Source: Clostridia bacterium
Lineage (GTDB): Bacteria > Bacillota > Clostridia > Oscillospirales > CAG-272
Reading direction: 5' to 3'
NCBI GenBank assembly: GCA_017503105.1
Contig: JAFVTS010000035.1
Span: forward strand, 91,717 to 155,716
DNA length: 64,000 bases
The position numbers and the translations under genes are program-made. Shown in pieces: positions 1 through 64,000 of the stretch. How positions within the stretch are numbered: position 1 is the stretch's first letter; every line of letters starts with the position of its first letter. The notes beneath the pieces were generated by a model, which saw nothing but the letters and a program-made list of their open reading frames with translations, ran no database searches and had not been told where the DNA came from.

Positions 1-87
1 TTTTTCGCACTTGGCAAAGCCCCTGAGGGCGAGATTTATTTTTTGAAATAAATAAGCATCGTCTGTAATTACGCCTACTCGCTTCAC
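1..87 (-). CDS. Unidentified protein, N-terminal 29 codons only
   Basis: A minus-strand gene starts with GTG at 87 and runs off the left edge, so only 29 residues are visible (VKRVGVITDDAYLFQK and on). A GGAGGAGG ribosome binding site lies just upstream on the same strand (94-101) and a full sigma-A promoter lies at 124-152. The beta strand followed by TDD resembles the start of a receiver or pseudo-receiver domain, so a regulator is possible, but 29 residues are too few to name a family. An 18-bp palindrome at 105-122 sits between promoter and start, so expression is probably repressor controlled. Confidence 0.6.
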   Translation of the reverse strand, partial: MKRVGVITDDAYLFQKINLALRGFAKCEK

Positions 88-104
88 GGTTAGCCTCCTC
101 CGAA

Positions 105-122
105 TTTCTAATTTATTAGAAA
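105..122. promoter_or_regulatory. 18-bp palindromic operator candidate (copy 1)
   Basis: TTTCTAATTTATTAGAAA is a near-perfect palindrome just downstream of the -10 of the minus-strand promoter at 124-152, where a bound repressor would block initiation. Its reverse complement, TTTCTAATAAATTAGAAA, occurs exactly at 45257-45274. An AT-rich palindrome of this length is typical of MarR/TetR-type operators; the regulator is not identified. Confidence 0.55.
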
Positions 123-123
123 T

Positions 124-152
124 ATTATACATCAAACGAGTTTGCTTGTCAA
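124..152 (-). promoter_or_regulatory. Sigma-A promoter for the partial gene 1-87
   Basis: On the minus strand TTGACA (147-152), a 17-bp spacer and TATAAT (124-129), both perfect consensus hexamers. Confidence 0.75.
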
Positions 153-213
153 GCGGATATGATAAAAAAAGCGCCCAGGTCAATTTGCGCAATCTCTCGG
201 GCAATATTTGCAA

Positions 214-242
214 TTCACGCGCACAAAAAATAATAGTATAAT
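214..242 (+). promoter_or_regulatory. Promoter for the KDPG aldolase gene
   Basis: TTCACG (214-219), 17-bp spacer, TATAAT (237-242). The -35 matches four of six consensus bases. Confidence 0.55.
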
Positions 243-276
243 TAAGGTGATAAAATTAAACAAAGGAGAAAAACCA

Positions 277-1242
277 ATGAACAACATCAATTCCGAGCTT
301 TATTCCATAGGTCTTATTCCCGTAATAAAGATCGAAAATCCCGACGACGCCATTCCGCTTGCAAAGGCGCTTATCGACGGCGGTCTTCCCGCTGCTGAGA
401 TAACCTTCAGAACGTCCTGCGCTGCAGAGGCTATCAAGAAAATCACCGAGGCTTATCCCGAGATGCTCGTTGGCGCGGGCACGGTCCTTACCACCGAGCA
501 GGTGGATGCGGCTATCGCGGCGGGCTCCAAGTTCCTCGTTTCCCCCGGTCTTAATCCCAAGGTCACCTCTTATTGCCTTTCCAAGGGCGTGCCTATGCTC
601 CCCGGATGCTCCAATCCCTCTGACATCGAGGCGGCTCTTGAGCTCGGTCTTACTACCGTAAAGTTCTTCCCCGCCGAGGCTGCGGGCGGTCTTCCTATGC
701 TCAAGGCAATGGCAGCACCCTACGGTCAGCTCACCTTTATGCCTACGGGCGGAATCAACGCGAACAACCTTCTTGATTACCTCAAGTTCAACAAGATCAT
801 CGCTTGCGGCGGTTCGTTTATGGTAAAGGACGAGCTCATAAAGGAAAAGAAGTGGGATGAGATCACCGCTCTTACCAAGAATGCCGTAAAGACTATGCTC
901 GGTCTTGAATTTGTACATATGGGTATCAATTCCGCCGACGAGGCAGAGTGCACGAAGGGCGCTAAGCTCTTTGAAACTATGTTCGGTCTTGCAAACAGAG
1001 AAACGAGCAAATCCATATTCGCGGGCGACGCGTTTGAGTTTATGAAGGGAAAGGGCCCCGGCACTCACGGTCACATCGCTATCCGTACCAATTTCGTTGA
1101 CAGAGCTATGGCTTATTTCAAGAGAATGGGCTTTGAGTTCGACGAGAGCACGGTTACCTATGACGAAAAGACGGGCAAGCCTAAGTTCGTTTACTTCAAG
1201 GATGAAGTATGCGGCTTCGCTATCCATCTCGTCCAGAAATAA
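277..1242 (+). CDS. KDPG/KHG aldolase fused to a C-terminal VOC (glyoxalase-like) domain
   Basis: 321 residues from the ATG at 277, chosen because AAAGGAG precedes it; the open frame extends upstream without a ribosome binding site. Residues 1-210 are a class I 2-keto-3-deoxy-6-phosphogluconate / 4-hydroxy-2-oxoglutarate aldolase: E41, R45 and Schiff-base K129 (in TTVKFFPAE) are visible, with GAGTV and PTGGI phosphate-loop motifs. This enzyme splits KDPG to pyruvate and glyceraldehyde 3-phosphate. Residues about 213-321 form a second domain (FVHMGINSADEAE ... HIAIRTNFVDRAM ... FAIHLVQK) with the beta-alpha-beta pattern of the VOC superfamily. Its role is unknown; it may be a substrate-binding or metal site. 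Own promoter at 214-242 and terminator at 1257-1296 make it monocistronic. Confidence 0.9.
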   Translation: MNNINSELYSIGLIPVIKIENPDDAIPLAKALIDGGLPAAEITFRTSCAAEAIKKITEAYPEMLVGAGTVLTTEQVDAAIAAGSKFLVSPGLNPKVTSYCLSKGVPMLPGCSNPSDIEAALELGLTTVKFFPAEAAGGLPMLKAMAAPYGQLTFMPTGGINANNLLDYLKFNKIIACGGSFMVKDELIKEKKWDEITALTKNAVKTMLGLEFVHMGINSADEAECTKGAKLFETMFGLANRETSKSIFAGDAFEFMKGKGPGTHGHIAIRTNFVDRAMAYFKRMGFEFDESTVTYDEKTGKPKFVYFKDEVCGFAIHLVQK

Positions 1243-1256
1243 TATTCGCAAGAAAA

Positions 1257-1296
1257 ACAGGGTTCTGCCGCAAAACAGAGCCCTGTTTTTTTATTT
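1257..1296 (+). terminator. Intrinsic terminator after the aldolase gene
   Basis: ACAGGGTTCTG and CAGAGCCCTGT pair over 11 bp with one G-U, followed by a T run. Confidence 0.8.
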
Positions 1297-1341
1297 TTTT
1301 ATAAAAAGTGAAGAATTTTTTTATTTTAAAACGAAAAGAAC

Positions 1342-1370
1342 TTGCATTTTATAAAATACTGTGTTAAAAT
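1342..1370 (+). promoter_or_regulatory. Promoter for the coiled-coil protein
   Basis: TTGCAT (1342-1347), 17-bp spacer, TAAAAT (1365-1370). A TATAAT at 1370-1375 has no well-spaced -35. Confidence 0.5.
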
Positions 1371-1410
1371 ATAATAGAGAAAAAATATTCGGTGCGGAGG
1401 TTTTCTAAAA

Positions 1411-3576
1411 ATGCTCAAGGATCTCACTCACAATAAAATAATTGCGGACACCGTTACGGACGCCTTTATTGAAAACGTCGATAGCGTTCTCGTTCCTCTC
1501 GTCGAGGGGCTGTTTGGCGATTCTGCCATTGCGCTTCAGATGTATGAGGACTATATTGCCGACGGATTTTTGAAGAGCGGGAAGTGGTGCTATCCCTTTA
1601 CCGTTATTAAAAGCGACGGAGCGCAGACCCTTTGGGTCAGCTGGAGCGTTGATAAGAGAAAGTTTAAAAACGGCATTCCTTATGCCTACATAGGAAACGG
1701 CGCTATTGATTTTGCAATTATGGAAAACGTTCCCGAGGAGCTCTCGGACAAGCTTGCGGGGAGAAATATATCCGCTCCCGACGGTTGTATGAAGGTGAAG
1801 CTGCATACGGCAGCCGAGGATCCGCTCTTCCTCTCGGGCAAATATTCGCAAACCTTTATTGACGAGATGGGAAAACAGCTGACGGAGGCAATATCCCGCG
1901 CTATGAGCGTTAAGGGGCTTGAATCCTCATCACTCTCCCTTCAGATGATATTCGCTCCCGAAACATATATGGAGCACACGTCGGAAAACGTGACCTACCG
2001 CCGTCTTCGCATAGCGGATAAGGCGTCGGCACCCCGTGATTTCTGGATCAAGTGGACGAGGACCAACAGCGCCGTGGCTTATTCGGTATCCGATCACCCC
2101 GTACCCGAAACGATAAAGTTTGAGCTTGGCGAGGACGTACCCCAGAAGGTCAGAGAGAAGGAATACAGATTCCTCCTTCGTACCGACGATGACAGATACC
2201 ACGCGTCGATGAGCCGTAAAAACGTCACCGAGTGGCGCGAGCTCGTAAAACGCGCGTTAAGACGCGGCGAGATAGAAAAGGTCGAGCTTGAGAGCGAATA
2301 TAACAACGAGGATCTTACGAACGCTCTTCTCTCAGCGCTTCCTTCAAATGAAGCTCCCGTAAAGGAGGAGCCCGTGCTCGAAACCGCTGACGACGCAATG
2401 CTCAAAGAGGCTCTTCAGAGAATTCTTGAAACTACCTCAACCGAGGAGAACGTTGAAGAAGTGGCGGAAGAGGCAGTAGAAGAAGCTATCGAGGAAGTGA
2501 CCGAAGAGGTAGCGGAAGAAGCCGTCGAGGAAGTGACCGAAGAGGCAACGGAAGAAGCTGTCGAGGAAGTGACCGAAGAGGCAGCGGAAGAAGCTGTCGA
2601 GGAAGTAACCGAAGAGGCAGCGGAAGAGGCTGTCGAGGAAGTGACCGAAGAGGTAGCGGAAGAGGCTATCGAGGAAGCAACCGAGAACGCAGAAGAATAT
2701 CAGTCTGTGTCGGCCGCGGTTTGTGAGGATGCCCTTCATGCCGAGATCGAAGCAAAGATCAGACTTGAATATGAAGCAAACGAGAAGATAAAAGTTGAAG
2801 AAGAGGCAAAGCGCCTTCTTGAAGAGCAGGAGAAATTGCGCCTTGCGAAGGAAAGGCTTATCGCCGAGGAGAAGCGCTTTGAAGAAGAGCGCGCGAAGGA
2901 GGAGGCACTCTTAAAAGAAAGAGAAGAAAAACTCCGTGCGACGATCGAAGCGCAGCTTCGTGCAGAGGCGAGAGAGAAGGAAAGACTTGCCGAGGCGGCA
3001 ATGATAGCTATTGAAGAAAAGCGCCGCATCGAAGCCGAGCGCGCTGAGGAGCTGCGCAAGAAGGAAGAGGAAGAGCGCAGATTGGAGAGCGAAAGACTCG
3101 CTGCCGAGGAGCGTGAGCGCAAGGATGCTGAGATAAAATCCGAGGCGGAAAGAATACTTCGTGAGGCTCAGGAGCAGCTCGCACTTGCCAACGAGAAAAA
3201 GCGCGAGGCTGACGAGCGTATGGCGGAAGTTCAGAAGCTTGAGGCGCAGAAGAGTCTTGAAGACGCAGTCGCCGCAGAGAAAGCGGAAAAGCCCGAGTAC
3301 ACCTTTACCGCTAAGAGCGTGCTGTTCTTCTTCCGTTACCATATAGATCCCAGAATCACCGAGCCTATGGAAGCTATAATAAGAACGACGCTCGAAAGAC
3401 TCGGCAAGGATAAGGTTCCGATCAATATAAAGGCAGTTATTGTAGACGATTCTACCGTTCGTCTTGATTTCGTGAAGATTCCCGTCGAGGAAGAGGATCT
3501 TTTGATAAAGATCGTTCAGGCTCTCGGAAACGGCAATCTCGGAATTGCGAAGGCAAGAGTAGTTCCCTTGAATTAA
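1411..3576 (+). CDS. Large acidic-repeat and coiled-coil protein of unknown function
   Basis: 721 residues, start ATG 1411 behind GCGGAGG. Three parts are visible. Residues 1 to about 310 are a mixed, globular-looking region with Trp-containing strands (FWIKWTRTNSAVAYSV). Residues about 347-428 are an almost purely Glu/Ala/Val/Thr repeat, encoded by 36-bp tandem units. Residues about 445-625 are a long charged, Lys/Arg/Glu heptad-type coiled coil (EERAKEEALLKEREEKL). A compact C-terminal domain follows (about 630-721), starting YTFTAKSVLFFFRYHIDP. There is no signal peptide or membrane segment, so it is cytoplasmic, probably an elongated homo-oligomer. I do not recognise the family. No partner gene shares the transcript upstream; the deacetylase follows after a hairpin. 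Confidence 0.8.
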   Translation: MLKDLTHNKIIADTVTDAFIENVDSVLVPLVEGLFGDSAIALQMYEDYIADGFLKSGKWCYPFTVIKSDGAQTLWVSWSVDKRKFKNGIPYAYIGNGAIDFAIMENVPEELSDKLAGRNISAPDGCMKVKLHTAAEDPLFLSGKYSQTFIDEMGKQLTEAISRAMSVKGLESSSLSLQMIFAPETYMEHTSENVTYRRLRIADKASAPRDFWIKWTRTNSAVAYSVSDHPVPETIKFELGEDVPQKVREKEYRFLLRTDDDRYHASMSRKNVTEWRELVKRALRRGEIEKVELESEYNNEDLTNALLSALPSNEAPVKEEPVLETADDAMLKEALQRILETTSTEENVEEVAEEAVEEAIEEVTEEVAEEAVEEVTEEATEEAVEEVTEEAAEEAVEEVTEEAAEEAVEEVTEEVAEEAIEEATENAEEYQSVSAAVCEDALHAEIEAKIRLEYEANEKIKVEEEAKRLLEEQEKLRLAKERLIAEEKRFEEERAKEEALLKEREEKLRATIEAQLRAEAREKERLAEAAMIAIEEKRRIEAERAEELRKKEEEERRLESERLAAEERERKDAEIKSEAERILREAQEQLALANEKKREADERMAEVQKLEAQKSLEDAVAAEKAEKPEYTFTAKSVLFFFRYHIDPRITEPMEAIIRTTLERLGKDKVPINIKAVIVDDSTVRLDFVKIPVEEEDLLIKIVQALGNGNLGIAKARVVPLN
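2485..2685 (+). repeat. 36-bp in-frame tandem repeat (five units plus a partial)
   Basis: Units begin at 2485, 2521, 2557, 2593 and 2629, with a partial one at 2665. Each encodes a 12-residue variant of A-V/I-EEVTEEA-AEE. Units differ only at a few bases, so the tract is young or homogenised and could change copy number by slippage. Confidence 0.85.
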
Positions 3577-3606
3577 GAACAAACGAGCAGAAAGGCGAAT
3601 CAACAA

Positions 3607-3634
3607 GCGCGAACCGTACGAGTGCGGTTCGCGC
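3607..3634 (+). other. Perfect 10-bp hairpin between genes
   Basis: GCGCGAACCG (3607-3616) and CGGTTCGCGC (3625-3634) pair perfectly around an 8-nt loop, 20 bases before the deacetylase start. Only three T follow, so it is a weak terminator at best; it may be an mRNA processing or stability element. Confidence 0.5.
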
Positions 3635-3653
3635 TTTGAAAAAGGAGATAGAA

Positions 3654-4511
3654 ATGGCAGATTTAAGACTCAGATTTCCCGGCGGGAAAAGACGGGCGCT
3701 CACGTTCAGCTATGACGACGGACTTCCGTCGGACGTAAGGCTCGTCGGTATTTTTGATAAGTACGGAATGAAGGGGACGTTCAATCTTAACAGTAACACG
3801 TACCGTCCCGAGGACGGCGAGCCCTCCGAAAATATCAAGATAGAGAGGTCTACTATGTGGACGAGGGCAAAGAAGAGCGAGATGCAAGCCCTTTTCTCCG
3901 ACGGAACGCACGAGGTTGCGGTGCACGGAATTTCACACACGCCGCTTGGAAACCTTCCCGTTTATGAGGCTGTCGAAAGAATAATATGTGACAGAGTGGC
4001 TCACGAGCGCGACTACGGTAGGATAATAAGAGGCGCGGCGTACCCGAACGGTTCCTTTTCGGATACGGCTGTCGAGGCTCTTGCCGCATCGGGAATTGCG
4101 TATTGCCGCACCACCACGGCAACGAGAAGCTTTGATATTCCAAAGGATTGGCTGAGGCTTGATCCCACCTGCCACCATAACGACCCGCAGATTTTTGAGC
4201 TCGCGAAGAGCTTTATCGAGAGCGATGGAAAGGACCCTATGCTATTTTACGTATGGGGGCATTCCTCTGAATTCGTTATCGACGGAAATTGGGAGAGAAT
4301 AGAGCGCTTCTGCGAGCTTCTCGCTACCGCATCGGATCTCATATGGTACGCCACCAATATTGAAATATACGATTACGTAAAGGCGTTTGAAGCTCTTATA
4401 AGGTCTGCGGACGGCACTCTCGTATTTAATCCGACGTCCACGGACGTTTTCGCATCGGTCGGCGGCAAGCGCGACGTATTCATTCCCGCGGGCTCTACGG
4501 TTACGGTATAA
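3654..4511 (+). CDS. Polysaccharide deacetylase (NodB-like, CE4 fold)
   Basis: 285 residues from ATG 3654, which follows AAAGGAGAT at good spacing; an in-frame ATG 18 bases earlier overlaps that site. FSYDDG near residue 20 gives the catalytic and metal Asp pair, and VAVHGISH supplies the two metal-binding His of the NodB motif; AAYPNGSF corresponds to motif 3. The family removes N- or O-acetyl groups from chitin, peptidoglycan or xylan. There is no signal peptide, so it probably acts on small cytoplasmic substrates rather than the wall. It is followed by a terminator and convergent to rsmG. Confidence 0.85.
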   Translation: MADLRLRFPGGKRRALTFSYDDGLPSDVRLVGIFDKYGMKGTFNLNSNTYRPEDGEPSENIKIERSTMWTRAKKSEMQALFSDGTHEVAVHGISHTPLGNLPVYEAVERIICDRVAHERDYGRIIRGAAYPNGSFSDTAVEALAASGIAYCRTTTATRSFDIPKDWLRLDPTCHHNDPQIFELAKSFIESDGKDPMLFYVWGHSSEFVIDGNWERIERFCELLATASDLIWYATNIEIYDYVKAFEALIRSADGTLVFNPTSTDVFASVGGKRDVFIPAGSTVTV

Positions 4512-4517
4512 ATGAAC

Positions 4518-4555
4518 GAGGACGGAGAACATAAAATTCTCCGTCCTCTTTTTTT
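4518..4555 (+). terminator. Intrinsic terminator after the deacetylase gene
   Basis: GAGGACGGAGA (4518-4528) and TCTCCGTCCTC (4538-4548) pair over 11 bp and are followed by seven T. It lies between convergent genes. Confidence 0.8.
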
Positions 4556-4578
4556 ATGTCAAAATCCTTTTTTCAATA

Positions 4579-5313
4579 TCAAAGCGGCTTTTTCGATATC
4601 TGCGCGAAGGGGCGCGGATAGGCGCTCGGCGTTTTTTCCTTCTTGGAAACGCGGATCAGCGGGTGTGAGAAATCCTCTCCCGACGCGCTTTTTAATACTA
4701 TGCTCTCAACGGTCGCGCCTCTGCCGCCGAGGGTAGCTATCGCGCGCTTTGCCTCGCCAAGCTCAAATTCGGCGTTTTTTCCCTTCATCGCCAGCATCTC
4801 GCCGCCGACCTTCACAAACGGCAGGCAAAGCTCGGTGAGCACGCGCATATTCGCCACGGCTCTTGCGGTTGCAATATCGAATTTCTCGCGGAATTCGGGA
4901 GATCTTCCTCCGTCCTCGGCGCGCATCGTCAAGGCTTCCACGTTTGAAAGACCTAAAAGCTCAGCGGTCTCTTTTACGTAATTTATCCTCTTTTCCGTCG
5001 AGTCTACGGCTGTTATTTTAACGTCGGGGCGAAGCATTGCCACGGGCAGAGTGGGGAAGCCCGCGCCGCATCCGACGTCTATTATCTTAGAGCCCTTCGG
5101 AAGTCTTGCGGCAAGTGCCGCACAGTCGACGTAATGATTCAGAATTATCATATCAACGTCTGTAATGGCTGTCAGATTGTATTTCTCGTTTTCAGTCAGC
5201 ATTCTCTCGGTCAGGGCGAAAAACGCTTCGCTCTTTTCAAGTGAGAGCATTTTACCAAGACCGTTTTTGTTAAATGCCTGAGTCAAGGCTGATATGAATT
5301 CTTTCTTTTCCAT
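4579..5313 (-). CDS. rsmG: 16S rRNA m7G527 methyltransferase RsmG
   Basis: 244 residues. The SAM-binding motif IDVGCGAGFPTLPVAM and the RsmG-specific NEKYNLTAITD and ATARAVANMRVLTELCLPF segments are all present. The enzyme methylates N7 of G527 in 16S rRNA using S-adenosylmethionine. In many Firmicutes it sits in the mnmG/noc/parA region, but here it is alone, with its own perfect promoter at 5416-5444 and the SGNH genes divergently behind it. Length is normal for the family. Confidence 0.95.
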   Translation of the reverse strand: MEKKEFISALTQAFNKNGLGKMLSLEKSEAFFALTERMLTENEKYNLTAITDVDMIILNHYVDCAALAARLPKGSKIIDVGCGAGFPTLPVAMLRPDVKITAVDSTEKRINYVKETAELLGLSNVEALTMRAEDGGRSPEFREKFDIATARAVANMRVLTELCLPFVKVGGEMLAMKGKNAEFELGEAKRAIATLGGRGATVESIVLKSASGEDFSHPLIRVSKKEKTPSAYPRPFAQISKKPL

Positions 5314-5415
5314 TTTATTTCTTCCTTAAAATAGTAATAGCGGTAAAATCCGTGCAGCGAAGCAAAAAGTCGCGTCGTGCTTTAATAAGGCGTTTGGCTC
5401 TTCGCCGCACTATAA

Positions 5416-5444
5416 ATTATAAAATATTTGTGTTTGATTGTCAA
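5416..5444 (-). promoter_or_regulatory. Promoter for rsmG
   Basis: Minus strand TTGACA (5439-5444), 17-bp spacer, TATAAT (5416-5421). It lies back-to-back with the SGNH promoter 20 bp away. Confidence 0.75.
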
Positions 5445-5463
5445 GCAAAAATCGGATAAAGTA

Positions 5464-5492
5464 TTGATTTTCCCGACGTAAAGTTGTATAAT
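5464..5492 (+). promoter_or_regulatory. Promoter for the SGNH operon
   Basis: TTGATT (5464-5469), 17-bp spacer, TATAAT (5487-5492), 32 bp before the first start codon. Confidence 0.7.
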
Positions 5493-5523
5493 GGAGTAAA
5501 AACTTTAAGGAGAGCTTGAAATT

Positions 5524-6594
5524 ATGTCAAACGCACTTGAATCGGCACTTGTAAACATCGAAACGGATTTTGAAAATAAGAATCTTAAATTCTATGACGC
5601 GTCAAAACCACCCTTCCGTCTTTACGGCGTTTATTACGAGGACGGGCTTTACAGAAGGCTTCCGTATTCCGTTGCGGAGGCAACGAGCCCTGCGGTCGCG
5701 GGACTTTCACAAAAGACCTCTGGTGGCAGACTTCGTTTTGTCGTAAAGGGCTCGTCGCACGTGGCAATACACGTAGAAGGCCCGGGAGCGGGGATCTGGG
5801 ACGTCAGCGCCATTACGGGCTATCACTCGTTTGATATGTATAACGGCACAAGATTCGTTGCGGTCAGCCGTCCGGGAACCGCGAAAACGGCGCAAGAATA
5901 TATGTTTTGGGCTGATGCATCAAGAGAGAATCTTATGACGCTGAACTTCCCGCTCGCAGGCACCGTTTCCGCCCTTTATATTGGACTTGACGAAGGGGCA
6001 GAGGTGCTTCCCGCACCCGACCACGATCTTGAGACCCCCGTACTCTTCTACGGCTCGTCCATCACTATGGGTATGTGCGCCTCGCGTCCCGGTATGATAT
6101 ATCAGAACCATCTCTCGCGCTGGCTAAACTTCAACTACACCAACCTCGGTTTCTCGGGAGCCGCAAAGGCGGAGCCCGCTATATCGAAGTACGTTTCCGA
6201 GCAGGAGTGCAGCATCTTCGTTTACGACTACGACCACAATGCAAAGACTCCCGAATATCTTGAAGAGACGCATGAGAAGATGTTCCTTGAGTTCCGCTCT
6301 ACTCACCCCGACACGCCCGTGCTCTTTATGTCGCGCCCCAACCGCTCGGCTCCCGGCTCTGTTCTTTACAACAGAATGCAGATAGTGGAAAAGACTTATA
6401 AGAACGCTCTCGCAAGGGGCGACAAGAACGTCTGGTTCATCCCCGGCAACGACCTTTTAGCTCCCGAGCTTGAGAGCAACTACAACGTGGACGGCTCACA
6501 TCCCAACGACCTCGGCTTCTTCTCTATGGCAAACGCTATAAAGCCCGTTATGGAAGAGATGATAAAGGTCGTAAAGGAAAGAGGTATCAAATAA
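5524..6594 (+). CDS. SGNH/GDSL hydrolase with N-terminal GxDLY-type beta domain, paralogue 1
   Basis: 356 residues. The N-terminal half (1-165) is a beta-rich domain with SFDMYNG, matching the GxDLY signature of proteins that precede the Lipase_GDSL_3 domain. The C-terminal half has the SGNH blocks: YGSSIT with catalytic S179 (Ser replaces the usual Asp of GDS), G212 in GFSG, N239 in DYDHN, and D323/H326 in VDGSHPND. The family removes acyl groups from carbohydrates. No signal peptide is present, so a cytoplasmic deacetylase of imported acetylated sugars is likely. First of three overlapping paralogues; the next gene starts within its stop codon. Confidence 0.88.
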   Translation: MSNALESALVNIETDFENKNLKFYDASKPPFRLYGVYYEDGLYRRLPYSVAEATSPAVAGLSQKTSGGRLRFVVKGSSHVAIHVEGPGAGIWDVSAITGYHSFDMYNGTRFVAVSRPGTAKTAQEYMFWADASRENLMTLNFPLAGTVSALYIGLDEGAEVLPAPDHDLETPVLFYGSSITMGMCASRPGMIYQNHLSRWLNFNYTNLGFSGAAKAEPAISKYVSEQECSIFVYDYDHNAKTPEYLEETHEKMFLEFRSTHPDTPVLFMSRPNRSAPGSVLYNRMQIVEKTYKNALARGDKNVWFIPGNDLLAPELESNYNVDGSHPNDLGFFSMANAIKPVMEEMIKVVKERGIK

Positions 6595-7616
6595 TGAAGT
6601 TTTCCGAAATAGCTAAAAAACAGGAAACTGCCATTTGCGAGAAAGATATCGTTTTTGCGAATGCGGAACGTGATCCTTTCAGAGTCTGCGGCGTTTATAT
6701 GGGGGATGACGGCAGGTATCACCGTATGCCCTACGAGATCGCGGAAAAGGTAAATGACGGTGTGCGCAAGCTCTCCACCAACACGGCGGGAGGCAGAATA
6801 AGATTCGTCACCGACAGCACGTACGTTGCGGTAAAGGCGAAGCTCGGTTGGTACTGGCATATGTACCATTTCCCCGCGTGCGGAAACTACGGATTTGACG
6901 TCTACGACGGAAAAGAGTATAAGGGAACGGTAAGACCCATTGACCGTCCTACCGAGTTTGAGGGCGTTGTAAATCTTGGTAAGGGCAAGCACGAGATCAC
7001 GATAAATATGCCTCTTTACAGCGACGTGAAGGAAGTACTCGTAGGACTCTCGGAGGACGCTGAAATTTCACACGCCCCCCTATATAAGTACGAAAAGCCC
7101 GTAGTTTTCTACGGTTCTTCCATAACGCAGGGCGGTTGTGCCTCGCGCCCCGGCACCTGCTATCAGAACTTCCTTTGCCGCTCGCTTGATTTCAATTATA
7201 TAAATCTCGGATTTTCCGGATCGGCAAAAGCCGAGGACACCATCATCGACTACATAGCGGGACTCGATATGAGCGTGTTCGTATACGATTACGACCACAA
7301 TTCTCCTTCAACCGAGCATTACGCCGAAACGCACGAAAAAATGTTCTTAGCGATAAGGGAAAAGCATCCCGAAATGCCGATAATTCTTATGTCACGCCCG
7401 TCGGGTGACGTTAAGGCGCGCATAGAGATAATTACGCGTACTTACGAGAACGCTCTTGCAAGAGGTGATAAAAACGTTTATCTTATAAAGGGCGCAAAGC
7501 TCAATTCCAAGGGCGGCACGGTTGACGGCTGCCACCCGAACGACCTCGGATTTTACTATATGGCAAGAGATCTTGAGCCAACCTTGAAGAAATGCTTGGA
7601 GGACAGTGTGAAATGA
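6594..7616 (+). CDS. SGNH/GDSL hydrolase, paralogue 2
   Basis: 340 residues. ATG at 6594 shares one base with the TAA of paralogue 1, which implies translational coupling. It has the same two-domain plan: GFDVYDG in the beta domain, then YGSSITQGG, GFSGSAKAE, DYDHN and DGCHPNDLGF. The linker before block V is shorter than in paralogue 1. The catalytic triad residues are all kept, so it should be active. Divergence from its neighbours is spread along the chain, most strongly in the N-terminal beta domain, which suggests different sugar or acyl preference rather than simple dosage. Confidence 0.88.
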   Translation: MKFSEIAKKQETAICEKDIVFANAERDPFRVCGVYMGDDGRYHRMPYEIAEKVNDGVRKLSTNTAGGRIRFVTDSTYVAVKAKLGWYWHMYHFPACGNYGFDVYDGKEYKGTVRPIDRPTEFEGVVNLGKGKHEITINMPLYSDVKEVLVGLSEDAEISHAPLYKYEKPVVFYGSSITQGGCASRPGTCYQNFLCRSLDFNYINLGFSGSAKAEDTIIDYIAGLDMSVFVYDYDHNSPSTEHYAETHEKMFLAIREKHPEMPIILMSRPSGDVKARIEIITRTYENALARGDKNVYLIKGAKLNSKGGTVDGCHPNDLGFYYMARDLEPTLKKCLEDSVK

Positions 7617-8755
7617 AAGTGTCCGAACTTAAAATTACAGATATAAAAACGACCACCGACAAGGAGGATCTCGTTTTCATAAACGTGGACGAAGAACCAT
7701 TCCGTATTTACGGGGTGTACAGAGATGGTGAGTGCTATCGCAGAATCCCTGCGAGCGTTGCAGATAGATGTAATGATTTTCTTAAGTCTTACAAGCTGAC
7801 AACGGCAGGCGGACGCGTTCGCTTCGTCACAAACAGCGAGTGCATAACTGTCAGAGTCGTGCTCACGGGTGCTGTGAGAAAAGACATTATGACCGACGCC
7901 ACGGCGTCGGGCGTTGACGTATATCTCGGTGAAAATTATTTCGCAACGGTAAAGAACAACGTTATCTTCAATGCCGGAACGGGGGAAAGGCTCCCGGGAG
8001 TTCTTGAATCCTCCGGCGGCGGAGTCGCTTTGCCCCCCGACGGCGTTGACATCGCCTTTGAAGCCGCGGTTGGACTCGGAGACACAAAAGGTCAGACCGT
8101 AACGCTTAATATGCCCGTTTTCAACGGTGTCAAGGCAATGTACGTCGGGCTCAAAAAAGATGCTGAAATTTCACACGCCCCCGACTATTCCCTTGAAAAG
8201 CCCATCGTTTTCTACGGCTCGTCCATAACGCACGGTGCCTGCTCCTCGCGCCCCGGTATGATATATGAAAATCAGCTCTCGCGAGAGCTTGACTTCAATT
8301 ATATCAACCTTGGATTTGCGGGCGGAGCGAAGGCAGATCGCGCTATATCCGAGTATATCGCGGACCTTGATATGAGTATTTTCGTTTACGATTACGATCA
8401 TAATGCTCCGGACGCCGAGTACCTTGAACAAACGCACGAGCGTATGTTCCTTGAATTCAGGGCGAAAAATCCCGATATTCCCGTACTTATGCTCTCCCGT
8501 CCGTACGGAAAGCTTACCGCTGACGTTATACGCCGTCAGGAAATAATTAAAAAGACGTACGAAAACGCAAAGATGCGCGGTGATGAGAACGTATATCTCG
8601 TCCTTGGCTCGGAGTTCTTCCCCGAATGGCTCGGCGGTGACTTCTCAGTTGACGGTTGCCACCCGAACGATATCGGCTTTATGTATATGAAGGAGGCCAT
8701 TGCGCCAACTCTTAAAAAGATGATAGAAAAAGTCAAGGCACGCGGCGTAAGATGA
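7613..8755 (+). CDS. SGNH/GDSL hydrolase, paralogue 3
   Basis: 380 residues from ATG 7613, which overlaps the TGA of paralogue 2 (ATGA) and has TTGGAGG at proper spacing; the open frame extends 21 bases further upstream. It keeps YGSSITHGAC, GFAGGAKAD, DYDHN and DGCHPNDIGF. The beta domain (GVDVYLG) carries an extra 30-40 residue Gly/Pro-rich loop (FNAGTGERLPGVLESSGGG) absent from the other two. Ends at a bidirectional terminator. Confidence 0.88.
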   Translation: MKVSELKITDIKTTTDKEDLVFINVDEEPFRIYGVYRDGECYRRIPASVADRCNDFLKSYKLTTAGGRVRFVTNSECITVRVVLTGAVRKDIMTDATASGVDVYLGENYFATVKNNVIFNAGTGERLPGVLESSGGGVALPPDGVDIAFEAAVGLGDTKGQTVTLNMPVFNGVKAMYVGLKKDAEISHAPDYSLEKPIVFYGSSITHGACSSRPGMIYENQLSRELDFNYINLGFAGGAKADRAISEYIADLDMSIFVYDYDHNAPDAEYLEQTHERMFLEFRAKNPDIPVLMLSRPYGKLTADVIRRQEIIKKTYENAKMRGDENVYLVLGSEFFPEWLGGDFSVDGCHPNDIGFMYMKEAIAPTLKKMIEKVKARGVR

Positions 8756-8772
8756 GCCCCGTGTTGAGAAAA
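8756..8772 (+). repeat. 3'-proximal CCCGTGTT motif, half copy
   Basis: GCCCCGTGTTGAGAAAA begins right after the stop codon at 8755. It matches one half of the palindrome seen whole at 26333-26356 and 39796-39816. Confidence 0.4.
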
Positions 8773-8798
8773 TAAACTCAATGTAAATTAAAGTTGAC

Positions 8799-8827
8799 AA
8801 AAAACGAGGCGTATTCGCCTCGTTTTT
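8799..8827. terminator. Bidirectional terminator between SGNH operon and Na/Pi transporter
   Basis: AAAAAACGAGGCG and CGCCTCGTTTTTT pair with a short loop, giving U runs in both directions between convergent genes. Confidence 0.8.
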
Positions 8828-8840
8828 TGTTTGCCCCGAT

Positions 8841-10604
8841 TTATACTAATTTCGGAAGAAGAGAATACTTTTCCGAATATTTCTCGTAAAGCTCGTCGTA
8901 AGCGGCGCTTCCGCCCTTGACGTCACGCGTGTAGCCGTGCATACCGAGGCTTGAGCGATCGATCTCAATAACGCAGCCTGCGATGTTGGAGCAGTGATCG
9001 GCTATGCGCTCAAGATTCGTAAGAAGGTCGGAGAGAATGAAGCCGAGCTCGACCGTACATTCGTTTCTTTTGAGTCTTGCGATATGATTGAGCCTTATAT
9101 CGGATTGCAGATCGTCTATTACCGTTTCAAGGGGTTCGACGGTCTTTGCAAGCTCTACGTCATTCTCCTTGAAGCTGCGGAGGGCGATGTCGATTATTTC
9201 TCCGACGGCGTCGGTCATAACGTCAAGCTCGCGCTTTGCCGAATCGGAAAAAGCTACATTCTTTTCATACATTTCGCGCGATGATTCCGCAAGATTTACC
9301 GCGTGGTCGGAAAGACGCTCAAGGTCGCCTATCATATGAAGCAGCTTCGTTACCTCAAGATTATCCTCCGCGCTGAGCTCACGACCCGATATCTTGAGCA
9401 GGTAGGAGCCTATCTCGTCTTCGAGCACGTCCGCTCTGTCTTCATCTTTTGTTACGTATTCCATATCGGAGTCGCTGTATGCATCGAGCATTCCGATGGA
9501 GCGCTTTACGGACGAAAGCGAGAGGTCTGCCATCTCGAATGCGACGGCTTTAGTTCTGTCAATAGCAACCGCAGGTGTCGCGAGAAGACGCTCGTCGAAG
9601 AGGGCGGTCTTTTCTGCGGTGCCGGATTTATCCCTGACTGTGATAGTTGCAAGCTTGCCAAGCAGACGTCCGAAGGGAAGAAGTATAAGCGTTGCGGTGA
9701 TGTTGAACGCGGAGTGAACTATCGCAATTCCCACTTCGTCAATGTAAGGCGGTAGCATTGCTTCTATATCGAAGACGTGATCGCAAACGCTGAAGGCGGC
9801 GAGCAGCACCACTGTGCTTATAATATTGAAGTAAAGGTGCACCATTGCGACTCTTTTTGCGTTTTTGTTAGCACCGACGGAGGAGATCATAGCAGTCACG
9901 CACGTACCGATATTCTGACCCATTATTATCGGAATAGCCGATATGAAGGGGATCTGCCCCGTTGCGGCAAGCGCCTGCAAAATACCGACGGATGCGGAAG
10001 AGGACTGAATTATAGCGGTTACGAGCGCTCCGACGAGAACGCCGAGGATGGGATTCTTGAATTTTGTGAAAAGATTCGTGAATTCAGGGACGTTCTTGAG
10101 CCCGCTGACCGCGTCGGACATTGCGTCCATTCCGAAAATGAGCACGGCAAAGCCGAGTAAGGCAAGGCCGATATCCTTTTTTCTCGCGTTCTTGATGAAG
10201 ACGAAGAGGATAACGCCGATTGCCGCCAGAATCGGCGTAAACGTTGAGGGCTTGAATATCTGAACGATGAAGCTGTCGCCTTCAAGACCCGAAAGGCTGA
10301 GTATCCACGCGGTGATGGTCGTACCGACGTTCGCTCCCATAATGACGGGGATCGCCGACGTAAGAGTCATAAGACCCGAGTTTACAAAGCCGACGAGCAT
10401 TACGGTCGTTGCCGACGAGCTTTGTATGATGGCAGTAACGGTCATACCGAGAATGAAGCCCTTGACGGGGTTTGACGTAAACTTGCCGAGAATGTTTTTC
10501 ATTTGCCGACCCGCGCTTCGTTCAAGTGCGTCACCCATAACCGTCATTCCGAAGAGGAAGAGGGCGATGCCGCCGACGAGCGCGAGAATTTCCTGGTAAC
10601 CCAT
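8841..10604 (-). CDS. Na+/phosphate cotransporter family protein with C-terminal PhoU-like domain
   Basis: 587 residues. The N-terminal ~320 residues contain two inverted Na_Pi_cotrans repeats, each with the QSSSATT or QSSSASV motif (TAIIQSSS appears twice) among roughly eight to nine membrane segments; GGIALFLFGMTVMGDALE is the usual start. Residues about 340-560 are helical and PhoU-like (LHMIGDLERLSDHAVNLAE, LSDLLTNLERIADHCSN). The family imports phosphate with sodium across the plasma membrane and the PhoU part probably gates it. It is monocistronic; the ribosome binding site is GAGGT. Confidence 0.92.
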   Translation of the reverse strand: MGYQEILALVGGIALFLFGMTVMGDALERSAGRQMKNILGKFTSNPVKGFILGMTVTAIIQSSSATTVMLVGFVNSGLMTLTSAIPVIMGANVGTTITAWILSLSGLEGDSFIVQIFKPSTFTPILAAIGVILFVFIKNARKKDIGLALLGFAVLIFGMDAMSDAVSGLKNVPEFTNLFTKFKNPILGVLVGALVTAIIQSSSASVGILQALAATGQIPFISAIPIIMGQNIGTCVTAMISSVGANKNAKRVAMVHLYFNIISTVVLLAAFSVCDHVFDIEAMLPPYIDEVGIAIVHSAFNITATLILLPFGRLLGKLATITVRDKSGTAEKTALFDERLLATPAVAIDRTKAVAFEMADLSLSSVKRSIGMLDAYSDSDMEYVTKDEDRADVLEDEIGSYLLKISGRELSAEDNLEVTKLLHMIGDLERLSDHAVNLAESSREMYEKNVAFSDSAKRELDVMTDAVGEIIDIALRSFKENDVELAKTVEPLETVIDDLQSDIRLNHIARLKRNECTVELGFILSDLLTNLERIADHCSNIAGCVIEIDRSSLGMHGYTRDVKGGSAAYDELYEKYSEKYSLLPKLV

Positions 10605-10789
10605 AATAATACCTCGCTTTTAAAAATGAAATTTGTTTTGAATGACGTATTTAGTTTATCACACTTTTGTAAAAAGCAAAACCAAGACGGTGTTAAAAAC
10701 ACGTTAAATCGTGTAAGGATTCAAAAATATAAATTTTTTGCTCGGAATTTGAAAAAAATAAAAATTTTTGATTTACCTATTTACATTTT

Positions 10790-10818
10790 TTTAGCTTTAT
10801 GCTACAATCAAATCACAA
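10790..10818 (+). promoter_or_regulatory. Promoter for the oxidoreductase/isomerase pair
   Basis: TTTACA (10790-10795), 17-bp spacer, TACAAT (10813-10818), 40 bp before the start codon. Confidence 0.7.
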
Positions 10819-10857
10819 ATGACTTAAATTAAAATATAAATTTTTGGAGGCTTAAAA

Positions 10858-11922
10858 ATGGAAAAACACGTAGTTGCAGTCATAGGATGCGGAAGAATAG
10901 CGAACGGATCGCATTTCCCCGCACTCGAAAAGCTTGATAACGTCAGAGTGAAGTACGCTTGTGACCTTATCGAAAAGAAGGCGCTTGACGCGAAGGAAAA
11001 ATATTCTAAGGTAGAGAACGCTATAACCGATTATAACGTAGCTCTCGCAGACCCTGAGGTTGAGGCTGTGTTCGTTCTTACTCCCAATTTCGCTCATTAT
11101 ACGGTTACTATGGATGCTCTCAGAGCGGGCAAGCACGTCTTCTGTGAGAAGCCCATAACGGTAAATTACAAGCTCTCCTGCGAGATGGCGGAAGAGGCTA
11201 AAAAGCAGAACAGACTTCTCGTTATCGGCGTTTGCAACCGCTTCCACAGATCCGTTGAGATGATAAAGCAAATGTACGAAGAGGGCAAGCTCGGAAACAT
11301 TTATCACGTTGTTTGTAACTTCCGCGCACAAAGATCCATTCCCGGTCTTGGCGGAGATTTCACCACGAAATCGCAGTCGGGCGGCGGCGTGCTTATCGAC
11401 TGGGGCGTGCATTATCTCGACCTTATTCTTTACATACTCGGCTCTCCGAAGATCAAGACCGTCACCTGCGACGCGTACTGCGAGATGGCAAAGGATATGA
11501 AGTCCTACAAGTATAAGTCGATGTGGGCTGAGGACACAGCTGATTTTGAAAACGGAACAAACGACGTTGACGACTGCGTCAGCGGTTATATACGCACCGA
11601 CTCGGGCGTTTCCATCTCCTTCAACGGCTCTTGGGCGCAGAACATTCCCGACGAGGATAAATATATCGACTTCCTTGGCGATAAGGGCGGCGTAAGACTC
11701 AAGTATTGGTCTAACTTTAAGTATTTCGACGGTCAGACGCTTGAAACGGAAATTCCCGAGTTTGATATTCCTCCCGCGCATCACGTCGAGGACGAGGATT
11801 TCATTCGCTGCCTTGAATCGGGAGAAGAGAACAGATGCTATATCGACAACATTCTTGAAACGATGAAGCTCCTCGACGCTCTTTACGAGTCTTCCGAAAA
11901 GAAGGCAGAGATAAGATTTTAA
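10858..11922 (+). CDS. Gfo/Idh/MocA family sugar dehydrogenase
   Basis: 354 residues. The Rossmann motif is GCGRIANGSHFPAL at the N-terminus, and the family lysine appears in HVFCEKPITVN near residue 100. H182-type catalytic region GVLIDWGVHYLDLILYILG follows. The family oxidises or epimerises sugars and cyclitols with bound NAD(P). Start is supported by TTTTTGGAGG. It forms a two-gene unit with the sugar isomerase downstream, so the pair likely interconverts a keto-sugar or inositol intermediate; the exact substrate cannot be read. Confidence 0.88.
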   Translation: MEKHVVAVIGCGRIANGSHFPALEKLDNVRVKYACDLIEKKALDAKEKYSKVENAITDYNVALADPEVEAVFVLTPNFAHYTVTMDALRAGKHVFCEKPITVNYKLSCEMAEEAKKQNRLLVIGVCNRFHRSVEMIKQMYEEGKLGNIYHVVCNFRAQRSIPGLGGDFTTKSQSGGGVLIDWGVHYLDLILYILGSPKIKTVTCDAYCEMAKDMKSYKYKSMWAEDTADFENGTNDVDDCVSGYIRTDSGVSISFNGSWAQNIPDEDKYIDFLGDKGGVRLKYWSNFKYFDGQTLETEIPEFDIPPAHHVEDEDFIRCLESGEENRCYIDNILETMKLLDALYESSEKKAEIRF

Positions 11923-11968
11923 TTAAAAAAGAGAAACGCTTTATTATTAACAAAGGTAGGTTTTCTGT

Positions 11969-12811
11969 ATGAAACTCGGTATAATAACCAACAGCTTTAA
12001 AAGAGGAACGAAGGAGGCTATCCTTGCAGCGAAGGCGCTCGGTGCTGACGGCGTTCAGATATATGCGGCAAGAGGCGACTTCAATTACGCGACCCTTACC
12101 GACGCCGACGTTCAGGACTATAAGAAATTCCTCGCGGATAACGGAATGGTGATAAGCGCGCTTTGTGGCGATCTCGGTCATCCCGGATTCCAGGACCCGC
12201 AGAAGAATCCCGAGAGAATAGCCGCGACCAAGGGCATTATCGACCTTGCTGTAAAGCTTGACACGAAGATAGTAACGACCCACGTCGGCGTCATTCCCGA
12301 ATATGAAACGAGCCCGAAGTATCAGATGATGCTCGCGGCGCTTCGCGAGGTCGGCGATTACGCGCACGAAAGAGGCGTTACTCTCGCAATAGAAACGGGA
12401 CCCGAGCTTGCAACGACGCTTCTCAAGTTCGTAAACTGCGCGGGTGACGGCGTAGGTGTAAACCTTGACCCCGCAAACTTCGTTATGGTAACGGGTCAGG
12501 ACCCCGCAGAGGCTGTTTATCTTATCGGTAAAAAGATAGTTCACACCCACGTGAAGGACGGCGTTATGCTCGTGCGCGTTGACCCCAACGCCATCTACGG
12601 TGATGCAGACGTCGAGGATGAGATCAGGGGCGCGCGCTTCTTCGCCGAGGTTCCCGTAGGAGAGGGAAGCGTTAATTGGGACAGATACGTAAAGGCTCTT
12701 CGCGACGTGGGATATGATGGATTCCTTACCATCGAGCGTGAGGTCGGAGAGGATCCCGCCGCCGATATCAAGACCGCGATAGACTTTATGAAGTCAAAGA
12801 ATATGATCTGA
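11969..12811 (+). CDS. Sugar phosphate isomerase/epimerase (xylose isomerase-like TIM barrel)
   Basis: 280 residues. The chain has the AP_endonuc_2/xylose-isomerase-like barrel pattern: ADGVQIYAARG, TTHVGVIP, LAIETGPE, VGVNLDPANFVM, VHTHVKDG and FLTIEREVG, whose Glu, Asp and His residues bind the divalent metal. Such enzymes isomerise or epimerise ketoses and inosose. It lies 46 bp behind the Gfo/Idh/MocA gene and is followed by a strong terminator, so the two form one operon. Confidence 0.87.
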   Translation: MKLGIITNSFKRGTKEAILAAKALGADGVQIYAARGDFNYATLTDADVQDYKKFLADNGMVISALCGDLGHPGFQDPQKNPERIAATKGIIDLAVKLDTKIVTTHVGVIPEYETSPKYQMMLAALREVGDYAHERGVTLAIETGPELATTLLKFVNCAGDGVGVNLDPANFVMVTGQDPAEAVYLIGKKIVHTHVKDGVMLVRVDPNAIYGDADVEDEIRGARFFAEVPVGEGSVNWDRYVKALRDVGYDGFLTIEREVGEDPAADIKTAIDFMKSKNMI

Positions 12812-12851
12812 AAGCATTTGCTTTTTAAGGACGTTTAGTTCTGAGCTTATG

Positions 12852-12880
12852 AAAAAAGGAGCGAAATTCGCTCCTTTTTT
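12852..12880 (+). terminator. Terminator after the isomerase gene
   Basis: AAAAAAGGAGCGAA and TTCGCTCCTTTTTT form a perfect stem ending in six T. Confidence 0.8.
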
Positions 12881-12901
12881 CATATAATAATTTAAAACCC
12901 C

Positions 12902-12930
12902 TTTACAAATTTTGAAAACGGTGCTATAAT
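12902..12930 (+). promoter_or_regulatory. Promoter for structured RNA copy A
   Basis: TTTACA (12902-12907), 17-bp spacer, TATAAT (12925-12930). The predicted transcript starts at about 12937, exactly where the closing helix of the RNA begins. The same hexamers and spacing precede copy B. Confidence 0.75.
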
Positions 12931-12936
12931 AAATAT

Positions 12937-13137
12937 GCCAAACTAATCAAATAATGTGATGCAACATATTTTCACACAAATGGAGTATGATGTTTTTTTG
13001 CTTTTATATGCACAAAATGAATTTGATAAAATGCAAATTTCGCTTTGTGCATATGGATACTCCTATTGGCAATGATTAGTTTGGCGACTATCGAAGTTTG
13101 CGTTTTTGTGCGTCGACTTCGGTTGGCGCACTTTTTA
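12937..13137 (+). ncRNA. Structured leader RNA / candidate riboswitch, copy A
   Basis: About 200 nt between the promoter and the AbrB gene. The 5' end GCCAAACTAATCA (12937-12949) pairs perfectly with TGATTAGTTTGGC (13073-13085), closing the domain. Inside are GGAGTAT/ATACTCC and an inner hairpin of TATGCACAAA with TTTGTGCATA. A U7GCUUU block (12993-13005) and ATACTCCTATT (13057-13067) recur in copy B at 56556-56769. After the closing helix, 13090-13097 can pair with 13116-13123, which would disrupt the terminator at 13108-13136. This is promoter, folded sensor-like domain, antiterminator/terminator, then gene: riboswitch layout. A 6S-like trans-acting RNA is an alternative. I do not recognise it as a named family. 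Confidence 0.65.
13108..13136 (+). terminator. Terminator of RNA copy A with cUUCGg tetraloop
   Basis: GTGCGTCGAC and GTTGGCGCAC pair over 10 bp (three G-U) around TTCG, then five T. It sits 6 bp before the AbrB ribosome binding site, so the gene is expressed only on readthrough. Confidence 0.75.
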
Positions 13138-13152
13138 TTTTGCGGAGGGGTT

Positions 13153-13377
13153 ATGAGAAAGGTGGACAAGCTCGGAAGAATAGTTATACCGATGGAGCTC
13201 AGGCAAAAGTACGGTCTTTTCGAGGGGGCAAGCATAGAATTTCTTGATTCGGGCGACGGAATTACAGTCAAATCTTCGGCACCCACGTGCAAGCTGTGCG
13301 GCAAAGCGATCTCTGCCGACGCCTCGATCCCGCTCTGCGAAAAATGCATTTGCGACGTGAGAGAGACTGCGCGATAA
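13153..13377 (+). CDS. AbrB-type DNA-binding protein with C-terminal C2C2 zinc ribbon
   Basis: 74 residues from ATG 13153 behind GCGGAGGGG; the longer frame upstream runs through the leader RNA and is not used. Residues 1-42 are a SpoVT/AbrB swapped-hairpin domain (RKVDKLGRIVIPMELR). Residues 46-65 form C-x2-C-x12-C-x2-C (CKLC ... LCEKC), likely a zinc knuckle. A paralogue with identical Cys spacing is at 61665-61895. AbrB-like proteins are transition-state or global regulators binding DNA as dimers. Its expression depends on readthrough of the terminator ending RNA copy A. Confidence 0.88.
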   Translation: MRKVDKLGRIVIPMELRQKYGLFEGASIEFLDSGDGITVKSSAPTCKLCGKAISADASIPLCEKCICDVRETAR

Positions 13378-13382
13378 AAAAA

Positions 13383-13442
13383 GAACGGAGAAAAGCCCGT
13401 CTCCGTTCTCAAAAGAGCGAGATGACTGCGTATCTCGTTCTT
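13383..13442. terminator. Double hairpin terminator between convergent genes
   Basis: GAACGGAGA/TCTCCGTTC (13383-13408) is followed by GAGCGAGAT/ATCTCGTTC and a T run ending near 13442. It serves the AbrB gene and, on the minus strand, the glycosyltransferase. Confidence 0.7.
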
Positions 13443-13444
13443 TT

Positions 13445-14644
13445 TTATTCTGTTTTATTTGCGAGTATTCTTTCGTAAAGCGCGAGATATTCGAGATATT
13501 TTTCGTTTTTATCGAAGCGCTCCGCGTTTATTCCGTCCGTCTTCTTCGTGTCGTAAATTGCAGAAAGGAGGGCACCCGTGTCACCTTTTTCGACTATTTT
13601 TGAGTATTTTTCGTCGGCTGACTCGGGGCTTCCGCCCGTATTGTAAGTCACGACGGGCGTTCCGCAGGCAAGGGCTTCCATATTAACGGTGGGGAAGTTA
13701 TCCTCGTAGGTGGGATTTACGAAAACGTCGGCGGCAGAGTAAAGCTCGGCGAGCTCCCTCCCACTGTTGGTGCGCTCTATTCCCGTTACGTTTTCGGGAA
13801 GTGCCGCTATTTGCTTTTTGTTAAGTCCCACGAGCACGACGTGCCATTCCGGTGTGATCTTCTTCGCGATCTCAAGAAAGTCGGCAAGGCCCTTGCGTCT
13901 TTCCCAAACGCTGGCAACTCCGAGTATGATGCGCTTGCCTTCAAGTCCAAGACGCGTCAAAATATCACCCTCGGTCGGCTTGAATACGTCAAGGTCTATG
14001 CCGTTGTTGACCGTCGCAACTTCGTATTTGCCAAGGAATGAAGAGCGCGTGAGTTCCGCAAGCCACGCCGACGGCGTAACGAGCGTCATTTTTTTTACCG
14101 ACGTGAAGAGTTCCTTCTTCTCCTTCAGATTCTTTTTCGAGCGGTCGCGGAGAATGCTCGGCGGGTATTCTCCCTTTGCGGGACAGCTTTCGCACGCTCC
14201 CGTCCTCCACTTGTCGCATTCGACAAAATCGAAATAAGCACAGTGCCCCGTGAACGCCCAACAGTCGTGCAGCGTCCAGACAACGGGCACGTCCGCTTCT
14301 GCAAGGTATTCGAAAAGCATCCTTATATTAAGGTAATAGCCGTGGATATTGTGTAAATGTATGATGTCGGGAGAGAAGGCTTTCATCTCTTTTATCAGCT
14401 TTTTCGTTCCGAGGATCGCGCCCTTGCCTTGGTCGTCAAAAACGAGCCCTCGCGCGAATCTTGCGTAAGCGCCGAGCTTCGTTCCGATATTAACGGTGTA
14501 ATCCTTGCAAAAATCGGGAGCCTTTTCCCGTCCGTAAGCAATTTTGCATTCGTGTCCGTTTTCAAAAAGCATCTTAGCGATGTCGGTGCATATTCTGCCC
14601 GTGCTCCTGATGCCCGCGACGGAGTTTATTTCAAAAACTTTCAA
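13445..14644 (-). CDS. Family 4-like glycosyltransferase (GT-B fold)
   Basis: 399 residues, start TTG at 14644 with GAGG seven bases before it. The N-terminal half has HLHNIHGYYLNI and WTLHDCWAFTGHC, the C-terminal half IILGVASVWERRKGL and EDNFPTVNMEALACGTPVV, which is the E-x7-E nucleotide-sugar motif of retaining GT4 enzymes. A Cys-rich CxxC loop (GACESCP) near residue 155 is common in this subgroup. It transfers sugar from a nucleotide donor, probably to a cell-surface glycan on the cytoplasmic face. It stands alone between convergent and divergent genes, so its pathway is unclear. Confidence 0.87.
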   Translation of the reverse strand: MKVFEINSVAGIRSTGRICTDIAKMLFENGHECKIAYGREKAPDFCKDYTVNIGTKLGAYARFARGLVFDDQGKGAILGTKKLIKEMKAFSPDIIHLHNIHGYYLNIRMLFEYLAEADVPVVWTLHDCWAFTGHCAYFDFVECDKWRTGACESCPAKGEYPPSILRDRSKKNLKEKKELFTSVKKMTLVTPSAWLAELTRSSFLGKYEVATVNNGIDLDVFKPTEGDILTRLGLEGKRIILGVASVWERRKGLADFLEIAKKITPEWHVVLVGLNKKQIAALPENVTGIERTNSGRELAELYSAADVFVNPTYEDNFPTVNMEALACGTPVVTYNTGGSPESADEKYSKIVEKGDTGALLSAIYDTKKTDGINAERFDKNEKYLEYLALYERILANKTE

Positions 14645-14749
14645 GTTCTCGCCTCGTTTTCAGGTTGTTTTTATTATATTCTACCATAAATAAGAGCAAA
14701 GGTCAATATTAAATTTAGGTTAATCTATTATAAAATAACATCCTCTTGC

Positions 14750-14778
14750 TTGACAATTAAGGTAAAAAGTAGTATAAT
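14750..14778 (+). promoter_or_regulatory. Promoter for mgsA
   Basis: TTGACA (14750-14755), 17-bp spacer, TATAAT (14773-14778), a perfect consensus. Confidence 0.8.
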
Positions 14779-14807
14779 CAAATAAAAATCCACATTGGAG
14801 AAAATTT

Positions 14808-15194
14808 ATGCAGACGAAAAAGAAGAAAATAAAGACCGTTGCGCTCATCGCACACGACAACAAAAAGCACGACATAGTCAATTGGGCGCTTCAGAATAAA
14901 GAAATTTTGGCAGAGTACAAGCTCTGCGGTACGGGAACGACGTCAAAGCTGATCTCCGAAGCAACGGGACTTGACGTGAAGGGGTATTTTTCCGGTCCTA
15001 TGGGCGGCGACCTTCAGATAGGAGCAAAGGCTGCCGAGGGCGGTATAGACGTGATAATATTCTTCTGGGATCCCCTTCAGGCTCAGCCGCACGACCCTGA
15101 CGTAAAGGCGCTTTTGCGTATTGCCGTCGTCTACGATATTCCGATAGCAACGAACCGCTCTACCGCCAATCTTATACTTCAAAACTATAAATAA
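14808..15194 (+). CDS. mgsA: Methylglyoxal synthase
   Basis: 128 residues. The chain matches MgsA along its length: ALIAHDNKKHDIVNWA, CGTGTTSKLI (phosphate loop), SGPMGGDLQIGA with the catalytic Asp, FFWDPLQAQPHDPDVKALLRIA and IATNRSTANLIL. It converts dihydroxyacetone phosphate to methylglyoxal and phosphate, a bypass used under phosphate limitation or sugar overload. Monocistronic with its own consensus promoter and terminator. The start is close to the promoter, with GGAGAA as binding site. Confidence 0.95.
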   Translation: MQTKKKKIKTVALIAHDNKKHDIVNWALQNKEILAEYKLCGTGTTSKLISEATGLDVKGYFSGPMGGDLQIGAKAAEGGIDVIIFFWDPLQAQPHDPDVKALLRIAVVYDIPIATNRSTANLILQNYK

Positions 15195-15240
15195 TTTTGC
15201 TGAAAAGCAAGCGTAAAGCAGAATATTCCGATAAGCGAAA

Positions 15241-15277
15241 ACGGGACGGGGAATGTAAAATTCTCCGTCCCGTTTTC
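15241..15277 (+). terminator. Terminator after mgsA
   Basis: ACGGGACGGGGAA (15241-15253) and TTCTCCGTCCCGT (15261-15273) pair almost perfectly, followed by T-rich sequence. Confidence 0.75.
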
Positions 15278-15311
15278 TTGAAAAGCCCGAAATGGGCTGT
15301 GATAGGGCTTA

Positions 15312-15710
15312 TCAGTGGGAGCAATGTCCGCCGCAGGAGTGGTGTCCGCAGGCTTCTCCGTGCTCGTGGTCGTGCTCGTGGTGGGAGCATCTTGCGTTCG
15401 GGTCGTAACCGAGGTTGCCGTTAAGAAGCGCTTCCACCGCTTCATCGCAAGAGCCCGAAACACCGCCGAAGATGCGTATGCCTGCCTCGCCGAGCGCAAT
15501 CTGAGCGCCGCCGCCGATGCCGCCGCAGATGAGGGTGTCAACGCCCGCATCCGAAAGAAATTCCGCGAGCGCTCCGTGTCCTTTACCGTTCGTGCCGACT
15601 ACCTCGGCGCTCGTTATCCTTCCGCTCTCTACCGTATATATTTTGAATTCCTCCGTGTGTCCGAAGTGCGCGAATACCTCTCCGCCCGCGTGAGTTACAG
15701 CTATTTTCAT
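15312..15710 (-). CDS. NifX/NifB-associated iron-molybdenum cluster-binding-like protein with His-rich tail
   Basis: 132 residues. Residues 1-105 match the dinitrogenase iron-molybdenum cofactor (NifX/NafY) fold: MKIAVTHAGGEVFAHFGHTEEF, CGGIGGGAQIAL and IFGGVSG. The tail is extremely rich in His and Cys (HHEHDHEHGEACGHH), a likely metal store or transfer arm. No nif genes are visible, so the role is probably iron-sulfur or metal handling rather than nitrogen fixation. Own promoter at 15744-15772; GGAGG precedes the ATG. Confidence 0.88.
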   Translation of the reverse strand: MKIAVTHAGGEVFAHFGHTEEFKIYTVESGRITSAEVVGTNGKGHGALAEFLSDAGVDTLICGGIGGGAQIALGEAGIRIFGGVSGSCDEAVEALLNGNLGYDPNARCSHHEHDHEHGEACGHHSCGGHCSH

Positions 15711-15743
15711 ACCGTGTTTTCCTCCATAACTTGTTTTTATTTT

Positions 15744-15772
15744 ATTATAAATCTTTTAAGTCAAAAAGTCAA
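15744..15772 (-). promoter_or_regulatory. Promoter for the NifX-like gene
   Basis: Minus strand TTGACT (15767-15772), 17-bp spacer, TATAAT (15744-15749). Confidence 0.7.
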
Positions 15773-15787
15773 GAAGGAAGCAAAAAA

Positions 15788-15842
15788 TGCATAAATGCAT
15801 ATTTATTCGCATAAAACGCACAAATATGCACAAAATATTCAC
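15788..15842. promoter_or_regulatory. Repeated TGCATA/GCACA elements, possible ArgR (ARG box) sites
   Basis: The stretch holds TGCATAAATGCA, TATTCGCATA, then GCACA and TGCACA repeats at roughly 10-bp phasing. ARG boxes are AT-rich 18-bp palindromes of the TGAATAwwwwATTCA type; the resemblance is partial. It lies 70-125 bp before the argG promoter and just behind the NifX-like promoter, so it could serve either. Confidence 0.35.
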
Positions 15843-15911
15843 AAAAGTCCTCGGTTTTAAAGGCGCTCTTTCGTTATTATTAACAAAAATGAAAAAAAGT
15901 GCAAAAAGGGC

Positions 15912-15940
15912 TTGCATATTTATTCCGTTTGTGATAGAAT
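15912..15940 (+). promoter_or_regulatory. Promoter for the arginine operon
   Basis: TTGCAT (15912-15917), 17-bp spacer, TAGAAT (15935-15940), 36 bp before argG. Confidence 0.65.
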
Positions 15941-15976
15941 GTTATTGCTAAAAAACATTTTCGGAGGAAAACAGAA

Positions 15977-17209
15977 ATGGATAAGTCTAAGATCAAAAAG
16001 GTTGTGCTCGCGTATTCGGGAGGTCTTGATACCTCTATCATCATTCCGTGGCTCAAGGAAAACTATAATAACTGCGAGGTCATCGCGGTTTCGGGTAACG
16101 TCGGTCAGGCTGATGAGCTTGAGGGTCTTGAAGAGAAGGCTCTTAAGACGGGTGCATCTAAGCTTTACGTTCTCGACCTCACCGAGGAATACGTAAACGA
16201 TTACATCATTCCCTGCGTAAAAGCAGGCGCTATTTACGAGGATTATCTTCTCGGCACCAGCCACGCGCGTCCTTGCATCGCGAAGGGGCTCGTTGAGATA
16301 GCGAAGAAGGAAAAGGCAGACGCTATCTGCCACGGCTGCACGGGTAAGGGTAACGACCAGGTTCGTTTTGAGCTCACCATAAAGGCGTTCGCGCCCGATA
16401 TGCCCATCATTGCTCCTTGGCGTGAGTGGGATATCAAGTCCCGTGATGAGGAGATCGATTATGCCGAGGCGCATAACGTACCTCTTAAGATAAACCGCGA
16501 GACCAACTATTCCAAGGACAAGAACCTCTGGCATCTTTCCCACGAGGGACTTGATCTTGAGGATGCGGGCAACGAGCCTCTTTACGAAAAGGACGGCTTC
16601 CTTGAAATGGGCATATCTCCCATCAAGGCTCCCGATACTCCCACTTACATCACTCTTGATTTTGAAAAGGGTATTCCCACCGCTCTTAACGGTGAGAAGA
16701 TGAGCGCGAAGGATATTATCCTCGCTCTTAACAAGGTCGGCGGTGAGAACGGTATTGGACTTCTTGACATCGTTGAAAACCGTCTTGTCGGTATGAAGTG
16801 CCGCGGCGTTTACGAGACCCCCGGCGGAACTATCCTTTACGAGGCTCACAAGTATCTTGAGACCGTGACTCTTGACAAGATGACCGCGCACAAGAAGGCG
16901 GAACTTGCTATCACCTACGCGGACCTCGTTTATAACGGTCAGTGGTTCACTCCTCTTCGCGAGGCTCTTGCGGCATTCGTTGACAAGACGCAGGAGAACG
17001 TAACGGGTAAGGTAAAGCTCAAGCTCTATAAGGGCAACGTGATCAAGGCGGGCGTGTGGAGCGACTATTCGCTTTACTCCGAGGAGATCGCAACCTTCGG
17101 CGAGGATAACGTATACAATCAGGCTGATTCCGCAGGATTTATCAACCTCTTCGGTCTTCCCATCACCGTTCAGGCTCGTCTTAACGAGAAGCTTGCGAAG
17201 AAAAACTAA
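15977..17209 (+). CDS. argG: Argininosuccinate synthase
   Basis: 410 residues. The ATP-binding [17 protein letters not shown] near the N-terminus and [13 protein letters not shown] are diagnostic. It ligates citrulline and aspartate with ATP to give argininosuccinate. GGAGG precedes the ATG. It is the first gene of a 10-gene block; argH follows after 12 bp. Length is standard. Confidence 0.97.
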
Positions 17210-17221
17210 GGATCTTTCGTT

Positions 17222-18604
17222 ATGAAAAAAATGTGGGCGGGAAGAACCGCGGGCGCATCAGCCGCCCTCGCGGACGATTTTAATTCTTCCATTCATATAG
17301 ACTCAAAAATGTATCGCCACGATATAAAAGGCTCTATGGCGCACGCGGCGATGCTGTCGGCACGGGGGATAATCTCCTCCGCCGACGCCGACGCTATCAT
17401 AGCGGGGCTTGAGGGAATACTTGCCGACATCGACTCGGGCAAGCTTGAAATATCCCCCGACGCCGAGGATATTCATATGTTCGTTGAGCAGATCCTCACC
17501 GAGCGTATCGGCGATGCGGGAAAAAGACTTCACACCTCAAGGAGCAGAAACGACCAGGTAGCGGTTGACACGCGCCTTTATATGCGTGACGAGGTCGAAG
17601 GTGTGAAGAAGCTTATATTCGAGCTTCTTTCGGCAATTCTCGAGAAGGCAAAGGAGCACGCGGCTGACATAATGCCGGGCTACACTCATCTTCAAAGAGC
17701 TCAGCCCGTAACCTTCGGTCACCACCTTCTTGCCTATGCCGAGATGTTCAAAAGAGATATCGGAAGGCTTGACGACGCTTCGGCAAGAATGAACGAGTGC
17801 CCCCTCGGTGCTCTTGCTCTTGCCGGCACTACTTATGATATCGACAGGCGTATGACTGCAGAGGCACTTGGATTTACGCGTCCTACGGCAAACAGTATGG
17901 ATTCCGTTTCCGACAGGGATTTCTGCGTCGAGCTGCTCTCGGCATTCTCTCTTATAATGACTCACCTTTCGCGCTTCTCCGAGGAGCTCATCCTTTGGTC
18001 GAGCTGGGAGTTTTCCTTCGTTGAGCTTGACGATGCCTATACCACGGGCTCGTCTATAATGCCGCAGAAGAAGAATTCCGATATGGCTGAGCTCGTAAGA
18101 GGAAAAACGGGCAGGGTCTACGGTGACCTTATGGGCACCTTGACTATGCTCAAGGGGCTGCCCCTTGCTTATAACAAGGATATGCAAGAGGACAAGGAAG
18201 CGCTCTTCGACGGACTTGAAACCGTGAAAAGATGCCTTGAGATATTCGCTCCTATGATAGCAACTATGCGCGTAAAGCCCGAAAATATGTATAAGGCGGC
18301 TCAGCGCGGCTTCATCAACGCGACCGACCTTGCGGATTATCTTACCAAGCGCGGCACGCCTTTCAGAGCGGCGTACAAGACCGTCGGCGAGATAGTCGCG
18401 CACTGCATAAAAGAGGGAACCGTGCTCGACGAGCTTCCCATTTCGGAGTATAAGAAGTTCTCCGAGGTCTTCTCAGACGATCTTTATTCCGAGATCTCGC
18501 TTGAGACCTGCGTAAAAAAGCGTATCTCCGAGGGCTCAACGGGTCCCGTCAGCGTTCAGGCTCAATTAAATGAACTTGAAAAGTTCATAAAAAATAAAAA
18601 TTAA
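17222..18604 (+). CDS. argH: Argininosuccinate lyase
   Basis: 460 residues. Fumarase/aspartase-superfamily signatures are present: HTSRSRNDQVAVDTRLYM and GSSIMPQKKNSDMAELVRGK, plus TPGYTHLQRAQP-like MPGYTHLQRAQPV. It splits argininosuccinate to arginine and fumarate. It starts 12 bp after argG and is followed 19 bp later by an ABC transporter binding protein gene, without a terminator between. Confidence 0.97.
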   Translation: MKKMWAGRTAGASAALADDFNSSIHIDSKMYRHDIKGSMAHAAMLSARGIISSADADAIIAGLEGILADIDSGKLEISPDAEDIHMFVEQILTERIGDAGKRLHTSRSRNDQVAVDTRLYMRDEVEGVKKLIFELLSAILEKAKEHAADIMPGYTHLQRAQPVTFGHHLLAYAEMFKRDIGRLDDASARMNECPLGALALAGTTYDIDRRMTAEALGFTRPTANSMDSVSDRDFCVELLSAFSLIMTHLSRFSEELILWSSWEFSFVELDDAYTTGSSIMPQKKNSDMAELVRGKTGRVYGDLMGTLTMLKGLPLAYNKDMQEDKEALFDGLETVKRCLEIFAPMIATMRVKPENMYKAAQRGFINATDLADYLTKRGTPFRAAYKTVGEIVAHCIKEGTVLDELPISEYKKFSEVFSDDLYSEISLETCVKKRISEGSTGPVSVQAQLNELEKFIKNKN

Positions 18605-18623
18605 AAGAAAGAGGTAAAGAAAA

Positions 18624-19508
18624 ATGAAAAAGTTACTCGCACTCACGCTCACACTCGCGCTTGCCGTAACGGCAATGTTCACATTCTCCTCCTGCGGATG
18701 CAGCGAAAACGTAAGGATCGGCGTTCAGGGCGGAACGACGGGTGAATTTTACGTAAAGGGAAATGCCGATATGCTTCTTCCCGGTTACACGAATATCGAA
18801 TGTATGGCATTCAACAACGGCGGTCTTGCAGTAAAGGCTATGCTTGACGGTCAGGTAGACTACGTTATCATTGATAACGAGCCTGCAAAGCAGCTCCTTG
18901 CACAGTACAGCAATGACATTAAGATCATTGACATTCCCCTCACTACCGAGAAGTATGCATACGGTGTAGACAAGGCTCAGCCCGACCTTCTTGCGAAAGT
19001 AAATGCTTTTATCGCCTCCATCAAGGCTGACGGCACGCTCAAAGCTATTTTCGAAAAATACAACAGCCTCGAATACGATGACGAAGGTAACGTTGTAGGC
19101 GGCGATGACGCTATCGTCGGTGTTTCCAGCGCTCAGAAGAACTCGTCTAACGCGGCAGGTCAGCTCGTTGTTGCAACCAACGCAGCCTTCGCTCCTTACG
19201 AATACAAGAAGGGCGATAAGTTCGCGGGCATAGATATGGAAATAGCACAGCTTTTGGCTAACCATCTCGGACTTGAGCTCGTAATTGAGGATATGGACTT
19301 CGACGCAGTTGTTACCTCCGTTGGAAAGAACGGCGTTGATATCGCGATGGCAGGACTTTCCGTTACTGCTACACGTCAGAAGGCGGTCAACTTCTCCGAT
19401 TCTTATTACGAGGGCGCATATCAGGTGCTTATCGTTAAAAAGGACAATACCGAGTTCGATGCATGTACTACCAAAGAGCAGGTAGAAGCTATACTCAAGG
19501 ACAAGTAA
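18624..19508 (+). CDS. Circularly permuted amino-acid ABC transporter binding lipoprotein
   Basis: 294 residues. A lipoprotein signal (MKKLLALTLTLALAV, lipobox FSSC with C24) leads directly into what is normally the second half of an SBP_bac_3 protein: RIGVQGGTTGEFYVKG, DYVIIDNEPAK, IKADGTLKAIFEKYN (29-145). After a Ser/Asn/Gly-rich linker (146-178) comes the normal first half: LVVATNAAFAPYEY, GIDMEIAQLLA, DIAMAGLSVTATRQKAVNF, ending at residue 294 in KEQVEAILKDK, the point where the usual protein would continue into IGVQ. The cut is at the hinge between lobes, so the fold could close normally. Permease and ATPase follow. Substrate is probably a polar or basic amino acid; arginine is an inference from context. 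Confidence 0.9.
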   Translation: MKKLLALTLTLALAVTAMFTFSSCGCSENVRIGVQGGTTGEFYVKGNADMLLPGYTNIECMAFNNGGLAVKAMLDGQVDYVIIDNEPAKQLLAQYSNDIKIIDIPLTTEKYAYGVDKAQPDLLAKVNAFIASIKADGTLKAIFEKYNSLEYDDEGNVVGGDDAIVGVSSAQKNSSNAAGQLVVATNAAFAPYEYKKGDKFAGIDMEIAQLLANHLGLELVIEDMDFDAVVTSVGKNGVDIAMAGLSVTATRQKAVNFSDSYYEGAYQVLIVKKDNTEFDACTTKEQVEAILKDK

Positions 19509-19523
19509 TAATTTTGGTGAGTA

Positions 19524-20222
19524 ATGGAAGCTTGGGATATATTTTATAAGCAGTTCATTACCTATCACGGCTACCGCGACGTTCTCGACGGTCTTTTAAC
19601 GACCGTCGAGATTGCCGTCTTAGGGCTTGTAATAGGTATTCTGATAGGTACACTTATAGCCGTTGTTAAGGTTATGCCGAAAGCAAGCGTTTTCCCGAAG
19701 GTGATAGAAAAGATATGCGATTGCTACGTTGCTTTCTTCAGAGGAACACCTATGGTCGTTCAGCTTCTTATCGGCTATTTCGTAATTGTGCCGAGCTTGG
19801 AGATCTCTGTTAGCGGACTTGTGGTGGCTATAATTATATTCGGATTAAACAGCGGCGCATACGTTTCCGAAATAATGCGCGCAGGTATTCAATCGGTCGA
19901 TCGCGGTCAGCTTGAGGCGGGTCGCGCAGTCGGACTTCCGTATTCTGTCGCAATGATGAAGATAGTTATTCCGCAGTCAGTTAAAAACATTTTACCAACG
20001 CTTGGAAACGAATTTATAGTTCTTATAAAAGAAACCTCGATAGTCAGCTTTATAGCCGTCGTCGACGTGACGAAGGCGTTTCGGTCGATAGGCGATGCGA
20101 ATTACGAGTACATAATTCCGTATCTTATGCTCGCGGCAATTTATCTTGTGCTCGTGCTTGGTATCACGCTTCTGATCAGACTTTTGGAGAGGAGGCTTAA
20201 GCGCGATGAACGAAAGGCGTGA
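19524..20222 (+). CDS. Amino-acid ABC transporter permease (HisM/GlnP family)
   Basis: 232 residues with about five membrane segments and the EAA loop [28 protein letters not shown] that contacts the ATPase. It forms the transmembrane homodimer of a polar amino-acid importer. It starts 15 bp after the binding protein gene and its end overlaps the ATPase gene by 17 bp. A single permease gene implies a homodimeric channel. Confidence 0.93.
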
Positions 20223-21069
20223 AAAAGACGTTATAATCTCTGTTCAAGGCTTGGAAAAAAGCTTTGGTAAAAACAATGTTCTCAAGGGAATTGATCTTGA
20301 CATAAGAAACGGGGAGATCATCGCAGTAATAGGCCCTTCGGGATGCGGAAAGTCGACACTTCTCCGATGCCTTAACTGTATGGAGGATCCTACGGGAGGA
20401 TCCATATATTTTGAGGGCGAGGACCTCGTAGATACGAAGGTTGACATCAATAAGCACCGAGAGCATATAGGAATGGTGTTCCAGCAGTTCAATCTTTTTA
20501 ACAACAAGACCGTAATGCAGAACATTACGCTTGCGCCCGTTTATTGCGGATTGAAAAAAATCAAGGCGACAAAAAGATATAATCGCACCGTTAAATTTAA
20601 AAATATATTCAGAAAGATTTTCGGAAAAGCTCCTTTGTCACAAAAAGCAATTGAAAAGGATAAAACGGCGGTTATATCCGAGGCAAACAGCAGAGCGGAG
20701 AGTCTTTTGAAATTTATTGGACTTGAGGATAAGGCGAATGATTATCCCTCAACTCTTTCCGGTGGACAAAAGCAAAGAATAGCTATTGCCAGAGCTGTTG
20801 CTATGAATCCTAAAGTTATGCTTTTTGATGAGCCGACCTCGGCTCTCGACCCCGAGATGGTCGGCGAGGTTCTCGATCTTATGAAGGAGCTTGCAAATAA
20901 CGGTATGACTATGATAGTCGTAACGCACGAAATGGGCTTTGCGCGAGAGGTCGCGAACCGCGTTATCTTCCTCGACGAGGGAATAATCGCGGAGGAGGGA
21001 ACACCCACCGAGGTGTTCGGAAACCCGAAGTCCGAAAGATTGAAAACATTCCTCTCAAAGGTTCTTTAA
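20206..21069 (+). CDS. Amino-acid ABC transporter ATP-binding protein with a ~43-residue insertion
   Basis: 287 residues. Walker [10 protein letters not shown] (43-51), Q-loop Q93, signature LSGGQKQR (184-191), Walker B VMLFDEP (204-210) and switch His241 are all present. Compared with the usual ~240-residue HisP/GlnQ protein there is an insertion at about 115-158 ([14 protein letters not shown] and on), Lys/Arg-rich, in the helical subdomain between Q-loop and signature. This face contacts the permease, so the insert may touch the membrane or a regulator. Start ATG 20206 has GGAGG eight bases upstream, inside the permease gene. Confidence 0.93.
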
Positions 21070-21074
21070 TCGGT

Positions 21075-21097
21075 TTAGCAGTACCCCGTGTTAAGTT
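21075..21097 (-). repeat. 3'-proximal dispersed motif, full copy (reverse orientation)
   Basis: Read on the minus strand it is TTAACACGGGGTACTGCTAAA, close to 26333-26356 and 39796-39816. It begins six bases after the ATPase stop codon. Confidence 0.5.
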
Positions 21098-21118
21098 TTT
21101 GATATAATGGAGTTTGAA

Positions 21119-22045
21119 ATGAAAAAGGTATTTATAGACGGAAAGGCAGGCACGACAGGCCTTAGAATCGAAGAAAGACTCTCTTCTCGTACGGACGTTG
21201 AGATAATATCTCTCCCCGAAGAAAAGAGAAAGGATACCGAGGCGCGACGGGAGATGCTCAACCGTGCCGATATAGTATTTCTCTGCCTTCCCGACGCGGC
21301 GGCAAAAGAAGCCGTTCAGATGATCGAAAACCCCGACACGGTGGTAATTGACGCGTCTACTGCGCACAGAACGAATCCCGATTGGGCTTACGGCTTTGCC
21401 GAGCTCGGCGAGGATTTTGAGGAAAAAATAAGAAACAGCAAGCGCATTGCCAATCCCGGTTGCCACGCCAGCGGATTCATAGCGCTTGTTTACCCCCTCG
21501 TAAAGGCGGGTATAATCCCGAAGGACGCACTCCTTTCCGCTCATTCCCTGACAGGTTACAGCGGCGGCGGAAAGTCTATGATAGCGGAGTACGAGGCGGA
21601 CGAGCTTGCCCCGCTTCTTGCGGCACCCCGTCAGTACGGAATATCTCAGGCACATAAGCACTTGCCCGAAATGGTCAAGGTGTGCGGGATAGACACGCCG
21701 CCCGTCTTCTCCCCTATCGTCGCTCCGTTCTATTCGGGAATGGAGGTGACCGTTCCGCTCCACAGGGCTGAGATAAACGGAACGGTGGATGATATAAAAG
21801 AAGTATACAAAAAACTCTACACGGGTCCCCTCGTAAAGTATAACGAGGGAATGGACGAGGGTGGTTTCCTCTCTGCGGGACGCTTTGAGGGGCTTGACTC
21901 TATGTCCGTCGAGGTCTTCGGAAACGAGGACAGAATAATTCTGGTAGCAAGATACGACAATCTCGGCAAGGGTGCCTCGGGTGCCGCCGTTGAATGTCTT
22001 AACATAAAGCTTGGGTGCGATAAAGCGCTCGGACTTGAAATCTAA
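21119..22045 (+). CDS. argC: N-acetyl-gamma-glutamyl-phosphate reductase, short type
   Basis: 308 residues from ATG 21119; the upstream in-frame ATG 21107 overlaps the TGGAG ribosome binding site and a TATAAT. KVFIDGKAGTTGLRI is the NADP site, and C115 in NPGCHASGF is the catalytic Cys; HSLTGYSGGGKSM and the His-containing QAHKHLPEM follow. It reduces N-acetylglutamyl phosphate to the semialdehyde. The length and DGKAGTTG start mark the shorter ArgC type rather than the ~345-residue one. Confidence 0.95.
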   Translation: MKKVFIDGKAGTTGLRIEERLSSRTDVEIISLPEEKRKDTEARREMLNRADIVFLCLPDAAAKEAVQMIENPDTVVIDASTAHRTNPDWAYGFAELGEDFEEKIRNSKRIANPGCHASGFIALVYPLVKAGIIPKDALLSAHSLTGYSGGGKSMIAEYEADELAPLLAAPRQYGISQAHKHLPEMVKVCGIDTPPVFSPIVAPFYSGMEVTVPLHRAEINGTVDDIKEVYKKLYTGPLVKYNEGMDEGGFLSAGRFEGLDSMSVEVFGNEDRIILVARYDNLGKGASGAAVECLNIKLGCDKALGLEI

Positions 22046-22063
22046 CTTTTGTGAGGACGAAAA

Positions 22064-23278
22064 ATGAAATTTACAGACGGCGGCGTTTGTGCCGCGAAAG
22101 GCTTTACCGCAAACGGCATACACTGCGGTGTAAGGAAGAATAAAACTAAGCGCGATATAGCGCTCATCTTTTCAGAGAAAAGGGCGACCGCCGCGGCGGT
22201 ATACACGTCCAATAAGGTCAAGGGCGCGCCGATAGGCGTTACGCAGGCGAATATCGCGGACGGTTACGCGCAGGCGATCGTTTGTAACAGCGGAAACGCT
22301 AACACCTGTAATGCTAACGGCAAGGAAGTAGCGGAGAAGATGTGCGAGCTCGTAGCAGAAGAGCTTTCCATTCCCGCATCCGACGTTGTAGTCGCTTCTA
22401 CGGGCGTTATCGGTCAGCCGCTTGATATTACTCCAATAAAGAACGGTATGAGCGAGCTTGCTCGCGGTCTTACCCGTGACGGCAGCCAAAGAGCCGCCGA
22501 AGGAATTATGACTACCGACACAAGACTCAAGGAGATCGCCGTCGAATTTGAGGTGGGCGGCAAGGTCTGCAAGATCGGCGGCATCGCAAAGGGCTCGGGT
22601 ATGATACACCCCAACCTTGCGACGATGATAGTTTTCATCACCACCGACTGTGCGATTTCGTCCGAAATGCTTAAGGTAGCTCTCGCGGGCGACGTAAAGA
22701 ATTCGTTCAATATGGTAAGCGTTGACGGTGATACGTCGACCAACGACACGGTTGCCGTTCTTGCCAACGGAATGGCGGGAAATGCCGAAATAGTTGACAC
22801 GGGTGCGGACTTTGAAGCTTTCGCGAAAGCACTGAACACCGTCACGGTCTATCTTTGCAAGTGCATAGCGGGCGACGGCGAGGGTGCGACGAAAATGCTC
22901 GAGTGCACCGTCAAGGGCGCGAAGGACGAGAAAAACGCAAAGATAATCGCAAAGAGCGTTATTTGTTCTTCTCTCGTTAAGGCGGCAATGTTCGGCGCGG
23001 ACGCAAACTGGGGCAGGGTGCTTTGCGCCATAGGCTACAGCGGCGCCGAGGTAGACGTTATGAAGGTCGACGTTTCATTCGTTTCGAAGAAGGGCGAGAT
23101 AATCGTTTGCAAAGACGGTGCGGGCGTTGACTTCTCCGAGGAAAAGGCGAAGGAAATACTTCTTGAAGATGAGATCACTATTGCCGTAAAGCTTGGCGAC
23201 GGTAACGCCGAGAGCACCGCTTGGGGCTGCGATCTTACTTACGATTACGTAAAGATCAACGGCGATTACAGAACTTAA
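22064..23278 (+). CDS. argJ: Ornithine acetyltransferase / N-acetylglutamate synthase
   Basis: 404 residues. The autocleavage and nucleophile site is T187 in HPNLATMIVF, giving alpha and beta chains. CNSGNANTCNG-type sequence (CNSGNANTC) and VASTGVIGQPL form the oxyanion region. It transfers acetyl from N-acetylornithine to glutamate and, if bifunctional, makes N-acetylglutamate from acetyl-CoA. The absence of argA and argE in the cluster fits the cyclic route. It lies 18 bp after argC. Confidence 0.96.
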   Translation: MKFTDGGVCAAKGFTANGIHCGVRKNKTKRDIALIFSEKRATAAAVYTSNKVKGAPIGVTQANIADGYAQAIVCNSGNANTCNANGKEVAEKMCELVAEELSIPASDVVVASTGVIGQPLDITPIKNGMSELARGLTRDGSQRAAEGIMTTDTRLKEIAVEFEVGGKVCKIGGIAKGSGMIHPNLATMIVFITTDCAISSEMLKVALAGDVKNSFNMVSVDGDTSTNDTVAVLANGMAGNAEIVDTGADFEAFAKALNTVTVYLCKCIAGDGEGATKMLECTVKGAKDEKNAKIIAKSVICSSLVKAAMFGADANWGRVLCAIGYSGAEVDVMKVDVSFVSKKGEIIVCKDGAGVDFSEEKAKEILLEDEITIAVKLGDGNAESTAWGCDLTYDYVKINGDYRT

Positions 23279-23294
23279 TTGTGAGGATTGAAAG

Positions 23295-24179
23295 ATGTCA
23301 TTTGAAATCAGTAACGCGCAAAGAGCGGAGATCCTTACGGAGGCTCTCCCTTATATGCAAAAATACTACGGCAAGACCGTCGTTATAAAGTACGGCGGAA
23401 ACGCTATGATCAACGAGGAGCTCAAGCTCCAGGTTATGTCGGATATAGTCCTTCTTCACCTCGTCGGTGTTAAGGTCGTGCTCGTCCACGGCGGCGGTCC
23501 CGAGATCACCGAGATGTTAGGCAAGGTCGGAAAGGAAACAGTGTTCGTCGACGGGCTTCGTGTGACGGATAAGGAATCTGCCGAGATAGTTCAGATGGTC
23601 CTTGCAGGCAAGATCAACAAAAATCTCGTAAATCTTCTCCAGCAGAACGGAGGCCGCGCGATAGGTCTTTCGGGCATCGACGGTCATATGATCAGCGCCG
23701 AGATGAAGAATCCCAAGCTCGGCTACGTCGGAAAGATCACGGACGTTGACGTAACGCCTATCAAGGACGTGCTTGAAAAGGGATATATCCCCGTCGTTTC
23801 TACCGTTGGTTGCGATTCCGAGGGCAACGTTTACAACATCAACGCGGATACTGCTGCGGCTTATATAGCGGGCGCGATGCAGGCGTCAAGACTTCTTATG
23901 ATGACCGACATCGAGGGGATCCTGCGCGATAGAAACGACCCGACGTCACTTATTCCTTACGTTGATCTTAAGGACACCGAGGAGCTCTTTGCAAGCGGCG
24001 TTATTTCGGGCGGTATGATCCCGAAGGTCGAGTGCTGCGTTGAGGCGATAAATCACGGGGTCAAGAAGGTAATTATTCTCGATGGACGCGTCTCGCACTC
24101 CCTTCTCGTTGAGCTTTTCACCGACGAGGGCGCGGGAACGATGGTAGTGAAGGATAAAAACGATGATTCAAAATTCTAA
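23295..24179 (+). CDS. argB: Acetylglutamate kinase
   Basis: 294 residues. VIKYGGNAM, VLVHGGGPEI, NADTAAAYIAGAM and GGMIPKVECCVEAI are the amino-acid kinase motifs. The N-terminal extension of ~20 residues before the first strand is typical of the hexameric, arginine-inhibited ArgB form, so feedback control by arginine is likely. Its 3' end overlaps argD by 17 bp. Confidence 0.97.
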   Translation: MSFEISNAQRAEILTEALPYMQKYYGKTVVIKYGGNAMINEELKLQVMSDIVLLHLVGVKVVLVHGGGPEITEMLGKVGKETVFVDGLRVTDKESAEIVQMVLAGKINKNLVNLLQQNGGRAIGLSGIDGHMISAEMKNPKLGYVGKITDVDVTPIKDVLEKGYIPVVSTVGCDSEGNVYNINADTAAAYIAGAMQASRLLMMTDIEGILRDRNDPTSLIPYVDLKDTEELFASGVISGGMIPKVECCVEAINHGVKKVIILDGRVSHSLLVELFTDEGAGTMVVKDKNDDSKF

Positions 24180-25344
24180 AAATACGGATAAAAAATACGT
24201 TGCGAATACCTACGCGCGCTTTGATATTGAAATAGCGTCGGGCAAGGGATCGCTCGTTTACGACACGGACGGCAAGGAATATATCGACCTTGGCACGGGA
24301 ATTGCGGTAAACACCTTTGGCGTCGCTGACGAGGAATGGGCAAAGGCAGTTTCAGAGCAGCTTTGCGCCTTTCAGCATACGTCGAATCTTTATTACTCGG
24401 CACCTTGCGCCGAGCTTGCGAAGGCACTTTGTGAAAGAACGGGCGCTAAGAAGGTGTTCTTCGGTAATTCGGGTGCGGAGGCAAACGAGTGCGCGATAAA
24501 GGTCGCAAGAAAATGGGCGCAGGACACGAAGGGCGCGGGTGATTATAATATCATCACTCTCAAAAACAGCTTCCACGGCAGAACGATAACCACCCTGAAG
24601 GCGACGGGACAGGACGTGTTCCACACGGATTTCGGGCCCTTTCCCGAGGGATTTCTCTATGCCGAGGCGAATAATTTCGCAAGTGTAGAGAAGCTTGTAA
24701 AAGAGAATAAGTGCTGTGCCGTTATGATGGAGATAGTTCAGGGCGAGGGCGGAGTCCTTCCTCTTTCTCCCGATTTTGTGAAGGACGTATGCACTCTTGC
24801 CGAGCGCGAGGGGCTTCTCGTGATATTTGACGAGGTCCAGTGCGGCAACGGCAGAAGCGGTGCACTTTACGCTTATATGAATTACGGCGTTATCCCCGAC
24901 GTCGTAACGACTGCAAAGGGGCTTGGCGGAGGTCTTCCCATCGGTGCGGCGATGCTTTTCGAAAAGGTTGAAAACACCCTCGGCCCCGGTTCTCACGGCT
25001 CTACCTTCGGCGGAAACCCAGCGGTCTGCAAAGGCGCTTTGAATATAATAGAGCGCATAGACGAAGAGCTCCTCTCCGAGGTAAGAGAAAAGAGCAAGTA
25101 CGTATTCGACACGTTAAGCGGAGCAAAGGGAATAAAGAGCGTCAGCGGTATGGGTCTTATGATAGGCATCGAGACCGAGGCTGACTCGTCGCTCGTGCTC
25201 GCGGAATGTATAAAGCGCGGCGTTTTGCCGATCAAGGCTAAGACGAAGATAAGGCTTCTGCCCGCTCTTAATATCCCGACGGAGCTCCTTCACCGTGCCG
25301 TTGATATAATAAAAGAAGTAGCAGGAGAAATGGCAAATGGCTGA
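24163..25344 (+). CDS. argD: Acetylornithine aminotransferase
   Basis: 393 residues. The PLP enzyme motifs are [38 protein letters not shown] and the Schiff-base Lys in [16 protein letters not shown]. It converts N-acetylglutamate semialdehyde to N-acetylornithine with glutamate as donor. ATG 24163 lies inside argB and has AAGGA upstream, so translation is coupled. Its end overlaps argF by 8 bp. Confidence 0.96.
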
Positions 25345-26329
25345 TATTGATCTTAAAGGCAGAGACTTTCTTAAGCTTCTCGATTATACTACCGAGGAGA
25401 TCGAATATCTTATAGACCTCGCCGCTGATTTCAAGGCGAAGAAGAAGGCGGGAATCTCGCACAAATTCCACGAGGGCAAGAACGTCGCTCTCATATTTGA
25501 GAAAACGAGCACGAGAACGCGCTGCGCCTTCGAGGTCGCGGCATACGATCTTGGAATGGGCGTGACTTATCTCGACCCGACGGGCTCACAGATAGGAAAG
25601 AAGGAAACCATCGCCGACACCGCAAGAGTCCTTGCGGGTATGTACGACGGAATTGAGTACAGAGGATTTGCTCAGACTATCGTTGAGGAGCTCGCAAAGT
25701 ATTCAAAGGTTCCCGTTTGGAACGGTCTTACCAACGAGTTCCACCCCACTCAGATACTTGCCGATATGCTTACCATCAGAGAGAAACTCGGTAAGCTTCG
25801 CGGTGTGAATTTCGTATATATGGGGGACGCCCGTTATAATATGGGTAATTCTCTTATGGTCGGATGCGCGAAGCTCGGACTTAACTTCACCGCTTGCGCT
25901 CCCGAAAAGTATTTCCCCGACAAGGCGCTAATCGCGGAGTGCGAGAAGATTGCCGAAAAGACGGGTGCGACTCTCAGATTTGAGAGCGATCCTATGAAGG
26001 CAACGAAGGGCGCTGACGTAATATACACCGACGTCTGGGTGTCAATGGGTGAGCCGACGGATGTCTGGCGTGAGAGAATAGCTGACCTTTCACCCTATGC
26101 CGTGACGAAGAAAATAATGGATAACACCGCCGAGGGCTCGATATTTATGCACTGTCTTCCTGCGTTCCACGACCTTGGTACCGTTATAGGAAAAGAGGTT
26201 GGCGAAAAGTTCGGACTTGATTCTATGGAGGTCACGAACGAGGTGTTTGAAAGCGAAAAGTCCGTGGTGTTTGATGAGGCTGAAAACCGTATGCACACCA
26301 TAAAGGCGGTAATGGCCGCAACTCTTTAA
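25337..26329 (+). CDS. argF: Ornithine carbamoyltransferase
   Basis: 330 residues. [12 protein letters not shown] is the carbamoyl-phosphate site, [13 protein letters not shown] and MHCLPAFHD (in place of HCLP) bind ornithine. It makes citrulline for argG. It ends the operon at a strong hairpin. Carbamoyl-phosphate synthase genes are not in the window and must be elsewhere. Confidence 0.97.
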
Positions 26330-26332
26330 AAT

Positions 26333-26356
26333 TTAACACGGGGTACCGTGTTTTAA
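26333..26356 (+). repeat. 3'-proximal dispersed palindrome, full copy
   Basis: TTAACACGGGGTACCGTGTT is palindromic (AACACGG/CCGTGTT) and begins four bases after the argF stop codon, before the terminator. Confidence 0.55.
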
Positions 26357-26363
26357 TAAAAAA

Positions 26364-26399
26364 CGAGAAAAACCGAGCGATTTCGCTCGGTTTTTCTCG
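26364..26399. terminator. Terminator between argF and the FliB-like gene
   Basis: A perfect 17-bp stem (26364-26380 with 26383-26399) and internal T runs in both directions. Confidence 0.8.
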
Positions 26400-26400
26400 C

Positions 26401-27465
26401 TTAAGTCAGCGCTGTAAATAAACTGTCTTTGGAAAGCGACGGCTCGGTGTAAGCCATCTCGAAAATAAGCTCCAAATTCTCCTCGTTGTATTCCGCTTCC
26501 TTTGACAGAGCCTTAGCCGCTATCACCCACTCGTCCGTGCTCTCGGAATTTTTTGTTAAGGCGTGCACGGTCAAAGTAAGGACGATGGCGAGCTTCACCT
26601 TTGAGAGCGGGTCGGAGTCAAAGACTGCCGTGATGAAGTACCTGTATACGAAGTATCTGAAAAGGCGAGTGAGTCTTGCCTCCGATGATTTGTCGGGATA
26701 GGGGAGGGGAGAGTTGCTGATATCGTGCGCGACACGCCTTAACCGTTCTTTAAACTCCGTGTCCAAAAACTCTAACGAGTCAAGCGTTCTTATCATATCA
26801 GCGTAAGCGCTACTTGCCCGAAAGACGCCACCCGTGTTGAGTTTTCTTGCGCTTTTTGACGGATCTTCGGGCGAGAAGCACTTATAGTTACCTTCAAAAA
26901 CGGCGTCGTTCAAAGCCTCCGCGTAAATTAGTATTGCCTTTATCCTATCGTTAAAGCGGAGGTCGGAATTTTCAAGAAGTCCGTATATTCTTCCCCTTGC
27001 AAAGAGTAAAAGGGCAAGGAGCTCTCCGTCGCAGGGGACGGACGCCGCGTCTTCTCTTTCGGTACGTACCGACGTGCTTTGCTCGCACTCAAGGATCAAT
27101 CTTGCGGCTTCCTCGCACGAAAGCCCGACGCCCCATTCAACTCTGTCTTCAAGCACGTTGTAAAATCTCGGGTGCTCGCGGCATATCTCGCAAATATCGC
27201 ACTCGCCGCGCTGCTTGATTATTTCGCAAAGATTATTTTCGTCAAGCATAGGGCATCTTCGATCATCTCCGAGCAAAAACGTGCAGTAAGTGCCACCCGT
27301 GTCGAGATTTTTGCGTATTTTCTCTCCGAGCGCGCCGCTCATTCTTTTGTATTTTTCGGATGTTTCCCCGTCTATACCGATCTCCCAGCCGATGCAGCAG
27401 TTATCGGTGCATTTATCTGCGGAGCATTTGAAGCGCAATACGTATTCGGGGCATTCGTATCTCAT
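26401..27465 (-). CDS. FliB-like Cys-rich protein (flagellin lysine N-methylase family)
   Basis: 354 residues from ATG 27465, preceded by GAAGGA; the longer frame upstream lacks a site. The N-terminal FKCSADKCTDNCCIGWEI, then CPMLDENNLCEI, CDICEICREHPRFY and GLSCEEAARLIL are the clustered Cys blocks of this family. In Salmonella the founder methylates flagellin lysines, and the Cys clusters suggest an iron-sulfur cofactor. No flagellar gene is visible here and many non-flagellated Clostridia carry homologues, so the substrate is unknown. Confidence 0.82.
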   Translation of the reverse strand: MRYECPEYVLRFKCSADKCTDNCCIGWEIGIDGETSEKYKRMSGALGEKIRKNLDTGGTYCTFLLGDDRRCPMLDENNLCEIIKQRGECDICEICREHPRFYNVLEDRVEWGVGLSCEEAARLILECEQSTSVRTEREDAASVPCDGELLALLLFARGRIYGLLENSDLRFNDRIKAILIYAEALNDAVFEGNYKCFSPEDPSKSARKLNTGGVFRASSAYADMIRTLDSLEFLDTEFKERLRRVAHDISNSPLPYPDKSSEARLTRLFRYFVYRYFITAVFDSDPLSKVKLAIVLTLTVHALTKNSESTDEWVIAAKALSKEAEYNEENLELIFEMAYTEPSLSKDSLFTALT

Positions 27466-27489
27466 ATATCGGTCCTTCGTTTTTTTACT

Positions 27490-27518
27490 ATTATACACCT
27501 AAATTCTCTGCCTGTCAA
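27490..27518 (-). promoter_or_regulatory. Promoter for the FliB-like gene
   Basis: Minus strand TTGACA (27513-27518), 17-bp spacer, TATAAT (27490-27495). Confidence 0.78.
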
Positions 27519-27533
27519 TAAGAAAAGAGCACT

Positions 27534-27561
27534 TGATTTTTCTCGGTGTTTGGAGTATAAT
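27534..27561 (+). promoter_or_regulatory. Promoter for the RNA methyltransferase gene
   Basis: TTGATT (27534-27539), 16-bp spacer, TATAAT (27556-27561). Confidence 0.7.
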
Positions 27562-27591
27562 AGTATTTAACGAAAGACACCGGAGAAGCAT

Positions 27592-28413
27592 ATGCCTATA
27601 ATTAAAATAAACGACCTTTCTCTTCCCGAGCTTGACGTTTTTGTAAGACTTACGGGCGCCCAGCTCAGAAACAAGCTTGAGCCCGAAAAGGGGATATTCA
27701 TAGCGGAAAGCCCGACCGTCATTGACGTGGCGTTGAATTCGGGATGCACGCCTATCTCAATGCTCACCGATGAAAGACTCCTCGGCGGCGACGTCGAGCG
27801 CATAATCGAAAAGTGCGGTGATATTCCCGTATATACCGCGGACACGGACACGCTTCGCTCGCTCACGGGCTTTGAGCTGACTCGCGGCGCTCTTTGCGCT
27901 ATGCATAGACCCGTACAGCCGAGCGTTGAGGCTATATGCGAGGGGGCGCGCCGCGTCGCCGTTCTTGAGGCGGTTGCGGATTCTACTAATATAGGAGCGC
28001 TCTTTCGCTCTGCCGCCGCTCTCGGAATAGACGCGGTCTTAGTCACACCTACGTGCTGCGATCCCCTTTGCCGCCGAGCGGTGCGAGTCAGTATGGGCAC
28101 GGTATTTCAAGTGCCGTGGACTCGCATAGGCGAGGTGCCGTCCGATTGGCCGAGGGCGGGGATAGAAAGACTTCGTGCCCTCGGTTTTAAGACCTGCGCT
28201 ATGGCGCTCTCCGATAAATCGGTAAGTATCGACGACGCGGCGCTTATGCGTGAGGAAAAGCTTGCCATCATCCTCGGCACCGAGGGGGACGGACTTTCAA
28301 AAACGACCATTGCCGACTGTGACTATACCGTAAAGATACCTATGAGCCACGGCGTGGATTCCTTAAACGTTGCCGCCGCAGGCGCCGTTGCGTTCTGGCA
28401 ATTGACGAGATGA
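27592..28413 (+). CDS. TrmH/SpoU-family RNA 2'-O-methyltransferase
   Basis: 273 residues. The SPOUT knot motifs are VLEAVADSTNIGALFRSAAAL (motif 1, with the catalytic Arg), LAIILGTEGDGLS (motif 2) and VKIPMSHGVDSLNVAAAGAVAFW (motif 3). The N-terminal ~100 residues look like the substrate-binding SpoU_sub_bind domain (IFIAESPTVIDVAL). It methylates ribose 2'-OH in tRNA or rRNA using SAM; the target base cannot be told. Monocistronic with terminator at 28426-28461. Confidence 0.9.
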   Translation: MPIIKINDLSLPELDVFVRLTGAQLRNKLEPEKGIFIAESPTVIDVALNSGCTPISMLTDERLLGGDVERIIEKCGDIPVYTADTDTLRSLTGFELTRGALCAMHRPVQPSVEAICEGARRVAVLEAVADSTNIGALFRSAAALGIDAVLVTPTCCDPLCRRAVRVSMGTVFQVPWTRIGEVPSDWPRAGIERLRALGFKTCAMALSDKSVSIDDAALMREEKLAIILGTEGDGLSKTTIADCDYTVKIPMSHGVDSLNVAAAGAVAFWQLTR

Positions 28414-28425
28414 TATAGAATTGAA

Positions 28426-28461
28426 GCAAGCGCAGACCAAAAAGGTTTGCGCTTGCTTTTT
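28426..28461 (+). terminator. Terminator after the methyltransferase gene
   Basis: GCAAGCGCAGACC (28426-28438) and GGTTTGCGCTTGC (28444-28456), then five T. Confidence 0.8.
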
Positions 28462-28484
28462 CTTATCTTTTTTGATGATTATAC

Positions 28485-29396
28485 TCATCTTTTTTTGATG
28501 ATTATATCGCCGCTTGTGGTTTTTATTCTGCAGAAAGCGCCGTTTTTCTCCGAGTTTGGCACGCGTATATCGCCCGACGTGGAGTTCGTTTGATATATCA
28601 TACCGCCAGCAAAGCTGCCTTCAACGTCGCCGCTCGTAGTTTCAATGTCTATCTCTTCGGTTGAGATCATATCAAATTCAACGTCACCCGATACGGTTTC
28701 TATCTTCATTTTCTTTCCGACGACGTGCCCGAGCTCAACGTCACCCGAGGTGATATTGATCTGAAGATCGCCACCAAGATCCGCCGAGCCGATATTAACG
28801 TCACCGCTCGTTGTGTCGAACGAAGCGTTGTTGCCTGCGCGAAGGCTTCTTATCTCTATATCCCCGCTCGTGGTTTGGAGATCGAGTGCGCCCAAGACCT
28901 TCATACCGTCAGCAACAATATCTCCGCTCGTCAGCTCTACTCTTAGTGAATTAAGCTCGCCGCCGTACGATGAGATAAAATCACCGCTTAAGCTTTTCGC
29001 ATCTAAGTTATAAGCCTCATCCTTAGGCAGGTATAAGATCAGGTTTTTAGGGGAAGAGAAAAGGTACTGAGTCAGGTCGTACCACCGCCTCGTGTCATCA
29101 ATGCTTATCTCAAGCTTGCCATCTGCGTTTTTTATCGTGGTCTTCAGGTATTCGTTCTCGGAGAACTCGAGCTTTATTTCGGGCTCGCTCCACTCAAGAA
29201 CCTTTATATCCGTCGCATCCGAATTTATACTTATATCCGTGATCTTGTCTTTAATTATTTCTTCTTTCACGGTGTACCCACCTCCTTCAAATACTCTTAT
29301 GTCAAATCCAACCGATGCAAACGCTGAAAAGCAGATGACCGCGCCGAAAATGAATACCGAAAGAGCTATTATCAATAATTTTTTTGTTTTTTTCAT
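28485..29396 (-). CDS. DUF4097 beta-strand repeat protein with N-terminal membrane anchor
   Basis: 303 residues. An N-terminal signal-anchor (LLIIALSVFIFGAVICFSAFA) is followed by repeated short beta motifs of the type TSGDI/TSGDV (at least eight copies, e.g. LTSGDIVADG, TTSGDIEIRS, ITSGDVELG), the hallmark of DUF4097 beta-helices, as in LiaG. It is probably exposed on the outer face. It is the last gene of the padR operon; its ATG overlaps the DUF1700 stop by four bases. Function is unknown; related operons respond to envelope stress. Confidence 0.88.
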   Translation of the reverse strand: MKKTKKLLIIALSVFIFGAVICFSAFASVGFDIRVFEGGGYTVKEEIIKDKITDISINSDATDIKVLEWSEPEIKLEFSENEYLKTTIKNADGKLEISIDDTRRWYDLTQYLFSSPKNLILYLPKDEAYNLDAKSLSGDFISSYGGELNSLRVELTSGDIVADGMKVLGALDLQTTSGDIEIRSLRAGNNASFDTTSGDVNIGSADLGGDLQINITSGDVELGHVVGKKMKIETVSGDVEFDMISTEEIDIETTSGDVEGSFAGGMIYQTNSTSGDIRVPNSEKNGAFCRIKTTSGDIIIKKR

Positions 29397-29926
29397 TTGT
29401 CATCACACTCCTTTCCGCTTTTTAAAAGCCATCTTCTGAAAGCCCGACAGTATTTAAACAGAAGAAAAACGCTTACCGCAAGAGCCAATGAAAGACCTGC
29501 CAGAACGAACGCTCCGCCGACAGTGAAGAAGCCTGCGGCAAAAGCACCCTTGAAGAAAAATGCGATGCCTGTGGGGATGAGCGCTATGGCTGATAAGCCG
29601 AATGCAAAGCACGAGACGGATAAACATATCAGCACGACGCCGCCTGCAAACGCCCCTATGCCGAGCAGAGTGCAAAGAGATACGAACGCCGTCTTGGAAA
29701 GCGAGCTTATAAATCCGTTCCTTTTCTTTTGCGCGATTTCGTTTTTTATACTATTTGCTATCGTGTCGACACCGCCCATTTTCTCTATTGCGTCATCGAC
29801 GGAAAGACCGTCCTCCGTATAGTCGTCGATAAGCTCGGCATAGTAATCAAGCACTTTTTTCTTATCCTCCGACGCCATAGATGGCAAATGGGTGCCGAGC
29901 TCTTTTAAAAATTCAAGCTTCGTCAT
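29393..29926 (-). CDS. DUF1700 (HAAS domain) membrane protein
   Basis: 177 residues. Residues 1-70 are a helical cytoplasmic domain (LGTHLPSMASEDKKKVLDYYAELIDDYTEDG) of the HAAS/DUF1700 type, followed by three hydrophobic segments. The family is nearly always next to a PadR regulator and a DUF4097 protein, and is thought to signal across the membrane. It overlaps padR by 14 bp and DUF4097 by 4 bp, so all three are coupled. Confidence 0.9.
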   Translation of the reverse strand: MTKLEFLKELGTHLPSMASEDKKKVLDYYAELIDDYTEDGLSVDDAIEKMGGVDTIANSIKNEIAQKKRNGFISSLSKTAFVSLCTLLGIGAFAGGVVLICLSVSCFAFGLSAIALIPTGIAFFFKGAFAAGFFTVGGAFVLAGLSLALAVSVFLLFKYCRAFRRWLLKSGKECDDK

Positions 29927-30239
29927 TTTTATCCTCTCCTCTCGTTACGTAATTATATATTCGCATGACCTCTTGCCACTCGTCGGCAAATGCGTCAAGA
30001 CGCAAGAGCCCCGCCTTCGTGATCTTGTAATATTTTCGCAAGCGTCCGTTGTGCTCCGCAGATCTTACAGTAAGCAGCTCTGCCGCCTCAAGCCTCTTTA
30101 ATATAGGATAGAGTGTGGATTCGGATATTTCAAGATAAGGCTTCAGATCTTTTATTATTGAATATCCGTATGAATCCTCGTCTTTAATAGCGGCAAGAAC
30201 GAGTATGTCGAGAAGTCCGCGCTTTATTTGTGCGTCCAT
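29913..30239 (-). CDS. PadR-family transcriptional regulator
   Basis: 108 residues from ATG 30239, preceded by GAGGAGGT; the longer frame would start upstream of this site. The winged helix has LLDILVLAAIKDEDSYGYSIIKDL and ESTLYPILKRLEAAELLTV, diagnostic for PadR. It likely represses its own operon through the imperfect palindrome at 30262-30284, which overlaps the -10 of its promoter. Confidence 0.93.
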   Translation of the reverse strand: MDAQIKRGLLDILVLAAIKDEDSYGYSIIKDLKPYLEISESTLYPILKRLEAAELLTVRSAEHNGRLRKYYKITKAGLLRLDAFADEWQEVMRIYNYVTRGEDKNDEA

Positions 30240-30261
30240 AGAACAGTACCTCCTCTTACAT

Positions 30262-30284
30262 AATACTATATCACACGAGGTATT
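30262..30284. promoter_or_regulatory. Possible PadR operator
   Basis: AATAC (30262-30266) and GTATT (30280-30284) form an inverted repeat spanning the -10 and spacer of the padR promoter. Confidence 0.45.
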
Positions 30285-30293
30285 GTTTGTCAA
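30265..30293 (-). promoter_or_regulatory. Promoter for the padR operon
   Basis: Minus strand TTGACA (30288-30293), 17-bp spacer, TATAGT (30265-30270). Confidence 0.75.
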
Positions 30294-30351
30294 GTGCTTT
30301 TCCGTAAAAAACCGAAAAAACCATATGAAGGGGTCGGGGTGCCTTCTGTAA

Positions 30352-30388
30352 AAAAAACAGCGGCAGACCCCAAACGGGTTCTGCCGCT
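30352..30388 (-). terminator. Terminator of the DUF1538/P-II operon
   Basis: AGCGGCAGACCCC (30359-30371) pairs with CGGGTTCTGCCGCT (30375-30388); on the minus strand it ends in a long U run. Confidence 0.8.
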
Positions 30389-30402
30389 ACGTATTATTTA
30401 GT

Positions 30403-30750
30403 TTATTCCTCGGTGCGCTCGGTCTTTACTTCCTCTTTTTTGTCGGAAATACCGACGACCGCGTCAACGGGCATTGAGAAAGCTATACCCTGTCCCGGGG
30501 TGTTGAGTCCGACGGAGCGATAAAGGGCGCGAAGGATGTCGTCCTTGAGCTCGGACTTGACGAGTATCATAACGATCTCTTTTTCGGGTTGGACTGTTAT
30601 TTTATAAAGCTTTTCCGCCTCGGAGTTTGCCGTTCCTCTTCCGTGGATAACGGTACCGCCGCCCGCGCCAAATTCCTTTGCCGCAGTCATAACAGCGTCC
30701 GAAAAGCCTGCGTTTACTATACAGAATATTACTTCGTGATTGAAATTCAT
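30403..30750 (-). CDS. P-II-like signalling protein 1
   Basis: 115 residues. The ferredoxin-like P-II pattern is visible: VIFCIVNAGFSDAVMTAAKEFGAGGGTVIHGRG, then IVMILVKSELKDDILRAL and GLNTPGQGIAFSMPVDAVVGI, where GxGIAFxxPV corresponds to the P-II C-terminal signature. The T-loop is short and lacks the uridylylated YRG motif of GlnB. It is the last gene of the DUF1538 operon, 12 bp behind its relative. It probably binds a nucleotide and gates the membrane protein, by analogy with GlnK-AmtB. Confidence 0.8.
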   Translation of the reverse strand: MNFNHEVIFCIVNAGFSDAVMTAAKEFGAGGGTVIHGRGTANSEAEKLYKITVQPEKEIVMILVKSELKDDILRALYRSVGLNTPGQGIAFSMPVDAVVGISDKKEEVKTERTEE

Positions 30751-30762
30751 AGCGTGTCTCCT

Positions 30763-31161
30763 TTATTTTGGAAGATTTGCGAGGAACTGATATATTGCAA
30801 GTCCTACGGTTTCCGTCATCGGAACGGTGTAGGCTATGCCCTTGCCGTTTTTTATTGTCCTGAACTTTTCTTCAAGCGTCGCGAGCGCTTCCTTCGCGCG
30901 TTCTTCTTTTATAATACTTACTATCACGCACTTGTCCGATTCGGCAAGTCCGAGCAGCTCGAGCATTTCGGTTTTTGCCGTTCCGCGCGCCGAGAGGGAG
31001 ATCTGCATATTGACCTCGAAGCTTTGCAGAATGTCGGTGTAGAACTCCGCTTTGCGCCTGTCAACGACGGTAAAGAGGAGCTGAAGCTTGTGCGGAGCAA
31101 GGTCGTTTTCTTTGCTTCTGCGCCTTGGAGCCATTATTTCTTTAGTTATTTTTAAAGGCAT
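30763..31161 (-). CDS. P-II-like signalling protein 2
   Basis: 132 residues. The same fold as the neighbour: LQLLFTVVDRRKAEFYTDILQSFEVNMQISLSARGTAK, CVIVSIIKEERAKEALATLEEKF and GKGIAYTVPMTETVGL. It has an extra basic N-terminus (MAPRRRSKEN) of about 20 residues. It lies 15 bp after DUF1538. Two different P-II-like proteins in one operon suggest a heteromeric ring or two signals. Confidence 0.78.
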   Translation of the reverse strand: MPLKITKEIMAPRRRSKENDLAPHKLQLLFTVVDRRKAEFYTDILQSFEVNMQISLSARGTAKTEMLELLGLAESDKCVIVSIIKEERAKEALATLEEKFRTIKNGKGIAYTVPMTETVGLAIYQFLANLPK

Positions 31162-31176
31162 AATTTCCGCACCTCC

Positions 31177-32703
31177 TTACATAAATCTGATGATCTGCTC
31201 GTCATCCGCGTCAAGTATGCGGCGCAGAGCGATCTTCTTTCTCATATGCTCGGCGACGACGGCACGGAAGCCGAGTATCTGTATCGTGATGAGCGGAGTC
31301 ATCGCAACCATTGCCACGATCCCGAACGCGAGGCTGAGAACGGAGTCCTGAGCTTGAAGCGCGGTACATACTCCGATAGAAAGAGGGAGGATGAAGCCCG
31401 AGGTCAAAGGACCGCTGGCAACTCCGCCCGAGTCAAACGCGATGGCGGTGTAAAGCTTCGGAACGAAGAACGAGAGCCCAAGGGAGATGAAATAGCCGGG
31501 GATCACGTAATAGAGAATACTGAAATCGAAGATTATACGTATCATCGAAAGCGCGATAGAGATACCGACACCTATCGAAAGGGCTATCATAACCGATTTT
31601 TTGCTTACCGTTCCGTCGGTAATCTCTTCGACCTGCTTGTTAAGGACGTGCACGGCAGGCTCTGCAAGGACGGTCACGGCTCCGAGCAAAAGACCGAAGA
31701 CTACGATGACCCACGGATCTTTTTCGGCAAGGTGCGTACCGAGCTTATAGCCTATCGGCATAAATCCGACGTTAACGGCGGTGAGGAAGGTGACGAGACC
31801 TATGAAGGTGTAGATGATACCTATGGCGATTTTGATTATTCTTTTTTTCGGAAGCTTAAGTATAAAGAGCTGGAGCAGGGCGAAGAACAGAACTATGAGC
31901 CCGAGAGCCAAAAGCACCTCGCCTGCGGTATGGAGGATAGTTTTGAACAGTGCGCTTCCGTAAGCGGATTCGATCGAGTAGCTCGGCGTTTCGTAAGAAA
32001 TATTTCCCTTGATACCGATTCCGAGGAGCATTACGGCGAGTATGGGACCTACCGAGCACATCGCTATCATACCGAAGCTGTTTTCGCTTGCGTTTTTGCC
32101 GCCGATCGTCATAGCGATGCCGACGCCGAGCGCCATTATGAACGGAACCGTCACAGGCCCCGTGGTAACTCCGCCCGAGTCAAAGGCAAGAGGAAGAAAG
32201 CTTGCGTTTCCGTTGAGAATAACGAGTGAAGCTATCGCGAACAGCATCATATAAAAGAAGAACAGCATCATAGAGAGCTGGATCTTAAAGAGCATCTTCA
32301 AGACCGAAAGAAGGAGGAATATTCCAACTCCCACGCCGACAGCCCAGATGAGCAACTGCTTGTTTATAACGTCCTTGACCTGTTCTCCGAGGACGGAGAG
32401 ATCGGGCTCGGCAACCGTAATAAGCACGCCCATAAGAAAGGCGACCGAAAGTAAAAGCTTTATGCTTTTTGACTTCGTAAGACCTGAGCCCACCTGTTCT
32501 CCCATAGGCGTCATCGCAAGATCCGCACCGAGGCTGAACATTCCTATTCCGAAAATAAGGAACAAAGCCGAAATGCCGAAAACGATGAGCTCTTCCGTGC
32601 TTAAGTGTATCAGTCCTGCGATATTCAGAACGTATACGATGGCCGCGACGGGCAGAACGGAGATCAACGCTTCTTTGATTTTATCAAGTAAAGCGACCTT
32701 CAA
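31177..32703 (-). CDS. DUF1538 integral membrane protein (internally duplicated)
   Basis: 508 residues from TTG 32703, chosen because AAAGGAGG stands at proper distance; the long frame upstream crosses the promoter. About twelve membrane segments in two homologous halves. Each half carries AFDSGGV-T/A-T/S-GP-V/L-T (FDSGGVTTGPVT near 155, FDSGGVASGPLT near 415) and an earlier AEP block (VAEPDLSVLGEQV, LAEPAVHVLNKQV). The repeated polar motifs in opposite halves look like a transport path. Followed by two P-II-like genes. Substrate unknown. Confidence 0.85.
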   Translation of the reverse strand: MKVALLDKIKEALISVLPVAAIVYVLNIAGLIHLSTEELIVFGISALFLIFGIGMFSLGADLAMTPMGEQVGSGLTKSKSIKLLLSVAFLMGVLITVAEPDLSVLGEQVKDVINKQLLIWAVGVGVGIFLLLSVLKMLFKIQLSMMLFFFYMMLFAIASLVILNGNASFLPLAFDSGGVTTGPVTVPFIMALGVGIAMTIGGKNASENSFGMIAMCSVGPILAVMLLGIGIKGNISYETPSYSIESAYGSALFKTILHTAGEVLLALGLIVLFFALLQLFILKLPKKRIIKIAIGIIYTFIGLVTFLTAVNVGFMPIGYKLGTHLAEKDPWVIVVFGLLLGAVTVLAEPAVHVLNKQVEEITDGTVSKKSVMIALSIGVGISIALSMIRIIFDFSILYYVIPGYFISLGLSFFVPKLYTAIAFDSGGVASGPLTSGFILPLSIGVCTALQAQDSVLSLAFGIVAMVAMTPLITIQILGFRAVVAEHMRKKIALRRILDADDEQIIRFM

Positions 32704-32745
32704 AACGTATATCCTCCTTTTAAAATTTAAATAACCACATAAATA

Positions 32746-32774
32746 AGTATAACATAAAAAACAAAGAGTGTCAA
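32746..32774 (-). promoter_or_regulatory. Promoter for the DUF1538/P-II operon
   Basis: Minus strand TTGACA (32769-32774), 17-bp spacer, TATACT (32746-32751). Confidence 0.77.
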
Positions 32775-32891
32775 GCCGAAAGCAGACTCGGGAATTACAA
32801 AAAACGGCAAAAGCAAGCATTATTGCTTGTACAATGTCGACAAAAGAATATGTGGGGTTTGCACAAAAGAGCTTCTGTTTTGAAAAAGGTA

Positions 32892-32920
32892 TTGAAACTC
32901 GTTTGAAAAAGTGATAGAAT
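32892..32920 (+). promoter_or_regulatory. Promoter for the heparinase-like gene
   Basis: TTGAAA (32892-32897), 17-bp spacer, TAGAAT (32915-32920). Confidence 0.65.
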
Positions 32921-32953
32921 AAAACAAATAATAAGCATTGGGGGATCCGACAA

Positions 32954-34903
32954 ATGGCTATCAAGCTTACGTCCGAAGAATTTTTCACAAAGAAACTCGA
33001 CGAGTCCTTTGAAGGGCTGCGCGGCATTTCCCGCACCTTTCTTGAGGGCGGCGAGGCGGCTGCGGAGAAGCAGTTTGCAGATTTTATAAGAAACGGCGGC
33101 GTTGACACGGTGAATTATTTTAAAAATAAATCCGTGCCCGAGCTGACCGAAGCTCTGCTTGCCGACGGTGACAAGATACTTGACGGATGGCTTTGCTCCT
33201 GCGGTGTTCCTATGCATTTCCCGGGACGCAAGGTCGATTGGTTCGCAAATCCCACTTATAATAAATATGCCGAGTGGACCTGGCAGCTCTCCCGTCACCC
33301 CGAGTGGACGAAGCTGGCAATGCTTTACCGCGCGACGGGAGATGAAAAATACGCCGTAGCTTTCGAGGATTATTTTATGGGATGGGTGGAGCAGACGGAA
33401 AAGCCTGAGGCGGGAACGAGCGGTTATGCAACGCTCTCGTGGAGGACTCTTGAGTGCGGAATAAGACTTGAGAGCTCGTGGCTTTACGCTATTATGTCTT
33501 TTGCTTGCTCAAAGAAAATCTCGGACCACACTATTTCGTGCTTTTTCCGCTCGGTTTGGGAGAACGTAGACAGAATACTGAACGCATCCACCACTCACAA
33601 TTGGCTTATTACCGAGATGAGCGGCGTTGACGCTACGGCGATATGCTTCCCGTTCTTTAAAGAAAGTGCCGAATGGGGGGCGCATTCACTTGGGCGTCTG
33701 ACGGATGAATTTGCGGTTCAGATATACGATGACGGCTTCCAATTCGAGCTCACCACGGGTTATCATAAGGTGGTTATAAATACTTACCGCTCGGTTATAT
33801 CTCTGCGCGAGAGAATGGGCGCGCCCGTCAGCGACGAGTTTTGCAAAAACGTAGCGAATCTCTACCGTGTTTACTTAAAGCTTATGATGCCCGACGGAAA
33901 GAGCCCCGGGCTTAACGACGGCGGCAAGATCGACGTTCCGTCGACCGCCCGTGAAGCGATAGAGCTTATGCCGTCGTTTCGTCCCGAATTCGAATATATT
34001 GCCGAGGGAAAGGGAAGCGAGCCCGCATTCAAGTCCGTTCTTTTGCCGTACAGCGGCTTTGCCGTTATGCGAAGCGGTTGGACGGAGAGCGACTCTTGCG
34101 CTATACTTGAGTCAGCTCCGTTCGGATACGCGCATCAGCACGAGGATAAGCTTCAGGTGATGCTCTTTGCCTACGGAAAAAGATTGCTTGACGACCCGGG
34201 TACGTTCAGATACGACACGTCGGCTATGAGAAAGTACATACTTTCCTCGTATTCGCACAATACGGCACTCGTTGACGGATGCGGGCAAAACCGCCGCGCG
34301 AAGCATAAGTGGCAGGCAGAATTTATCAAGAAAAAGGCTGACGTAAAAGCCACCTTCGGTAAGGATACCGAGGCGGCAGAGGGCTTTTATGACCAAGGAT
34401 ACGGAGGGGAGTTCATTCCCGTGCGTCACGAAAGAACTCTTGTTTGGCACAAAAACGGTCTTGGCGATATAAAGATACCGTTCTGGACGGTATACGATAA
34501 GTTTATTCCCGCGGACGCAAAGGAGCACACCTATACGCTGCTCTGGCACTTGGACGAGGTAGAGGAGAAAGTGTCGGGCAATACCGTGAGCGCTGATTTC
34601 GGTGACGGCGTAAGCTTTGAGATCGTCGGAATGAGCGCGCCGAGAATAGTGAAGGGACAGACCGAGCCCGTGTTTATGGGCTGGAAGCCCAATCATACCC
34701 CGGGTGATAATCCTCATTATCCTACTCCGACCGTAAATCTTGATTACACGGGCAGTGTTGTCGCTGTCGCTACGGCTCTTGTGCCGCTTAAGGACGGAAT
34801 GAAAAATCCGATAAACGCTCTTCTTTGCGATATCGATGGAAACGTGAGCGTTATTACCGATGAAGGAAAATACTCCTTTAACAAAAATAAGCTTTTTGAT
34901 TGA
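32954..34903 (+). CDS. Heparinase II/III family polysaccharide lyase, cytoplasmic
   Basis: 649 residues, start ATG 32954 behind GGGGGAT. The N-terminal ~350 residues are an (alpha/alpha) toroid with STTHNWLITEMSG and GYHKVVINTYRSV; the C-terminal part is the Heparinase_II_III beta-sheet domain with SAPFGYAHQHEDKLQVMLFAYGKRLLDDPG and SSYSHNTALVDG. The Asn-His and Tyr residues of the lyase site appear conserved. These enzymes cleave uronic-acid glycosidic bonds by beta-elimination. There is no signal peptide, so the substrate is an imported oligosaccharide. Nearby KDPG aldolase, GH39 and isomerases fit uronate use. Confidence 0.87.
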   Translation: MAIKLTSEEFFTKKLDESFEGLRGISRTFLEGGEAAAEKQFADFIRNGGVDTVNYFKNKSVPELTEALLADGDKILDGWLCSCGVPMHFPGRKVDWFANPTYNKYAEWTWQLSRHPEWTKLAMLYRATGDEKYAVAFEDYFMGWVEQTEKPEAGTSGYATLSWRTLECGIRLESSWLYAIMSFACSKKISDHTISCFFRSVWENVDRILNASTTHNWLITEMSGVDATAICFPFFKESAEWGAHSLGRLTDEFAVQIYDDGFQFELTTGYHKVVINTYRSVISLRERMGAPVSDEFCKNVANLYRVYLKLMMPDGKSPGLNDGGKIDVPSTAREAIELMPSFRPEFEYIAEGKGSEPAFKSVLLPYSGFAVMRSGWTESDSCAILESAPFGYAHQHEDKLQVMLFAYGKRLLDDPGTFRYDTSAMRKYILSSYSHNTALVDGCGQNRRAKHKWQAEFIKKKADVKATFGKDTEAAEGFYDQGYGGEFIPVRHERTLVWHKNGLGDIKIPFWTVYDKFIPADAKEHTYTLLWHLDEVEEKVSGNTVSADFGDGVSFEIVGMSAPRIVKGQTEPVFMGWKPNHTPGDNPHYPTPTVNLDYTGSVVAVATALVPLKDGMKNPINALLCDIDGNVSVITDEGKYSFNKNKLFD

Positions 34904-34910
34904 CGGTAAA

Positions 34911-34930
34911 GACCCGTGTTGAGTTTTTTG
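34911..34930 (+). repeat. 3'-proximal CCCGTGTT motif, half copy
   Basis: GACCCGTGTTGAGTTTTTTG lies eight bases after the heparinase stop codon and shares its core with 8756-8772 and 21081-21100. Confidence 0.4.
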
Positions 34931-34941
34931 AAAGAAAATGC

Positions 34942-34970
34942 TTGACATGGGTCTTGTTAAATGATATAAT
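34942..34970 (+). promoter_or_regulatory. Promoter for the UDP-sugar dehydrogenase leader
   Basis: TTGACA (34942-34947), 17-bp spacer, TATAAT (34965-34970), perfect hexamers and more than 200 bp before the gene. Confidence 0.8.
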
Positions 34971-34976
34971 AACGCT

Positions 34977-35185
34977 GTTAGATAAAAGCGAATATCCAAA
35001 AGACGGGTGTTAAACCCGCCGAGCGTTCAGTAAAAATATAATAAAATTGCAAAACGGTTGCCATGGAGAAACACTCGTAGGGACTGCGGTGCATTTCAAA
35101 AACAATATACGCCCGGGGCAGAGATGCTTTCCTGAGCGTGATTTTGTTTTCCTATTTTATACATAACAAGAAAGGATTTTTTGAA
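34977..35185 (+). other. Long 5' leader of unknown type before the UDP-sugar dehydrogenase gene
   Basis: About 210 nt lie between the predicted start site and ATG 35186. Visible elements are a GGGT-GTTA-ACCC type hairpin (35005-35017), a G/C-rich block near 35112-35140 including CGCCCGGGGCAGAG, and no clear intrinsic terminator. I could not fit it to a riboswitch class by eye. Confidence 0.4.
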
Positions 35186-36370
35186 ATGAAATTAGCAGTA
35201 GCAGGCACAGGTTACGTGGGGCTGTCCTTGGCAGTTCTTTTAGCACAGAAAAACGAGGTAACGGCGGTAGACGTTGTTCCCGAAAAGGTGGAGATGATAA
35301 ACTCCGCGATATCTCCAATCTCCGATCCCGAGATTGAAGAATATCTTGGAACGAAAAAGCTTTCGCTCACGGCAACGCTTGATTCGGACGCAGCTTATGC
35401 CAGCGCACAGTTCGTTATAATAGCAACACCTACGAATTACGACCCGAACAAGAACCATTTTGATACGACAAGCGTTGAATCGGTTATTGAAAAGGTCATT
35501 TCGGTCAATCCGGATGCCGTTATAATTATAAAATCTACGGTGCCAGTTGGATTTACTGAGCTCGTAAGAGAAAAATATTCTTGCGATAATATACTTTTCA
35601 GCCCCGAATTCTTGAGAGAGGGAAGGGCTCTTTACGACAATCTTCATCCGAGTAGGATAATCGTCGGTGTTCCCGTGAAAAACGCAAGACTTTATCGCGC
35701 GGCTCAAAGATTCGCAGAGCTTTTGAAAGAAGGTTCGCTTGACGCGGACACCGAGATCAGATTTATGAATCCTACCGAAGCGGAGGCTGTAAAGCTGTTT
35801 GCAAACACTTATCTCGCTCTTCGCGTTTCATTCTTCAATGAGCTTGACACATATGCGGCTGTTCGCGGTCTTGACACTCGATCTATTATCGAAGGCGTGG
35901 GCTTGGATCCAAGAATCGGAATGCACTATAACAATCCGTCGTTCGGCTACGGAGGATATTGCCTTCCCAAGGACACAAAACAGCTCCTTGCAAACTATAA
36001 CGATATACCGCAGAATATCATTTCCGCTATAGTCGCGGCAAACGGAACCCGAAAGGATTTTATTGCCGATCAGATAATAGCAATGGAGCCTAAGACTGTT
36101 GGCATTTATCGCTTGACAATGAAAGCAAATTCCGACAATTTCCGTCAGTCGTCGGTCCAAGGCGTTATGAAACGAATAAAAGCAAAGGGCATAGAGGTGC
36201 TGATATACGAGCCGACTATGAAGGAAGACAAATTCTTTAATAGCAGAGTTGTGAGGGACCTAGATGAATTTAAAGCGCTTTCGGACGTTATAATTGCAAA
36301 CAGATACAGCGACGATATAAAAGACGTTCTTGATAAGGTGTACACGCGAGATCTTTATTTCAGAGATTAG
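35186..36370 (+). CDS. UDP-glucose 6-dehydrogenase family protein
   Basis: 394 residues from ATG 35186 behind AAAGGA. The NAD site is [31 protein letters not shown] and [17 protein letters not shown] follow, and the catalytic Cys is in [15 protein letters not shown]. It oxidises a UDP-hexose to the uronic acid for surface polysaccharide. The ~395-residue length and the sequence [12 protein letters not shown] match the short bacterial Ugd type often found in capsule clusters. It is alone here, behind a long leader. Confidence 0.92.
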
Positions 36371-36409
36371 TATACGTTTGGAGAATATTGCTTTTATAGC
36401 GTATTGGCG

Positions 36410-36438
36410 TTGACAAAATCGGTTTTCTATGCTAAAAT
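36410..36438 (+). promoter_or_regulatory. Promoter for the AraC-type gene
   Basis: TTGACA (36410-36415), 17-bp spacer, TAAAAT (36433-36438). Confidence 0.75.
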
Positions 36439-36530
36439 CGACGTGTGAACGTGCGTTTAATCTTTAATTGTGGGGGACGTGTCGGTTTTTTCTTTGCTTT
36501 CGCGGCATTGTCATAAATCGACTTTGAGTT

Positions 36531-37280
36531 ATGAAAATAGGAAAGATTAGCGGCTTCGGAACTCTTGCATCGGAAGGAAAATGGTATTCTGGCGATGTTC
36601 TTTATCCTATCAACAGGATATATTGCGTTCGCTCGGGAAGAGCACGTTTTTCGGACGGGAAAAGAACTTACGTTTTTGAAAAAGGAAAGGTATACTTCGT
36701 CCCCGAATGTGAGGATTTTGCTCCTGTCGCGGTTGAGGGAGAGCCTTTCGTGCACAGCTACGCCGACTTTGCTCTCATATCTCCGATAAAGTGCGAGCAC
36801 GTGATCTTTGCCGAAATAAAAGACGACGAATCTATGCGCCTGGCTATTGAAATTTTTCTTCACGGCTGTGAAAAGAAAAACGAGGTGAAGGAGACTTCCT
36901 CCGCAAGTGCGTCAGCTCTTTATTCTATGTTCGAATCGGCTGTGTCGTATCTCGTCACCCGCGTTGCCGAGGATAATAAAGTTGATTTCGTTTCGGACAG
37001 TACCGTCACTCACGCGATCTATATAATGAACAGAAGAATGAACGAAAATCTTACCGTTTCCGACATAGCTCACGAGGTCTATATGAGTGAGGACGGATTT
37101 ATCAGAAAGTTTTCCCGCGTGATGGGCACGACGCCATACGCTTACCTTAAAAAGCTCCGTATTATGACTGCTATTAGTATGATTAACGACGGAGAGAATA
37201 TCGCTCGTGTTGCGGAGGCGGTTGGCTATTCGGATGCGGCGTCTTTGCTTCACGCGATAGCTATGGAAAAACGCAAATAA
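36531..37280 (+). CDS. AraC-family regulator with shortened C-terminus
   Basis: 249 residues. Residues 1-105 look like a cupin sensor (VRSGRARFSDGKRTYVFEKGKVYFVPECE). The HTH pair is at about 160-245: NLTVSDIAHEVYMSEDGFIRKFSRVMGTTPYAYLKKLR and NIARVAEAVGYSDAASLLHAI. The second helix-turn-helix ends ten or so residues early: the usual F-x2-FK-x-G-x-sP-x-YR is replaced by AIAMEKRK and a stop. DNA binding may be altered. No strong ribosome binding site is visible at ATG 36531. It may regulate the neighbouring carbohydrate genes. Confidence 0.83.
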   Translation: MKIGKISGFGTLASEGKWYSGDVLYPINRIYCVRSGRARFSDGKRTYVFEKGKVYFVPECEDFAPVAVEGEPFVHSYADFALISPIKCEHVIFAEIKDDESMRLAIEIFLHGCEKKNEVKETSSASASALYSMFESAVSYLVTRVAEDNKVDFVSDSTVTHAIYIMNRRMNENLTVSDIAHEVYMSEDGFIRKFSRVMGTTPYAYLKKLRIMTAISMINDGENIARVAEAVGYSDAASLLHAIAMEKRK

Positions 37281-37295
37281 GCAAATTTTAATAAA

Positions 37296-37341
37296 AGACG
37301 GCACCCGTGTGAAGTTTTACACTCGCACGAATGCCGTTTTT
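37296..37341. terminator. Terminator between the AraC-type and GH39 genes, containing the 3'-proximal motif
   Basis: ACGGCA ... TGCCGT with an inner GTGTGAAGTTTTACAC hairpin and a T run. It includes GCACCCGTGTGAAGTTTT (37301-37318), a variant of the motif at 34911. Confidence 0.6.
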
Positions 37342-38640
37342 CTATATTTCTATCATTACCACCGCGTTGTTTTCCACGGTCTTAACAGGGGGCGCCCACG
37401 AAAGGAGACGCTCTTGGTCAAGAACGTAAAATCTGGCGTCGGTAAGATCCACGCCTTTGATCTTGAGCTCCTGATCGCTTCCCGAAATGTTGGAGATGAC
37501 TATTACGGTCTTCTCGCCCTTTGATGCCGCTACCGCGAACATACCCTCCGTGTCGCAATCGAGCTTTACTTGGTTTTCAAGCGCGTAGAGCCTTGAGAAA
37601 GCGGCGAGAGAGTAGTATGCGTGCCAGGGCCTGTACTTCATAGGGTCGAAAAGCCCGCCGTACTGACCGCCCGTTATTCTCGCGTCGTAGAAGACGAGCA
37701 CGTCGAGCGGAAGATTTTGCATTCCGAGCATCATCGCTTCGACCTCTGCAGAGTGGTGCGCCGTTCCGCGCTCGGTGCTGAAGGGGTTCCACTCGTTAAG
37801 ATGGCTTTCGGTTTTTGTAAATCCGTAAGCGTCGAGCTGCTCTCTTACCCATTTTGCCATAAGATGTGTCTTTTGCGCGGGATCGTAGCTGTGCCAGGAG
37901 AAGAAATCAAGAGGCGCACCGCTCGTTCTTACGTATTTCATAAAGCCGTGGAAGAATTCTACATAGTAGTTGCATCTGGCGTCGCTTTTGCCCCATTCCG
38001 AAACGATGGCGTAAAATCCGCACGACGCGTAGCCGCCGACCTTTATCCTGTCACCGAAAACGCTCTTTAAGTGCTTTGCGGCGACGTCGTAGAGTCGGTA
38101 GTAATCCTCTGCAGTGCCCGTCCACATCTGCGACACACGAAGGACGTTTGAGTCGTCGGGCTCGTTCCATATCTCCCAATATGTGATCTTGTGCTTGAAG
38201 CCGTCAGCCCAGCCGTCAATGTAATGAGCAACGATGTGCTCGCAAATGCGTGCCCACTTGCCATAATCCTTCGGCGGGTCGATGTGATAGGACTTTATCT
38301 CCGCCTGATTTTCTATCGTGACGCCAAGTCTGTAATAGGGCTCAACGCCCGCCTCGACAAGCGCGTTTATGAGCGCGTCGGTGAAGGCGAAATCGTAAGA
38401 CGCAGGGTCGTTTTCGTCCGCGTCAAAATTGCGGAAGACGTTGGGAATATCGACGAAAACGCCGCCGCCGAAAAGACCTCTTACGTCGTGAAGTCTTGAA
38501 TACGGAGCTTTTATTTCGGTAAGATAATGAAAGCTGTCAAAGTGCTTTTTTCCAAGTCCCATAATAGGAGCCTGTCCAACCGCGTGCATAGGCTTTATTT
38601 TGCCGACGACTTCGGATGTGTTGATGTTTATGATCGCCAT
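37342..38640 (-). CDS. Glycoside hydrolase family 39-like enzyme (beta-xylosidase/iduronidase type)
   Basis: 432 residues. The clan-A TIM barrel shows the acid/base Glu in YWEIWNEPDDS (about 155) and the nucleophile Glu in ESHLNEWNPF (about 265), with FFSWHSYDP between them. A C-terminal beta-sandwich (about 340-432) completes the GH39 plan. Retaining hydrolysis of beta-xylosides or alpha-L-iduronides is known in the family. There is no signal peptide, so it acts on imported oligosaccharides. It is convergent with the AraC-type gene. Confidence 0.87.
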   Translation of the reverse strand: MAIININTSEVVGKIKPMHAVGQAPIMGLGKKHFDSFHYLTEIKAPYSRLHDVRGLFGGGVFVDIPNVFRNFDADENDPASYDFAFTDALINALVEAGVEPYYRLGVTIENQAEIKSYHIDPPKDYGKWARICEHIVAHYIDGWADGFKHKITYWEIWNEPDDSNVLRVSQMWTGTAEDYYRLYDVAAKHLKSVFGDRIKVGGYASCGFYAIVSEWGKSDARCNYYVEFFHGFMKYVRTSGAPLDFFSWHSYDPAQKTHLMAKWVREQLDAYGFTKTESHLNEWNPFSTERGTAHHSAEVEAMMLGMQNLPLDVLVFYDARITGGQYGGLFDPMKYRPWHAYYSLAAFSRLYALENQVKLDCDTEGMFAVAASKGEKTVIVISNISGSDQELKIKGVDLTDARFYVLDQERLLSWAPPVKTVENNAVVMIEI

Positions 38641-38675
38641 TCGGATATTCTCCTTCTTGCTTTTGTTTTAAGACT

Positions 38676-38704
38676 ATTCTAACATCGCAAGGCGGAAAAG
38701 TCAA
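38676..38704 (-). promoter_or_regulatory. Promoter for the GH39 gene
   Basis: Minus strand TTGACT (38699-38704), 17-bp spacer, TAGAAT (38676-38681). Confidence 0.68.
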
Positions 38705-38807
38705 TGCTCAAAATCGGATTTTTATTGTCGAAAATCGGAAATCCTGTTTTCGTTTTATCAAAAAATCCGCTGATTTTAGCATTTTTTTCAAAATCGAAGT
38801 CTTTTTA

Positions 38808-38836
38808 TTGACACCCACGTCAATTTGTGATAAAAT
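38808..38836 (+). promoter_or_regulatory. Promoter for the acyltransferase-like gene
   Basis: TTGACA (38808-38813), 17-bp spacer, TAAAAT (38831-38836). Confidence 0.72.
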
Positions 38837-38863
38837 CAAATAAAAAACTCGGGGGATAAATAT

Positions 38864-39799
38864 ATGCTTGACAAAAACGTTCTTATCAAAGATATAAAAA
38901 TAATTGCGAATGACCTCGGATTTCCCACCGAGGCGACGGAGCATCTTGCGGCTAAGATGGAGATAATAGCCGCCGATGAAGAATCCTACAAGGCTTTCAC
39001 GGACATCGTAGCCGATTACGACGTGAGAGTTGATATTGATTATCCCGCCGCGCTCGAAGAGATGAAGAAAATTTCCGAGCGGACGGGCGTGCACGAATAT
39101 ACCTGCAATATGCTGCATTTTCTCTCGCTTTGCCCAAAGCTCAGAGAAAGATACGCCGAGCGAGCTCTTTCCGACGAGCTTTTCGTAAACACTATGCGCG
39201 ACCTTACCTTCAAGCTCAACGAATCCTTCGTCGTTCACGGTATCTGGGGTACGTTCGTTCCCAAATGGTATGCGCGCTTTTTCAAGGACTTTGACCGATT
39301 CTTCTTTACAAGGCTTCAGTTTGAGCCCGTAGAGCTGAAATACGACTGCGTTGTCGACGGAGTTGAGCTTAAAGCGGGGCAACCCGCCCTCAACGTCCAT
39401 ATTCCACGCACGGGCACGAAGCTTGACCACGCCGAGGTAATAGAATCTTACCGTCAGGCGGCAGAATTTTATAAAGACAGATTCGCGGAGGGCGAGCCCA
39501 TACTCATCGTATGCCAATCGTGGCTTCTTTTCCCGAAGCATGGCGAGGTCTTGAACGAAAGCTCTAATATGCTTGCCTTTGCTCGCGATTATACCCCTAT
39601 AAATACCTACTATTTCAGCGATTTTTCATCGCTTTGGCGCACGTTTGATAAACCGTATAACGGCAATCCCGACGAGATGCCCGCCGACACGACGCTTCGC
39701 CGTGCATACATAGATTGGCTCAAAAAGGGCGAGCCCCTCGGTTCAACCTACGGAGTTATTATCTACGAGAATTTTGCAAAGAAATGGACCGAAAATTAA
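38864..39799 (+). CDS. GNAT-like acyltransferase domain protein (two-domain N/C type)
   Basis: 311 residues, start ATG 38864 after GGGGGAT. Residues 1-125 are all-helical (KDIKIIANDLGFPTEATEHLAAKM, CNMLHFLSLCPKLRERYAE) and residues 130-311 are mixed, with ALNVHIPRTGTKLDHAEVIESYRQAAEFY and LLFPKHGEVLNESSNMLAFARDYTP. This matches my memory of the acyltransferase-domain proteins built from a helical N-domain and a GNAT-like C-domain found widely in gut Clostridia. Substrate unknown. Likely cytoplasmic. The 3'-proximal palindrome overlaps its stop codon. Confidence 0.65.
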   Translation: MLDKNVLIKDIKIIANDLGFPTEATEHLAAKMEIIAADEESYKAFTDIVADYDVRVDIDYPAALEEMKKISERTGVHEYTCNMLHFLSLCPKLRERYAERALSDELFVNTMRDLTFKLNESFVVHGIWGTFVPKWYARFFKDFDRFFFTRLQFEPVELKYDCVVDGVELKAGQPALNVHIPRTGTKLDHAEVIESYRQAAEFYKDRFAEGEPILIVCQSWLLFPKHGEVLNESSNMLAFARDYTPINTYYFSDFSSLWRTFDKPYNGNPDEMPADTTLRRAYIDWLKKGEPLGSTYGVIIYENFAKKWTEN

Positions 39800-39816
39800 C
39801 ACGGGTACCGTGCTAA
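39796..39816 (+). repeat. 3'-proximal dispersed palindrome, full copy
   Basis: TTAACACGGGTACCGTGCTAA overlaps the stop codon at 39797-39799; CACGGTACCCGTG-type symmetry (CACGGGTACCGTG). Confidence 0.5.
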
Positions 39817-39947
39817 AGCACAAAAAGTAAATCAAACTTTACAAAAGCAGAGCTGTGGCTCTGCTTTCGTTTTAAGAAACGGCGTACGCGGCAAATAATA
39901 AAAATTAAGCTAAATAAGAGAAAAAATATTAAATTTTTGCTTAACTA

Positions 39948-39976
39948 TTTACAAACGAGGCTTCTTGTGTTAAAAT
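39948..39976 (+). promoter_or_regulatory. Promoter for the second sugar isomerase gene
   Basis: TTTACA (39948-39953), 17-bp spacer, TAAAAT (39971-39976). Confidence 0.7.
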
Positions 39977-40014
39977 CAAAGCGTGAATATTTTTTTAAAA
40001 GGAGAAAAACTCTT

Positions 40015-40869
40015 ATGAAAATCGGCGTTTCAAGCTACAGCTTCAAGAAGTATATCGTTCAAACTAAGTGTGATTATTTTGAGATTTGCGACAAGGCAAA
40101 GGAGATGGGCTTTGACGGAATCGAATTTATCGATCTTGATAACAAAGACTTTGCCATAACGCAAGACCCTATGAAAACGGCGAAAGAAATCAAAGAATAC
40201 TGTAAAAAGATAGGTCTTGATATCGTTGCCTATACTATCGGGGCAAACTTCCTCGCTGAGGACAAAGAGGCGGAGGTAGAAAGGCTTTGCCGTGCCGTAG
40301 ACGTTGCCGCAGAGCTGGGCGCTCCCGTTTTGCGCCACGACGTGTGTTACGCTTTGCCGAGTGATCCGCTCTATTCCTGGCGCGAGGCAATAAAGGATAT
40401 GGCGCCGAATATTCGCCGCGTTACGGAATACGCGAAAGAGCGCGGTATAAAAACCTGTACGGAAAACCACGGCTATATCTTCCAAGCTCCGGAAAGAGTC
40501 GAGGCACTTATACGCGAGGTCGGCTCGGATAATTACGGCTGGCTCGTCGATATGGGCAATTTCCTTTGCGCAGATGCCGAGCCTGCGGCAGCCGTACATA
40601 TCGCATCACGTTACGCTTTCCACGTCCACGCAAAGGACTTCCTCTTTAAAAGCGGAAAAGAGGGAAATCCCGGAGGATTCTTCCAGACCAACGGAGGCAA
40701 TTTCATAAGAGGTACGATCATCGGTCACGGTATAGTTCCCGTGAAAAACTGCGTGAACATCTTGAAAAAGGCGGGATACGACGCTTATATTTCCGTTGAG
40801 TTTGAGGGTGCGGAGGAGTGCCTTCCCGCAATTAAGAGAGGGCACGACTACCTGCGTGCGCTCGTCTGA
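40015..40869 (+). CDS. Sugar phosphate isomerase/epimerase (TIM barrel)
   Basis: 284 residues from ATG 40015, with AAAAGGAG upstream; the frame is open further upstream but crosses the promoter. Barrel motifs: FDGIEFIDLD, LRHDVCYAL, KTCTENHGYIF, WLVDMGNFLCAD, HVHAKDFLF and AYISVEFEGAEE, with metal-binding Glu, Asp and His in the expected strands. It is distinct from the enzyme at 11969-12811. It stands alone before pgk, which has a separate promoter. Confidence 0.87.
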   Translation: MKIGVSSYSFKKYIVQTKCDYFEICDKAKEMGFDGIEFIDLDNKDFAITQDPMKTAKEIKEYCKKIGLDIVAYTIGANFLAEDKEAEVERLCRAVDVAAELGAPVLRHDVCYALPSDPLYSWREAIKDMAPNIRRVTEYAKERGIKTCTENHGYIFQAPERVEALIREVGSDNYGWLVDMGNFLCADAEPAAAVHIASRYAFHVHAKDFLFKSGKEGNPGGFFQTNGGNFIRGTIIGHGIVPVKNCVNILKKAGYDAYISVEFEGAEECLPAIKRGHDYLRALV

Positions 40870-40909
40870 TGCCCGTGCGTGAAATATTTAACAAATTTCG
40901 TTTTTCATA

Positions 40910-40938
40910 TTGACATAAGAGTACATTTGTGATATTAT
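40910..40938 (+). promoter_or_regulatory. Promoter for pgk-tpiA
   Basis: TTGACA (40910-40915), 17-bp spacer, TATTAT (40933-40938). Confidence 0.75.
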
Positions 40939-40973
40939 ATTAGAGGTAAAAAAATTACAAAGGAGAAACAAAA

Positions 40974-42290
40974 ATGGCAGCTTACAACAAGAAAACCATC
41001 GAAGACATCGACGTTTGCGGCAAGACCGTGCTCGTTCGTTGCGACTTCAACGTTCCTATGAAGGACGGAGTTATCACCTCTGAGAAGAGAATAGTAGAGG
41101 CTCTCCCCACCGTTAAGTATCTTATGGAGAAGGGCGCAAAGGTAATTCTTTGCTCTCATATGGGCAAGCCCCATAACATCTTCACCGAGGGCTTCGGTCT
41201 TACTAAGAAGGAGAAAAAGGCAGTAGAAAAGCTTCCCGAGGCTGAGCGTGCCAAGGCGACTGAAGAGTATCTTTCCAAGGCAGTAGCTTCCGACAAGAAG
41301 AAGCTCACTCTTAAGCCTGTTTGCGATAAGATCAACGAGCTTCTCGGCGCTGAGAAGGTCACCTTCGCCGAGGACATTATCGGTGCTGACGCAAAGGCAA
41401 AGATCGCGGCTTTGAAGGCAGGCGAGGCAGTTCTTCTTGAAAATACGAGATTTGACGCTCGCGAGGAAAAGAACGGCGCTGATTTCGCAAAGGAGCTTGC
41501 TTCTATGGCAGACATCTTTGTAAACGACGCCTTCGGCGCAGCTCACAGAGCTCACGCATCCACGGCAGGCGTTGCAGATTATATCCCCGCAGTTTGCGGC
41601 TACCTTATCCAGAAAGAGATCGGCGTTATGGGCAAGGCTCTTGAGAATCCCGAGCGTCCCTTCGTTGCTATCCTCGGCGGTGCAAAGGTTGCTGACAAGC
41701 TCAACGTTATCGACAACCTTCTTACCAAGGTCGACACCCTTATTATCGGTGGCGGTATGGCGTTCACCTTCGCTGCTGCAAAGGGCTACGGCGTCGGCAA
41801 GTCGCTTCTTGATGACACTAAGATCGATTACTGCCGCGAGATGATGGCAAAGGCAGAAGAAAAGGGCGTTAAGCTTCTTCTTCCCATCGACAACGCCATC
41901 GTTTCCGAATTCCCGAACCCCATCGACGCTCCCGTTGACGTTGAGTACGTTGATTCCGACAAGCTCCCCGCAGATAAGGAAGGCGTTGACATCGGTCCTA
42001 AGACCGCAAAGCTCTTTGCCGATGCAGTTCTCAGCGCAAAGACCGTAGTTTGGAACGGTCCTATGGGCGTCTTCGAGAACCCCACTCTTGCAAAGGGAAC
42101 CATCGCAGTGGCAGAGGCTCTTGCAGCAAGCTCCGCTACGACCATCGTCGGCGGCGGTGACTCCGCAGCAGCTTGTGAGCAGCTTGGATTTGCCTCCAAG
42201 ATCACTCACATTTCGACAGGCGGCGGCGCGTCTCTTGAATTCCTTGAGGGTAAGGATCTCCCCGGCATTTCTTGTTTGATGGATAAATAA
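40974..42290 (+). CDS. pgk: Phosphoglycerate kinase with a ~40-residue insertion
   Basis: 438 residues against about 395 for most bacterial enzymes. [46 protein letters not shown] and [11 protein letters not shown] are all present. The extra length is mostly a Lys/Glu/Ala-rich loop after HMGKPHN (about 65-105: [19 protein letters not shown]). It makes ATP from 1,3-bisphosphoglycerate in glycolysis. Codon use is strongly biased (AAG, GTT, CTT), as for a highly expressed gene. tpiA follows after a hairpin. Confidence 0.96.
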
Positions 42291-42302
42291 TAAAATATAA
42301 AA

Positions 42303-42327
42303 CGACCGCCCGTTTCGCGGGCGGTCG
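42303..42327 (+). other. Hairpin between pgk and tpiA without a T run
   Basis: CGACCGCCCG (42303-42312) and CGGGCGGTCG (42318-42327) pair perfectly over 10 bp, but GAAATTTACTT follows instead of a T run. It is more likely an mRNA processing or stabilising element than a terminator. Confidence 0.6.
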
Positions 42328-42357
42328 AAATTTACTTATAAAAAGGAAAAAATAAAA

Positions 42358-43113
42358 ATGAGAAGAACAGTAATAGCAGGAAACTGGAAAATGAATATGA
42401 CCCCCGCAGAAACGAAGAAATTCATCACCGAGCTTGCTCCTATGGTAAAGGGGCTTGACGGATGCGACGTCGTTCTCTGCGTTCCCGCAATCGACATTCC
42501 CGCGGCTGTTGAGGCTGCAAAGGGCACCAACATTAAGATCGGTGCCGAGAACGTACACTTCAAGGAGTCGGGTGCTTACACGGGCGAGCTTTCCGCTAAG
42601 ATGCTCGTCGAGGCGGGCGTTGAGTACGTCGTTATCGGTCACTCCGAGAGAAGACAGTATTTCGCGGAGACTGACAAGACTGTAAACCTTCGTACCATCG
42701 CGGCTGTAAACGCAGGTCTTAAGGCTATCGTTTGCGTTGGTGAGACTCTTGAGGAGCGTGAGCTTGGCTACACCGAAACTCTTCTTAAGTTCCAGACCAA
42801 AATGGCTCTTACGAATATATCCAAGGAGCAGCTTGAGAACATCATCGTGGCTTACGAGCCCGTCTGGGCTATCGGCACGGGCGTTACCGCAACGGCGGAT
42901 CAGGCAGACGAGGGCAACGGCTTCGTTCGCGCGGCTATCGCTGAAGTTTACGGCGCTGAGGCAGCAGAGGAAGTAACCGTTCAGTACGGCGGCTCTATGA
43001 ACGACGGCAACGCCGCAGAACTCCTCTCCAAGGTCAACGTTGACGGCGGTCTTATCGGCGGCGCATCTCTCAAGACTGACAAGTTCACCGCTATCGTAAA
43101 GGCTGCAAACTGA
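42358..43113 (+). CDS. tpiA: Triosephosphate isomerase
   Basis: 251 residues. RTVIAGNWKMNMTPAET carries N and K of the active site, YVVIGHSERRQ the catalytic His, VVAYEPVWAIGTG the catalytic Glu, and YGGSMNDGN and GLIGGASL the phosphate loops. It interconverts dihydroxyacetone phosphate and glyceraldehyde 3-phosphate, the substrate also used by mgsA in this window. The GGAAAAA site precedes ATG. It shares a transcript with pgk and ends at a terminator. Confidence 0.97.
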   Translation: MRRTVIAGNWKMNMTPAETKKFITELAPMVKGLDGCDVVLCVPAIDIPAAVEAAKGTNIKIGAENVHFKESGAYTGELSAKMLVEAGVEYVVIGHSERRQYFAETDKTVNLRTIAAVNAGLKAIVCVGETLEERELGYTETLLKFQTKMALTNISKEQLENIIVAYEPVWAIGTGVTATADQADEGNGFVRAAIAEVYGAEAAEEVTVQYGGSMNDGNAAELLSKVNVDGGLIGGASLKTDKFTAIVKAAN

Positions 43114-43130
43114 TTTACTTATATTACCCG

Positions 43131-43162
43131 AAAAAGCGGATGGATTTTTCATCCGCTTTTTG
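43131..43162 (+). terminator. Terminator after tpiA
   Basis: AAAAAGCGGATG and CATCCGCTTTTTG pair around GATTTTT and give a U run. Confidence 0.8.
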
Positions 43163-43171
43163 CTTGAAAAT

Positions 43172-43501
43172 TTAACCGCAGATTATTATATCGTACGCTT
43201 TTCCGATCTTTTTAGCGTAGTTAATAACCGAGAGAGTTCCTTTTGACTTTCCGTCCCAAAATACAATGATCTTGTCAGAGTAGTTGACTATTTTTTGATT
43301 TCTCAATATTGGCGCTGCACGACCATAACGCTCGTATTCCGGTAAAAATTCCGTGAGCTTTAAACCGTGTTGTTTCGCGTAATTTGCTGCAAGTGTATCA
43401 ACCCCACGAGCGCCTCCTGAAACAATTTCGTCGGTTTTGGTGACGTAATTTTCGATGCTTATGCTTGAAATGTTTCTCGAACCAACAATAGCAATTTTCA
43501 T
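43172..43501 (-). CDS. Small SLOG-family protein (DUF2493/YspA-like)
   Basis: 109 residues from ATG 43501, with TTGGAGG just upstream; the frame upstream holds the operator region. KIAIVGSRNISS, EIVSGGARGVDTLAANYAKQHG and DKIIVFWDGKSKGTLSVINYAKK are the SLOG Rossmann-like motifs that bind nucleotides or nucleotide-derived signals. Related proteins occur in phage and in conflict systems as well as in chromosomes. It is divergent from a small ribbon-helix-helix gene with two palindromes between them. Confidence 0.82.
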   Translation of the reverse strand: MKIAIVGSRNISSISIENYVTKTDEIVSGGARGVDTLAANYAKQHGLKLTEFLPEYERYGRAAPILRNQKIVNYSDKIIVFWDGKSKGTLSVINYAKKIGKAYDIIICG

Positions 43502-43521
43502 AAAAACCTCCAAATTTAGTG

Positions 43522-43536
43522 TACTTAATTTAAGTA
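43522..43536. promoter_or_regulatory. Palindrome 1 between SLOG and RHH genes
   Basis: TACTTAATTTAAGTA, symmetric apart from the central base, 20 bp before the SLOG start codon. Confidence 0.55.
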
Positions 43537-43574
43537 TACATACAACATTATAGCACAAAATAATCTTAAAATAT

Positions 43575-43587
43575 ACTTATATTAAGT
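43575..43587. promoter_or_regulatory. Palindrome 2 between SLOG and RHH genes
   Basis: ACTTATATTAAGT contains ACTTA/TAAGT, the same half-site as palindrome 1, 16 bp before the RHH start codon. Confidence 0.5.
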
Positions 43588-43603
43588 TTTTTTGGAGATT
43601 TTT

Positions 43604-43789
43604 ATGAGAAATAAGAATAATAAGCATCTTGGAATAGAGATAGACCCCGAACTTCACTATAAGCTACACTATATTTCAAAGTACTACGGACGTTCCGCAA
43701 ACGGTGAAATTCTTTATTTGATAAGACAGGAGATAAAGGCGTTCGAGGCGGCAGAGGGAAAGATCGAGATGCCGCAATCGGAGTCCTAA
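43604..43789 (+). CDS. Small Arc-like ribbon-helix-helix protein
   Basis: 61 residues from ATG 43604 behind GGAG. LGIEIDPELHYKLHYISKYYGRSANGEILYLIRQEIKAF-type sequence (strand IEIDPEL, helix LHYKLHYISKYYG, helix SANGEILYLIRQEI) is the Arc/MetJ ribbon-helix-helix pattern, where the strand reads the DNA groove as a dimer. The paired ACTTA/TAAGT palindromes upstream are probable binding sites, so it likely represses itself and the SLOG gene. It could be the antitoxin-like half of a small system; no toxin is recognised. Confidence 0.75.
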   Translation: MRNKNNKHLGIEIDPELHYKLHYISKYYGRSANGEILYLIRQEIKAFEAAEGKIEMPQSES

Positions 43790-43874
43790 ACGGTAAGGTT
43801 TTTATGTGTAAGAGAAATCTTCCTAATGTAAACAAATAAACTTTTTCTGTTCAAATTACAGCGTTTTATATAAT

Positions 43875-43907
43875 AAAGACCGAGGCTCTTTTTGAACCTC
43901 GGTCTTT
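43875..43907. terminator. Hairpin after the FAD oxidoreductase gene
   Basis: AAAGACCGAGG (43875-43885) and CCTCGGTCTTT (43897-43907), between convergent genes, with modest T runs on both sides. Confidence 0.65.
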
Positions 43908-43912
43908 TACCG

Positions 43913-45175
43913 TCAGTCGACGACAGCACCGCGCTCGCGCAGCTTTGCTCTTAAAAGCTCGGTGTCAACGGACTTGACATCTCCCCGCTTTGCCATAGCG
44001 GCAGCAATTCCCGCCGCCTCACCGACAGAGGTGCAGGGTGGCATTACTCTGAGAGATGCCTGTGCGTCGTGATCTGCGGAGATACATCTGCCAGCAACGA
44101 GCAGGTTGCAAAATCCTTTAGGAATAAGTGCACGGTAGGGAATTGTGTAGTATTCACCGTCCGGGAAGAACCAATGGCTCGTACCCGATCCGTCCGGCGA
44201 ATGAATGTCAATGTCGTAATTACAAGCGGCGATACCGTCGGGAAATTTTGTCATAGACGTAATATCGTCTTTTGTGAGCACGTGCTCGCCGATGATCATT
44301 CTGCTCTCCCTGGCGCCGATCTGCATTCCTGTCTGAATTAACTTTGCGTTTTCAAAGGCTGTGAAATTGCTTTTGAGGAAATCAAGCATCTCAAAGACCT
44401 GATCTCTTGCTTCAAGCTCCGATTCCGTCACGTCGAATATATCGGTGGGGTTGCGTTTTACCACTCTCGTCGTGTTGAAATGAATTATTGAATCGCTGAG
44501 TGTTTTGAAAAGCAGGACGTCCTCTCGCGGATTTTTGATCAAGCCGTCCTTTTTCATTTTTTTATATAACGGATTTATTTCGGCTCTTTGCTTCGCAAAT
44601 TTTTCCGCATCCACGTCCGCGAGTCTGAAGCAAAGCGTCATTGGCTGACAGAGCGAATCCCCGTCGCGTCCGATCCTGTAAGGCGCTCCCGCAAGGAACG
44701 AAAGGTTTGCGTCACCCGATGCGTCTATATAAACATCAGCTGAAAAATCAAGCTCGCCGGAAACGCTCGAAACCGTTACCGAATTTATGCGTCCGTCTAA
44801 AACAGACACGTCCGTGAGGTGAGCTCCGAAGAGCAGGTTTACTCCCGCATCCCTCGCCATATCGTTGAGAAGCTTTTTTAAATACTCAACCTCGAATACC
44901 GGAGCGTGCTCCGTGCCTGCGCGTACTCCGCCCATCGCGTCAAGTCGCTCAAGTATTTCTGTGAAGAGTCCTGCGTTCACTGCCTTTTTCGTGCCGTCTT
45001 CAAGCTTCGTTTTATAAGGCATAAACGGGTTGATAAGATCAAACGCCGCCGCGCCGCCAAGACAGTTGTATTTTTCGATGAGCAGAACATTCGCGCCCTC
45101 GCGCGCCGCCGATATTGCTGCCGCCGAACCTGCCATTCCGCCACCGATTACTATCACGTTGTAATGATTTTTCAT
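43913..45175 (-). CDS. FAD-dependent oxidoreductase (FAD_oxidored family)
   Basis: 420 residues from ATG 45175, with AAAAGGAG upstream; the longer frame covers the promoter. The FAD site is NVIVIGGGMAGSAAAISAAREGANVLLIEK, followed by YIDASGDANLSFLAGAPY and the C-terminal CNLLVAGRCISADHDAQASLRVMPPC. This family of flavoproteins with a repeated GRCxSxDHxAxxSxRxM block is common in gut bacteria and its substrates are mostly unknown. It belongs to the same family as the protein at 54334-56208. The 18-bp palindrome at 45257 lies upstream of its promoter. Confidence 0.88.
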   Translation of the reverse strand: MKNHYNVIVIGGGMAGSAAAISAAREGANVLLIEKYNCLGGAAAFDLINPFMPYKTKLEDGTKKAVNAGLFTEILERLDAMGGVRAGTEHAPVFEVEYLKKLLNDMARDAGVNLLFGAHLTDVSVLDGRINSVTVSSVSGELDFSADVYIDASGDANLSFLAGAPYRIGRDGDSLCQPMTLCFRLADVDAEKFAKQRAEINPLYKKMKKDGLIKNPREDVLLFKTLSDSIIHFNTTRVVKRNPTDIFDVTESELEARDQVFEMLDFLKSNFTAFENAKLIQTGMQIGARESRMIIGEHVLTKDDITSMTKFPDGIAACNYDIDIHSPDGSGTSHWFFPDGEYYTIPYRALIPKGFCNLLVAGRCISADHDAQASLRVMPPCTSVGEAAGIAAAMAKRGDVKSVDTELLRAKLRERGAVVD

Positions 45176-45206
45176 AGCCACTCCTTTTCTTCCTGTTTTC
45201 AATTTA

Positions 45207-45235
45207 ATTATACATTGCGTGAATAGCTTTGTCAA
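45207..45235 (-). promoter_or_regulatory. Promoter for the FAD oxidoreductase gene
   Basis: Minus strand TTGACA (45230-45235), 17-bp spacer, TATAAT (45207-45212), perfect consensus. Confidence 0.8.
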
Positions 45236-45256
45236 TAGTCAAAGGCAAAGGCTGTC

Positions 45257-45274
45257 TTTCTAATAAATTAGAAA
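45257..45274. promoter_or_regulatory. 18-bp palindromic operator candidate (copy 2)
   Basis: TTTCTAATAAATTAGAAA, identical to the complement of 105-122. It lies 22 bp upstream of the -35 of the FAD oxidoreductase promoter, a position suited to an activator or to one member of a longer site. Confidence 0.55.
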
Positions 45275-45368
45275 ACTTCGAAAAGCTTCGTCTTTGTTTA
45301 CAAAAAACACACCTGATTTTTGTGCATATATCACAAAAAGAACCTGATAAAATCGTGAAATACGACTA

Positions 45369-45397
45369 TTGAAATTCCCGTGTTTTTTTGGTAAAAT
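45369..45397 (+). promoter_or_regulatory. Promoter for the sugar ABC ATPase gene
   Basis: TTGAAA (45369-45374), 17-bp spacer, TAAAAT (45392-45397). Confidence 0.65.
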
Positions 45398-45440
45398 ATA
45401 TACCGTAAGAAAATAATTTAATTAAAAGGAGAACAAACCA

Positions 45441-46574
45441 ATGGCAGGTCTTTCTTTAAGACACATTTACAAGAAGTATCCCGGCGGCGTTACCGCTGTT
45501 TCGGACTTCAACCTTGAAATCAAAGATAAGGAGTTCCTCATCTTCGTCGGTCCTTCGGGATGCGGTAAGTCTACCACTCTCCGTATGATCGCAGGCCTTG
45601 AGGAAATTTCCGAGGGTGAGCTTTACATAGGCGACAGATACGTAAACGACGTAGCTCCTAAGGACAGAGACATCGCGATGGTGTTCCAGAACTACGCTCT
45701 TTATCCTCATATGACCGTTTTCGACAATATGGCGTTCGGCCTTAAGCTTCGTAAGGTTCCTAAGGAAGAGATCAAGCGCCGCGTTGAAGAGGCTGCAAGA
45801 ATCCTTGACATCAGCCACCTTCTTGAGCGCCGTCCCAAGGCTCTTTCGGGTGGTCAGAAGCAGAGAGTTGCGCTTGGACGTGCTATCGTCCGTAACCCCA
45901 AGGTCTTCCTTCTCGACGAGCCGCTTTCCAACCTTGACGCAAAGCTTCGTGCGAGCATGAGAACCGAGCTTACCAAGCTTCACAAGAAGGTTGAGACCAC
46001 CTTCATCTACGTAACGCACGACCAGGTCGAGGCTATGACGATGGCTTCCCGTATCGTCGTTATGAGAGACGGTCTTATCCAGCAGGTTGACACTCCTCAG
46101 AACCTTTACGACGCTCCCTGCAATCTCTTCGTTGCAGGCTTCATAGGCACTCCTCAGATGAACTTCATCACCGGTAAGCTTGTAAAGCGTGATAACGATC
46201 TTTACGCTTCCTTCGGTGCTACTGCACTCAAGCTTCCTCAGGACAAGGCTAATAACCCCGACCTTAAGGAATACGTCGGTCAGGAGGTTATCTTCGGTAT
46301 CCGTCCCGAGGCTATCCACGACGAGCCTATGTACCTTCAGACTATGGCTGACACCACTATGGACGTTAACGTTGACGTTACCGAGCTTATGGGTGCTGAG
46401 ATCTATCTCTACCTTGGCTTCGAGGGTATGGACGACGCTACTAACGGTAAGAACATTATCGCAAGAGTTTCCTCTCGTTCCCGCGCTCAGGCAGGCGATA
46501 CCATTAAGGTTGCTGTTGACACCTCCCGTATCCACATCTTCGACAAGGATACCGAGAAGTGCGTCTGCCACTAA
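45441..46574 (+). CDS. Carbohydrate ABC transporter ATP-binding protein (MsmX/UgpC/MalK family)
   Basis: 377 residues. Walker [21 protein letters not shown], signature [16 protein letters not shown], Walker [17 protein letters not shown] and switch [12 protein letters not shown] are followed by the C-terminal TOBE/OB regulatory domain (about 245-377), typical of MalK and MsmX. No permease or binding protein is adjacent, which fits a shared ATPase energising several sugar importers in trans, as MsmX does in Bacillus. Codon bias indicates high expression. Confidence 0.94.
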
Positions 46575-46593
46575 TAAACTAAAAAACACTTCG

Positions 46594-46627
46594 GCTCGCT
46601 TTCCGGTAAGGAGAGCGAGCTTCTTTT
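46594..46627 (+). terminator. Terminator after the sugar ABC ATPase gene
   Basis: GCTCGCTTTCC pairs with GGAGAGCGAGC (one bulge), followed by TTCTTTTT. Confidence 0.75.
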
Positions 46628-46699
46628 TCATAAAACGGGTGTTTTTGACAGCTTTTTTAAAATGAAGCGAAAAGGTCAAGCAACGGTCTAAAAAAGATA

Positions 46700-46729
46700 T
46701 TGACAATCCGCTTTGATTTATATTAAAAT
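46700..46729 (+). promoter_or_regulatory. Promoter for the SIS-domain/NagB-like operon
   Basis: TTGACA (46700-46705), 18-bp spacer, TAAAAT (46724-46729). Confidence 0.7.
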
Positions 46730-46769
46730 AGTGTCATAAAGCAACTTTGATGAAAGGATTTCACTCTTT

Positions 46770-48449
46770 ATGACTCAAATGGAAAGAAAAGCTGCGGAGC
46801 TTTCGATCGATTTTTTGGAAAATGAAAAGCAGTACCGCTTAGGATTTGTTGAAGCGGAGCAATCAAACCCTTTGACCAAAACTCTTGGCGAAACCTTTGT
46901 AAAAAGCACAAAAGATGGCATAGAAATGCTTCTGTCGGTTGACCGAGCGCTATATTCGCCTATAAAAAACGCGCTTTTCTCTGAGGAGTTTTCCGAGCTT
47001 TACAAAGACGTATTAAACGCGCTTAAGCGCGGTGGCAGAATTATCATTTCGGGCTGTGGCTCGACGGGTCGACTTGCTATGCGTATTGAGGCGTCGTGGC
47101 GAGCTGCAATTTCAGCACTTGTAAAGGAGAACCCCGAACTTGAAAAATATTCTGACAGTGTAATTGAGGTTATGACGGGCGGCGATTTTGCGGTTATAAG
47201 AAGCGTTGAGTCCTTTGAGGACTATGCAGTTCTCGGTGCTATGCAGGTAAGAGAGATGTGTGTTTCAGAGCGTGACTTGTTGATTGGAGTTACAGCGACG
47301 GGCGAAACTACCTCTATCCTTGGCTCGGCAAAGGAAGCGCTATCTTACGGAGCGCACGTGTGGATGGTGGTTTGCACCGACCCTGAATCGGTAACTGCGA
47401 GGCTCTTGCGTGCAAAGGAAGTTTTTTGTCATAAAAACACCAATAGCCTTTATATTAAATGCGGTCCGTTTGCGGTAAGCGGCTCGTCAAGAATGCAGTC
47501 ATCGACCTCAGAGCAGCTTATAATATCTTTTGTTCTTGAACTTGCGCTCTCCGAGCTCGTTTCCCGCGACTCATACTGCGATGCAAAAAAAGAAGAGCTT
47601 ATGCACGGATTTTCCAAGTGCTTGGAGCTAATTTCGGAAAAAGAAGCTGTTAAATCTATGACCGAAGCTGTGGATAGAGAATGTGATCTTTATTCACGCG
47701 GCGGACACGTGACATACTTCGCTGATGAGTATTTGCTCGACGTCCTGACCGATACGACAGAAAGAAGCCCCACGTTTACCACCCCACCTTTCAGACCGCA
47801 GAAAAACAAAGACGAAACACTTTCGTGGGCGTTTGTCAAAAATCCGCGTCTTGATACAAAAGCAGCGTGGGACGCCTGCTTTGCAAGAACTCCGCGCTGT
47901 ATAGACAAGACAGACGGTGAGTATATCGCACTCGGTGTACGTGAGTATGATGTGAAAAGAATCCCGAAAATCAATCTTGACGCTATTCTTGAATACGAGA
48001 TAGGGTGTGAGCGTGACCCCGAAAGAGAAGGGGCGGCAAGTCAGGCGACTTGGGTTGATTTCTCGCTTGATATACCGCGTGAGCTTGAAGACGTTCTTTC
48101 TCATTATGAGACCGCAACAACTCTTACGGTAACGAGAGGGGGAAAATTCCCCATAGCTACCAGACTTAAAATTTTCGAGCACGTTGCAGTAAAGCTGATG
48201 CTGAACACCGTTTCTACGGGCACAATGGCGAAAATGGGCAGAGTCAGAGGTAACTATATGGTTCATCTTAACATTAGCAACAAAAAGCTTATAGACAGGG
48301 CAACGAGAATTATATCAGAGATTGTCGGCATCAGCTACGAGGAAGCGAATTACGAGTTGTTTTTGAGTAAGCTTTTGCTTGAGTCGCAGGGTGACGATAG
48401 GTCTACGACAATCGCTACGATAGATAGATTAACAAACAAAAACGGATAA
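46770..48449 (+). CDS. Two-SIS-domain protein related to MurQ and glucokinase regulatory protein
   Basis: 559 residues. N-terminal QSNPLTKTLGETF, then ISGCGSTGRLAMRIEASW and VTATGETTSILGSAKEAL, and FAVSGSSRMQSSTSEQL are the sugar-phosphate-binding motifs shared by MurNAc-6-phosphate etherase (MurQ, ~300 residues) and GKRP. The length and a second SIS-like half (about 300-559, with ISNKKLIDRATRIISEI) point to the GKRP-like architecture. It probably binds or isomerises an amino-sugar phosphate. The next gene is a NagB-like deaminase 13 bp away, which supports amino-sugar metabolism; etherase activity is not certain. Confidence 0.8.
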   Translation: MTQMERKAAELSIDFLENEKQYRLGFVEAEQSNPLTKTLGETFVKSTKDGIEMLLSVDRALYSPIKNALFSEEFSELYKDVLNALKRGGRIIISGCGSTGRLAMRIEASWRAAISALVKENPELEKYSDSVIEVMTGGDFAVIRSVESFEDYAVLGAMQVREMCVSERDLLIGVTATGETTSILGSAKEALSYGAHVWMVVCTDPESVTARLLRAKEVFCHKNTNSLYIKCGPFAVSGSSRMQSSTSEQLIISFVLELALSELVSRDSYCDAKKEELMHGFSKCLELISEKEAVKSMTEAVDRECDLYSRGGHVTYFADEYLLDVLTDTTERSPTFTTPPFRPQKNKDETLSWAFVKNPRLDTKAAWDACFARTPRCIDKTDGEYIALGVREYDVKRIPKINLDAILEYEIGCERDPEREGAASQATWVDFSLDIPRELEDVLSHYETATTLTVTRGGKFPIATRLKIFEHVAVKLMLNTVSTGTMAKMGRVRGNYMVHLNISNKKLIDRATRIISEIVGISYEEANYELFLSKLLLESQGDDRSTTIATIDRLTNKNG

Positions 48450-48462
48450 GGAGAAAACAAAA

Positions 48463-49260
48463 ATGGTCGAGAAGATCAACAACATATCCTTTAAAACAGT
48501 GCCGACCGAGTGGGACGTTTATTTTGATATGGCGCTCACTATGCTTGATGAGATAATGAAAAACAACGAGCAGGGAAAGAGTACGGCAATGATAGTTCCC
48601 GTAGGACCTACGGCACAGTATCCCATTCTCGCAAAGCTCGTAAATCAGCTTGGAGTTTCTTTAAAGAACGTGTGGTTCTTTAATATGGACGAGTATCTCA
48701 TAACACCCGAAAAGCCCATCGATCCAAATGACCCGATGAGCTTCCATAAGCGTATGAACGACGAGTTTTATTCCCGTGTCAGAGAAGATCTTATAATGCC
48801 GCCCGAGCAGCGTCTTTTCCCAAAGCCCGGCAAAGAAGCGGAGTACGACGCTCTGATAGAAAAGCTTGGAGGCATCGATCTTTGCCTCGGCGGTCTTGGA
48901 ATAAACGGTCACGTCGCCTTCAACGAGCCGCCTGAGCCCGGTGTGAAGGTCAGCGCGGATGAGTTTGCAAGTCTTGGAACGCGCGTTCTCGCCATTTCAA
49001 GGGAAACGATGACGATAAATGCTTACGGCTATCAGAGAGGAGACCTTCGAGGAATGCCTGCGTGGTGTATTACCGTCGGAATGAAGCAGATAATTTCCGC
49101 TCGCAGGATTTACATAGCGCTCAACCGAGATTGGCAGCACGGTATCGTGAAGCACGTTCTCTTCGATGAGATGACTTCCGCTATTCCCGCGAGCCTTCTT
49201 CGTAAGAACGGTAACGTCACCTTCTGTGCGTACGAGTCGCTGGCAAACGGACTTTTATAA
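48463..49260 (+). CDS. Glucosamine-6-phosphate deaminase-like protein
   Basis: 265 residues. VPVGPTAQYPILAKLV replaces the usual GLPTGSTP loop; NVWFFNMDEYL holds the catalytic Asp, CLGGLGINGHVAFNEPPEP the GIGxDGHIAFNEP block with catalytic His, and ITVGMKQIISARRIYI the allosteric-type segment. NagB converts glucosamine 6-phosphate to fructose 6-phosphate and ammonia. The altered phosphate loop suggests a related substrate. It shares an operon with the SIS-domain gene. Confidence 0.85.
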   Translation: MVEKINNISFKTVPTEWDVYFDMALTMLDEIMKNNEQGKSTAMIVPVGPTAQYPILAKLVNQLGVSLKNVWFFNMDEYLITPEKPIDPNDPMSFHKRMNDEFYSRVREDLIMPPEQRLFPKPGKEAEYDALIEKLGGIDLCLGGLGINGHVAFNEPPEPGVKVSADEFASLGTRVLAISRETMTINAYGYQRGDLRGMPAWCITVGMKQIISARRIYIALNRDWQHGIVKHVLFDEMTSAIPASLLRKNGNVTFCAYESLANGLL

Positions 49261-49290
49261 AAAATACAAGCGAAAAGCGAGGTCGGTTTT

Positions 49291-49389
49291 ATGAACGAGA
49301 ATAAGCTTTTCGGAAAAACTGTAATATGGGACGGCGATTCCATTTGCGCGGGTGGACCCGCAGTGGGAAACCAGGCGACGAGCATATGA
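49291..49389 (+). pseudogene. Truncated SGNH hydrolase remnant
   Basis: A 32-codon frame with a start at 49291. It reads FGKTVIWDGDSICAGG near its middle, the block I (GDSI) region of a typical SGNH hydrolase, and stops at 49389 after GNQATSI; the following 80 bases hold no continuation in any frame before a terminator. It looks like the 5' end of an SGNH gene after internal deletion. It could still be translated as a 32-residue peptide behind the NagB-like gene. Confidence 0.6.
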
Positions 49390-49470
49390 AAAAATAAGCC
49401 TCGGGGCGATACGTTTTTTCGCCTTTTAACGCATCGGGCCTTTTAAAATCCGCAGTTATCCCGTCGGCAG

Positions 49471-49517
49471 AGCGTGACGCTTTGGGTCTTGTGCCCGAAG
49501 CGTCACGCTTTTTTTTC
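49471..49517 (+). terminator. Terminator of the SIS/NagB-like operon
   Basis: A 16-bp stem, AGCGTGACGCTTTGGG with CCCGAAGCGTCACGCT, and eight T. Confidence 0.85.
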
Positions 49518-49534
49518 ATCGGCATATAATAAAA

Positions 49535-49564
49535 AGACGAAGCCCTTAAAAAAGGGGCTCCGTC
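49535..49564 (-). terminator. Terminator of spoVG
   Basis: GACGAAGCCC and GGGGCTCCGTC pair around an A/T loop; on the minus strand a U run follows. Confidence 0.7.
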
Positions 49565-49580
49565 ATAAAAGGAGAAAGCG

Positions 49581-49883
49581 TTATATTATAAGGGCGTCAT
49601 CCGCGTCGCTCTCGTCGTGCTCAGCCGCGACGAGCTGCACGTGATAAGCGTCGATCACAGCCTCTTCGAGTGATGCTCTGAAATCGGAGTTGATGGGGTG
49701 CACGATATCTCTGTACGTGCCGTCGGGATTCTTCCTTGAGGGCATAACGATGAAATATCTGTCGCGCGCGTAAATTACTTTGATGTCGTGAACGGCGAGG
49801 CAATCGTCAAACGTGACGGAAACTATCGCCTTCATAGGGCCTTCGTCGAAAAACTTTCTGATTTTAATATCCGTTACTTGCAT
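49581..49883 (-). CDS. spoVG: SpoVG family regulator
   Basis: 100 residues. MQVTDIKIRKFFDEGPMKAIVSVTFDD, VIYARDRYFIVMPSRK and DIVHPINSDFRASLEEAVIDAY are conserved across SpoVG. The protein binds DNA and RNA and influences septation, sporulation and surface polysaccharide in Firmicutes. The C-terminal ~15 residues are acidic (EHDESDADDALII). A TATACT lies upstream at about 49935-49945, but its -35 is poor, which could mean an alternative sigma factor. Presence of spoVG does not prove sporulation. Confidence 0.95.
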   Translation of the reverse strand: MQVTDIKIRKFFDEGPMKAIVSVTFDDCLAVHDIKVIYARDRYFIVMPSRKNPDGTYRDIVHPINSDFRASLEEAVIDAYHVQLVAAEHDESDADDALII

Positions 49884-50096
49884 TTTTGTTGATCCTTCCT
49901 GTCTTTGTCAATTTTTGGAACGAATATAGTATACTATAAAATTATGAAGAATATTCGCGATAATTTAATTGATTTTTTTAAATATATTTTGAATTTTTGA
50001 AAAATGAAGTTGTATAAAGCTTTAACAACACGAGAAGGAGCGAGGATTTTGTCTGTTTATAACTCATCTTTGGGAATTATAAGGATAAAAGAGATT

Positions 50097-51443
50097 ATGA
50101 AAAGGATAAAAGAAACGGGAGGAAGAGTACATATCTGCGGCGTTCTCGGAGCCGGGCAAAGAGGAATAGCGGAGCTTCTTTTAAGAGAGGGCGTCAGAGT
50201 TTCGGGGAGTGACGCAGGGGCATCCCGTGAAGAGGGGGAGCTCGTGGCGCTCGGACTTGAGTTTTATTCTTCTCACGAAAGGGAAAACGTCACGGGCGCC
50301 GCGCTCTTAATATACACGCTTGCCATCTCGGACGACAATCCCGAATACGCGGCGGCAAAGGAAAACGGCATTCCGACGGTATCGCGTGCGGAGTTCTGGG
50401 CATATCTTTCCTCGGGGGCGGAGGAATGCATCACCGTCGCGGGCTCTCACGGAAAGAGCACGGTGACGGCGATGATAGCGCATATCTTCTCAAAAAGCGA
50501 AAAGAGCGCCTCCGTCCTTTCGGGCTCGAAGCTATACGGCGGAGGGCATTCGCGCCTCGGGGATGGCAAAACTTTTGTGCTGGAGGCGTGCGAATATAAA
50601 GATTCCTTCTTGAAATTTTCTCCGAGTATTGCTATAATAAATAATATAGAGCTTGATCATACGGATTATTTCAAAAGCTTGGACGCCTTGAAAAGCTCTT
50701 TCGTAAAATACGCCTCGGCGGCAAAGAAATTCGTTCTTCTGAACACAGACGATTTCGGCGCGCGCTCTATAAAGGACAGGATCAGCGCCCGCGTTTTGAC
50801 CTTCGGCACGTCCCCCGATGCTTTTTACAGAATAAGCAATATTGCCGTTGGCGCGACGGAATACGTTTTTACTCTCTCAAGAGAGGGCGAGTCGCTCGGC
50901 GAGTTTTGCTTGAAAATTCCGGGAATATTCAACGTCCAAAACGCGGCAGCGGCTATTGCGGCGGCTTACGAATGCGGCGTTTCTGTTGATACCGCACGCT
51001 CCGCGATAGCCGATTTCGGAGGAATAGAGAGACGGCTTGAATATATAGGGGAATATAAGAGCAGACCCGTTTTCTACGATTACGCGCATCACCCGACGGA
51101 AATATACGCGGGTATAGCGGCACTGAGAGCAATGGGCGCCGAGGTCCTGACCGTGGTTTTTAAGTCGCATACCTATTCCCGTACAGCTGATCTTTGGGAC
51201 GGATTCGTCCGCTCGCTCTCTTTTGCCGATTACGTGGTGGTAGGCGACGTCTTTGCCGCGAGGGAGAAAAACGAGCGCGGTGTCAGCGCCGCCGGCCTTG
51301 CCGCGCAGATAGGCGAGCGCGCCGTTTATTCCTCCGATGAAGACGTGCCGAGCGCGCTCGACAGATCCACACGCGGCACGGTAGTCCTTATGGGAGCGGC
51401 TGATATGACGGATATAATTTCAAGAATGAAAATAAAAAAATAA
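50097..51443 (+). CDS. murC: UDP-N-acetylmuramate-L-alanine ligase
   Basis: 448 residues from ATG 50097. Two upstream in-frame starts are possible: TTG 50049 (with AAGGAG at good spacing) and ATG 50004 (no site); MurC normally begins a few residues before its first strand, which favours 50097. VHICGVLGAGQRGIAELLLREGVRVSGSD is the UDP-binding loop, VAGSHGKSTVTAMIAH the ATP loop, NNIELDHTDYF and GIERRLEYIGEY, YDYAHHPTEIYA the Mur ligase signatures. It adds L-Ala to UDP-MurNAc in peptidoglycan synthesis. The first loop (GVLGAGQRG) departs from the usual GxGGxGM. Confidence 0.88.
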   Translation: MKRIKETGGRVHICGVLGAGQRGIAELLLREGVRVSGSDAGASREEGELVALGLEFYSSHERENVTGAALLIYTLAISDDNPEYAAAKENGIPTVSRAEFWAYLSSGAEECITVAGSHGKSTVTAMIAHIFSKSEKSASVLSGSKLYGGGHSRLGDGKTFVLEACEYKDSFLKFSPSIAIINNIELDHTDYFKSLDALKSSFVKYASAAKKFVLLNTDDFGARSIKDRISARVLTFGTSPDAFYRISNIAVGATEYVFTLSREGESLGEFCLKIPGIFNVQNAAAAIAAAYECGVSVDTARSAIADFGGIERRLEYIGEYKSRPVFYDYAHHPTEIYAGIAALRAMGAEVLTVVFKSHTYSRTADLWDGFVRSLSFADYVVVGDVFAAREKNERGVSAAGLAAQIGERAVYSSDEDVPSALDRSTRGTVVLMGAADMTDIISRMKIKK

Positions 51444-51455
51444 AGGAATAATAAA

Positions 51456-51905
51456 ATGAAAAGTATACTTATAAGCGCGTGCCTCCTCGGCATACCTTGC
51501 AGATACGACGGAAAAAGCAAGCCGAAAATTGAAGGCGCGATCCTTGAAGAGCTAAAGAAAAAATACGCTCTCATTCCCGTCTGCCCCGAGATATACGGCG
51601 GGCTTCCGACTCCGCGCACGGGCAGCGAGCGCGTCGGCGAGAGAGTTATTATGGCTGACGGCACGGACGTCACGGAGAATTATGACAGAGGCGCTAAGGC
51701 GACGCTTGATATTGCAAAAACGCTCTCTTGCTCGGTGGCTATACTGAAGGAGCGCAGCCCTTCTTGCGGAAGCTCATTTATATACGACGGAACGTTTACG
51801 CGCACGCTGAAGCAGGGGCAGGGGGTCACGGCGGAGCTTCTTTCCGAAAACGGAATTAAAGTTTTCTCGGAGGATGAGGTCGAGTCCGTTTTAAAAAACG
51901 CTTGA
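51456..51905 (+). CDS. DUF523 protein
   Basis: 149 residues. ISACLLGIPCRYDGKSK, PVCPEIYGGLPTPR, CSVAILKERSPSCGSSFIYDG are the conserved Cys-containing blocks of DUF523. The function is not established; the Cys pattern suggests metal or iron-sulfur binding. It starts 12 bp after murC and is probably cotranscribed. Cytoplasmic. Confidence 0.88.
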   Translation: MKSILISACLLGIPCRYDGKSKPKIEGAILEELKKKYALIPVCPEIYGGLPTPRTGSERVGERVIMADGTDVTENYDRGAKATLDIAKTLSCSVAILKERSPSCGSSFIYDGTFTRTLKQGQGVTAELLSENGIKVFSEDEVESVLKNA

Positions 51906-51931
51906 CATTTATTTATCCTTTGTGTTATAAT
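51902..51931 (+). promoter_or_regulatory. Promoter for the mgtE leader
   Basis: TTGACA (51902-51907), 18-bp spacer, TATAAT (51926-51931). The -35 overlaps the last codons of the DUF523 gene. Confidence 0.75.
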
Positions 51932-51966
51932 AAATAAAAAATGAAAGAAAGGCAGAGAGGAACGTA

Positions 51967-52053
51967 ATGAGTACTGACCGAAGTACATATTTGGCGTTAT
52001 ATAGCATTGAATATTCGGCGCGAGTGACTTCTGCCTTGCTTTTTATCTGTTAA
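51967..52053 (+). CDS. 28-residue leader peptide upstream of mgtE
   Basis: ATG 51967 follows GAGAGGAACGTA, a good ribosome binding site, and the frame closes with TAA at 52053, 15 nt before the terminator stem. The product begins MSTDRSTYLALYSIEYS and ends in LLFIC. Codons 18-20 cover GCGCGAG (52018-52024), which can pair with CTCGCGC (52066-52072) as an antiterminator. A translating ribosome would melt this pairing and let the terminator form. This is the geometry of translation-coupled attenuation, as known for mgtL in Salmonella; homology to MgtL is not claimed. Confidence 0.55.
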   Translation: MSTDRSTYLALYSIEYSARVTSALLFIC

Positions 52054-52092
52054 AGCACGGCAGCTCTCGCGCGCCTTCGGGCGCGCTTTTTT
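52018..52092 (+). promoter_or_regulatory. Antiterminator/terminator switch before mgtE
   Basis: The terminator is GCGCGCC (52069-52075), TTCG, GGCGCGC (52080-52086), six T. The competing stem is GCGCGAG (52018-52024) with CTCGCGC (52066-52072), which removes four bases of the terminator stem. An outer stem AAGGCAGA/TCTGCCTT (near 51951 and 52031) could hide the leader ribosome binding region. Confidence 0.6.
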
Positions 52093-52173
52093 CTTTGTTC
52101 CGAATTTCTGTGCTTAGCCGTAGGGTTTATGCGTTTGATCCCGCTGCGGCTACCCTGAAAGGAGGATAAAGAA

Positions 52174-53544
52174 ATGACGGAAATGATGAATGAACTTACA
52201 AAAGAGCGCGTCGTGCGCTTCTTTGAAGAAAAGGACCTCGTAAGGCTGAGGGCGGCTGTCGTGGCGTATAAGCCCGAGGACGTAGGAGAGCTGTTTTACG
52301 AGCTGCCGCCGAAATACAGAATAGCGCTTTTCAGGCTTCTTCCAAAGGAGTTTGCCGCAGAATGCTTCGTTGCGCTCGACACTCAGACAAGGCGTGAGCT
52401 TATAGAAAGCTTCACGGAGCGCGAGCTTCGTTCGGTCACGGATGAGCTGTTCCTTGACGATACGGTGGATATAATCGAGGAGATGCCGGCAAACGTGGTA
52501 AAGAAAATACTGCGTTCGGCGTCAAAAGAAGATCGCGCGGTAATAAATCAGCTCCTCGGCTATCCGAAGGATTCCGCAGGATCGCTTATGACGCCCGAAT
52601 ACGTAAGGCTCTTTCCCGGGATGAGCGTTTTCGAAGCCCTCGAGCACATTCGTCGCGTGGCACTTGACAGCGAAACGGTCTACACCTGCTACGTCACCGA
52701 CAGCGGCAGACGTCTTATCGGAATAGTTACGGCAAAGCAACTTCTTATATCAGCACCCGACGTGCTGATTTCCGATATAATGAATACCTCTCCCATATTC
52801 GTTGAAACTTCCCTTGACAGGCAGAGCGTCGTCAATCTTATAAGAAAATACGGTTTTTTGGCTCTGCCCGTAGTCGATAACGAAAAGAGGCTCGTCGGAA
52901 TAGTTACCGTTGATGACGCGGTTGACGCTATGAGCGAAGAAGCCGAGGAGGATTTTGCTAAAATGGCGGCTATCACGCCCTCGGATGAGGAATATCTTAA
53001 GGTTCCCGTTTCCCGCATTTTTCTTTCGAGAATACCGTGGCTTCTTTTACTGCTTATATCGTCGGCACTGTCAAGTCTTATGCTCGCGCGCTTTGAGTCG
53101 GCTCTTCCTGCGGTGCTCGTTCTTTTCGTTCCTATGCTTATGGGCACGGGTGGAAACTGCGGCTCTCAGAGCTCCGTAACGGTCATTCGCTCGCTCTCTC
53201 TCGGAACCCTCCCGCCAAGGAGCGCACCGCGCGTCATTTTCAAGGAGCTCTCCGTCGGAGCGCTTTGCGGACTCGCTCTTGCGGTAGCGGCGCTTTTGAA
53301 GGTGGTCGTCGTTGACCGATTTATAGCAGGCAATCCCGACGTTTCTTTGGTAGTGGCTATATGCGTTTCGCTATCTCTTGCCCTGACCGTCGTAATAGCT
53401 AAGGTCATCGGCGCGGCGCTGCCGTTGGCAGTCAAGTGCATCGGACTTGATCCTGCGGTAATGGCTTCTCCGTTTATAACGACTATCGTTGACGCGATGT
53501 CGCTCGTGATATATTTTTTAATAGCGAGGGCCGTACTTTTATAA
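52174..53544 (+). CDS. mgtE: Magnesium transporter MgtE
   Basis: 456 residues, ATG 52174 behind AAAGGAGGAT. Residues 1-125 are the MgtE N-domain (superhelical, FRLLPKEFAAECFVALD), 130-255 two CBS domains (IGIVTAKQLL, LVGIVTVDDAVDAM), and the rest five membrane helices with MGTGGNCGSQSSVTVIRSL, the conserved pore region, and the C-terminal ATMASPFITT-like DPAVMASPFITTIVDA. It passes Mg2+ across the membrane and the N and CBS domains close it when cytoplasmic Mg2+ is high. Expression is probably governed by the attenuator at 51938-52092. Confidence 0.96.
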   Translation: MTEMMNELTKERVVRFFEEKDLVRLRAAVVAYKPEDVGELFYELPPKYRIALFRLLPKEFAAECFVALDTQTRRELIESFTERELRSVTDELFLDDTVDIIEEMPANVVKKILRSASKEDRAVINQLLGYPKDSAGSLMTPEYVRLFPGMSVFEALEHIRRVALDSETVYTCYVTDSGRRLIGIVTAKQLLISAPDVLISDIMNTSPIFVETSLDRQSVVNLIRKYGFLALPVVDNEKRLVGIVTVDDAVDAMSEEAEEDFAKMAAITPSDEEYLKVPVSRIFLSRIPWLLLLLISSALSSLMLARFESALPAVLVLFVPMLMGTGGNCGSQSSVTVIRSLSLGTLPPRSAPRVIFKELSVGALCGLALAVAALLKVVVVDRFIAGNPDVSLVVAICVSLSLALTVVIAKVIGAALPLAVKCIGLDPAVMASPFITTIVDAMSLVIYFLIARAVLL

Positions 53545-53549
53545 GTGCC

Positions 53550-53578
53550 TTGACTTAGAATGGATGCCGTGATATAAT
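53550..53578 (+). promoter_or_regulatory. Promoter for the FAD protein pair
   Basis: TTGACT (53550-53555), 17-bp spacer, TATAAT (53573-53578). Confidence 0.7.
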
Positions 53579-53611
53579 GTAGATGAAAAAACGAATATAA
53601 GGATGCACATT

Positions 53612-54337
53612 ATGAAAGAATACGATCTTGCCGTTATCGGCTCGGGCTTTTACTCGCTTGGGCTTGCATCGGCGGGCGGAAGAAGCGTGGTGATAGACCC
53701 GCATTTTCTGCTCGATCCCGATTTTGCGGGCACGTTTTCGGGTTTTACCCCCACCCCGTGTGAAGAATATTCGTCCGAGAGTGAAACCCTTCGCTCTATT
53801 ATCGAGCGCTCGGAATGTATGACGGGCGGGCGCTTTAACGTCCCCGCACTTGAGTCTTGCCTTGCCGAATACGCGGGGGAGATCGGTACCGACGTGCTTC
53901 TTGGCGCGTATACCGTGAAGATAGAGCCCCCTTCGGATATTCACGTAATAACTCTTCATACCTCCGCAGGAATAATAGAGATTGGTGCAAAAACGGTGGT
54001 AAAGCGTCAAAGGCACCTGCCCGACACCGTAAATCTTCTTGTCCGCGGTGCATCATTCACGCTTGATGAGGACGAAGTTGACGGACTCAGCCTATCACTT
54101 TCCGATGCGTATTCGCGATCCGACCGCATCCTTAGCGTAAGAGCGCCTCTGCCTATGGAAAATAACGCCTTAAGAGCGCGTGCGATACGCGCGGCAAGCA
54201 GGGTCCTTCGCGCCAAGGACGCAAAGATAATCGAGTGCGCGCCGCTTGGATTTTACAGTGCCGACGCGCCTTTTGCGGGGGGACCCTTGGCGGACTTTGA
54301 AAGAGGGGTCTTTTCTTGGAGGGAGATGAACGTATGA
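53612..54337 (+). CDS. Reduced FAD-oxidoreductase-like protein, partner of the next gene
   Basis: 241 residues from ATG 53612; an earlier ATG at 53603 overlaps the AAGGA site. It starts with a Rossmann-like LAVIGSGFYSLGLASAGGRSVVIDP, similar to FAD_oxidored proteins but without the AAIxAAREGA helix, and then diverges; the C-terminal part FYSADAPFAGGPLADFERGVFSWREM is unfamiliar. It may be a degenerate paralogue that forms a complex with the 624-residue flavoprotein, whose start overlaps its stop by four bases. I do not recognise a known family for the whole chain. Confidence 0.72.
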   Translation: MKEYDLAVIGSGFYSLGLASAGGRSVVIDPHFLLDPDFAGTFSGFTPTPCEEYSSESETLRSIIERSECMTGGRFNVPALESCLAEYAGEIGTDVLLGAYTVKIEPPSDIHVITLHTSAGIIEIGAKTVVKRQRHLPDTVNLLVRGASFTLDEDEVDGLSLSLSDAYSRSDRILSVRAPLPMENNALRARAIRAASRVLRAKDAKIIECAPLGFYSADAPFAGGPLADFERGVFSWREMNV

Positions 54338-56208
54338 TATATGCTTATCTTAAAGAAGGTGCGCTTTTAAGAGAAGAATGCACCCCCGATTTCGATGAAA
54401 AGACCGACGTCCTCGTTGCGGGAGTAGGCACAGCGGGCACTTTCGCCGCGATCTCGGCGGCAAGAGAAGGTGCGTCCGTTATCGCCGTTGAACGCGAGCT
54501 TGCGGTCGGCGGAATGTACACCGCAGGACGCGTAACGGGATTTTATTATGGCGATGAGGGCGGTACTTACGAGGAATGCGAAAGAGAAGCCGACGAGCTT
54601 GACAAAGCGTTCTTCGGAAGCAGAAAAAAGCCCGAAGGCCGTGTTGCCGTATATACCGAAAAACTGTCGGAGTTTGGCGTAAAACTTTACACGGGTGCCG
54701 CCGTTATGGGCTTATACATAGAAAACGACACCGTGACGGGTGCCAGAATTGTAACACAGGACACCACCTTTAACGTCAGAGCGCGCGTTTTAATTGACGC
54801 CACCTCGGACGGACACGCCGTAAGACTTCTTTCCATCCCCTTGAGATTTGGAAGAGGCACGGACGGCGGACGTGCTCCGTTCACCGTTTGGTCAGACGTG
54901 ATAAAGGACGGCAAGCGCAGAGGTATGAACGTTGACGACGGATACTGTGACCAATACGAGCCGTATTCGTTTTCGGACGCTGTTGTCAGCGCCCACGCGA
55001 GAAAGCTCCTGTTCCTTAAAGATGGCGCGGAATACCTGTCGGTCGCATCTTTGCCCGGAGTTCGGGAGGGCTTGAGCTTTCTTGGAGAGGAGACCTTGAA
55101 ATATACGGATATTCTTTCTTCGAAGGAGCCTCGGCGAGTGCTTTTCTATGCAAGGAGCGATCTTGACAAGCACGGTTCGGATATCGCGCTTGACGAGGAC
55201 GAATATCAGAATTTCTGGTGCGTATCAAATCTTGCGACCTTGACCGTAAGAATACCCGTGCCTATGGGCGCCGTTATGCCCAAAGGCGTGCGCGGAATAC
55301 TCACCGCAGGCAGATGCCTTTCCGTAGACAGCTACGCGCTCGGCGCTGTAAGGATGAACCGCGATATGATGCGTATGGGTGAGTGCGTCGGCATACTTGC
55401 CGCACTCAGCGTAAAGCACGGGTGCGACGTGCGCGACGTTGATTACGGGGAATATGAAAGACTCACGGACGTATACGGATGCCGAAGAGGTAAGATGACG
55501 GAATCCTTTGCCTTTGACGCGCCTTCGGGAAAGAACGTTATAGGTGAGCCCGTCGAACGTAGGGCGGTCAGCTTCGATATGACGCACGAAAAAATCATAG
55601 AAGAGCTCGCGACGGATTCACCGGGAGTTGCGATATACGCCTGCCGTCTTTCTGACGGAAGTATTATCCCAAAGCTCGTACCGCTTCTTGCTTCCGATGA
55701 TGAAAAGCTCGCCCTCGGTGCGGCGCTTGCACTCGGTCTTATGGGTGACGGCTCGGGCGCCGACGTCTTAAGACACGCGGTAAGGTGTCGCTCGTCCGAA
55801 ATATTTACGGGATGCCGACGGTCAAATCAGTTTAAAAGCTGCGCGGCAATATGCGTGCTTGCAAGATTCGGCACGAAAGAGGATATGGATTTGCTCTCGG
55901 AAATAGTCTTTGACAAGACCGAGCGAAAAAAAGCTATGTACGTTCCCGAGAACACCTCGCCTCTTGCATACGGCAAAACGGACGTAAGATTTTGTTATTT
56001 CCAGCACTTTACTCACGCTCTCATCGCGATGTGTAAAATAGCGAAGCGCGAGGGTGTGTCGGACGAGCTTCTTAGCAGGATCAAGCGCGAGCTTGACGGG
56101 GAAAAAACGTCCGAGCTCGTTGATTTCGTTACTTTCGGAAGGGCAGACGCACCTATCGGTGCAGCGACACGCGCCGCTGTTGAATATTCTGAAAAAATAC
56201 TTCGCTGA
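54334..56208 (+). CDS. FAD-dependent oxidoreductase with C-terminal HEAT-like repeats
   Basis: 624 residues from ATG 54334, chosen because GGAGGGA is nine bases away and the ATG overlaps the previous TGA; an in-frame TTG 18 bases earlier lies in that site. Residues about 25-430 are the FAD_oxidored domain: VLVAGVGTAGTFAAISAAREGASVIAVER, VLIDATSDGHAVRLLS, GILTAGRCLSVDSYALGAVRMNRDMMRMG. Residues about 455-600 contain helical repeat units (LVPLLASDDEKLALGAALALGLMG, SCAAICVLARFGTKEDMDLL) like HEAT/PBS lyase repeats. The arrangement flavin domain plus HEAT is uncommon but occurs in this family. Substrate unknown. Confidence 0.86.
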   Translation: MIYAYLKEGALLREECTPDFDEKTDVLVAGVGTAGTFAAISAAREGASVIAVERELAVGGMYTAGRVTGFYYGDEGGTYEECEREADELDKAFFGSRKKPEGRVAVYTEKLSEFGVKLYTGAAVMGLYIENDTVTGARIVTQDTTFNVRARVLIDATSDGHAVRLLSIPLRFGRGTDGGRAPFTVWSDVIKDGKRRGMNVDDGYCDQYEPYSFSDAVVSAHARKLLFLKDGAEYLSVASLPGVREGLSFLGEETLKYTDILSSKEPRRVLFYARSDLDKHGSDIALDEDEYQNFWCVSNLATLTVRIPVPMGAVMPKGVRGILTAGRCLSVDSYALGAVRMNRDMMRMGECVGILAALSVKHGCDVRDVDYGEYERLTDVYGCRRGKMTESFAFDAPSGKNVIGEPVERRAVSFDMTHEKIIEELATDSPGVAIYACRLSDGSIIPKLVPLLASDDEKLALGAALALGLMGDGSGADVLRHAVRCRSSEIFTGCRRSNQFKSCAAICVLARFGTKEDMDLLSEIVFDKTERKKAMYVPENTSPLAYGKTDVRFCYFQHFTHALIAMCKIAKREGVSDELLSRIKRELDGEKTSELVDFVTFGRADAPIGAATRAAVEYSEKILR

Positions 56209-56290
56209 ACGAAAAAACTGACCCTCTAATGGTGCGTACTCTTAAGGACAGTTTTTGAACTTAAAAATAATATCTTATTTACCGACAAAA

Positions 56291-56328
56291 ATGACAGAGA
56301 ATACTTTTTATTCTCTGTCATTTTTTTG
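56291..56328. terminator. Bidirectional terminator between the FAD gene and the small Cys-rich gene
   Basis: ATGACAGAGAAT and ATTCTCTGTCAT pair over 12 bp with A/T runs on both sides. Confidence 0.8.
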
Positions 56329-56329
56329 A

Positions 56330-56536
56330 CTATTTTGTAGTATTATCTTTACTTGCAGCAATATTTTTTTCTTTGATTTGAACATCAAATTCGGGAAAGC
56401 AAAGCAGAAAGTAATCACACTCGTCGCAACAACACTCAAAACCTTGCTCGCCGTTACCAAGACAAACGGTAGGGTTTCCCGGCGTAAGCTCAATACCGGT
56501 AATGTCCATGATCTTTTCTTGAATGTTCTTGTTCAT
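56330..56536 (-). CDS. Small Cys-rich protein downstream of structured RNA copy B
   Basis: 68 residues from ATG 56536, with TGGAGGATAT upstream; the longer frame crosses the leader RNA and is not used. Cys at 25, 35, 36, 37, 40 and 46 (FECCCDECDYFLLCFPE) suggests a zinc or iron-sulfur site; the rest is hydrophilic. I do not recognise a family. Like the AbrB gene at 13153-13377 it is a small Cys-motif gene placed immediately after a copy of the same RNA, so both may belong to one regulon or system. Confidence 0.7.
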   Translation of the reverse strand: MNKNIQEKIMDITGIELTPGNPTVCLGNGEQGFECCCDECDYFLLCFPEFDVQIKEKNIAASKDNTTK

Positions 56537-56554
56537 ATATCCTCCATCAGCATA

Positions 56555-56586
56555 TAAAAAAGGTGCGCAACCGAAGTCAGCGCACC
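56555..56586 (-). terminator. Terminator of RNA copy B with UUCG loop
   Basis: On the minus strand GGTGCGC and GCGCACC pair, extended by GAC-TTCG-GTT after a one-base bulge, then six U. It resembles the copy A terminator (13108-13136) closely and lies 18 bp before the coding ATG. Confidence 0.72.
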
Positions 56587-56769
56587 GAAAAACACAAACC
56601 CCGATTGTTGTCACACAAACTAATCGGAATAGGAATATTTCAGCCATACCTAAATTAGAGGGGCTTGCGTTTTTGCCACGTCCATAAATTTAGGTATGCC
56701 CAAAAAAGGGTATAGTATCCCTAAAGCAAAAAAATACCCCTAATACCGATTATTCAGTTTGTGTGACAA
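56556..56769 (-). ncRNA. Structured leader RNA / candidate riboswitch, copy B
   Basis: About 213 nt on the minus strand. The 5' end TTGTCACACAAACT (56756-56769) plus AATCGG pairs with CCGATT-AGTTTGTGTGACAA (56608-56627), a 20-bp closing helix with a 4-nt bulge. An inner hairpin of CATACCTAAAT with ATTTAGGTATG lies inside. Blocks shared with copy A are GATTAGTTTG in the closing helix, U7GCUUUA (56722-56734) and ATATTCCTATT (56628-56638). After the closing helix 56598-56606 can pair with 56569-56577 (antiterminator) against the terminator 56562-56586. The antiterminator differs from copy A by A-U to G-U changes that preserve pairing. Confidence 0.65.
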
Positions 56770-56773
56770 TGTT

Positions 56774-56802
56774 ATTATATCACATTTTTTGCGGTTTGTA
56801 AA
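56774..56802 (-). promoter_or_regulatory. Promoter for structured RNA copy B
   Basis: Minus strand TTTACA (56797-56802), 17-bp spacer, TATAAT (56774-56779), the same hexamers and spacing as copy A. Confidence 0.75.
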
Positions 56803-56890
56803 TAGTTTTAGTGAATTTTACAAAATTACCTTTAAAAAAGCAGAAAAATCCGTGGAGGCACGGATTGCCGTGACGGAGGATTGTAAAAAC
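56803..56890. other. Intergenic stretch without a supported gene
   Basis: Mostly A/T-rich. It holds ATCCGTG-GAG-CACGGAT-like symmetry near 56849-56867. A 63-codon plus-strand frame crosses it but has no ribosome binding site and runs into the terminator, so I see no gene. Confidence 0.5.
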
Positions 56891-56892
56891 TC

Positions 56893-56932
56893 AAAAATAC
56901 GGCATACCTCTTTTGAGATATGCCGTATTTTT
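56893..56932 (-). terminator. Terminator of the MATE/aldo-keto reductase operon
   Basis: AAAAATACGGCATA pairs with TATGCCGTATTTTT over 14 bp, with U runs for both strands. Confidence 0.8.
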
Positions 56933-56991
56933 GAAAATTATCTTTTTTAGTTACTCTCTAAACAGAGTCAGTTTTTTGTTTTAAACTTATA

Positions 56992-58041
56992 TTATCTACA
57001 TTTTCTTGAATAATCAAAATCAGTTGCGGTGCCGCTTATTATACGTTTGTAGTCGGCTAAATTCTGCTTAAGAAGGGCAGGGGTATCAAGACCGTAAGGA
57101 CACTTGGATCTACAAGCGCCGCAGTTAATACAGTCTTCTATTTTCTTCATTTTTGCCTGACCTTCTTCCGTAAGAAGGACCGCGGACGGACTTCTTCTTA
57201 TAAGCTGTGACATTCTCGCGCAGTTGTTTATCTCGATTCCGACGGGGCAAGGCATACAGTATCCGCAGCCGCGACAGAAATCACCGAGCAAATCGGCTCT
57301 TTCTTTTTCTATAAACGCCTTTACGTTTTCATCAAGGCTAGGCTCGTCCTTCATAAATCCTATGAACTCGTCAAGCTCGTGTTCCTTCTGTATGCCCCAG
57401 ATGGGAAGCACGTTTTCAAACTGCGCGAGGTATGCGTACGCGGCGTAAGCGTTTGTGATAAGACCGCCTGCAAGCCCCTTCATCGCAATGAATCCGACGT
57501 CACACTCGGCACACAGCTTTACGAGCTCAAGGTCTTTTTCCGTAGCAAGATAGCAAAGAGGAAATTGAAGCGTTTCGTAAAGCCCCGAAAGAACGGCTTC
57601 TTTTGCCACGTCGTATCTGTGATTGGTTATTCCCACGTGAAGGATCTTTCCTGCCGCTTTAGCTTCAATGAGCGCCTCGTAAAGCCCCGTGCCGTCATCG
57701 GGCTTTGGGCAGTGTGGCGGATTGTGTAGCTGATATACGTCAATTCGGTCGGTTTTTAAAAATCTGAGGCTCTCGTCGAGCTCTTTTTTGAGAGTCTCAC
57801 CGTCGCGAGCCATAGTTTTTGTCGTCAGAGTAACGTTATCTCTTATACCGAGGAACGCCTCGCCGAGCTTTTCCTCGCTGTCGGTGTAGTATCTTGCCGT
57901 ATCAAATAAGGTGAAGCCGTTATCGTATGCCCGTCTTACAAGACGGACAGCCTCCTCCTTAGTCAGCCTTTGAATGGGTAGAGCGCCGAAAGCGTTCTTC
58001 GGCGACGTTATTTCTGTTTTTCCAAGTCTTACGGTAGTCAT
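56992..58041 (-). CDS. Aldo/keto reductase with C-terminal 4Fe-4S ferredoxin domain
   Basis: 349 residues. The barrel begins TVRLGKTEITSPKNAFGALPIQRL; catalytic Asp and Tyr are in LFDTARYYTDSEEKLG, the Lys in TLTTKTMARD, the His in YQLHNPPH. Residues about 270-345 hold CRGCGYCMPCPVGIEI and CINCGACRSKCPYGLD, two [4Fe-4S] motifs. Such fused reductases are common in anaerobes and may couple carbonyl reduction to ferredoxin. It starts 10 bp after the MATE gene, so the two share a transcript. Confidence 0.92.
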   Translation of the reverse strand: MTTVRLGKTEITSPKNAFGALPIQRLTKEEAVRLVRRAYDNGFTLFDTARYYTDSEEKLGEAFLGIRDNVTLTTKTMARDGETLKKELDESLRFLKTDRIDVYQLHNPPHCPKPDDGTGLYEALIEAKAAGKILHVGITNHRYDVAKEAVLSGLYETLQFPLCYLATEKDLELVKLCAECDVGFIAMKGLAGGLITNAYAAYAYLAQFENVLPIWGIQKEHELDEFIGFMKDEPSLDENVKAFIEKERADLLGDFCRGCGYCMPCPVGIEINNCARMSQLIRRSPSAVLLTEEGQAKMKKIEDCINCGACRSKCPYGLDTPALLKQNLADYKRIISGTATDFDYSRKCR

Positions 58042-58051
58042 TTTGCCTCCT

Positions 58052-59452
58052 TTATTCCTGTCGGTCGATCACGAGCCGCCTTGCCCACGAGCCTCGCTTT
58101 AAATAGAAGGCGCCGAATATGCTCTTTAAGGCGTCGAGCGCTTGGCACAGAGGGAAGAGAATAAGTATTCCGAGTGATGTAAAATTCGCGAATATGAAAG
58201 AAAGGGGAATTATCACGCACCAGAGCATTCCCGAGTCGAGCATAACCGTCGCAAGTATTCTGCCACCCGCGCGGAAGGTATAGTAGCAAGCGTTGTTGAA
58301 AGCCTGAAACGGCATAATAAAAGCGGCACAAACGAGCATATAGCTTGCAAGCTCTCTTACGGGCTCACCAACGTTGTACATCAGCGGAATCGCGGGAGAG
58401 GTGCAAATAAGCGCAAAGCCCATAACGAATGCTGCGAAGATGGAAAACGTTATCATACGCGACGCCGTCAGCCTTGCCTCGTCCGTTTTGCCCGCGCCGA
58501 GCAGATTTCCGACGATTATAGCAATGGCGCTTCCAAGGGCGAGATAGACCACGTTGAAGAGGTTGATTACGGTCGTCGCGATGTTGAGGGAGGCAACGAC
58601 GTCAAGCCCTCTTGTGGAGTAGAATTGATTTCTGAACGTGAGCGCCAAAGCGAAAAGCAGCTCGTTTGCGACAAGGGGCAAGCCCTTGATGCATATGCTC
58701 CGTAACAGCTGTGCAGGCACTCTCAACGAACGGTAAATTCCTTTTATAAATTTAACACGCCCCCCGTGTGTGTGCGTCCAGACGAGAAGTATTGCAAGCT
58801 CAATGAAGCGTGAGATGACGGTAGCTATCGCAGCTCCCTCTACCCCGAGCGCGGGAGCTCCGAGCTTGCCGAATATGAGTATGTAATTGAATACAAGATT
58901 GGTGAAAACCGCAATGAGGCTTGCGCACATCGGCACGAGCGTCTCTCCCGTTTCGCGCAGAGTAGATGCGTACACCTGTGACACCGCGTAGGGGATAAGC
59001 CCTATCAGCATTACCCGAAGATATCCGCAACCGAATTCGAACGTAGCCGCAAGGTCGCCCGTGGACTCACTTTCGTGAAGGAACGAGTTGATGAGCGGCT
59101 CTTTTAAAACGGTGAATACGAGCATAGCCAAAAGCGTTGCTGCGACGTTGATTATAAGCTTGAAGCGGAAGGTCTGCCTGACGCCTTCTACGTCCCCGCT
59201 GCCGTGATACTGTGCGGTAAATATTCCCGCAGCCGATATTGCACCGAAGATAAGAAGATTGAAAACGAATATGAATTGATTGACTATCGAAACACCCGAC
59301 ATCGCCTCAGTGGAAAGCCTTCCGACCATTACGTTGTCAAGAAGGCTCACGAAATTCGTGATGCACATTTGTACGATTATCGGCAAGGCGACCGCAAGCA
59401 CGTGGCGGTAAAATTTTCGATCGCCTATAAGGTGCTCTTTGAGTTTTGGCAT
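58052..59452 (-). CDS. MATE-family efflux transporter
   Basis: 466 residues, twelve membrane segments. The first helix VALPIIVQMCITNFVSLLDNVMVGRLSTEAMSGVSIVNQF is typical, with TMNDGxM-type QFIFVFNLL and YGRTPxxxA-type motifs (VYASTLRETGETLVPM, ISRFIELAILL) in both halves. The family expels cationic drugs and metabolites with Na+ or H+. The co-transcribed aldo/keto reductase suggests detoxification of a reactive compound. The -10 TATAAT near 59482-59488 is visible but the -35 is weak. Confidence 0.92.
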   Translation of the reverse strand: MPKLKEHLIGDRKFYRHVLAVALPIIVQMCITNFVSLLDNVMVGRLSTEAMSGVSIVNQFIFVFNLLIFGAISAAGIFTAQYHGSGDVEGVRQTFRFKLIINVAATLLAMLVFTVLKEPLINSFLHESESTGDLAATFEFGCGYLRVMLIGLIPYAVSQVYASTLRETGETLVPMCASLIAVFTNLVFNYILIFGKLGAPALGVEGAAIATVISRFIELAILLVWTHTHGGRVKFIKGIYRSLRVPAQLLRSICIKGLPLVANELLFALALTFRNQFYSTRGLDVVASLNIATTVINLFNVVYLALGSAIAIIVGNLLGAGKTDEARLTASRMITFSIFAAFVMGFALICTSPAIPLMYNVGEPVRELASYMLVCAAFIMPFQAFNNACYYTFRAGGRILATVMLDSGMLWCVIIPLSFIFANFTSLGILILFPLCQALDALKSIFGAFYLKRGSWARRLVIDRQE

Positions 59453-59563
59453 AAAATATTCCTTTTTATAAAAAGTAAAAGTATTATATTCCTATTTTAC
59501 AACAAAAAGCGATAAAAAGCAATATGAAAAGACGCGGTTTGCAACATAAAATTTTAGAGCGAC

Positions 59564-61501
59564 TTATTTTATCAGTAAAATAACGGGGTAAAGCGGCTCG
59601 ACCTTGACGTTCAGCGAATATACGCCGCCTTCGCTCTCGGAAAATTCGACGGGCGCAAGACTACCGTCTTGGAGCATTATACTAATGCTCTTCGGCTTGT
59701 TCTCAAGGAATAGCTTAGGAGCTTCTATCGGGTCTATACCCAATTCGAAAAGCGCCGTGATGAGCGTCCCGTCGTCAAGATACCCCGCACGCATACAAAC
59801 CTCGTCGTCACCGACGAGGTAAACGGGCAAGGCTCCCGCGCGCCGCAAGAGCGCTATCAGCTGAGCTTTTCTCGTCTCGTTAAGAAAAGCAAAGCCCTCC
59901 ATATAGTTGAAATCGACGTTTGGTGTTCCCGCAAACACGACCGTAAGCCGCCCGTTTTCGCGTTCTAACAGCGTTACGGCAGGAGAGAGAAGCTCTGCAT
60001 AGCCGTCAGCGCGAAGATAATTGTGAGAGAGCACCTCCACGCGCTCGTTTTCGACTGTCAGCTTTTTGAGATTTTTTTGCTTCGTCGAGCATTTGTAAAG
60101 CGTTCCGTCAAAGCTCTCGCCGCTCACCGTTCCGAGATCCCATTCATCGATCCTGACGCCAAGCTTTTCGCCGAAGCCGCGCTCGTACAGCGCCTTTACC
60201 GCATAGCCGTCGAGAAATACGGAGCCGCGGAAAAGCTCTTCTATTTTTTCATCGCTAAGATCGTCCGTGATATCGCCTTCAAGGAAGCTTGCCGCCTCGC
60301 TCCCGTCCGAGAAAAAGAACGGCACGCCTATCCTCTCAAAAAACTTCGTAGCAAAATAATTGTCGTGCGAGTGCCAGATCTCTTTAGCAGAGAAGTCAAA
60401 ATCCTCTTGCTCGGTAAATGCGCTGTTGCATCCCACCCACTTGATATTCTCCGCAATTTCCGAGAGCCTCTCGTACATTCCTTTGTGCTTTGCGAGAATA
60501 TCGCGATATGCGGCACCCGAGCTCGGTTCAAACGCGCTCGTCCTCGTCAGCCAGTGCTTTGCGCCTTTAAGACCGTCGAGAAGCGACGCGGTGTAATGTG
60601 AGTGCAGGTATCTTGCGCTCTTCGCGTAACGGTTGTACGGAATAGTGTCCGTTTCAGCGAGGATTATGTCTATTCCGTTCTTTTTCAGCTTAGCCCCGCA
60701 TACGGCAGTCTGTCGCATAAGGGCAGAGAAGCCCCTGACGCTCTCAGGCGCGTAAATGCCGTTCGGAATTCTGACTATCGTCGGGTTGCCCTTGCCTGCA
60801 AAGATTTTGTTGGTATAAGTGACCGCCTCGCAAATATCGCCCGAGGTGCAGTTTATTCCTTGAATAGTCGGGTCTATCTCGTCAATAGCCGAGCGGAATG
60901 CCGTCGCCGCTTTTACGAGCGAGTCTTTTTGTACTGCCGTGAAGATGCGGGCAAGCTTGTCCGTCTTGCCGTGTGATATTACGTGAGAAAACAGCTCTTC
61001 GCGAGTAAGCTTTACCCCCGCGCGCTCGTTGAATTTTGCCATATGCAAAGGGCAGGCGCAGCCGAGCCCGGGGCGCATAAGGAGTCTGAAATCGTCGTCG
61101 AGCATTATTACTCTCGGTCTTTCCTTTGCAAGCGTGCGAAGCACGTCGCAGAAATGCTCGATAAAAGCGTCGTCCTCGGGGCAGCAAGCGTAGGTCTCGG
61201 CACCGTCTTTCAACCCCACTATGGGCTGGAAAGGGTTTCTCGTTATCGGGTATCCGTGCCCGAAAGACGCTTGGACGAGAATGCCCGATTCAACGCCTTC
61301 TGTGGAAAGAAAATCTCGATATTTTGCGTATAATTTCGCCATTTTTCCCGCCTTATCCCAAACGGGAACGCCCTCGGGCGTCAGCGTCATAGAAAACAAG
61401 GGCATAAGGAACGTCCCTCGTTTTACCTCTGCTATAATACCCCTCGCGCGTGCCTCAAATTCATCATCTGCAAGCGGCGTTATCGAATAAGCGTATAGCA
61501 T
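59564..61501 (-). CDS. Large protein of unknown function, possibly a TIM-barrel glycosidase relative
   Basis: 645 residues, ATG 61501 with AAAGGAGAT upstream. The first ~380 residues alternate strands and helices as in a TIM barrel (VESGILVQASFGHGYP, RVIMLDDDFRLLMRPGLGCACPLHMAKFNE, GIDIILAETDTIPYNRYAKSARYLHS). After that come ERIGVPFFFSDGSEAASFLEGDITDDLSDE and a beta-rich end. LDDDFRL and ILAETDTIPYNRY supply acidic residues that could be catalytic. I do not recognise the family with confidence; a clan-A glycosidase such as the GH42-like type is an inference. No signal peptide. Monocistronic with promoter at 61556-61584. Confidence 0.6.
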   Translation of the reverse strand: MLYAYSITPLADDEFEARARGIIAEVKRGTFLMPLFSMTLTPEGVPVWDKAGKMAKLYAKYRDFLSTEGVESGILVQASFGHGYPITRNPFQPIVGLKDGAETYACCPEDDAFIEHFCDVLRTLAKERPRVIMLDDDFRLLMRPGLGCACPLHMAKFNERAGVKLTREELFSHVISHGKTDKLARIFTAVQKDSLVKAATAFRSAIDEIDPTIQGINCTSGDICEAVTYTNKIFAGKGNPTIVRIPNGIYAPESVRGFSALMRQTAVCGAKLKKNGIDIILAETDTIPYNRYAKSARYLHSHYTASLLDGLKGAKHWLTRTSAFEPSSGAAYRDILAKHKGMYERLSEIAENIKWVGCNSAFTEQEDFDFSAKEIWHSHDNYFATKFFERIGVPFFFSDGSEAASFLEGDITDDLSDEKIEELFRGSVFLDGYAVKALYERGFGEKLGVRIDEWDLGTVSGESFDGTLYKCSTKQKNLKKLTVENERVEVLSHNYLRADGYAELLSPAVTLLERENGRLTVVFAGTPNVDFNYMEGFAFLNETRKAQLIALLRRAGALPVYLVGDDEVCMRAGYLDDGTLITALFELGIDPIEAPKLFLENKPKSISIMLQDGSLAPVEFSESEGGVYSLNVKVEPLYPVILLIK

Positions 61502-61555
61502 ATCTGTATCTCCTTTTTTAAAACCGAACGTTAAATTCTCGCTGATCGCCTCTTT

Positions 61556-61584
61556 ATTTTAGCATAAGTTTTGCTCCTTTGCAA
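61556..61584 (-). promoter_or_regulatory. Promoter for the large unknown protein
   Basis: Minus strand TTGCAA (61579-61584), 17-bp spacer, TAAAAT (61556-61561). Confidence 0.55.
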
Positions 61585-61664
61585 GGCTCGGAGCGTAAAA
61601 AAATACGAAATTAGATAAGTATATTCAAATAGCCTAAGCTTTTATTTTATCAAGGTGATAAACT

Positions 61665-61895
61665 TTAAACACTTTTGATTTTTCTAATACACTTCGAACA
61701 CACCGTGAATTTTTTTGACACTTCGACATTAGATCCGCAGAGCTTGCAAGAATTATTAGCGCTCTTCACAGTTATAGTGTTGCCATCAACGCTGAGGATA
61801 ACATTTGCCTCTGTATCAAGAGCTAACGCCTTTCTGAAATCCATCGGAAGGACAATTCTTCCGAGCTTGTCTATTTTTCTTGTAACAATATTCAT
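61665..61895 (-). CDS. AbrB-type DNA-binding protein with C2C2 zinc ribbon, paralogue 2
   Basis: 76 residues from ATG 61895 behind ATGGAGGTTGG. Residues 5-45 are the AbrB domain (RKIDKLGRIVLPMDFRKAL), and C50, C53, C66 and C69 form C-x2-C-x12-C-x2-C, the same spacing as the protein at 13153-13377. Unlike that gene it has no structured leader RNA, only a 95-base upstream region with a TATAAT near 61947. It follows the XRE gene on the same strand, with a terminator between. Confidence 0.87.
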   Translation of the reverse strand: MNIVTRKIDKLGRIVLPMDFRKALALDTEANVILSVDGNTITVKSANNSCKLCGSNVEVSKKFTVCSKCIRKIKSV

Positions 61896-61989
61896 AGCCA
61901 ACCTCCATAATAGCATCATAGTTATTTTGTAATTCGTTTACTGTTATTATATAATGAAGCTACTGTCGAAATTTGTTGATTTGTAAATA

Positions 61990-62032
61990 AAACCAAAAAA
62001 ATCTGTACAAAACGCACAGATTTTTTTGGTTT
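61990..62032. terminator. Terminator after the XRE gene
   Basis: A perfect 17-bp stem (61990-62006 with 62016-62032) rich in A/T, followed by T-rich sequence. Confidence 0.75.
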
Positions 62033-62045
62033 GAGAGTATTTATG

Positions 62046-62378
62046 TTATTTCTTAGCATTTTCTATCATTGTATCAACAACAGCAAGTATCTTTTTCTGC
62101 TCCTCTGCAGGAAGGTCTTCGAGCATACTTGACAACCTGTTGGCTGTTATTGAGCAAGACTTGTTTACTACATCGCAGAATATTTCGTCTGCCGACAGAT
62201 CAAGTGTGTTTAATATTTTGATCAATGTTTCGATCTTTATATTGTAAATGCCTCTTTCAAGTGCAGAAAGGTAGTGCGGAGTAATGCCTAAAATTTCCGA
62301 AAGCTGTTCTTGCGTTATTCCTTTTTTCTTTCTGAAATATTGAATTTTTCTGCCTATAAGTTTTTCCACAATAAGCAC
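62046..62378 (-). CDS. XRE-family helix-turn-helix regulator
   Basis: 110 residues; the frame starts with GTG 62378, or with GTG 62369 three codons later; the ribosome binding site is weak in both cases. IGRKIQYFRKKKGITQEQLSEILGITPHYLSALERGIYNIKIETLIKILNTLDLSADEIF is one continuous HTH_3 domain (shown here by its parts KGITQEQLSEILGI and LSALERG). The C-terminal ~35 residues are helical (LSSMLEDLPAEEQKKILAVV). Minus-strand TTTAAA and TATAAT 17 bp apart lie upstream. Target genes unknown. Confidence 0.85.
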   Translation of the reverse strand: MLIVEKLIGRKIQYFRKKKGITQEQLSEILGITPHYLSALERGIYNIKIETLIKILNTLDLSADEIFCDVVNKSCSITANRLSSMLEDLPAEEQKKILAVVDTMIENAKK

Positions 62379-62560
62379 CGTCCAGTAATTATCTTTAATA
62401 ATATTATAACCGTATTTTGATTACTTTTAAAGGACGTGAAACGATTTAAATAATCGTAATACAGTTATAAAAGAGGTTCTTTGAGATAATATTTGTTATT
62501 GACGGTGCTTGAAAGCTTGTTCTTTTGAATCTGATTTGCTTTTACAGGAAAAATAAATGT

Positions 62561-62589
62561 AAAAGACCTCGGAAAATCCGAGGTCTTTT
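62561..62589 (-). terminator. Terminator of ppdK
   Basis: AAAAGACCTCGG (62561-62572) and CCGAGGTCTTTT (62578-62589), 12-bp stem with an AAAAT loop, U run on the minus strand. Confidence 0.8.
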
Positions 62590-62608
62590 TGTAATATATT
62601 TTAAAATA

Positions 62609-64000
62609 TTACTTATTGGAAATAGCTGCCTGAGCTGCTGCGAGTCTTGCAATCGGAACTCTGAAGGGAGAGCAAGAAACGTAGTCAAGGCCGATCTTGT
62701 GGCAGAATTCTACGGATGTGGGGTCGCCGCCGTGCTCGCCGCAGATACCTACGTGGAGGTTCTTGTTTGCGGGTCTGCCGAGGGTTACTGCCATATTCAT
62801 AAGCTTGCCGACACCGGTCTGGTCGAGCTTTGCGAAGGGATCGTTCTCGAAGATCTTCGCGTCGTAGTAAGCGCCGAGGAACTTACCTGCGTCGTCTCTG
62901 GAGAAGCCGTAGGTCATCTGAGTAAGGTCGTTAGTACCGAAGCAGAAGAAGTCTGCGTTCTCAGCGATCTCGTCTGCGGTAAGGCACGCACGAGGAATCT
63001 CGATCATCGTACCAACCTCATACTTGAGGTTAGCGCCTGCAGCTGCGATCTCAGCGTCAGCGGTCTCAACAACGACCTTCTTAACGTACTTAAGCTCCTT
63101 AACGTCGCCAACAAGGGGAATCATAATTTCGGGAACCATATTCCAATCAGCGTGAGCCTTCTGAACGTTGATAGCCGCGCGGATAACTGCCTTGGTCTGC
63201 ATTGCTGCGATCTCGGGATAGGTTACTGCAAGACGGCATCCTCTGTGACCCATCATGGGGTTGAACTCGTGAAGAGATGCGATGATAGCCTTGATCGCCT
63301 CAACGCTCTTGTTCTGTGCCTTTGCAAGAAGAGCGATGTCTTCCTCAGTGGTGGGAACGAACTCGTGGAGCGGGGGGTCAAGGAATCTGATACAAACGGG
63401 GTTGCCTTCAAGAGCCTCGTAGAGCTTCTCGAAGTCTGCCTGCTGGTAGGGAAGGATCTTTGCAAGAGCAACTTCTCTTTCCTCAGCGGTGTCGGAGCAG
63501 ATCATCTCACGGAATGCCGCGATTCTGTCAGCCTCGAAGAACATATGCTCGGTACGGCAAAGACCGATACCCTCAGCGCCAAGCTCTCTTGCCTTCTTTG
63601 CGTCGGCGGGAGTGTCAGCGTTAGTTCTTACCTTAAGAGTTCTGAACTCGTCAGCCCAGCCCATAATGGTGCCGAAGTTGCCCGAGATCTCAGCGTCAAC
63701 GGTAGGAATGATACCGTCGTAGATGTTACCGGTAGAGCCGTCGATGGAGATGTAGTCGCCCTCGGTGTAGGTCTTGCCTGCGAGAGTGAACTTCTTGTTC
63801 TCCTCGTCCATAGCGATGTCGCCACATCCGGAAACGCAGCACTTACCCATACCTCTTGCAACAACTGCTGCGTGAGAGGTCATACCGCCGCGAACGGTCA
63901 GGATGCCCTGAGCAGCCTTCATGCCGCTGATGTCTTCGGGAGAGGTCTCCAGACGGACAAGGATAACTTTCTTGCCGGCGTTGAACCATGTTTCAGCGTC
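62609..64000 (-). CDS. ppdK: Pyruvate, phosphate dikinase, C-terminal 463 residues
   Basis: The gene enters from the right edge and only its C-terminal half is in the window; the frame is open through 64000 (DAETWFNAGKKVILVRLETS). The phospho-histidine is in GGMTSHAAVVARGMGKCCVSGC, about 43 residues into the visible part. The PEP/pyruvate barrel has GLCRTEHMFF, DPPLHEFVPT, MMGHRGCRL, GTMIEIPRACL and FFCFGTNDLTQMTYGFSRDD, with the catalytic Cys in HVGICGEHGGDP. It interconverts pyruvate and phosphoenolpyruvate with ATP and phosphate, a glycolytic step in many Clostridia. Codon bias shows high expression. Confidence 0.97.
   Translation of the reverse strand, partial: DAETWFNAGKKVILVRLETSPEDISGMKAAQGILTVRGGMTSHAAVVARGMGKCCVSGCGDIAMDEENKKFTLAGKTYTEGDYISIDGSTGNIYDGIIPTVDAEISGNFGTIMGWADEFRTLKVRTNADTPADAKKARELGAEGIGLCRTEHMFFEADRIAAFREMICSDTAEEREVALAKILPYQQADFEKLYEALEGNPVCIRFLDPPLHEFVPTTEEDIALLAKAQNKSVEAIKAIIASLHEFNPMMGHRGCRLAVTYPEIAAMQTKAVIRAAINVQKAHADWNMVPEIMIPLVGDVKELKYVKKVVVETADAEIAAAGANLKYEVGTMIEIPRACLTADEIAENADFFCFGTNDLTQMTYGFSRDDAGKFLGAYYDAKIFENDPFAKLDQTGVGKLMNMAVTLGRPANKNLHVGICGEHGGDPTSVEFCHKIGLDYVSCSPFRVPIARLAAAQAAISNK

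Follow-up and report, generated by a model that had tools for sequence, protein, structure and literature searches.

Pseudoknotted leader RNAs dispersed in genomes of Clostridia: a family of probable cis-acting transcription attenuators

Results and discussion

The 64,000-nt stretch of contig JAFVTS010000035.1 analysed here (the window), from a Clostridia bacterium genome (GCA_017503105.1), contains two RNAs on opposite strands, termed copies A and B. The first-pass annotation took B to be the same RNA as A in another copy, with an antiterminator, a terminator and pairing-preserving changes relative to A. This raises the question of what kind of element copy B is and what it does in front of its gene. 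The 199 distinct copies found in the loci that we collected bear out that the two belong together, and we consider it probable that copy B belongs to an extensive family of transcription attenuators that act in cis from 5' leaders in Clostridia.

Copies A and B

Copy B lies on the minus strand, and its position was confirmed when the coordinates were re-checked in the window. It is preceded by a putative sigma-A-type promoter (56774-56802) with the -35 hexamer TTTACA at 56802-56797 and, after 17 bp, the -10 hexamer TATAAT at 56779-56774. Transcription would start at about 56769, where the closing helix P1 begins with its 5' strand TTGTCACACAAACTGA (56754-56769). There follow the 5' strand of P2, AGGGGTATT (56733-56741), a small GGGAUACUAUACCC hairpin (GGG...CCC) and U6 that together make up an element of the long form (56702-56721), the 5' strand of the variable inner hairpin P3 (56687-56699) and the apical loop strand AAAAACGCAAGCCCC (56660-56674). 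The 3' strands of P3 (56643-56656), P2 (AATATTCCT, 56631-56639) and P1 (56608-56627, including GATTAGTTTG) close the domain, P2 and P3 being assigned by folding and a cis pairing test. Next comes a segment, S (56588-56607), in which two strands overlap, namely the pseudoknot strand GGGGTTTGTGTTTTT (56602-56588), which is the partner of the apical loop, and the antiterminator 5' strand CAATCGGGGT (56607-56598). The antiterminator 3' strand ACTTCGGTTG (56568-56577) overlaps the intrinsic terminator, GGTGCGC...GCGCACC with a U tract ending at 56556 (56556-56586). The downstream gene, on the same strand at 56330-56536, encodes a 68-aa cysteine-rich protein.

Copy A is on the plus strand (12902-13136 including the promoter). 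Its promoter (12902-12930) comprises TTTACA (12902-12907), 17 bp and TATAAT (12925-12930), P1 (12936-12949 with 13073-13085) and the inner helices occupy 12936-13085, and the apical loop strand AAAATGCAAATTTCG is at 13028-13042. Segment S (13089-13106) again combines a pseudoknot strand, CGAAGTTTGCGTTTT (13092-13106), with an antiterminator 5' strand (13089-13097), and the terminator (13108-13136) contains the antiterminator 3' strand (13116-13125). The gene that follows (13153-13377, plus strand) encodes a 74-aa AbrB/MazE-type DNA-binding protein with two CxxC pairs (PF04014, E 2.1e-8). Folding compared with 200 dinucleotide shuffles gave z scores of -7.27 for copy B and -6.05 for copy A.

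Most of the likenesses between A and B given in the first-pass annotation were reproduced. The promoter hexamers and their 17-bp spacing are identical, the terminator and an ATA(C/T)TCCTATT block are common to both, and the antiterminator strands ATCGAAGT (A) and ATCGGGGT (B) face the same ACTTCGGT. The sequence shared by the closing helices, GATTAGTTTG, has three occurrences in the window where 0.17 would be expected, and the two strands of P1 in copy A account for two of them. A U7GCUUUA block, also said to be shared, is present in B; A reads U7GCUUUUA, and the two blocks are not aligned as homologous by MAFFT, so the likeness may be due to chance and we did not retain the block as a shared functional motif. 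Copy A is also devoid of the GGGAUACUAUACCC-U6 element found in B. The pairing of the apical loop with S was absent from the earlier description and was found in the present analysis.

The flank of copy B has features of its own. A stretch upstream of the promoter (window 56808-56833) is common to several copies from the genus (L002, L007, L017, L020, L024, L059), with CTCCCGGAAGGTAAT or a close variant in some copies and AAAGGTAAT in B, as if flank and RNA had spread together. Further upstream, a near-identical palindrome CGGCATACCTCTTT..GAGATATGCCG is found at copies B and C (window 56898-56929; L002 2128-2160).

Distribution of the family

With copy B as query, 5 places were found in the window's genome, and 29 of 59 genomes, the window's own included, contained matches. 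A search for further copies, with their downstream genes recorded, had been suggested as a check; when it was run with R1, a covariance model built from 40 sequences of the 3' module, it returned 10 matches in the window's genome, one of which (L208) has an altered terminator. In order, class and phylum samples that overlap and include the window's own genome, R1 matches were present in 153 of 394 genomes of the order (82 of 168 genera; E up to 0.001), 76 of 291 genomes of the class (48 of 181 genera; E up to 1e-5) and 1 of 199 genomes of the phylum sample (E up to 1e-5), the last being the window's own genome. A single genome has up to 16 matches. A pattern scan of named genome contigs yielded at least 118 stretches. 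The 118 listed are all from metagenome-assembled or uncultured material, their titles referring to Clostridia, Clostridiales, Oscillospiraceae, Ruminococcus, Tyzzerella or unclassified assemblies, and many of them name a herbivore host. By criteria set by eye, 189 of the 199 distinct copies are full length; all were found through similarity to B or through a pattern containing S, a procedure that favours a conserved S.

In another of the 10 matches in the window's genome (L206, C31 near 53202), S-like and terminator sequences occur without P1 or the conserved loop upstream; this may be an attenuator whose sensor has been lost or replaced.

Tandem copies were observed as 8 pairs in 7 loci, with 51-103 nt from a terminator to the next P1; the loci are L157 (three full-length copies, minus strand), L062, L133, L148, L102, L084 and L078. 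Each tandem copy has its own promoter and terminator, which a leader does not need, and this counts against a plain leader.

Architecture of the leader

The typical order of elements is a sigma-A-type promoter, P1, variable inner helices, the conserved apical loop, S, a UUCG-type terminator and usually a start codon. The promoter class and the start of transcription are predicted from hexamers and distances. In 72 of 75 copies, the best hexamer just upstream of P1 matches at least 5 of the 6 positions of TATAAT. The spacer length is 17 in 65 of these 75 copies, and P1 starts 4 to 6 nt past the -10 hexamer in 65 of 75. Given this near-fixed distance between the -10 hexamer and P1, together with the spacer, the RNA probably starts with P1.

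Variation within helices was assessed on alignment A4, which holds 63 of 74 distinct sequences (L007, L034, L039, L041, L049, L051, L054, L057, L058, L060 and L074 were left out); alignments A5 and A6 hold 40 of 62 and 36 of 47 selected stretches. A test for covariation had been suggested in the first-pass annotation; on A4, both sides have changed at all 12 pairs of P1, where 98.8% of cells are paired, and at 7 of the 9 antiterminator pairs. P2 and P3 vary widely in sequence among copies, with pairing kept within each. In the first 60 of 121 non-redundant long-form copies, cis scores were 27.6 for P2 and 28.9 for P3, compared to 17.0 (sd 0.54) and 16.2 (sd 0.49) with the partners of other copies. 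The earlier statement that the inner hairpins differ in sequence and nevertheless pair, which could not be proved from A and B alone, is thereby borne out over these 60 copies.

A GGG...CCC-U6-type pattern is present in 74 of the 121 long-form copies. The short form, represented by 17 of 138 non-redundant copies, lacks about 40 to 50 nt ahead of the loop and, in the rows displayed, does not contain this element. Conserved bases are found beyond the proposed pairs as well, with GGY ahead of the loop strand in 155 of 189 copies and a linker motif in 171 of 189.

Two partners for segment S

The apical loop consists of GGYAAAAAYGC followed by a variable part and is complementary to S, just before the terminator. 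The resulting pseudoknot would comprise about 15 bp with a nearly invariant AAAA:UUUU end, and the distance from the start of the loop to the end of S is 63 to 107 nt. The best upstream partner of S was a strand starting with AAA in 75 of 77 scored copies; the search landed elsewhere in L026 and L061, and one copy of 78 had too little sequence. The copy of L067 at 2026 is a poor one that scored weakly in this search. On A4, both sides have changed at 9 of 14 pseudoknot pairs, and double-change cells number 73 against 16.9 in shuffled alignments and 17-38 with slid partners. The mean cis score was 31.7 against 27.6 for permuted partners (sd 0.39; maximum of 2000 permutations 29.0) in 75 of 78 copies, L023 having too little sequence and L026 and L061 no loop partner. 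A second set of 33 distinct copies (L209-L242), from 8 genomes outside the window's family and absent from the alignments, gave 28.6 against 26.2 (sd 0.55; maximum of 5000 permutations 28.1). Short-form copies have quite different S segments, and their loops match accordingly. The shuffle and permutation controls do not fully remove the relatedness of the copies, and the shuffle counts are therefore not true probabilities.

RNAalifold, which cannot model pseudoknots, gave no loop:S pairing and predicted a different, short local hairpin for S. A conserved local apical hairpin instead of the pseudoknot is not supported, as only 67.2% of cells pair, though individual copies can form one.

The second partner of segment S is the 5' half of the terminator together with its loop, and this pairing constitutes the antiterminator. 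Here double-change cells on A4 number 19, compared to 4.8 after shuffling and 3-10 with slid partners. The fraction of paired cells exceeds that of shuffled alignments by a small margin (91.7% vs. 88.2%), in part owing to the UUCG hairpin, which keeps these bases conserved. The cis score was 24.2 against 22.0 for permutations (sd 0.30; maximum 23.0) in the 75 copies, and 20.3 against 18.6 (sd 0.42; maximum 20.4) in the second set, where at least one of 5000 permutations lay above the cis mean (20.39 vs. 20.27). In L228 and L220, from another family, unusual terminator loops are accompanied by a matching S; in L229 and L240 the match between terminator loop and S is poor. Sequence variation hence speaks for P1 and the pseudoknot, and less strongly for the antiterminator. 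Median energies over 75 copies are close, at -18.1 kcal/mol for the pseudoknot, -16.6 for the terminator and -15.5 for the antiterminator state. The pairings of S with the loop and with the terminator overlap, so that they exclude each other. Variation and energies together point to an intrinsic terminator with a mutually exclusive antiterminator, more weakly for the latter than for the other helices.

The conservation of loop and S is such that a loop also fits the S of other copies: trans pseudoknot scores are near cis (27.5 vs. 31.7), and for the median S, 17 of 74 other loops outscore its own. With up to 16 matches in one genome, terminated leaders or another RNA could in principle pair with the loops or S segments of other copies and so couple a set of genes. 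Such trans base-pairing attenuation is improbable in our judgement, as pairing within a copy is the better one, with pseudoknot scores above all permutations in both sets, which trans action does not need, and a cis partner would have a large advantage in concentration.

Downstream genes

Of 177 copies (12 of the 189 were omitted as too near the locus end), 138 are followed within 70 nt of their terminator by a start codon that has a ribosome-binding-site-like motif, at a median distance of 21 nt. On the divergent side such a start is present in 16 of 171 cases, and at random positions in 134 of 885. Most copies thus hold the position directly before a gene that is expected of an attenuator. 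The 68-aa cysteine-rich protein encoded after copy B has no Pfam match at E up to 0.01. Among 40 genomes of the genus, 12 contain a total of 17 matches to it, and the RNA module is located directly upstream on the same strand at 16 of these 17 homologues, the exception being the weakest match. In the window's genome, three genes for such cysteine-rich proteins carry long (B, C) and short (L207) forms of the RNA. In L249, L252 and L253, homologues of this protein have one or two internal stop codons, with the module still upstream.

These associations bear on whether the RNA might instead be a stand-alone small RNA, with the terminator as its 3' end, that binds a protein, RNA polymerase or other RNAs, the genes being controlled separately and having become neighbours by duplication. 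The promoter and terminator of each copy, the 8 tandem pairs in 7 loci, the 39 of 177 copies for which no start is recognised in the 70 nt that follow and the many loops fitting the S of other copies would all agree with it. The 138 copies followed closely by a start codon, against so few on the divergent side, and the module at nearly all homologues of one protein speak for a leader instead; moreover, the antiterminator, whose pairing is preserved through sequence changes, would be useless in a plain small RNA. We regard the small RNA as unlikely on balance. Because tandem copies are unexplained by a plain leader, such a role nonetheless keeps some weight beside the cis-acting attenuator.

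The Pfam search, run on 65 of the 68 downstream proteins found, yielded 7 LRR_5, 5 MazE/AbrB, 3 Flg_new and 3 SHOCT proteins, the rest belonging to other families or none; a single downstream pathway was considered and dropped in view of this mixture. A recurring gene type combines an AbrB/MazE-like domain with a small cysteine-pair tail (window 13153-13377; L028, L041, L043, L050, L067, L220). Among 129 distinct downstream proteins of at least 60 aa, a lipobox-like motif occurs in 30 and a hydrophobic N-terminus in 58, compared to 40 and 107 of 442 background frames; the rules for both traits are crude, and the background consists of open frames of at least 250 aa, some of which are not genes. 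The downstream genes thus appear diverse and enriched in envelope-type proteins, as judged from their predicted products.

Known families and mobile elements

Rfam 15 had no match at gathering score in the window. In 16 further loci it gave 8 matches at E up to 1, two tRNAs above and six matches below the gathering score, none of them over the RNA. Known Rfam families, including c-di-GMP-II, T-box and 6S, were set aside for want of a covariance-model match over the RNA. No description of this RNA was found in the literature searched or in passages of PMC8040213, a study with 3161 candidates among which an unnamed entry may exist.

Several known systems are similar in design, the comparison being by Rfam. 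The c-di-GMP-II riboswitch and other second-messenger riboswitches of Clostridia likewise have a pseudoknotted leader, terminator control and several copies before diverse envelope genes, whereas here the long pseudoknot itself would take up the antiterminator strand, there is no Rfam match, and no ligand or aptamer is assigned. T-box leaders share the 5' position and exclusive terminator and antiterminator helices; the present RNA has no Rfam match at the thresholds used, and its downstream proteins in the Pfam search are not of one amino-acid pathway. In the copy-control attenuators of plasmids pT181 and pIP501, a segment is similarly contested by an upstream loop and a terminator; a search of the plasmid collection with copy B was negative, and the likeness concerns the contested segment. 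6S RNA is also about 200 nt in length, with a long closing helix and internal loops, but the RNA described here has no Rfam match and many copies per genome, is usually followed by a gene and has an antiterminator pairing. Type III toxin-antitoxin RNAs such as ToxI place a pseudoknot RNA and a terminator before a small gene, while the present RNA is not a repeat array and is followed by diverse proteins. There is no ToxN-type toxin among 25 of the 30 Pfam families of downstream proteins; a type III system, defined by tandem RNA repeats before a ToxN-family toxin, was rejected, the downstream proteins being heterogeneous.

Dispersed copies with inverted-repeat ends, some of which share sequence upstream of the promoter within the genus, could also represent a palindromic DNA repeat of the REP or MITE kind, spreading together with its promoter and terminator and playing no part in regulation. 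A search of 72,556 plasmid and 50,697 phage records with copy B, however, was negative at E up to 0.01. The near-fixed distance from promoter to P1, the orientation of copies towards genes and the conserved association with one gene also argue against such an element, and it is strongly disfavoured by the pairing counts, with double changes in three pairings; we consider it very improbable. In viral contigs, the 3' pattern had no matches; the loop pattern matched 6 contigs, and the 3' module was absent from all of these at E up to 0.001. On these results and the plasmid and phage searches, we rejected a phage or plasmid element as the usual carrier.

Proposed mechanism and implications

We propose the following model for cis-acting attenuation. 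A sigma-A-type promoter would start the RNA at P1, and the hairpin domain (P1, P2 and P3) would display the conserved apical loop. As S emerges, it would have two rival partners, the loop on the one hand and the 5' half and loop of the terminator on the other. If the loop captures S in the pseudoknot, no strand would be left for the antiterminator, so that the UUCG terminator would form and the gene would be off. If the loop is unavailable, S would form the antiterminator before the 3' arm of the terminator exists, and the gene about 20 nt further on would be transcribed. A ligand, protein, RNA or physical signal would act on the hairpin or its loop. The comparison of copies establishes the architecture, the pairings with their preserved variation, the exclusive overlap at S and the position before genes; from these we infer the order of events, the ON/OFF sense and the action of a signal on hairpin or loop.

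By its sequence features the RNA would class as a terminator-controlled leader RNA, a known kind, of a family undescribed in Rfam 15. We do not call it a riboswitch, a term that calls for direct binding of a small molecule. More tentatively, and with rather less confidence than we place in attenuation as such, the family might constitute a class-wide orphan riboswitch class whose expression platform is unusual, in which one signal common to gut Clostridia, acting through capture of the antiterminator strand by the loop, sets dispersed envelope and small regulatory genes.

The family provides a defined gene set, a search model and a three-way pairing that is testable by compensatory changes. 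If the cis-acting attenuator is the right reading, many gut Clostridia share an RNA device that controls envelope proteins and small regulators from up to 16 places per genome, and knowing its signal would show which cue in the gut matters to these bacteria.
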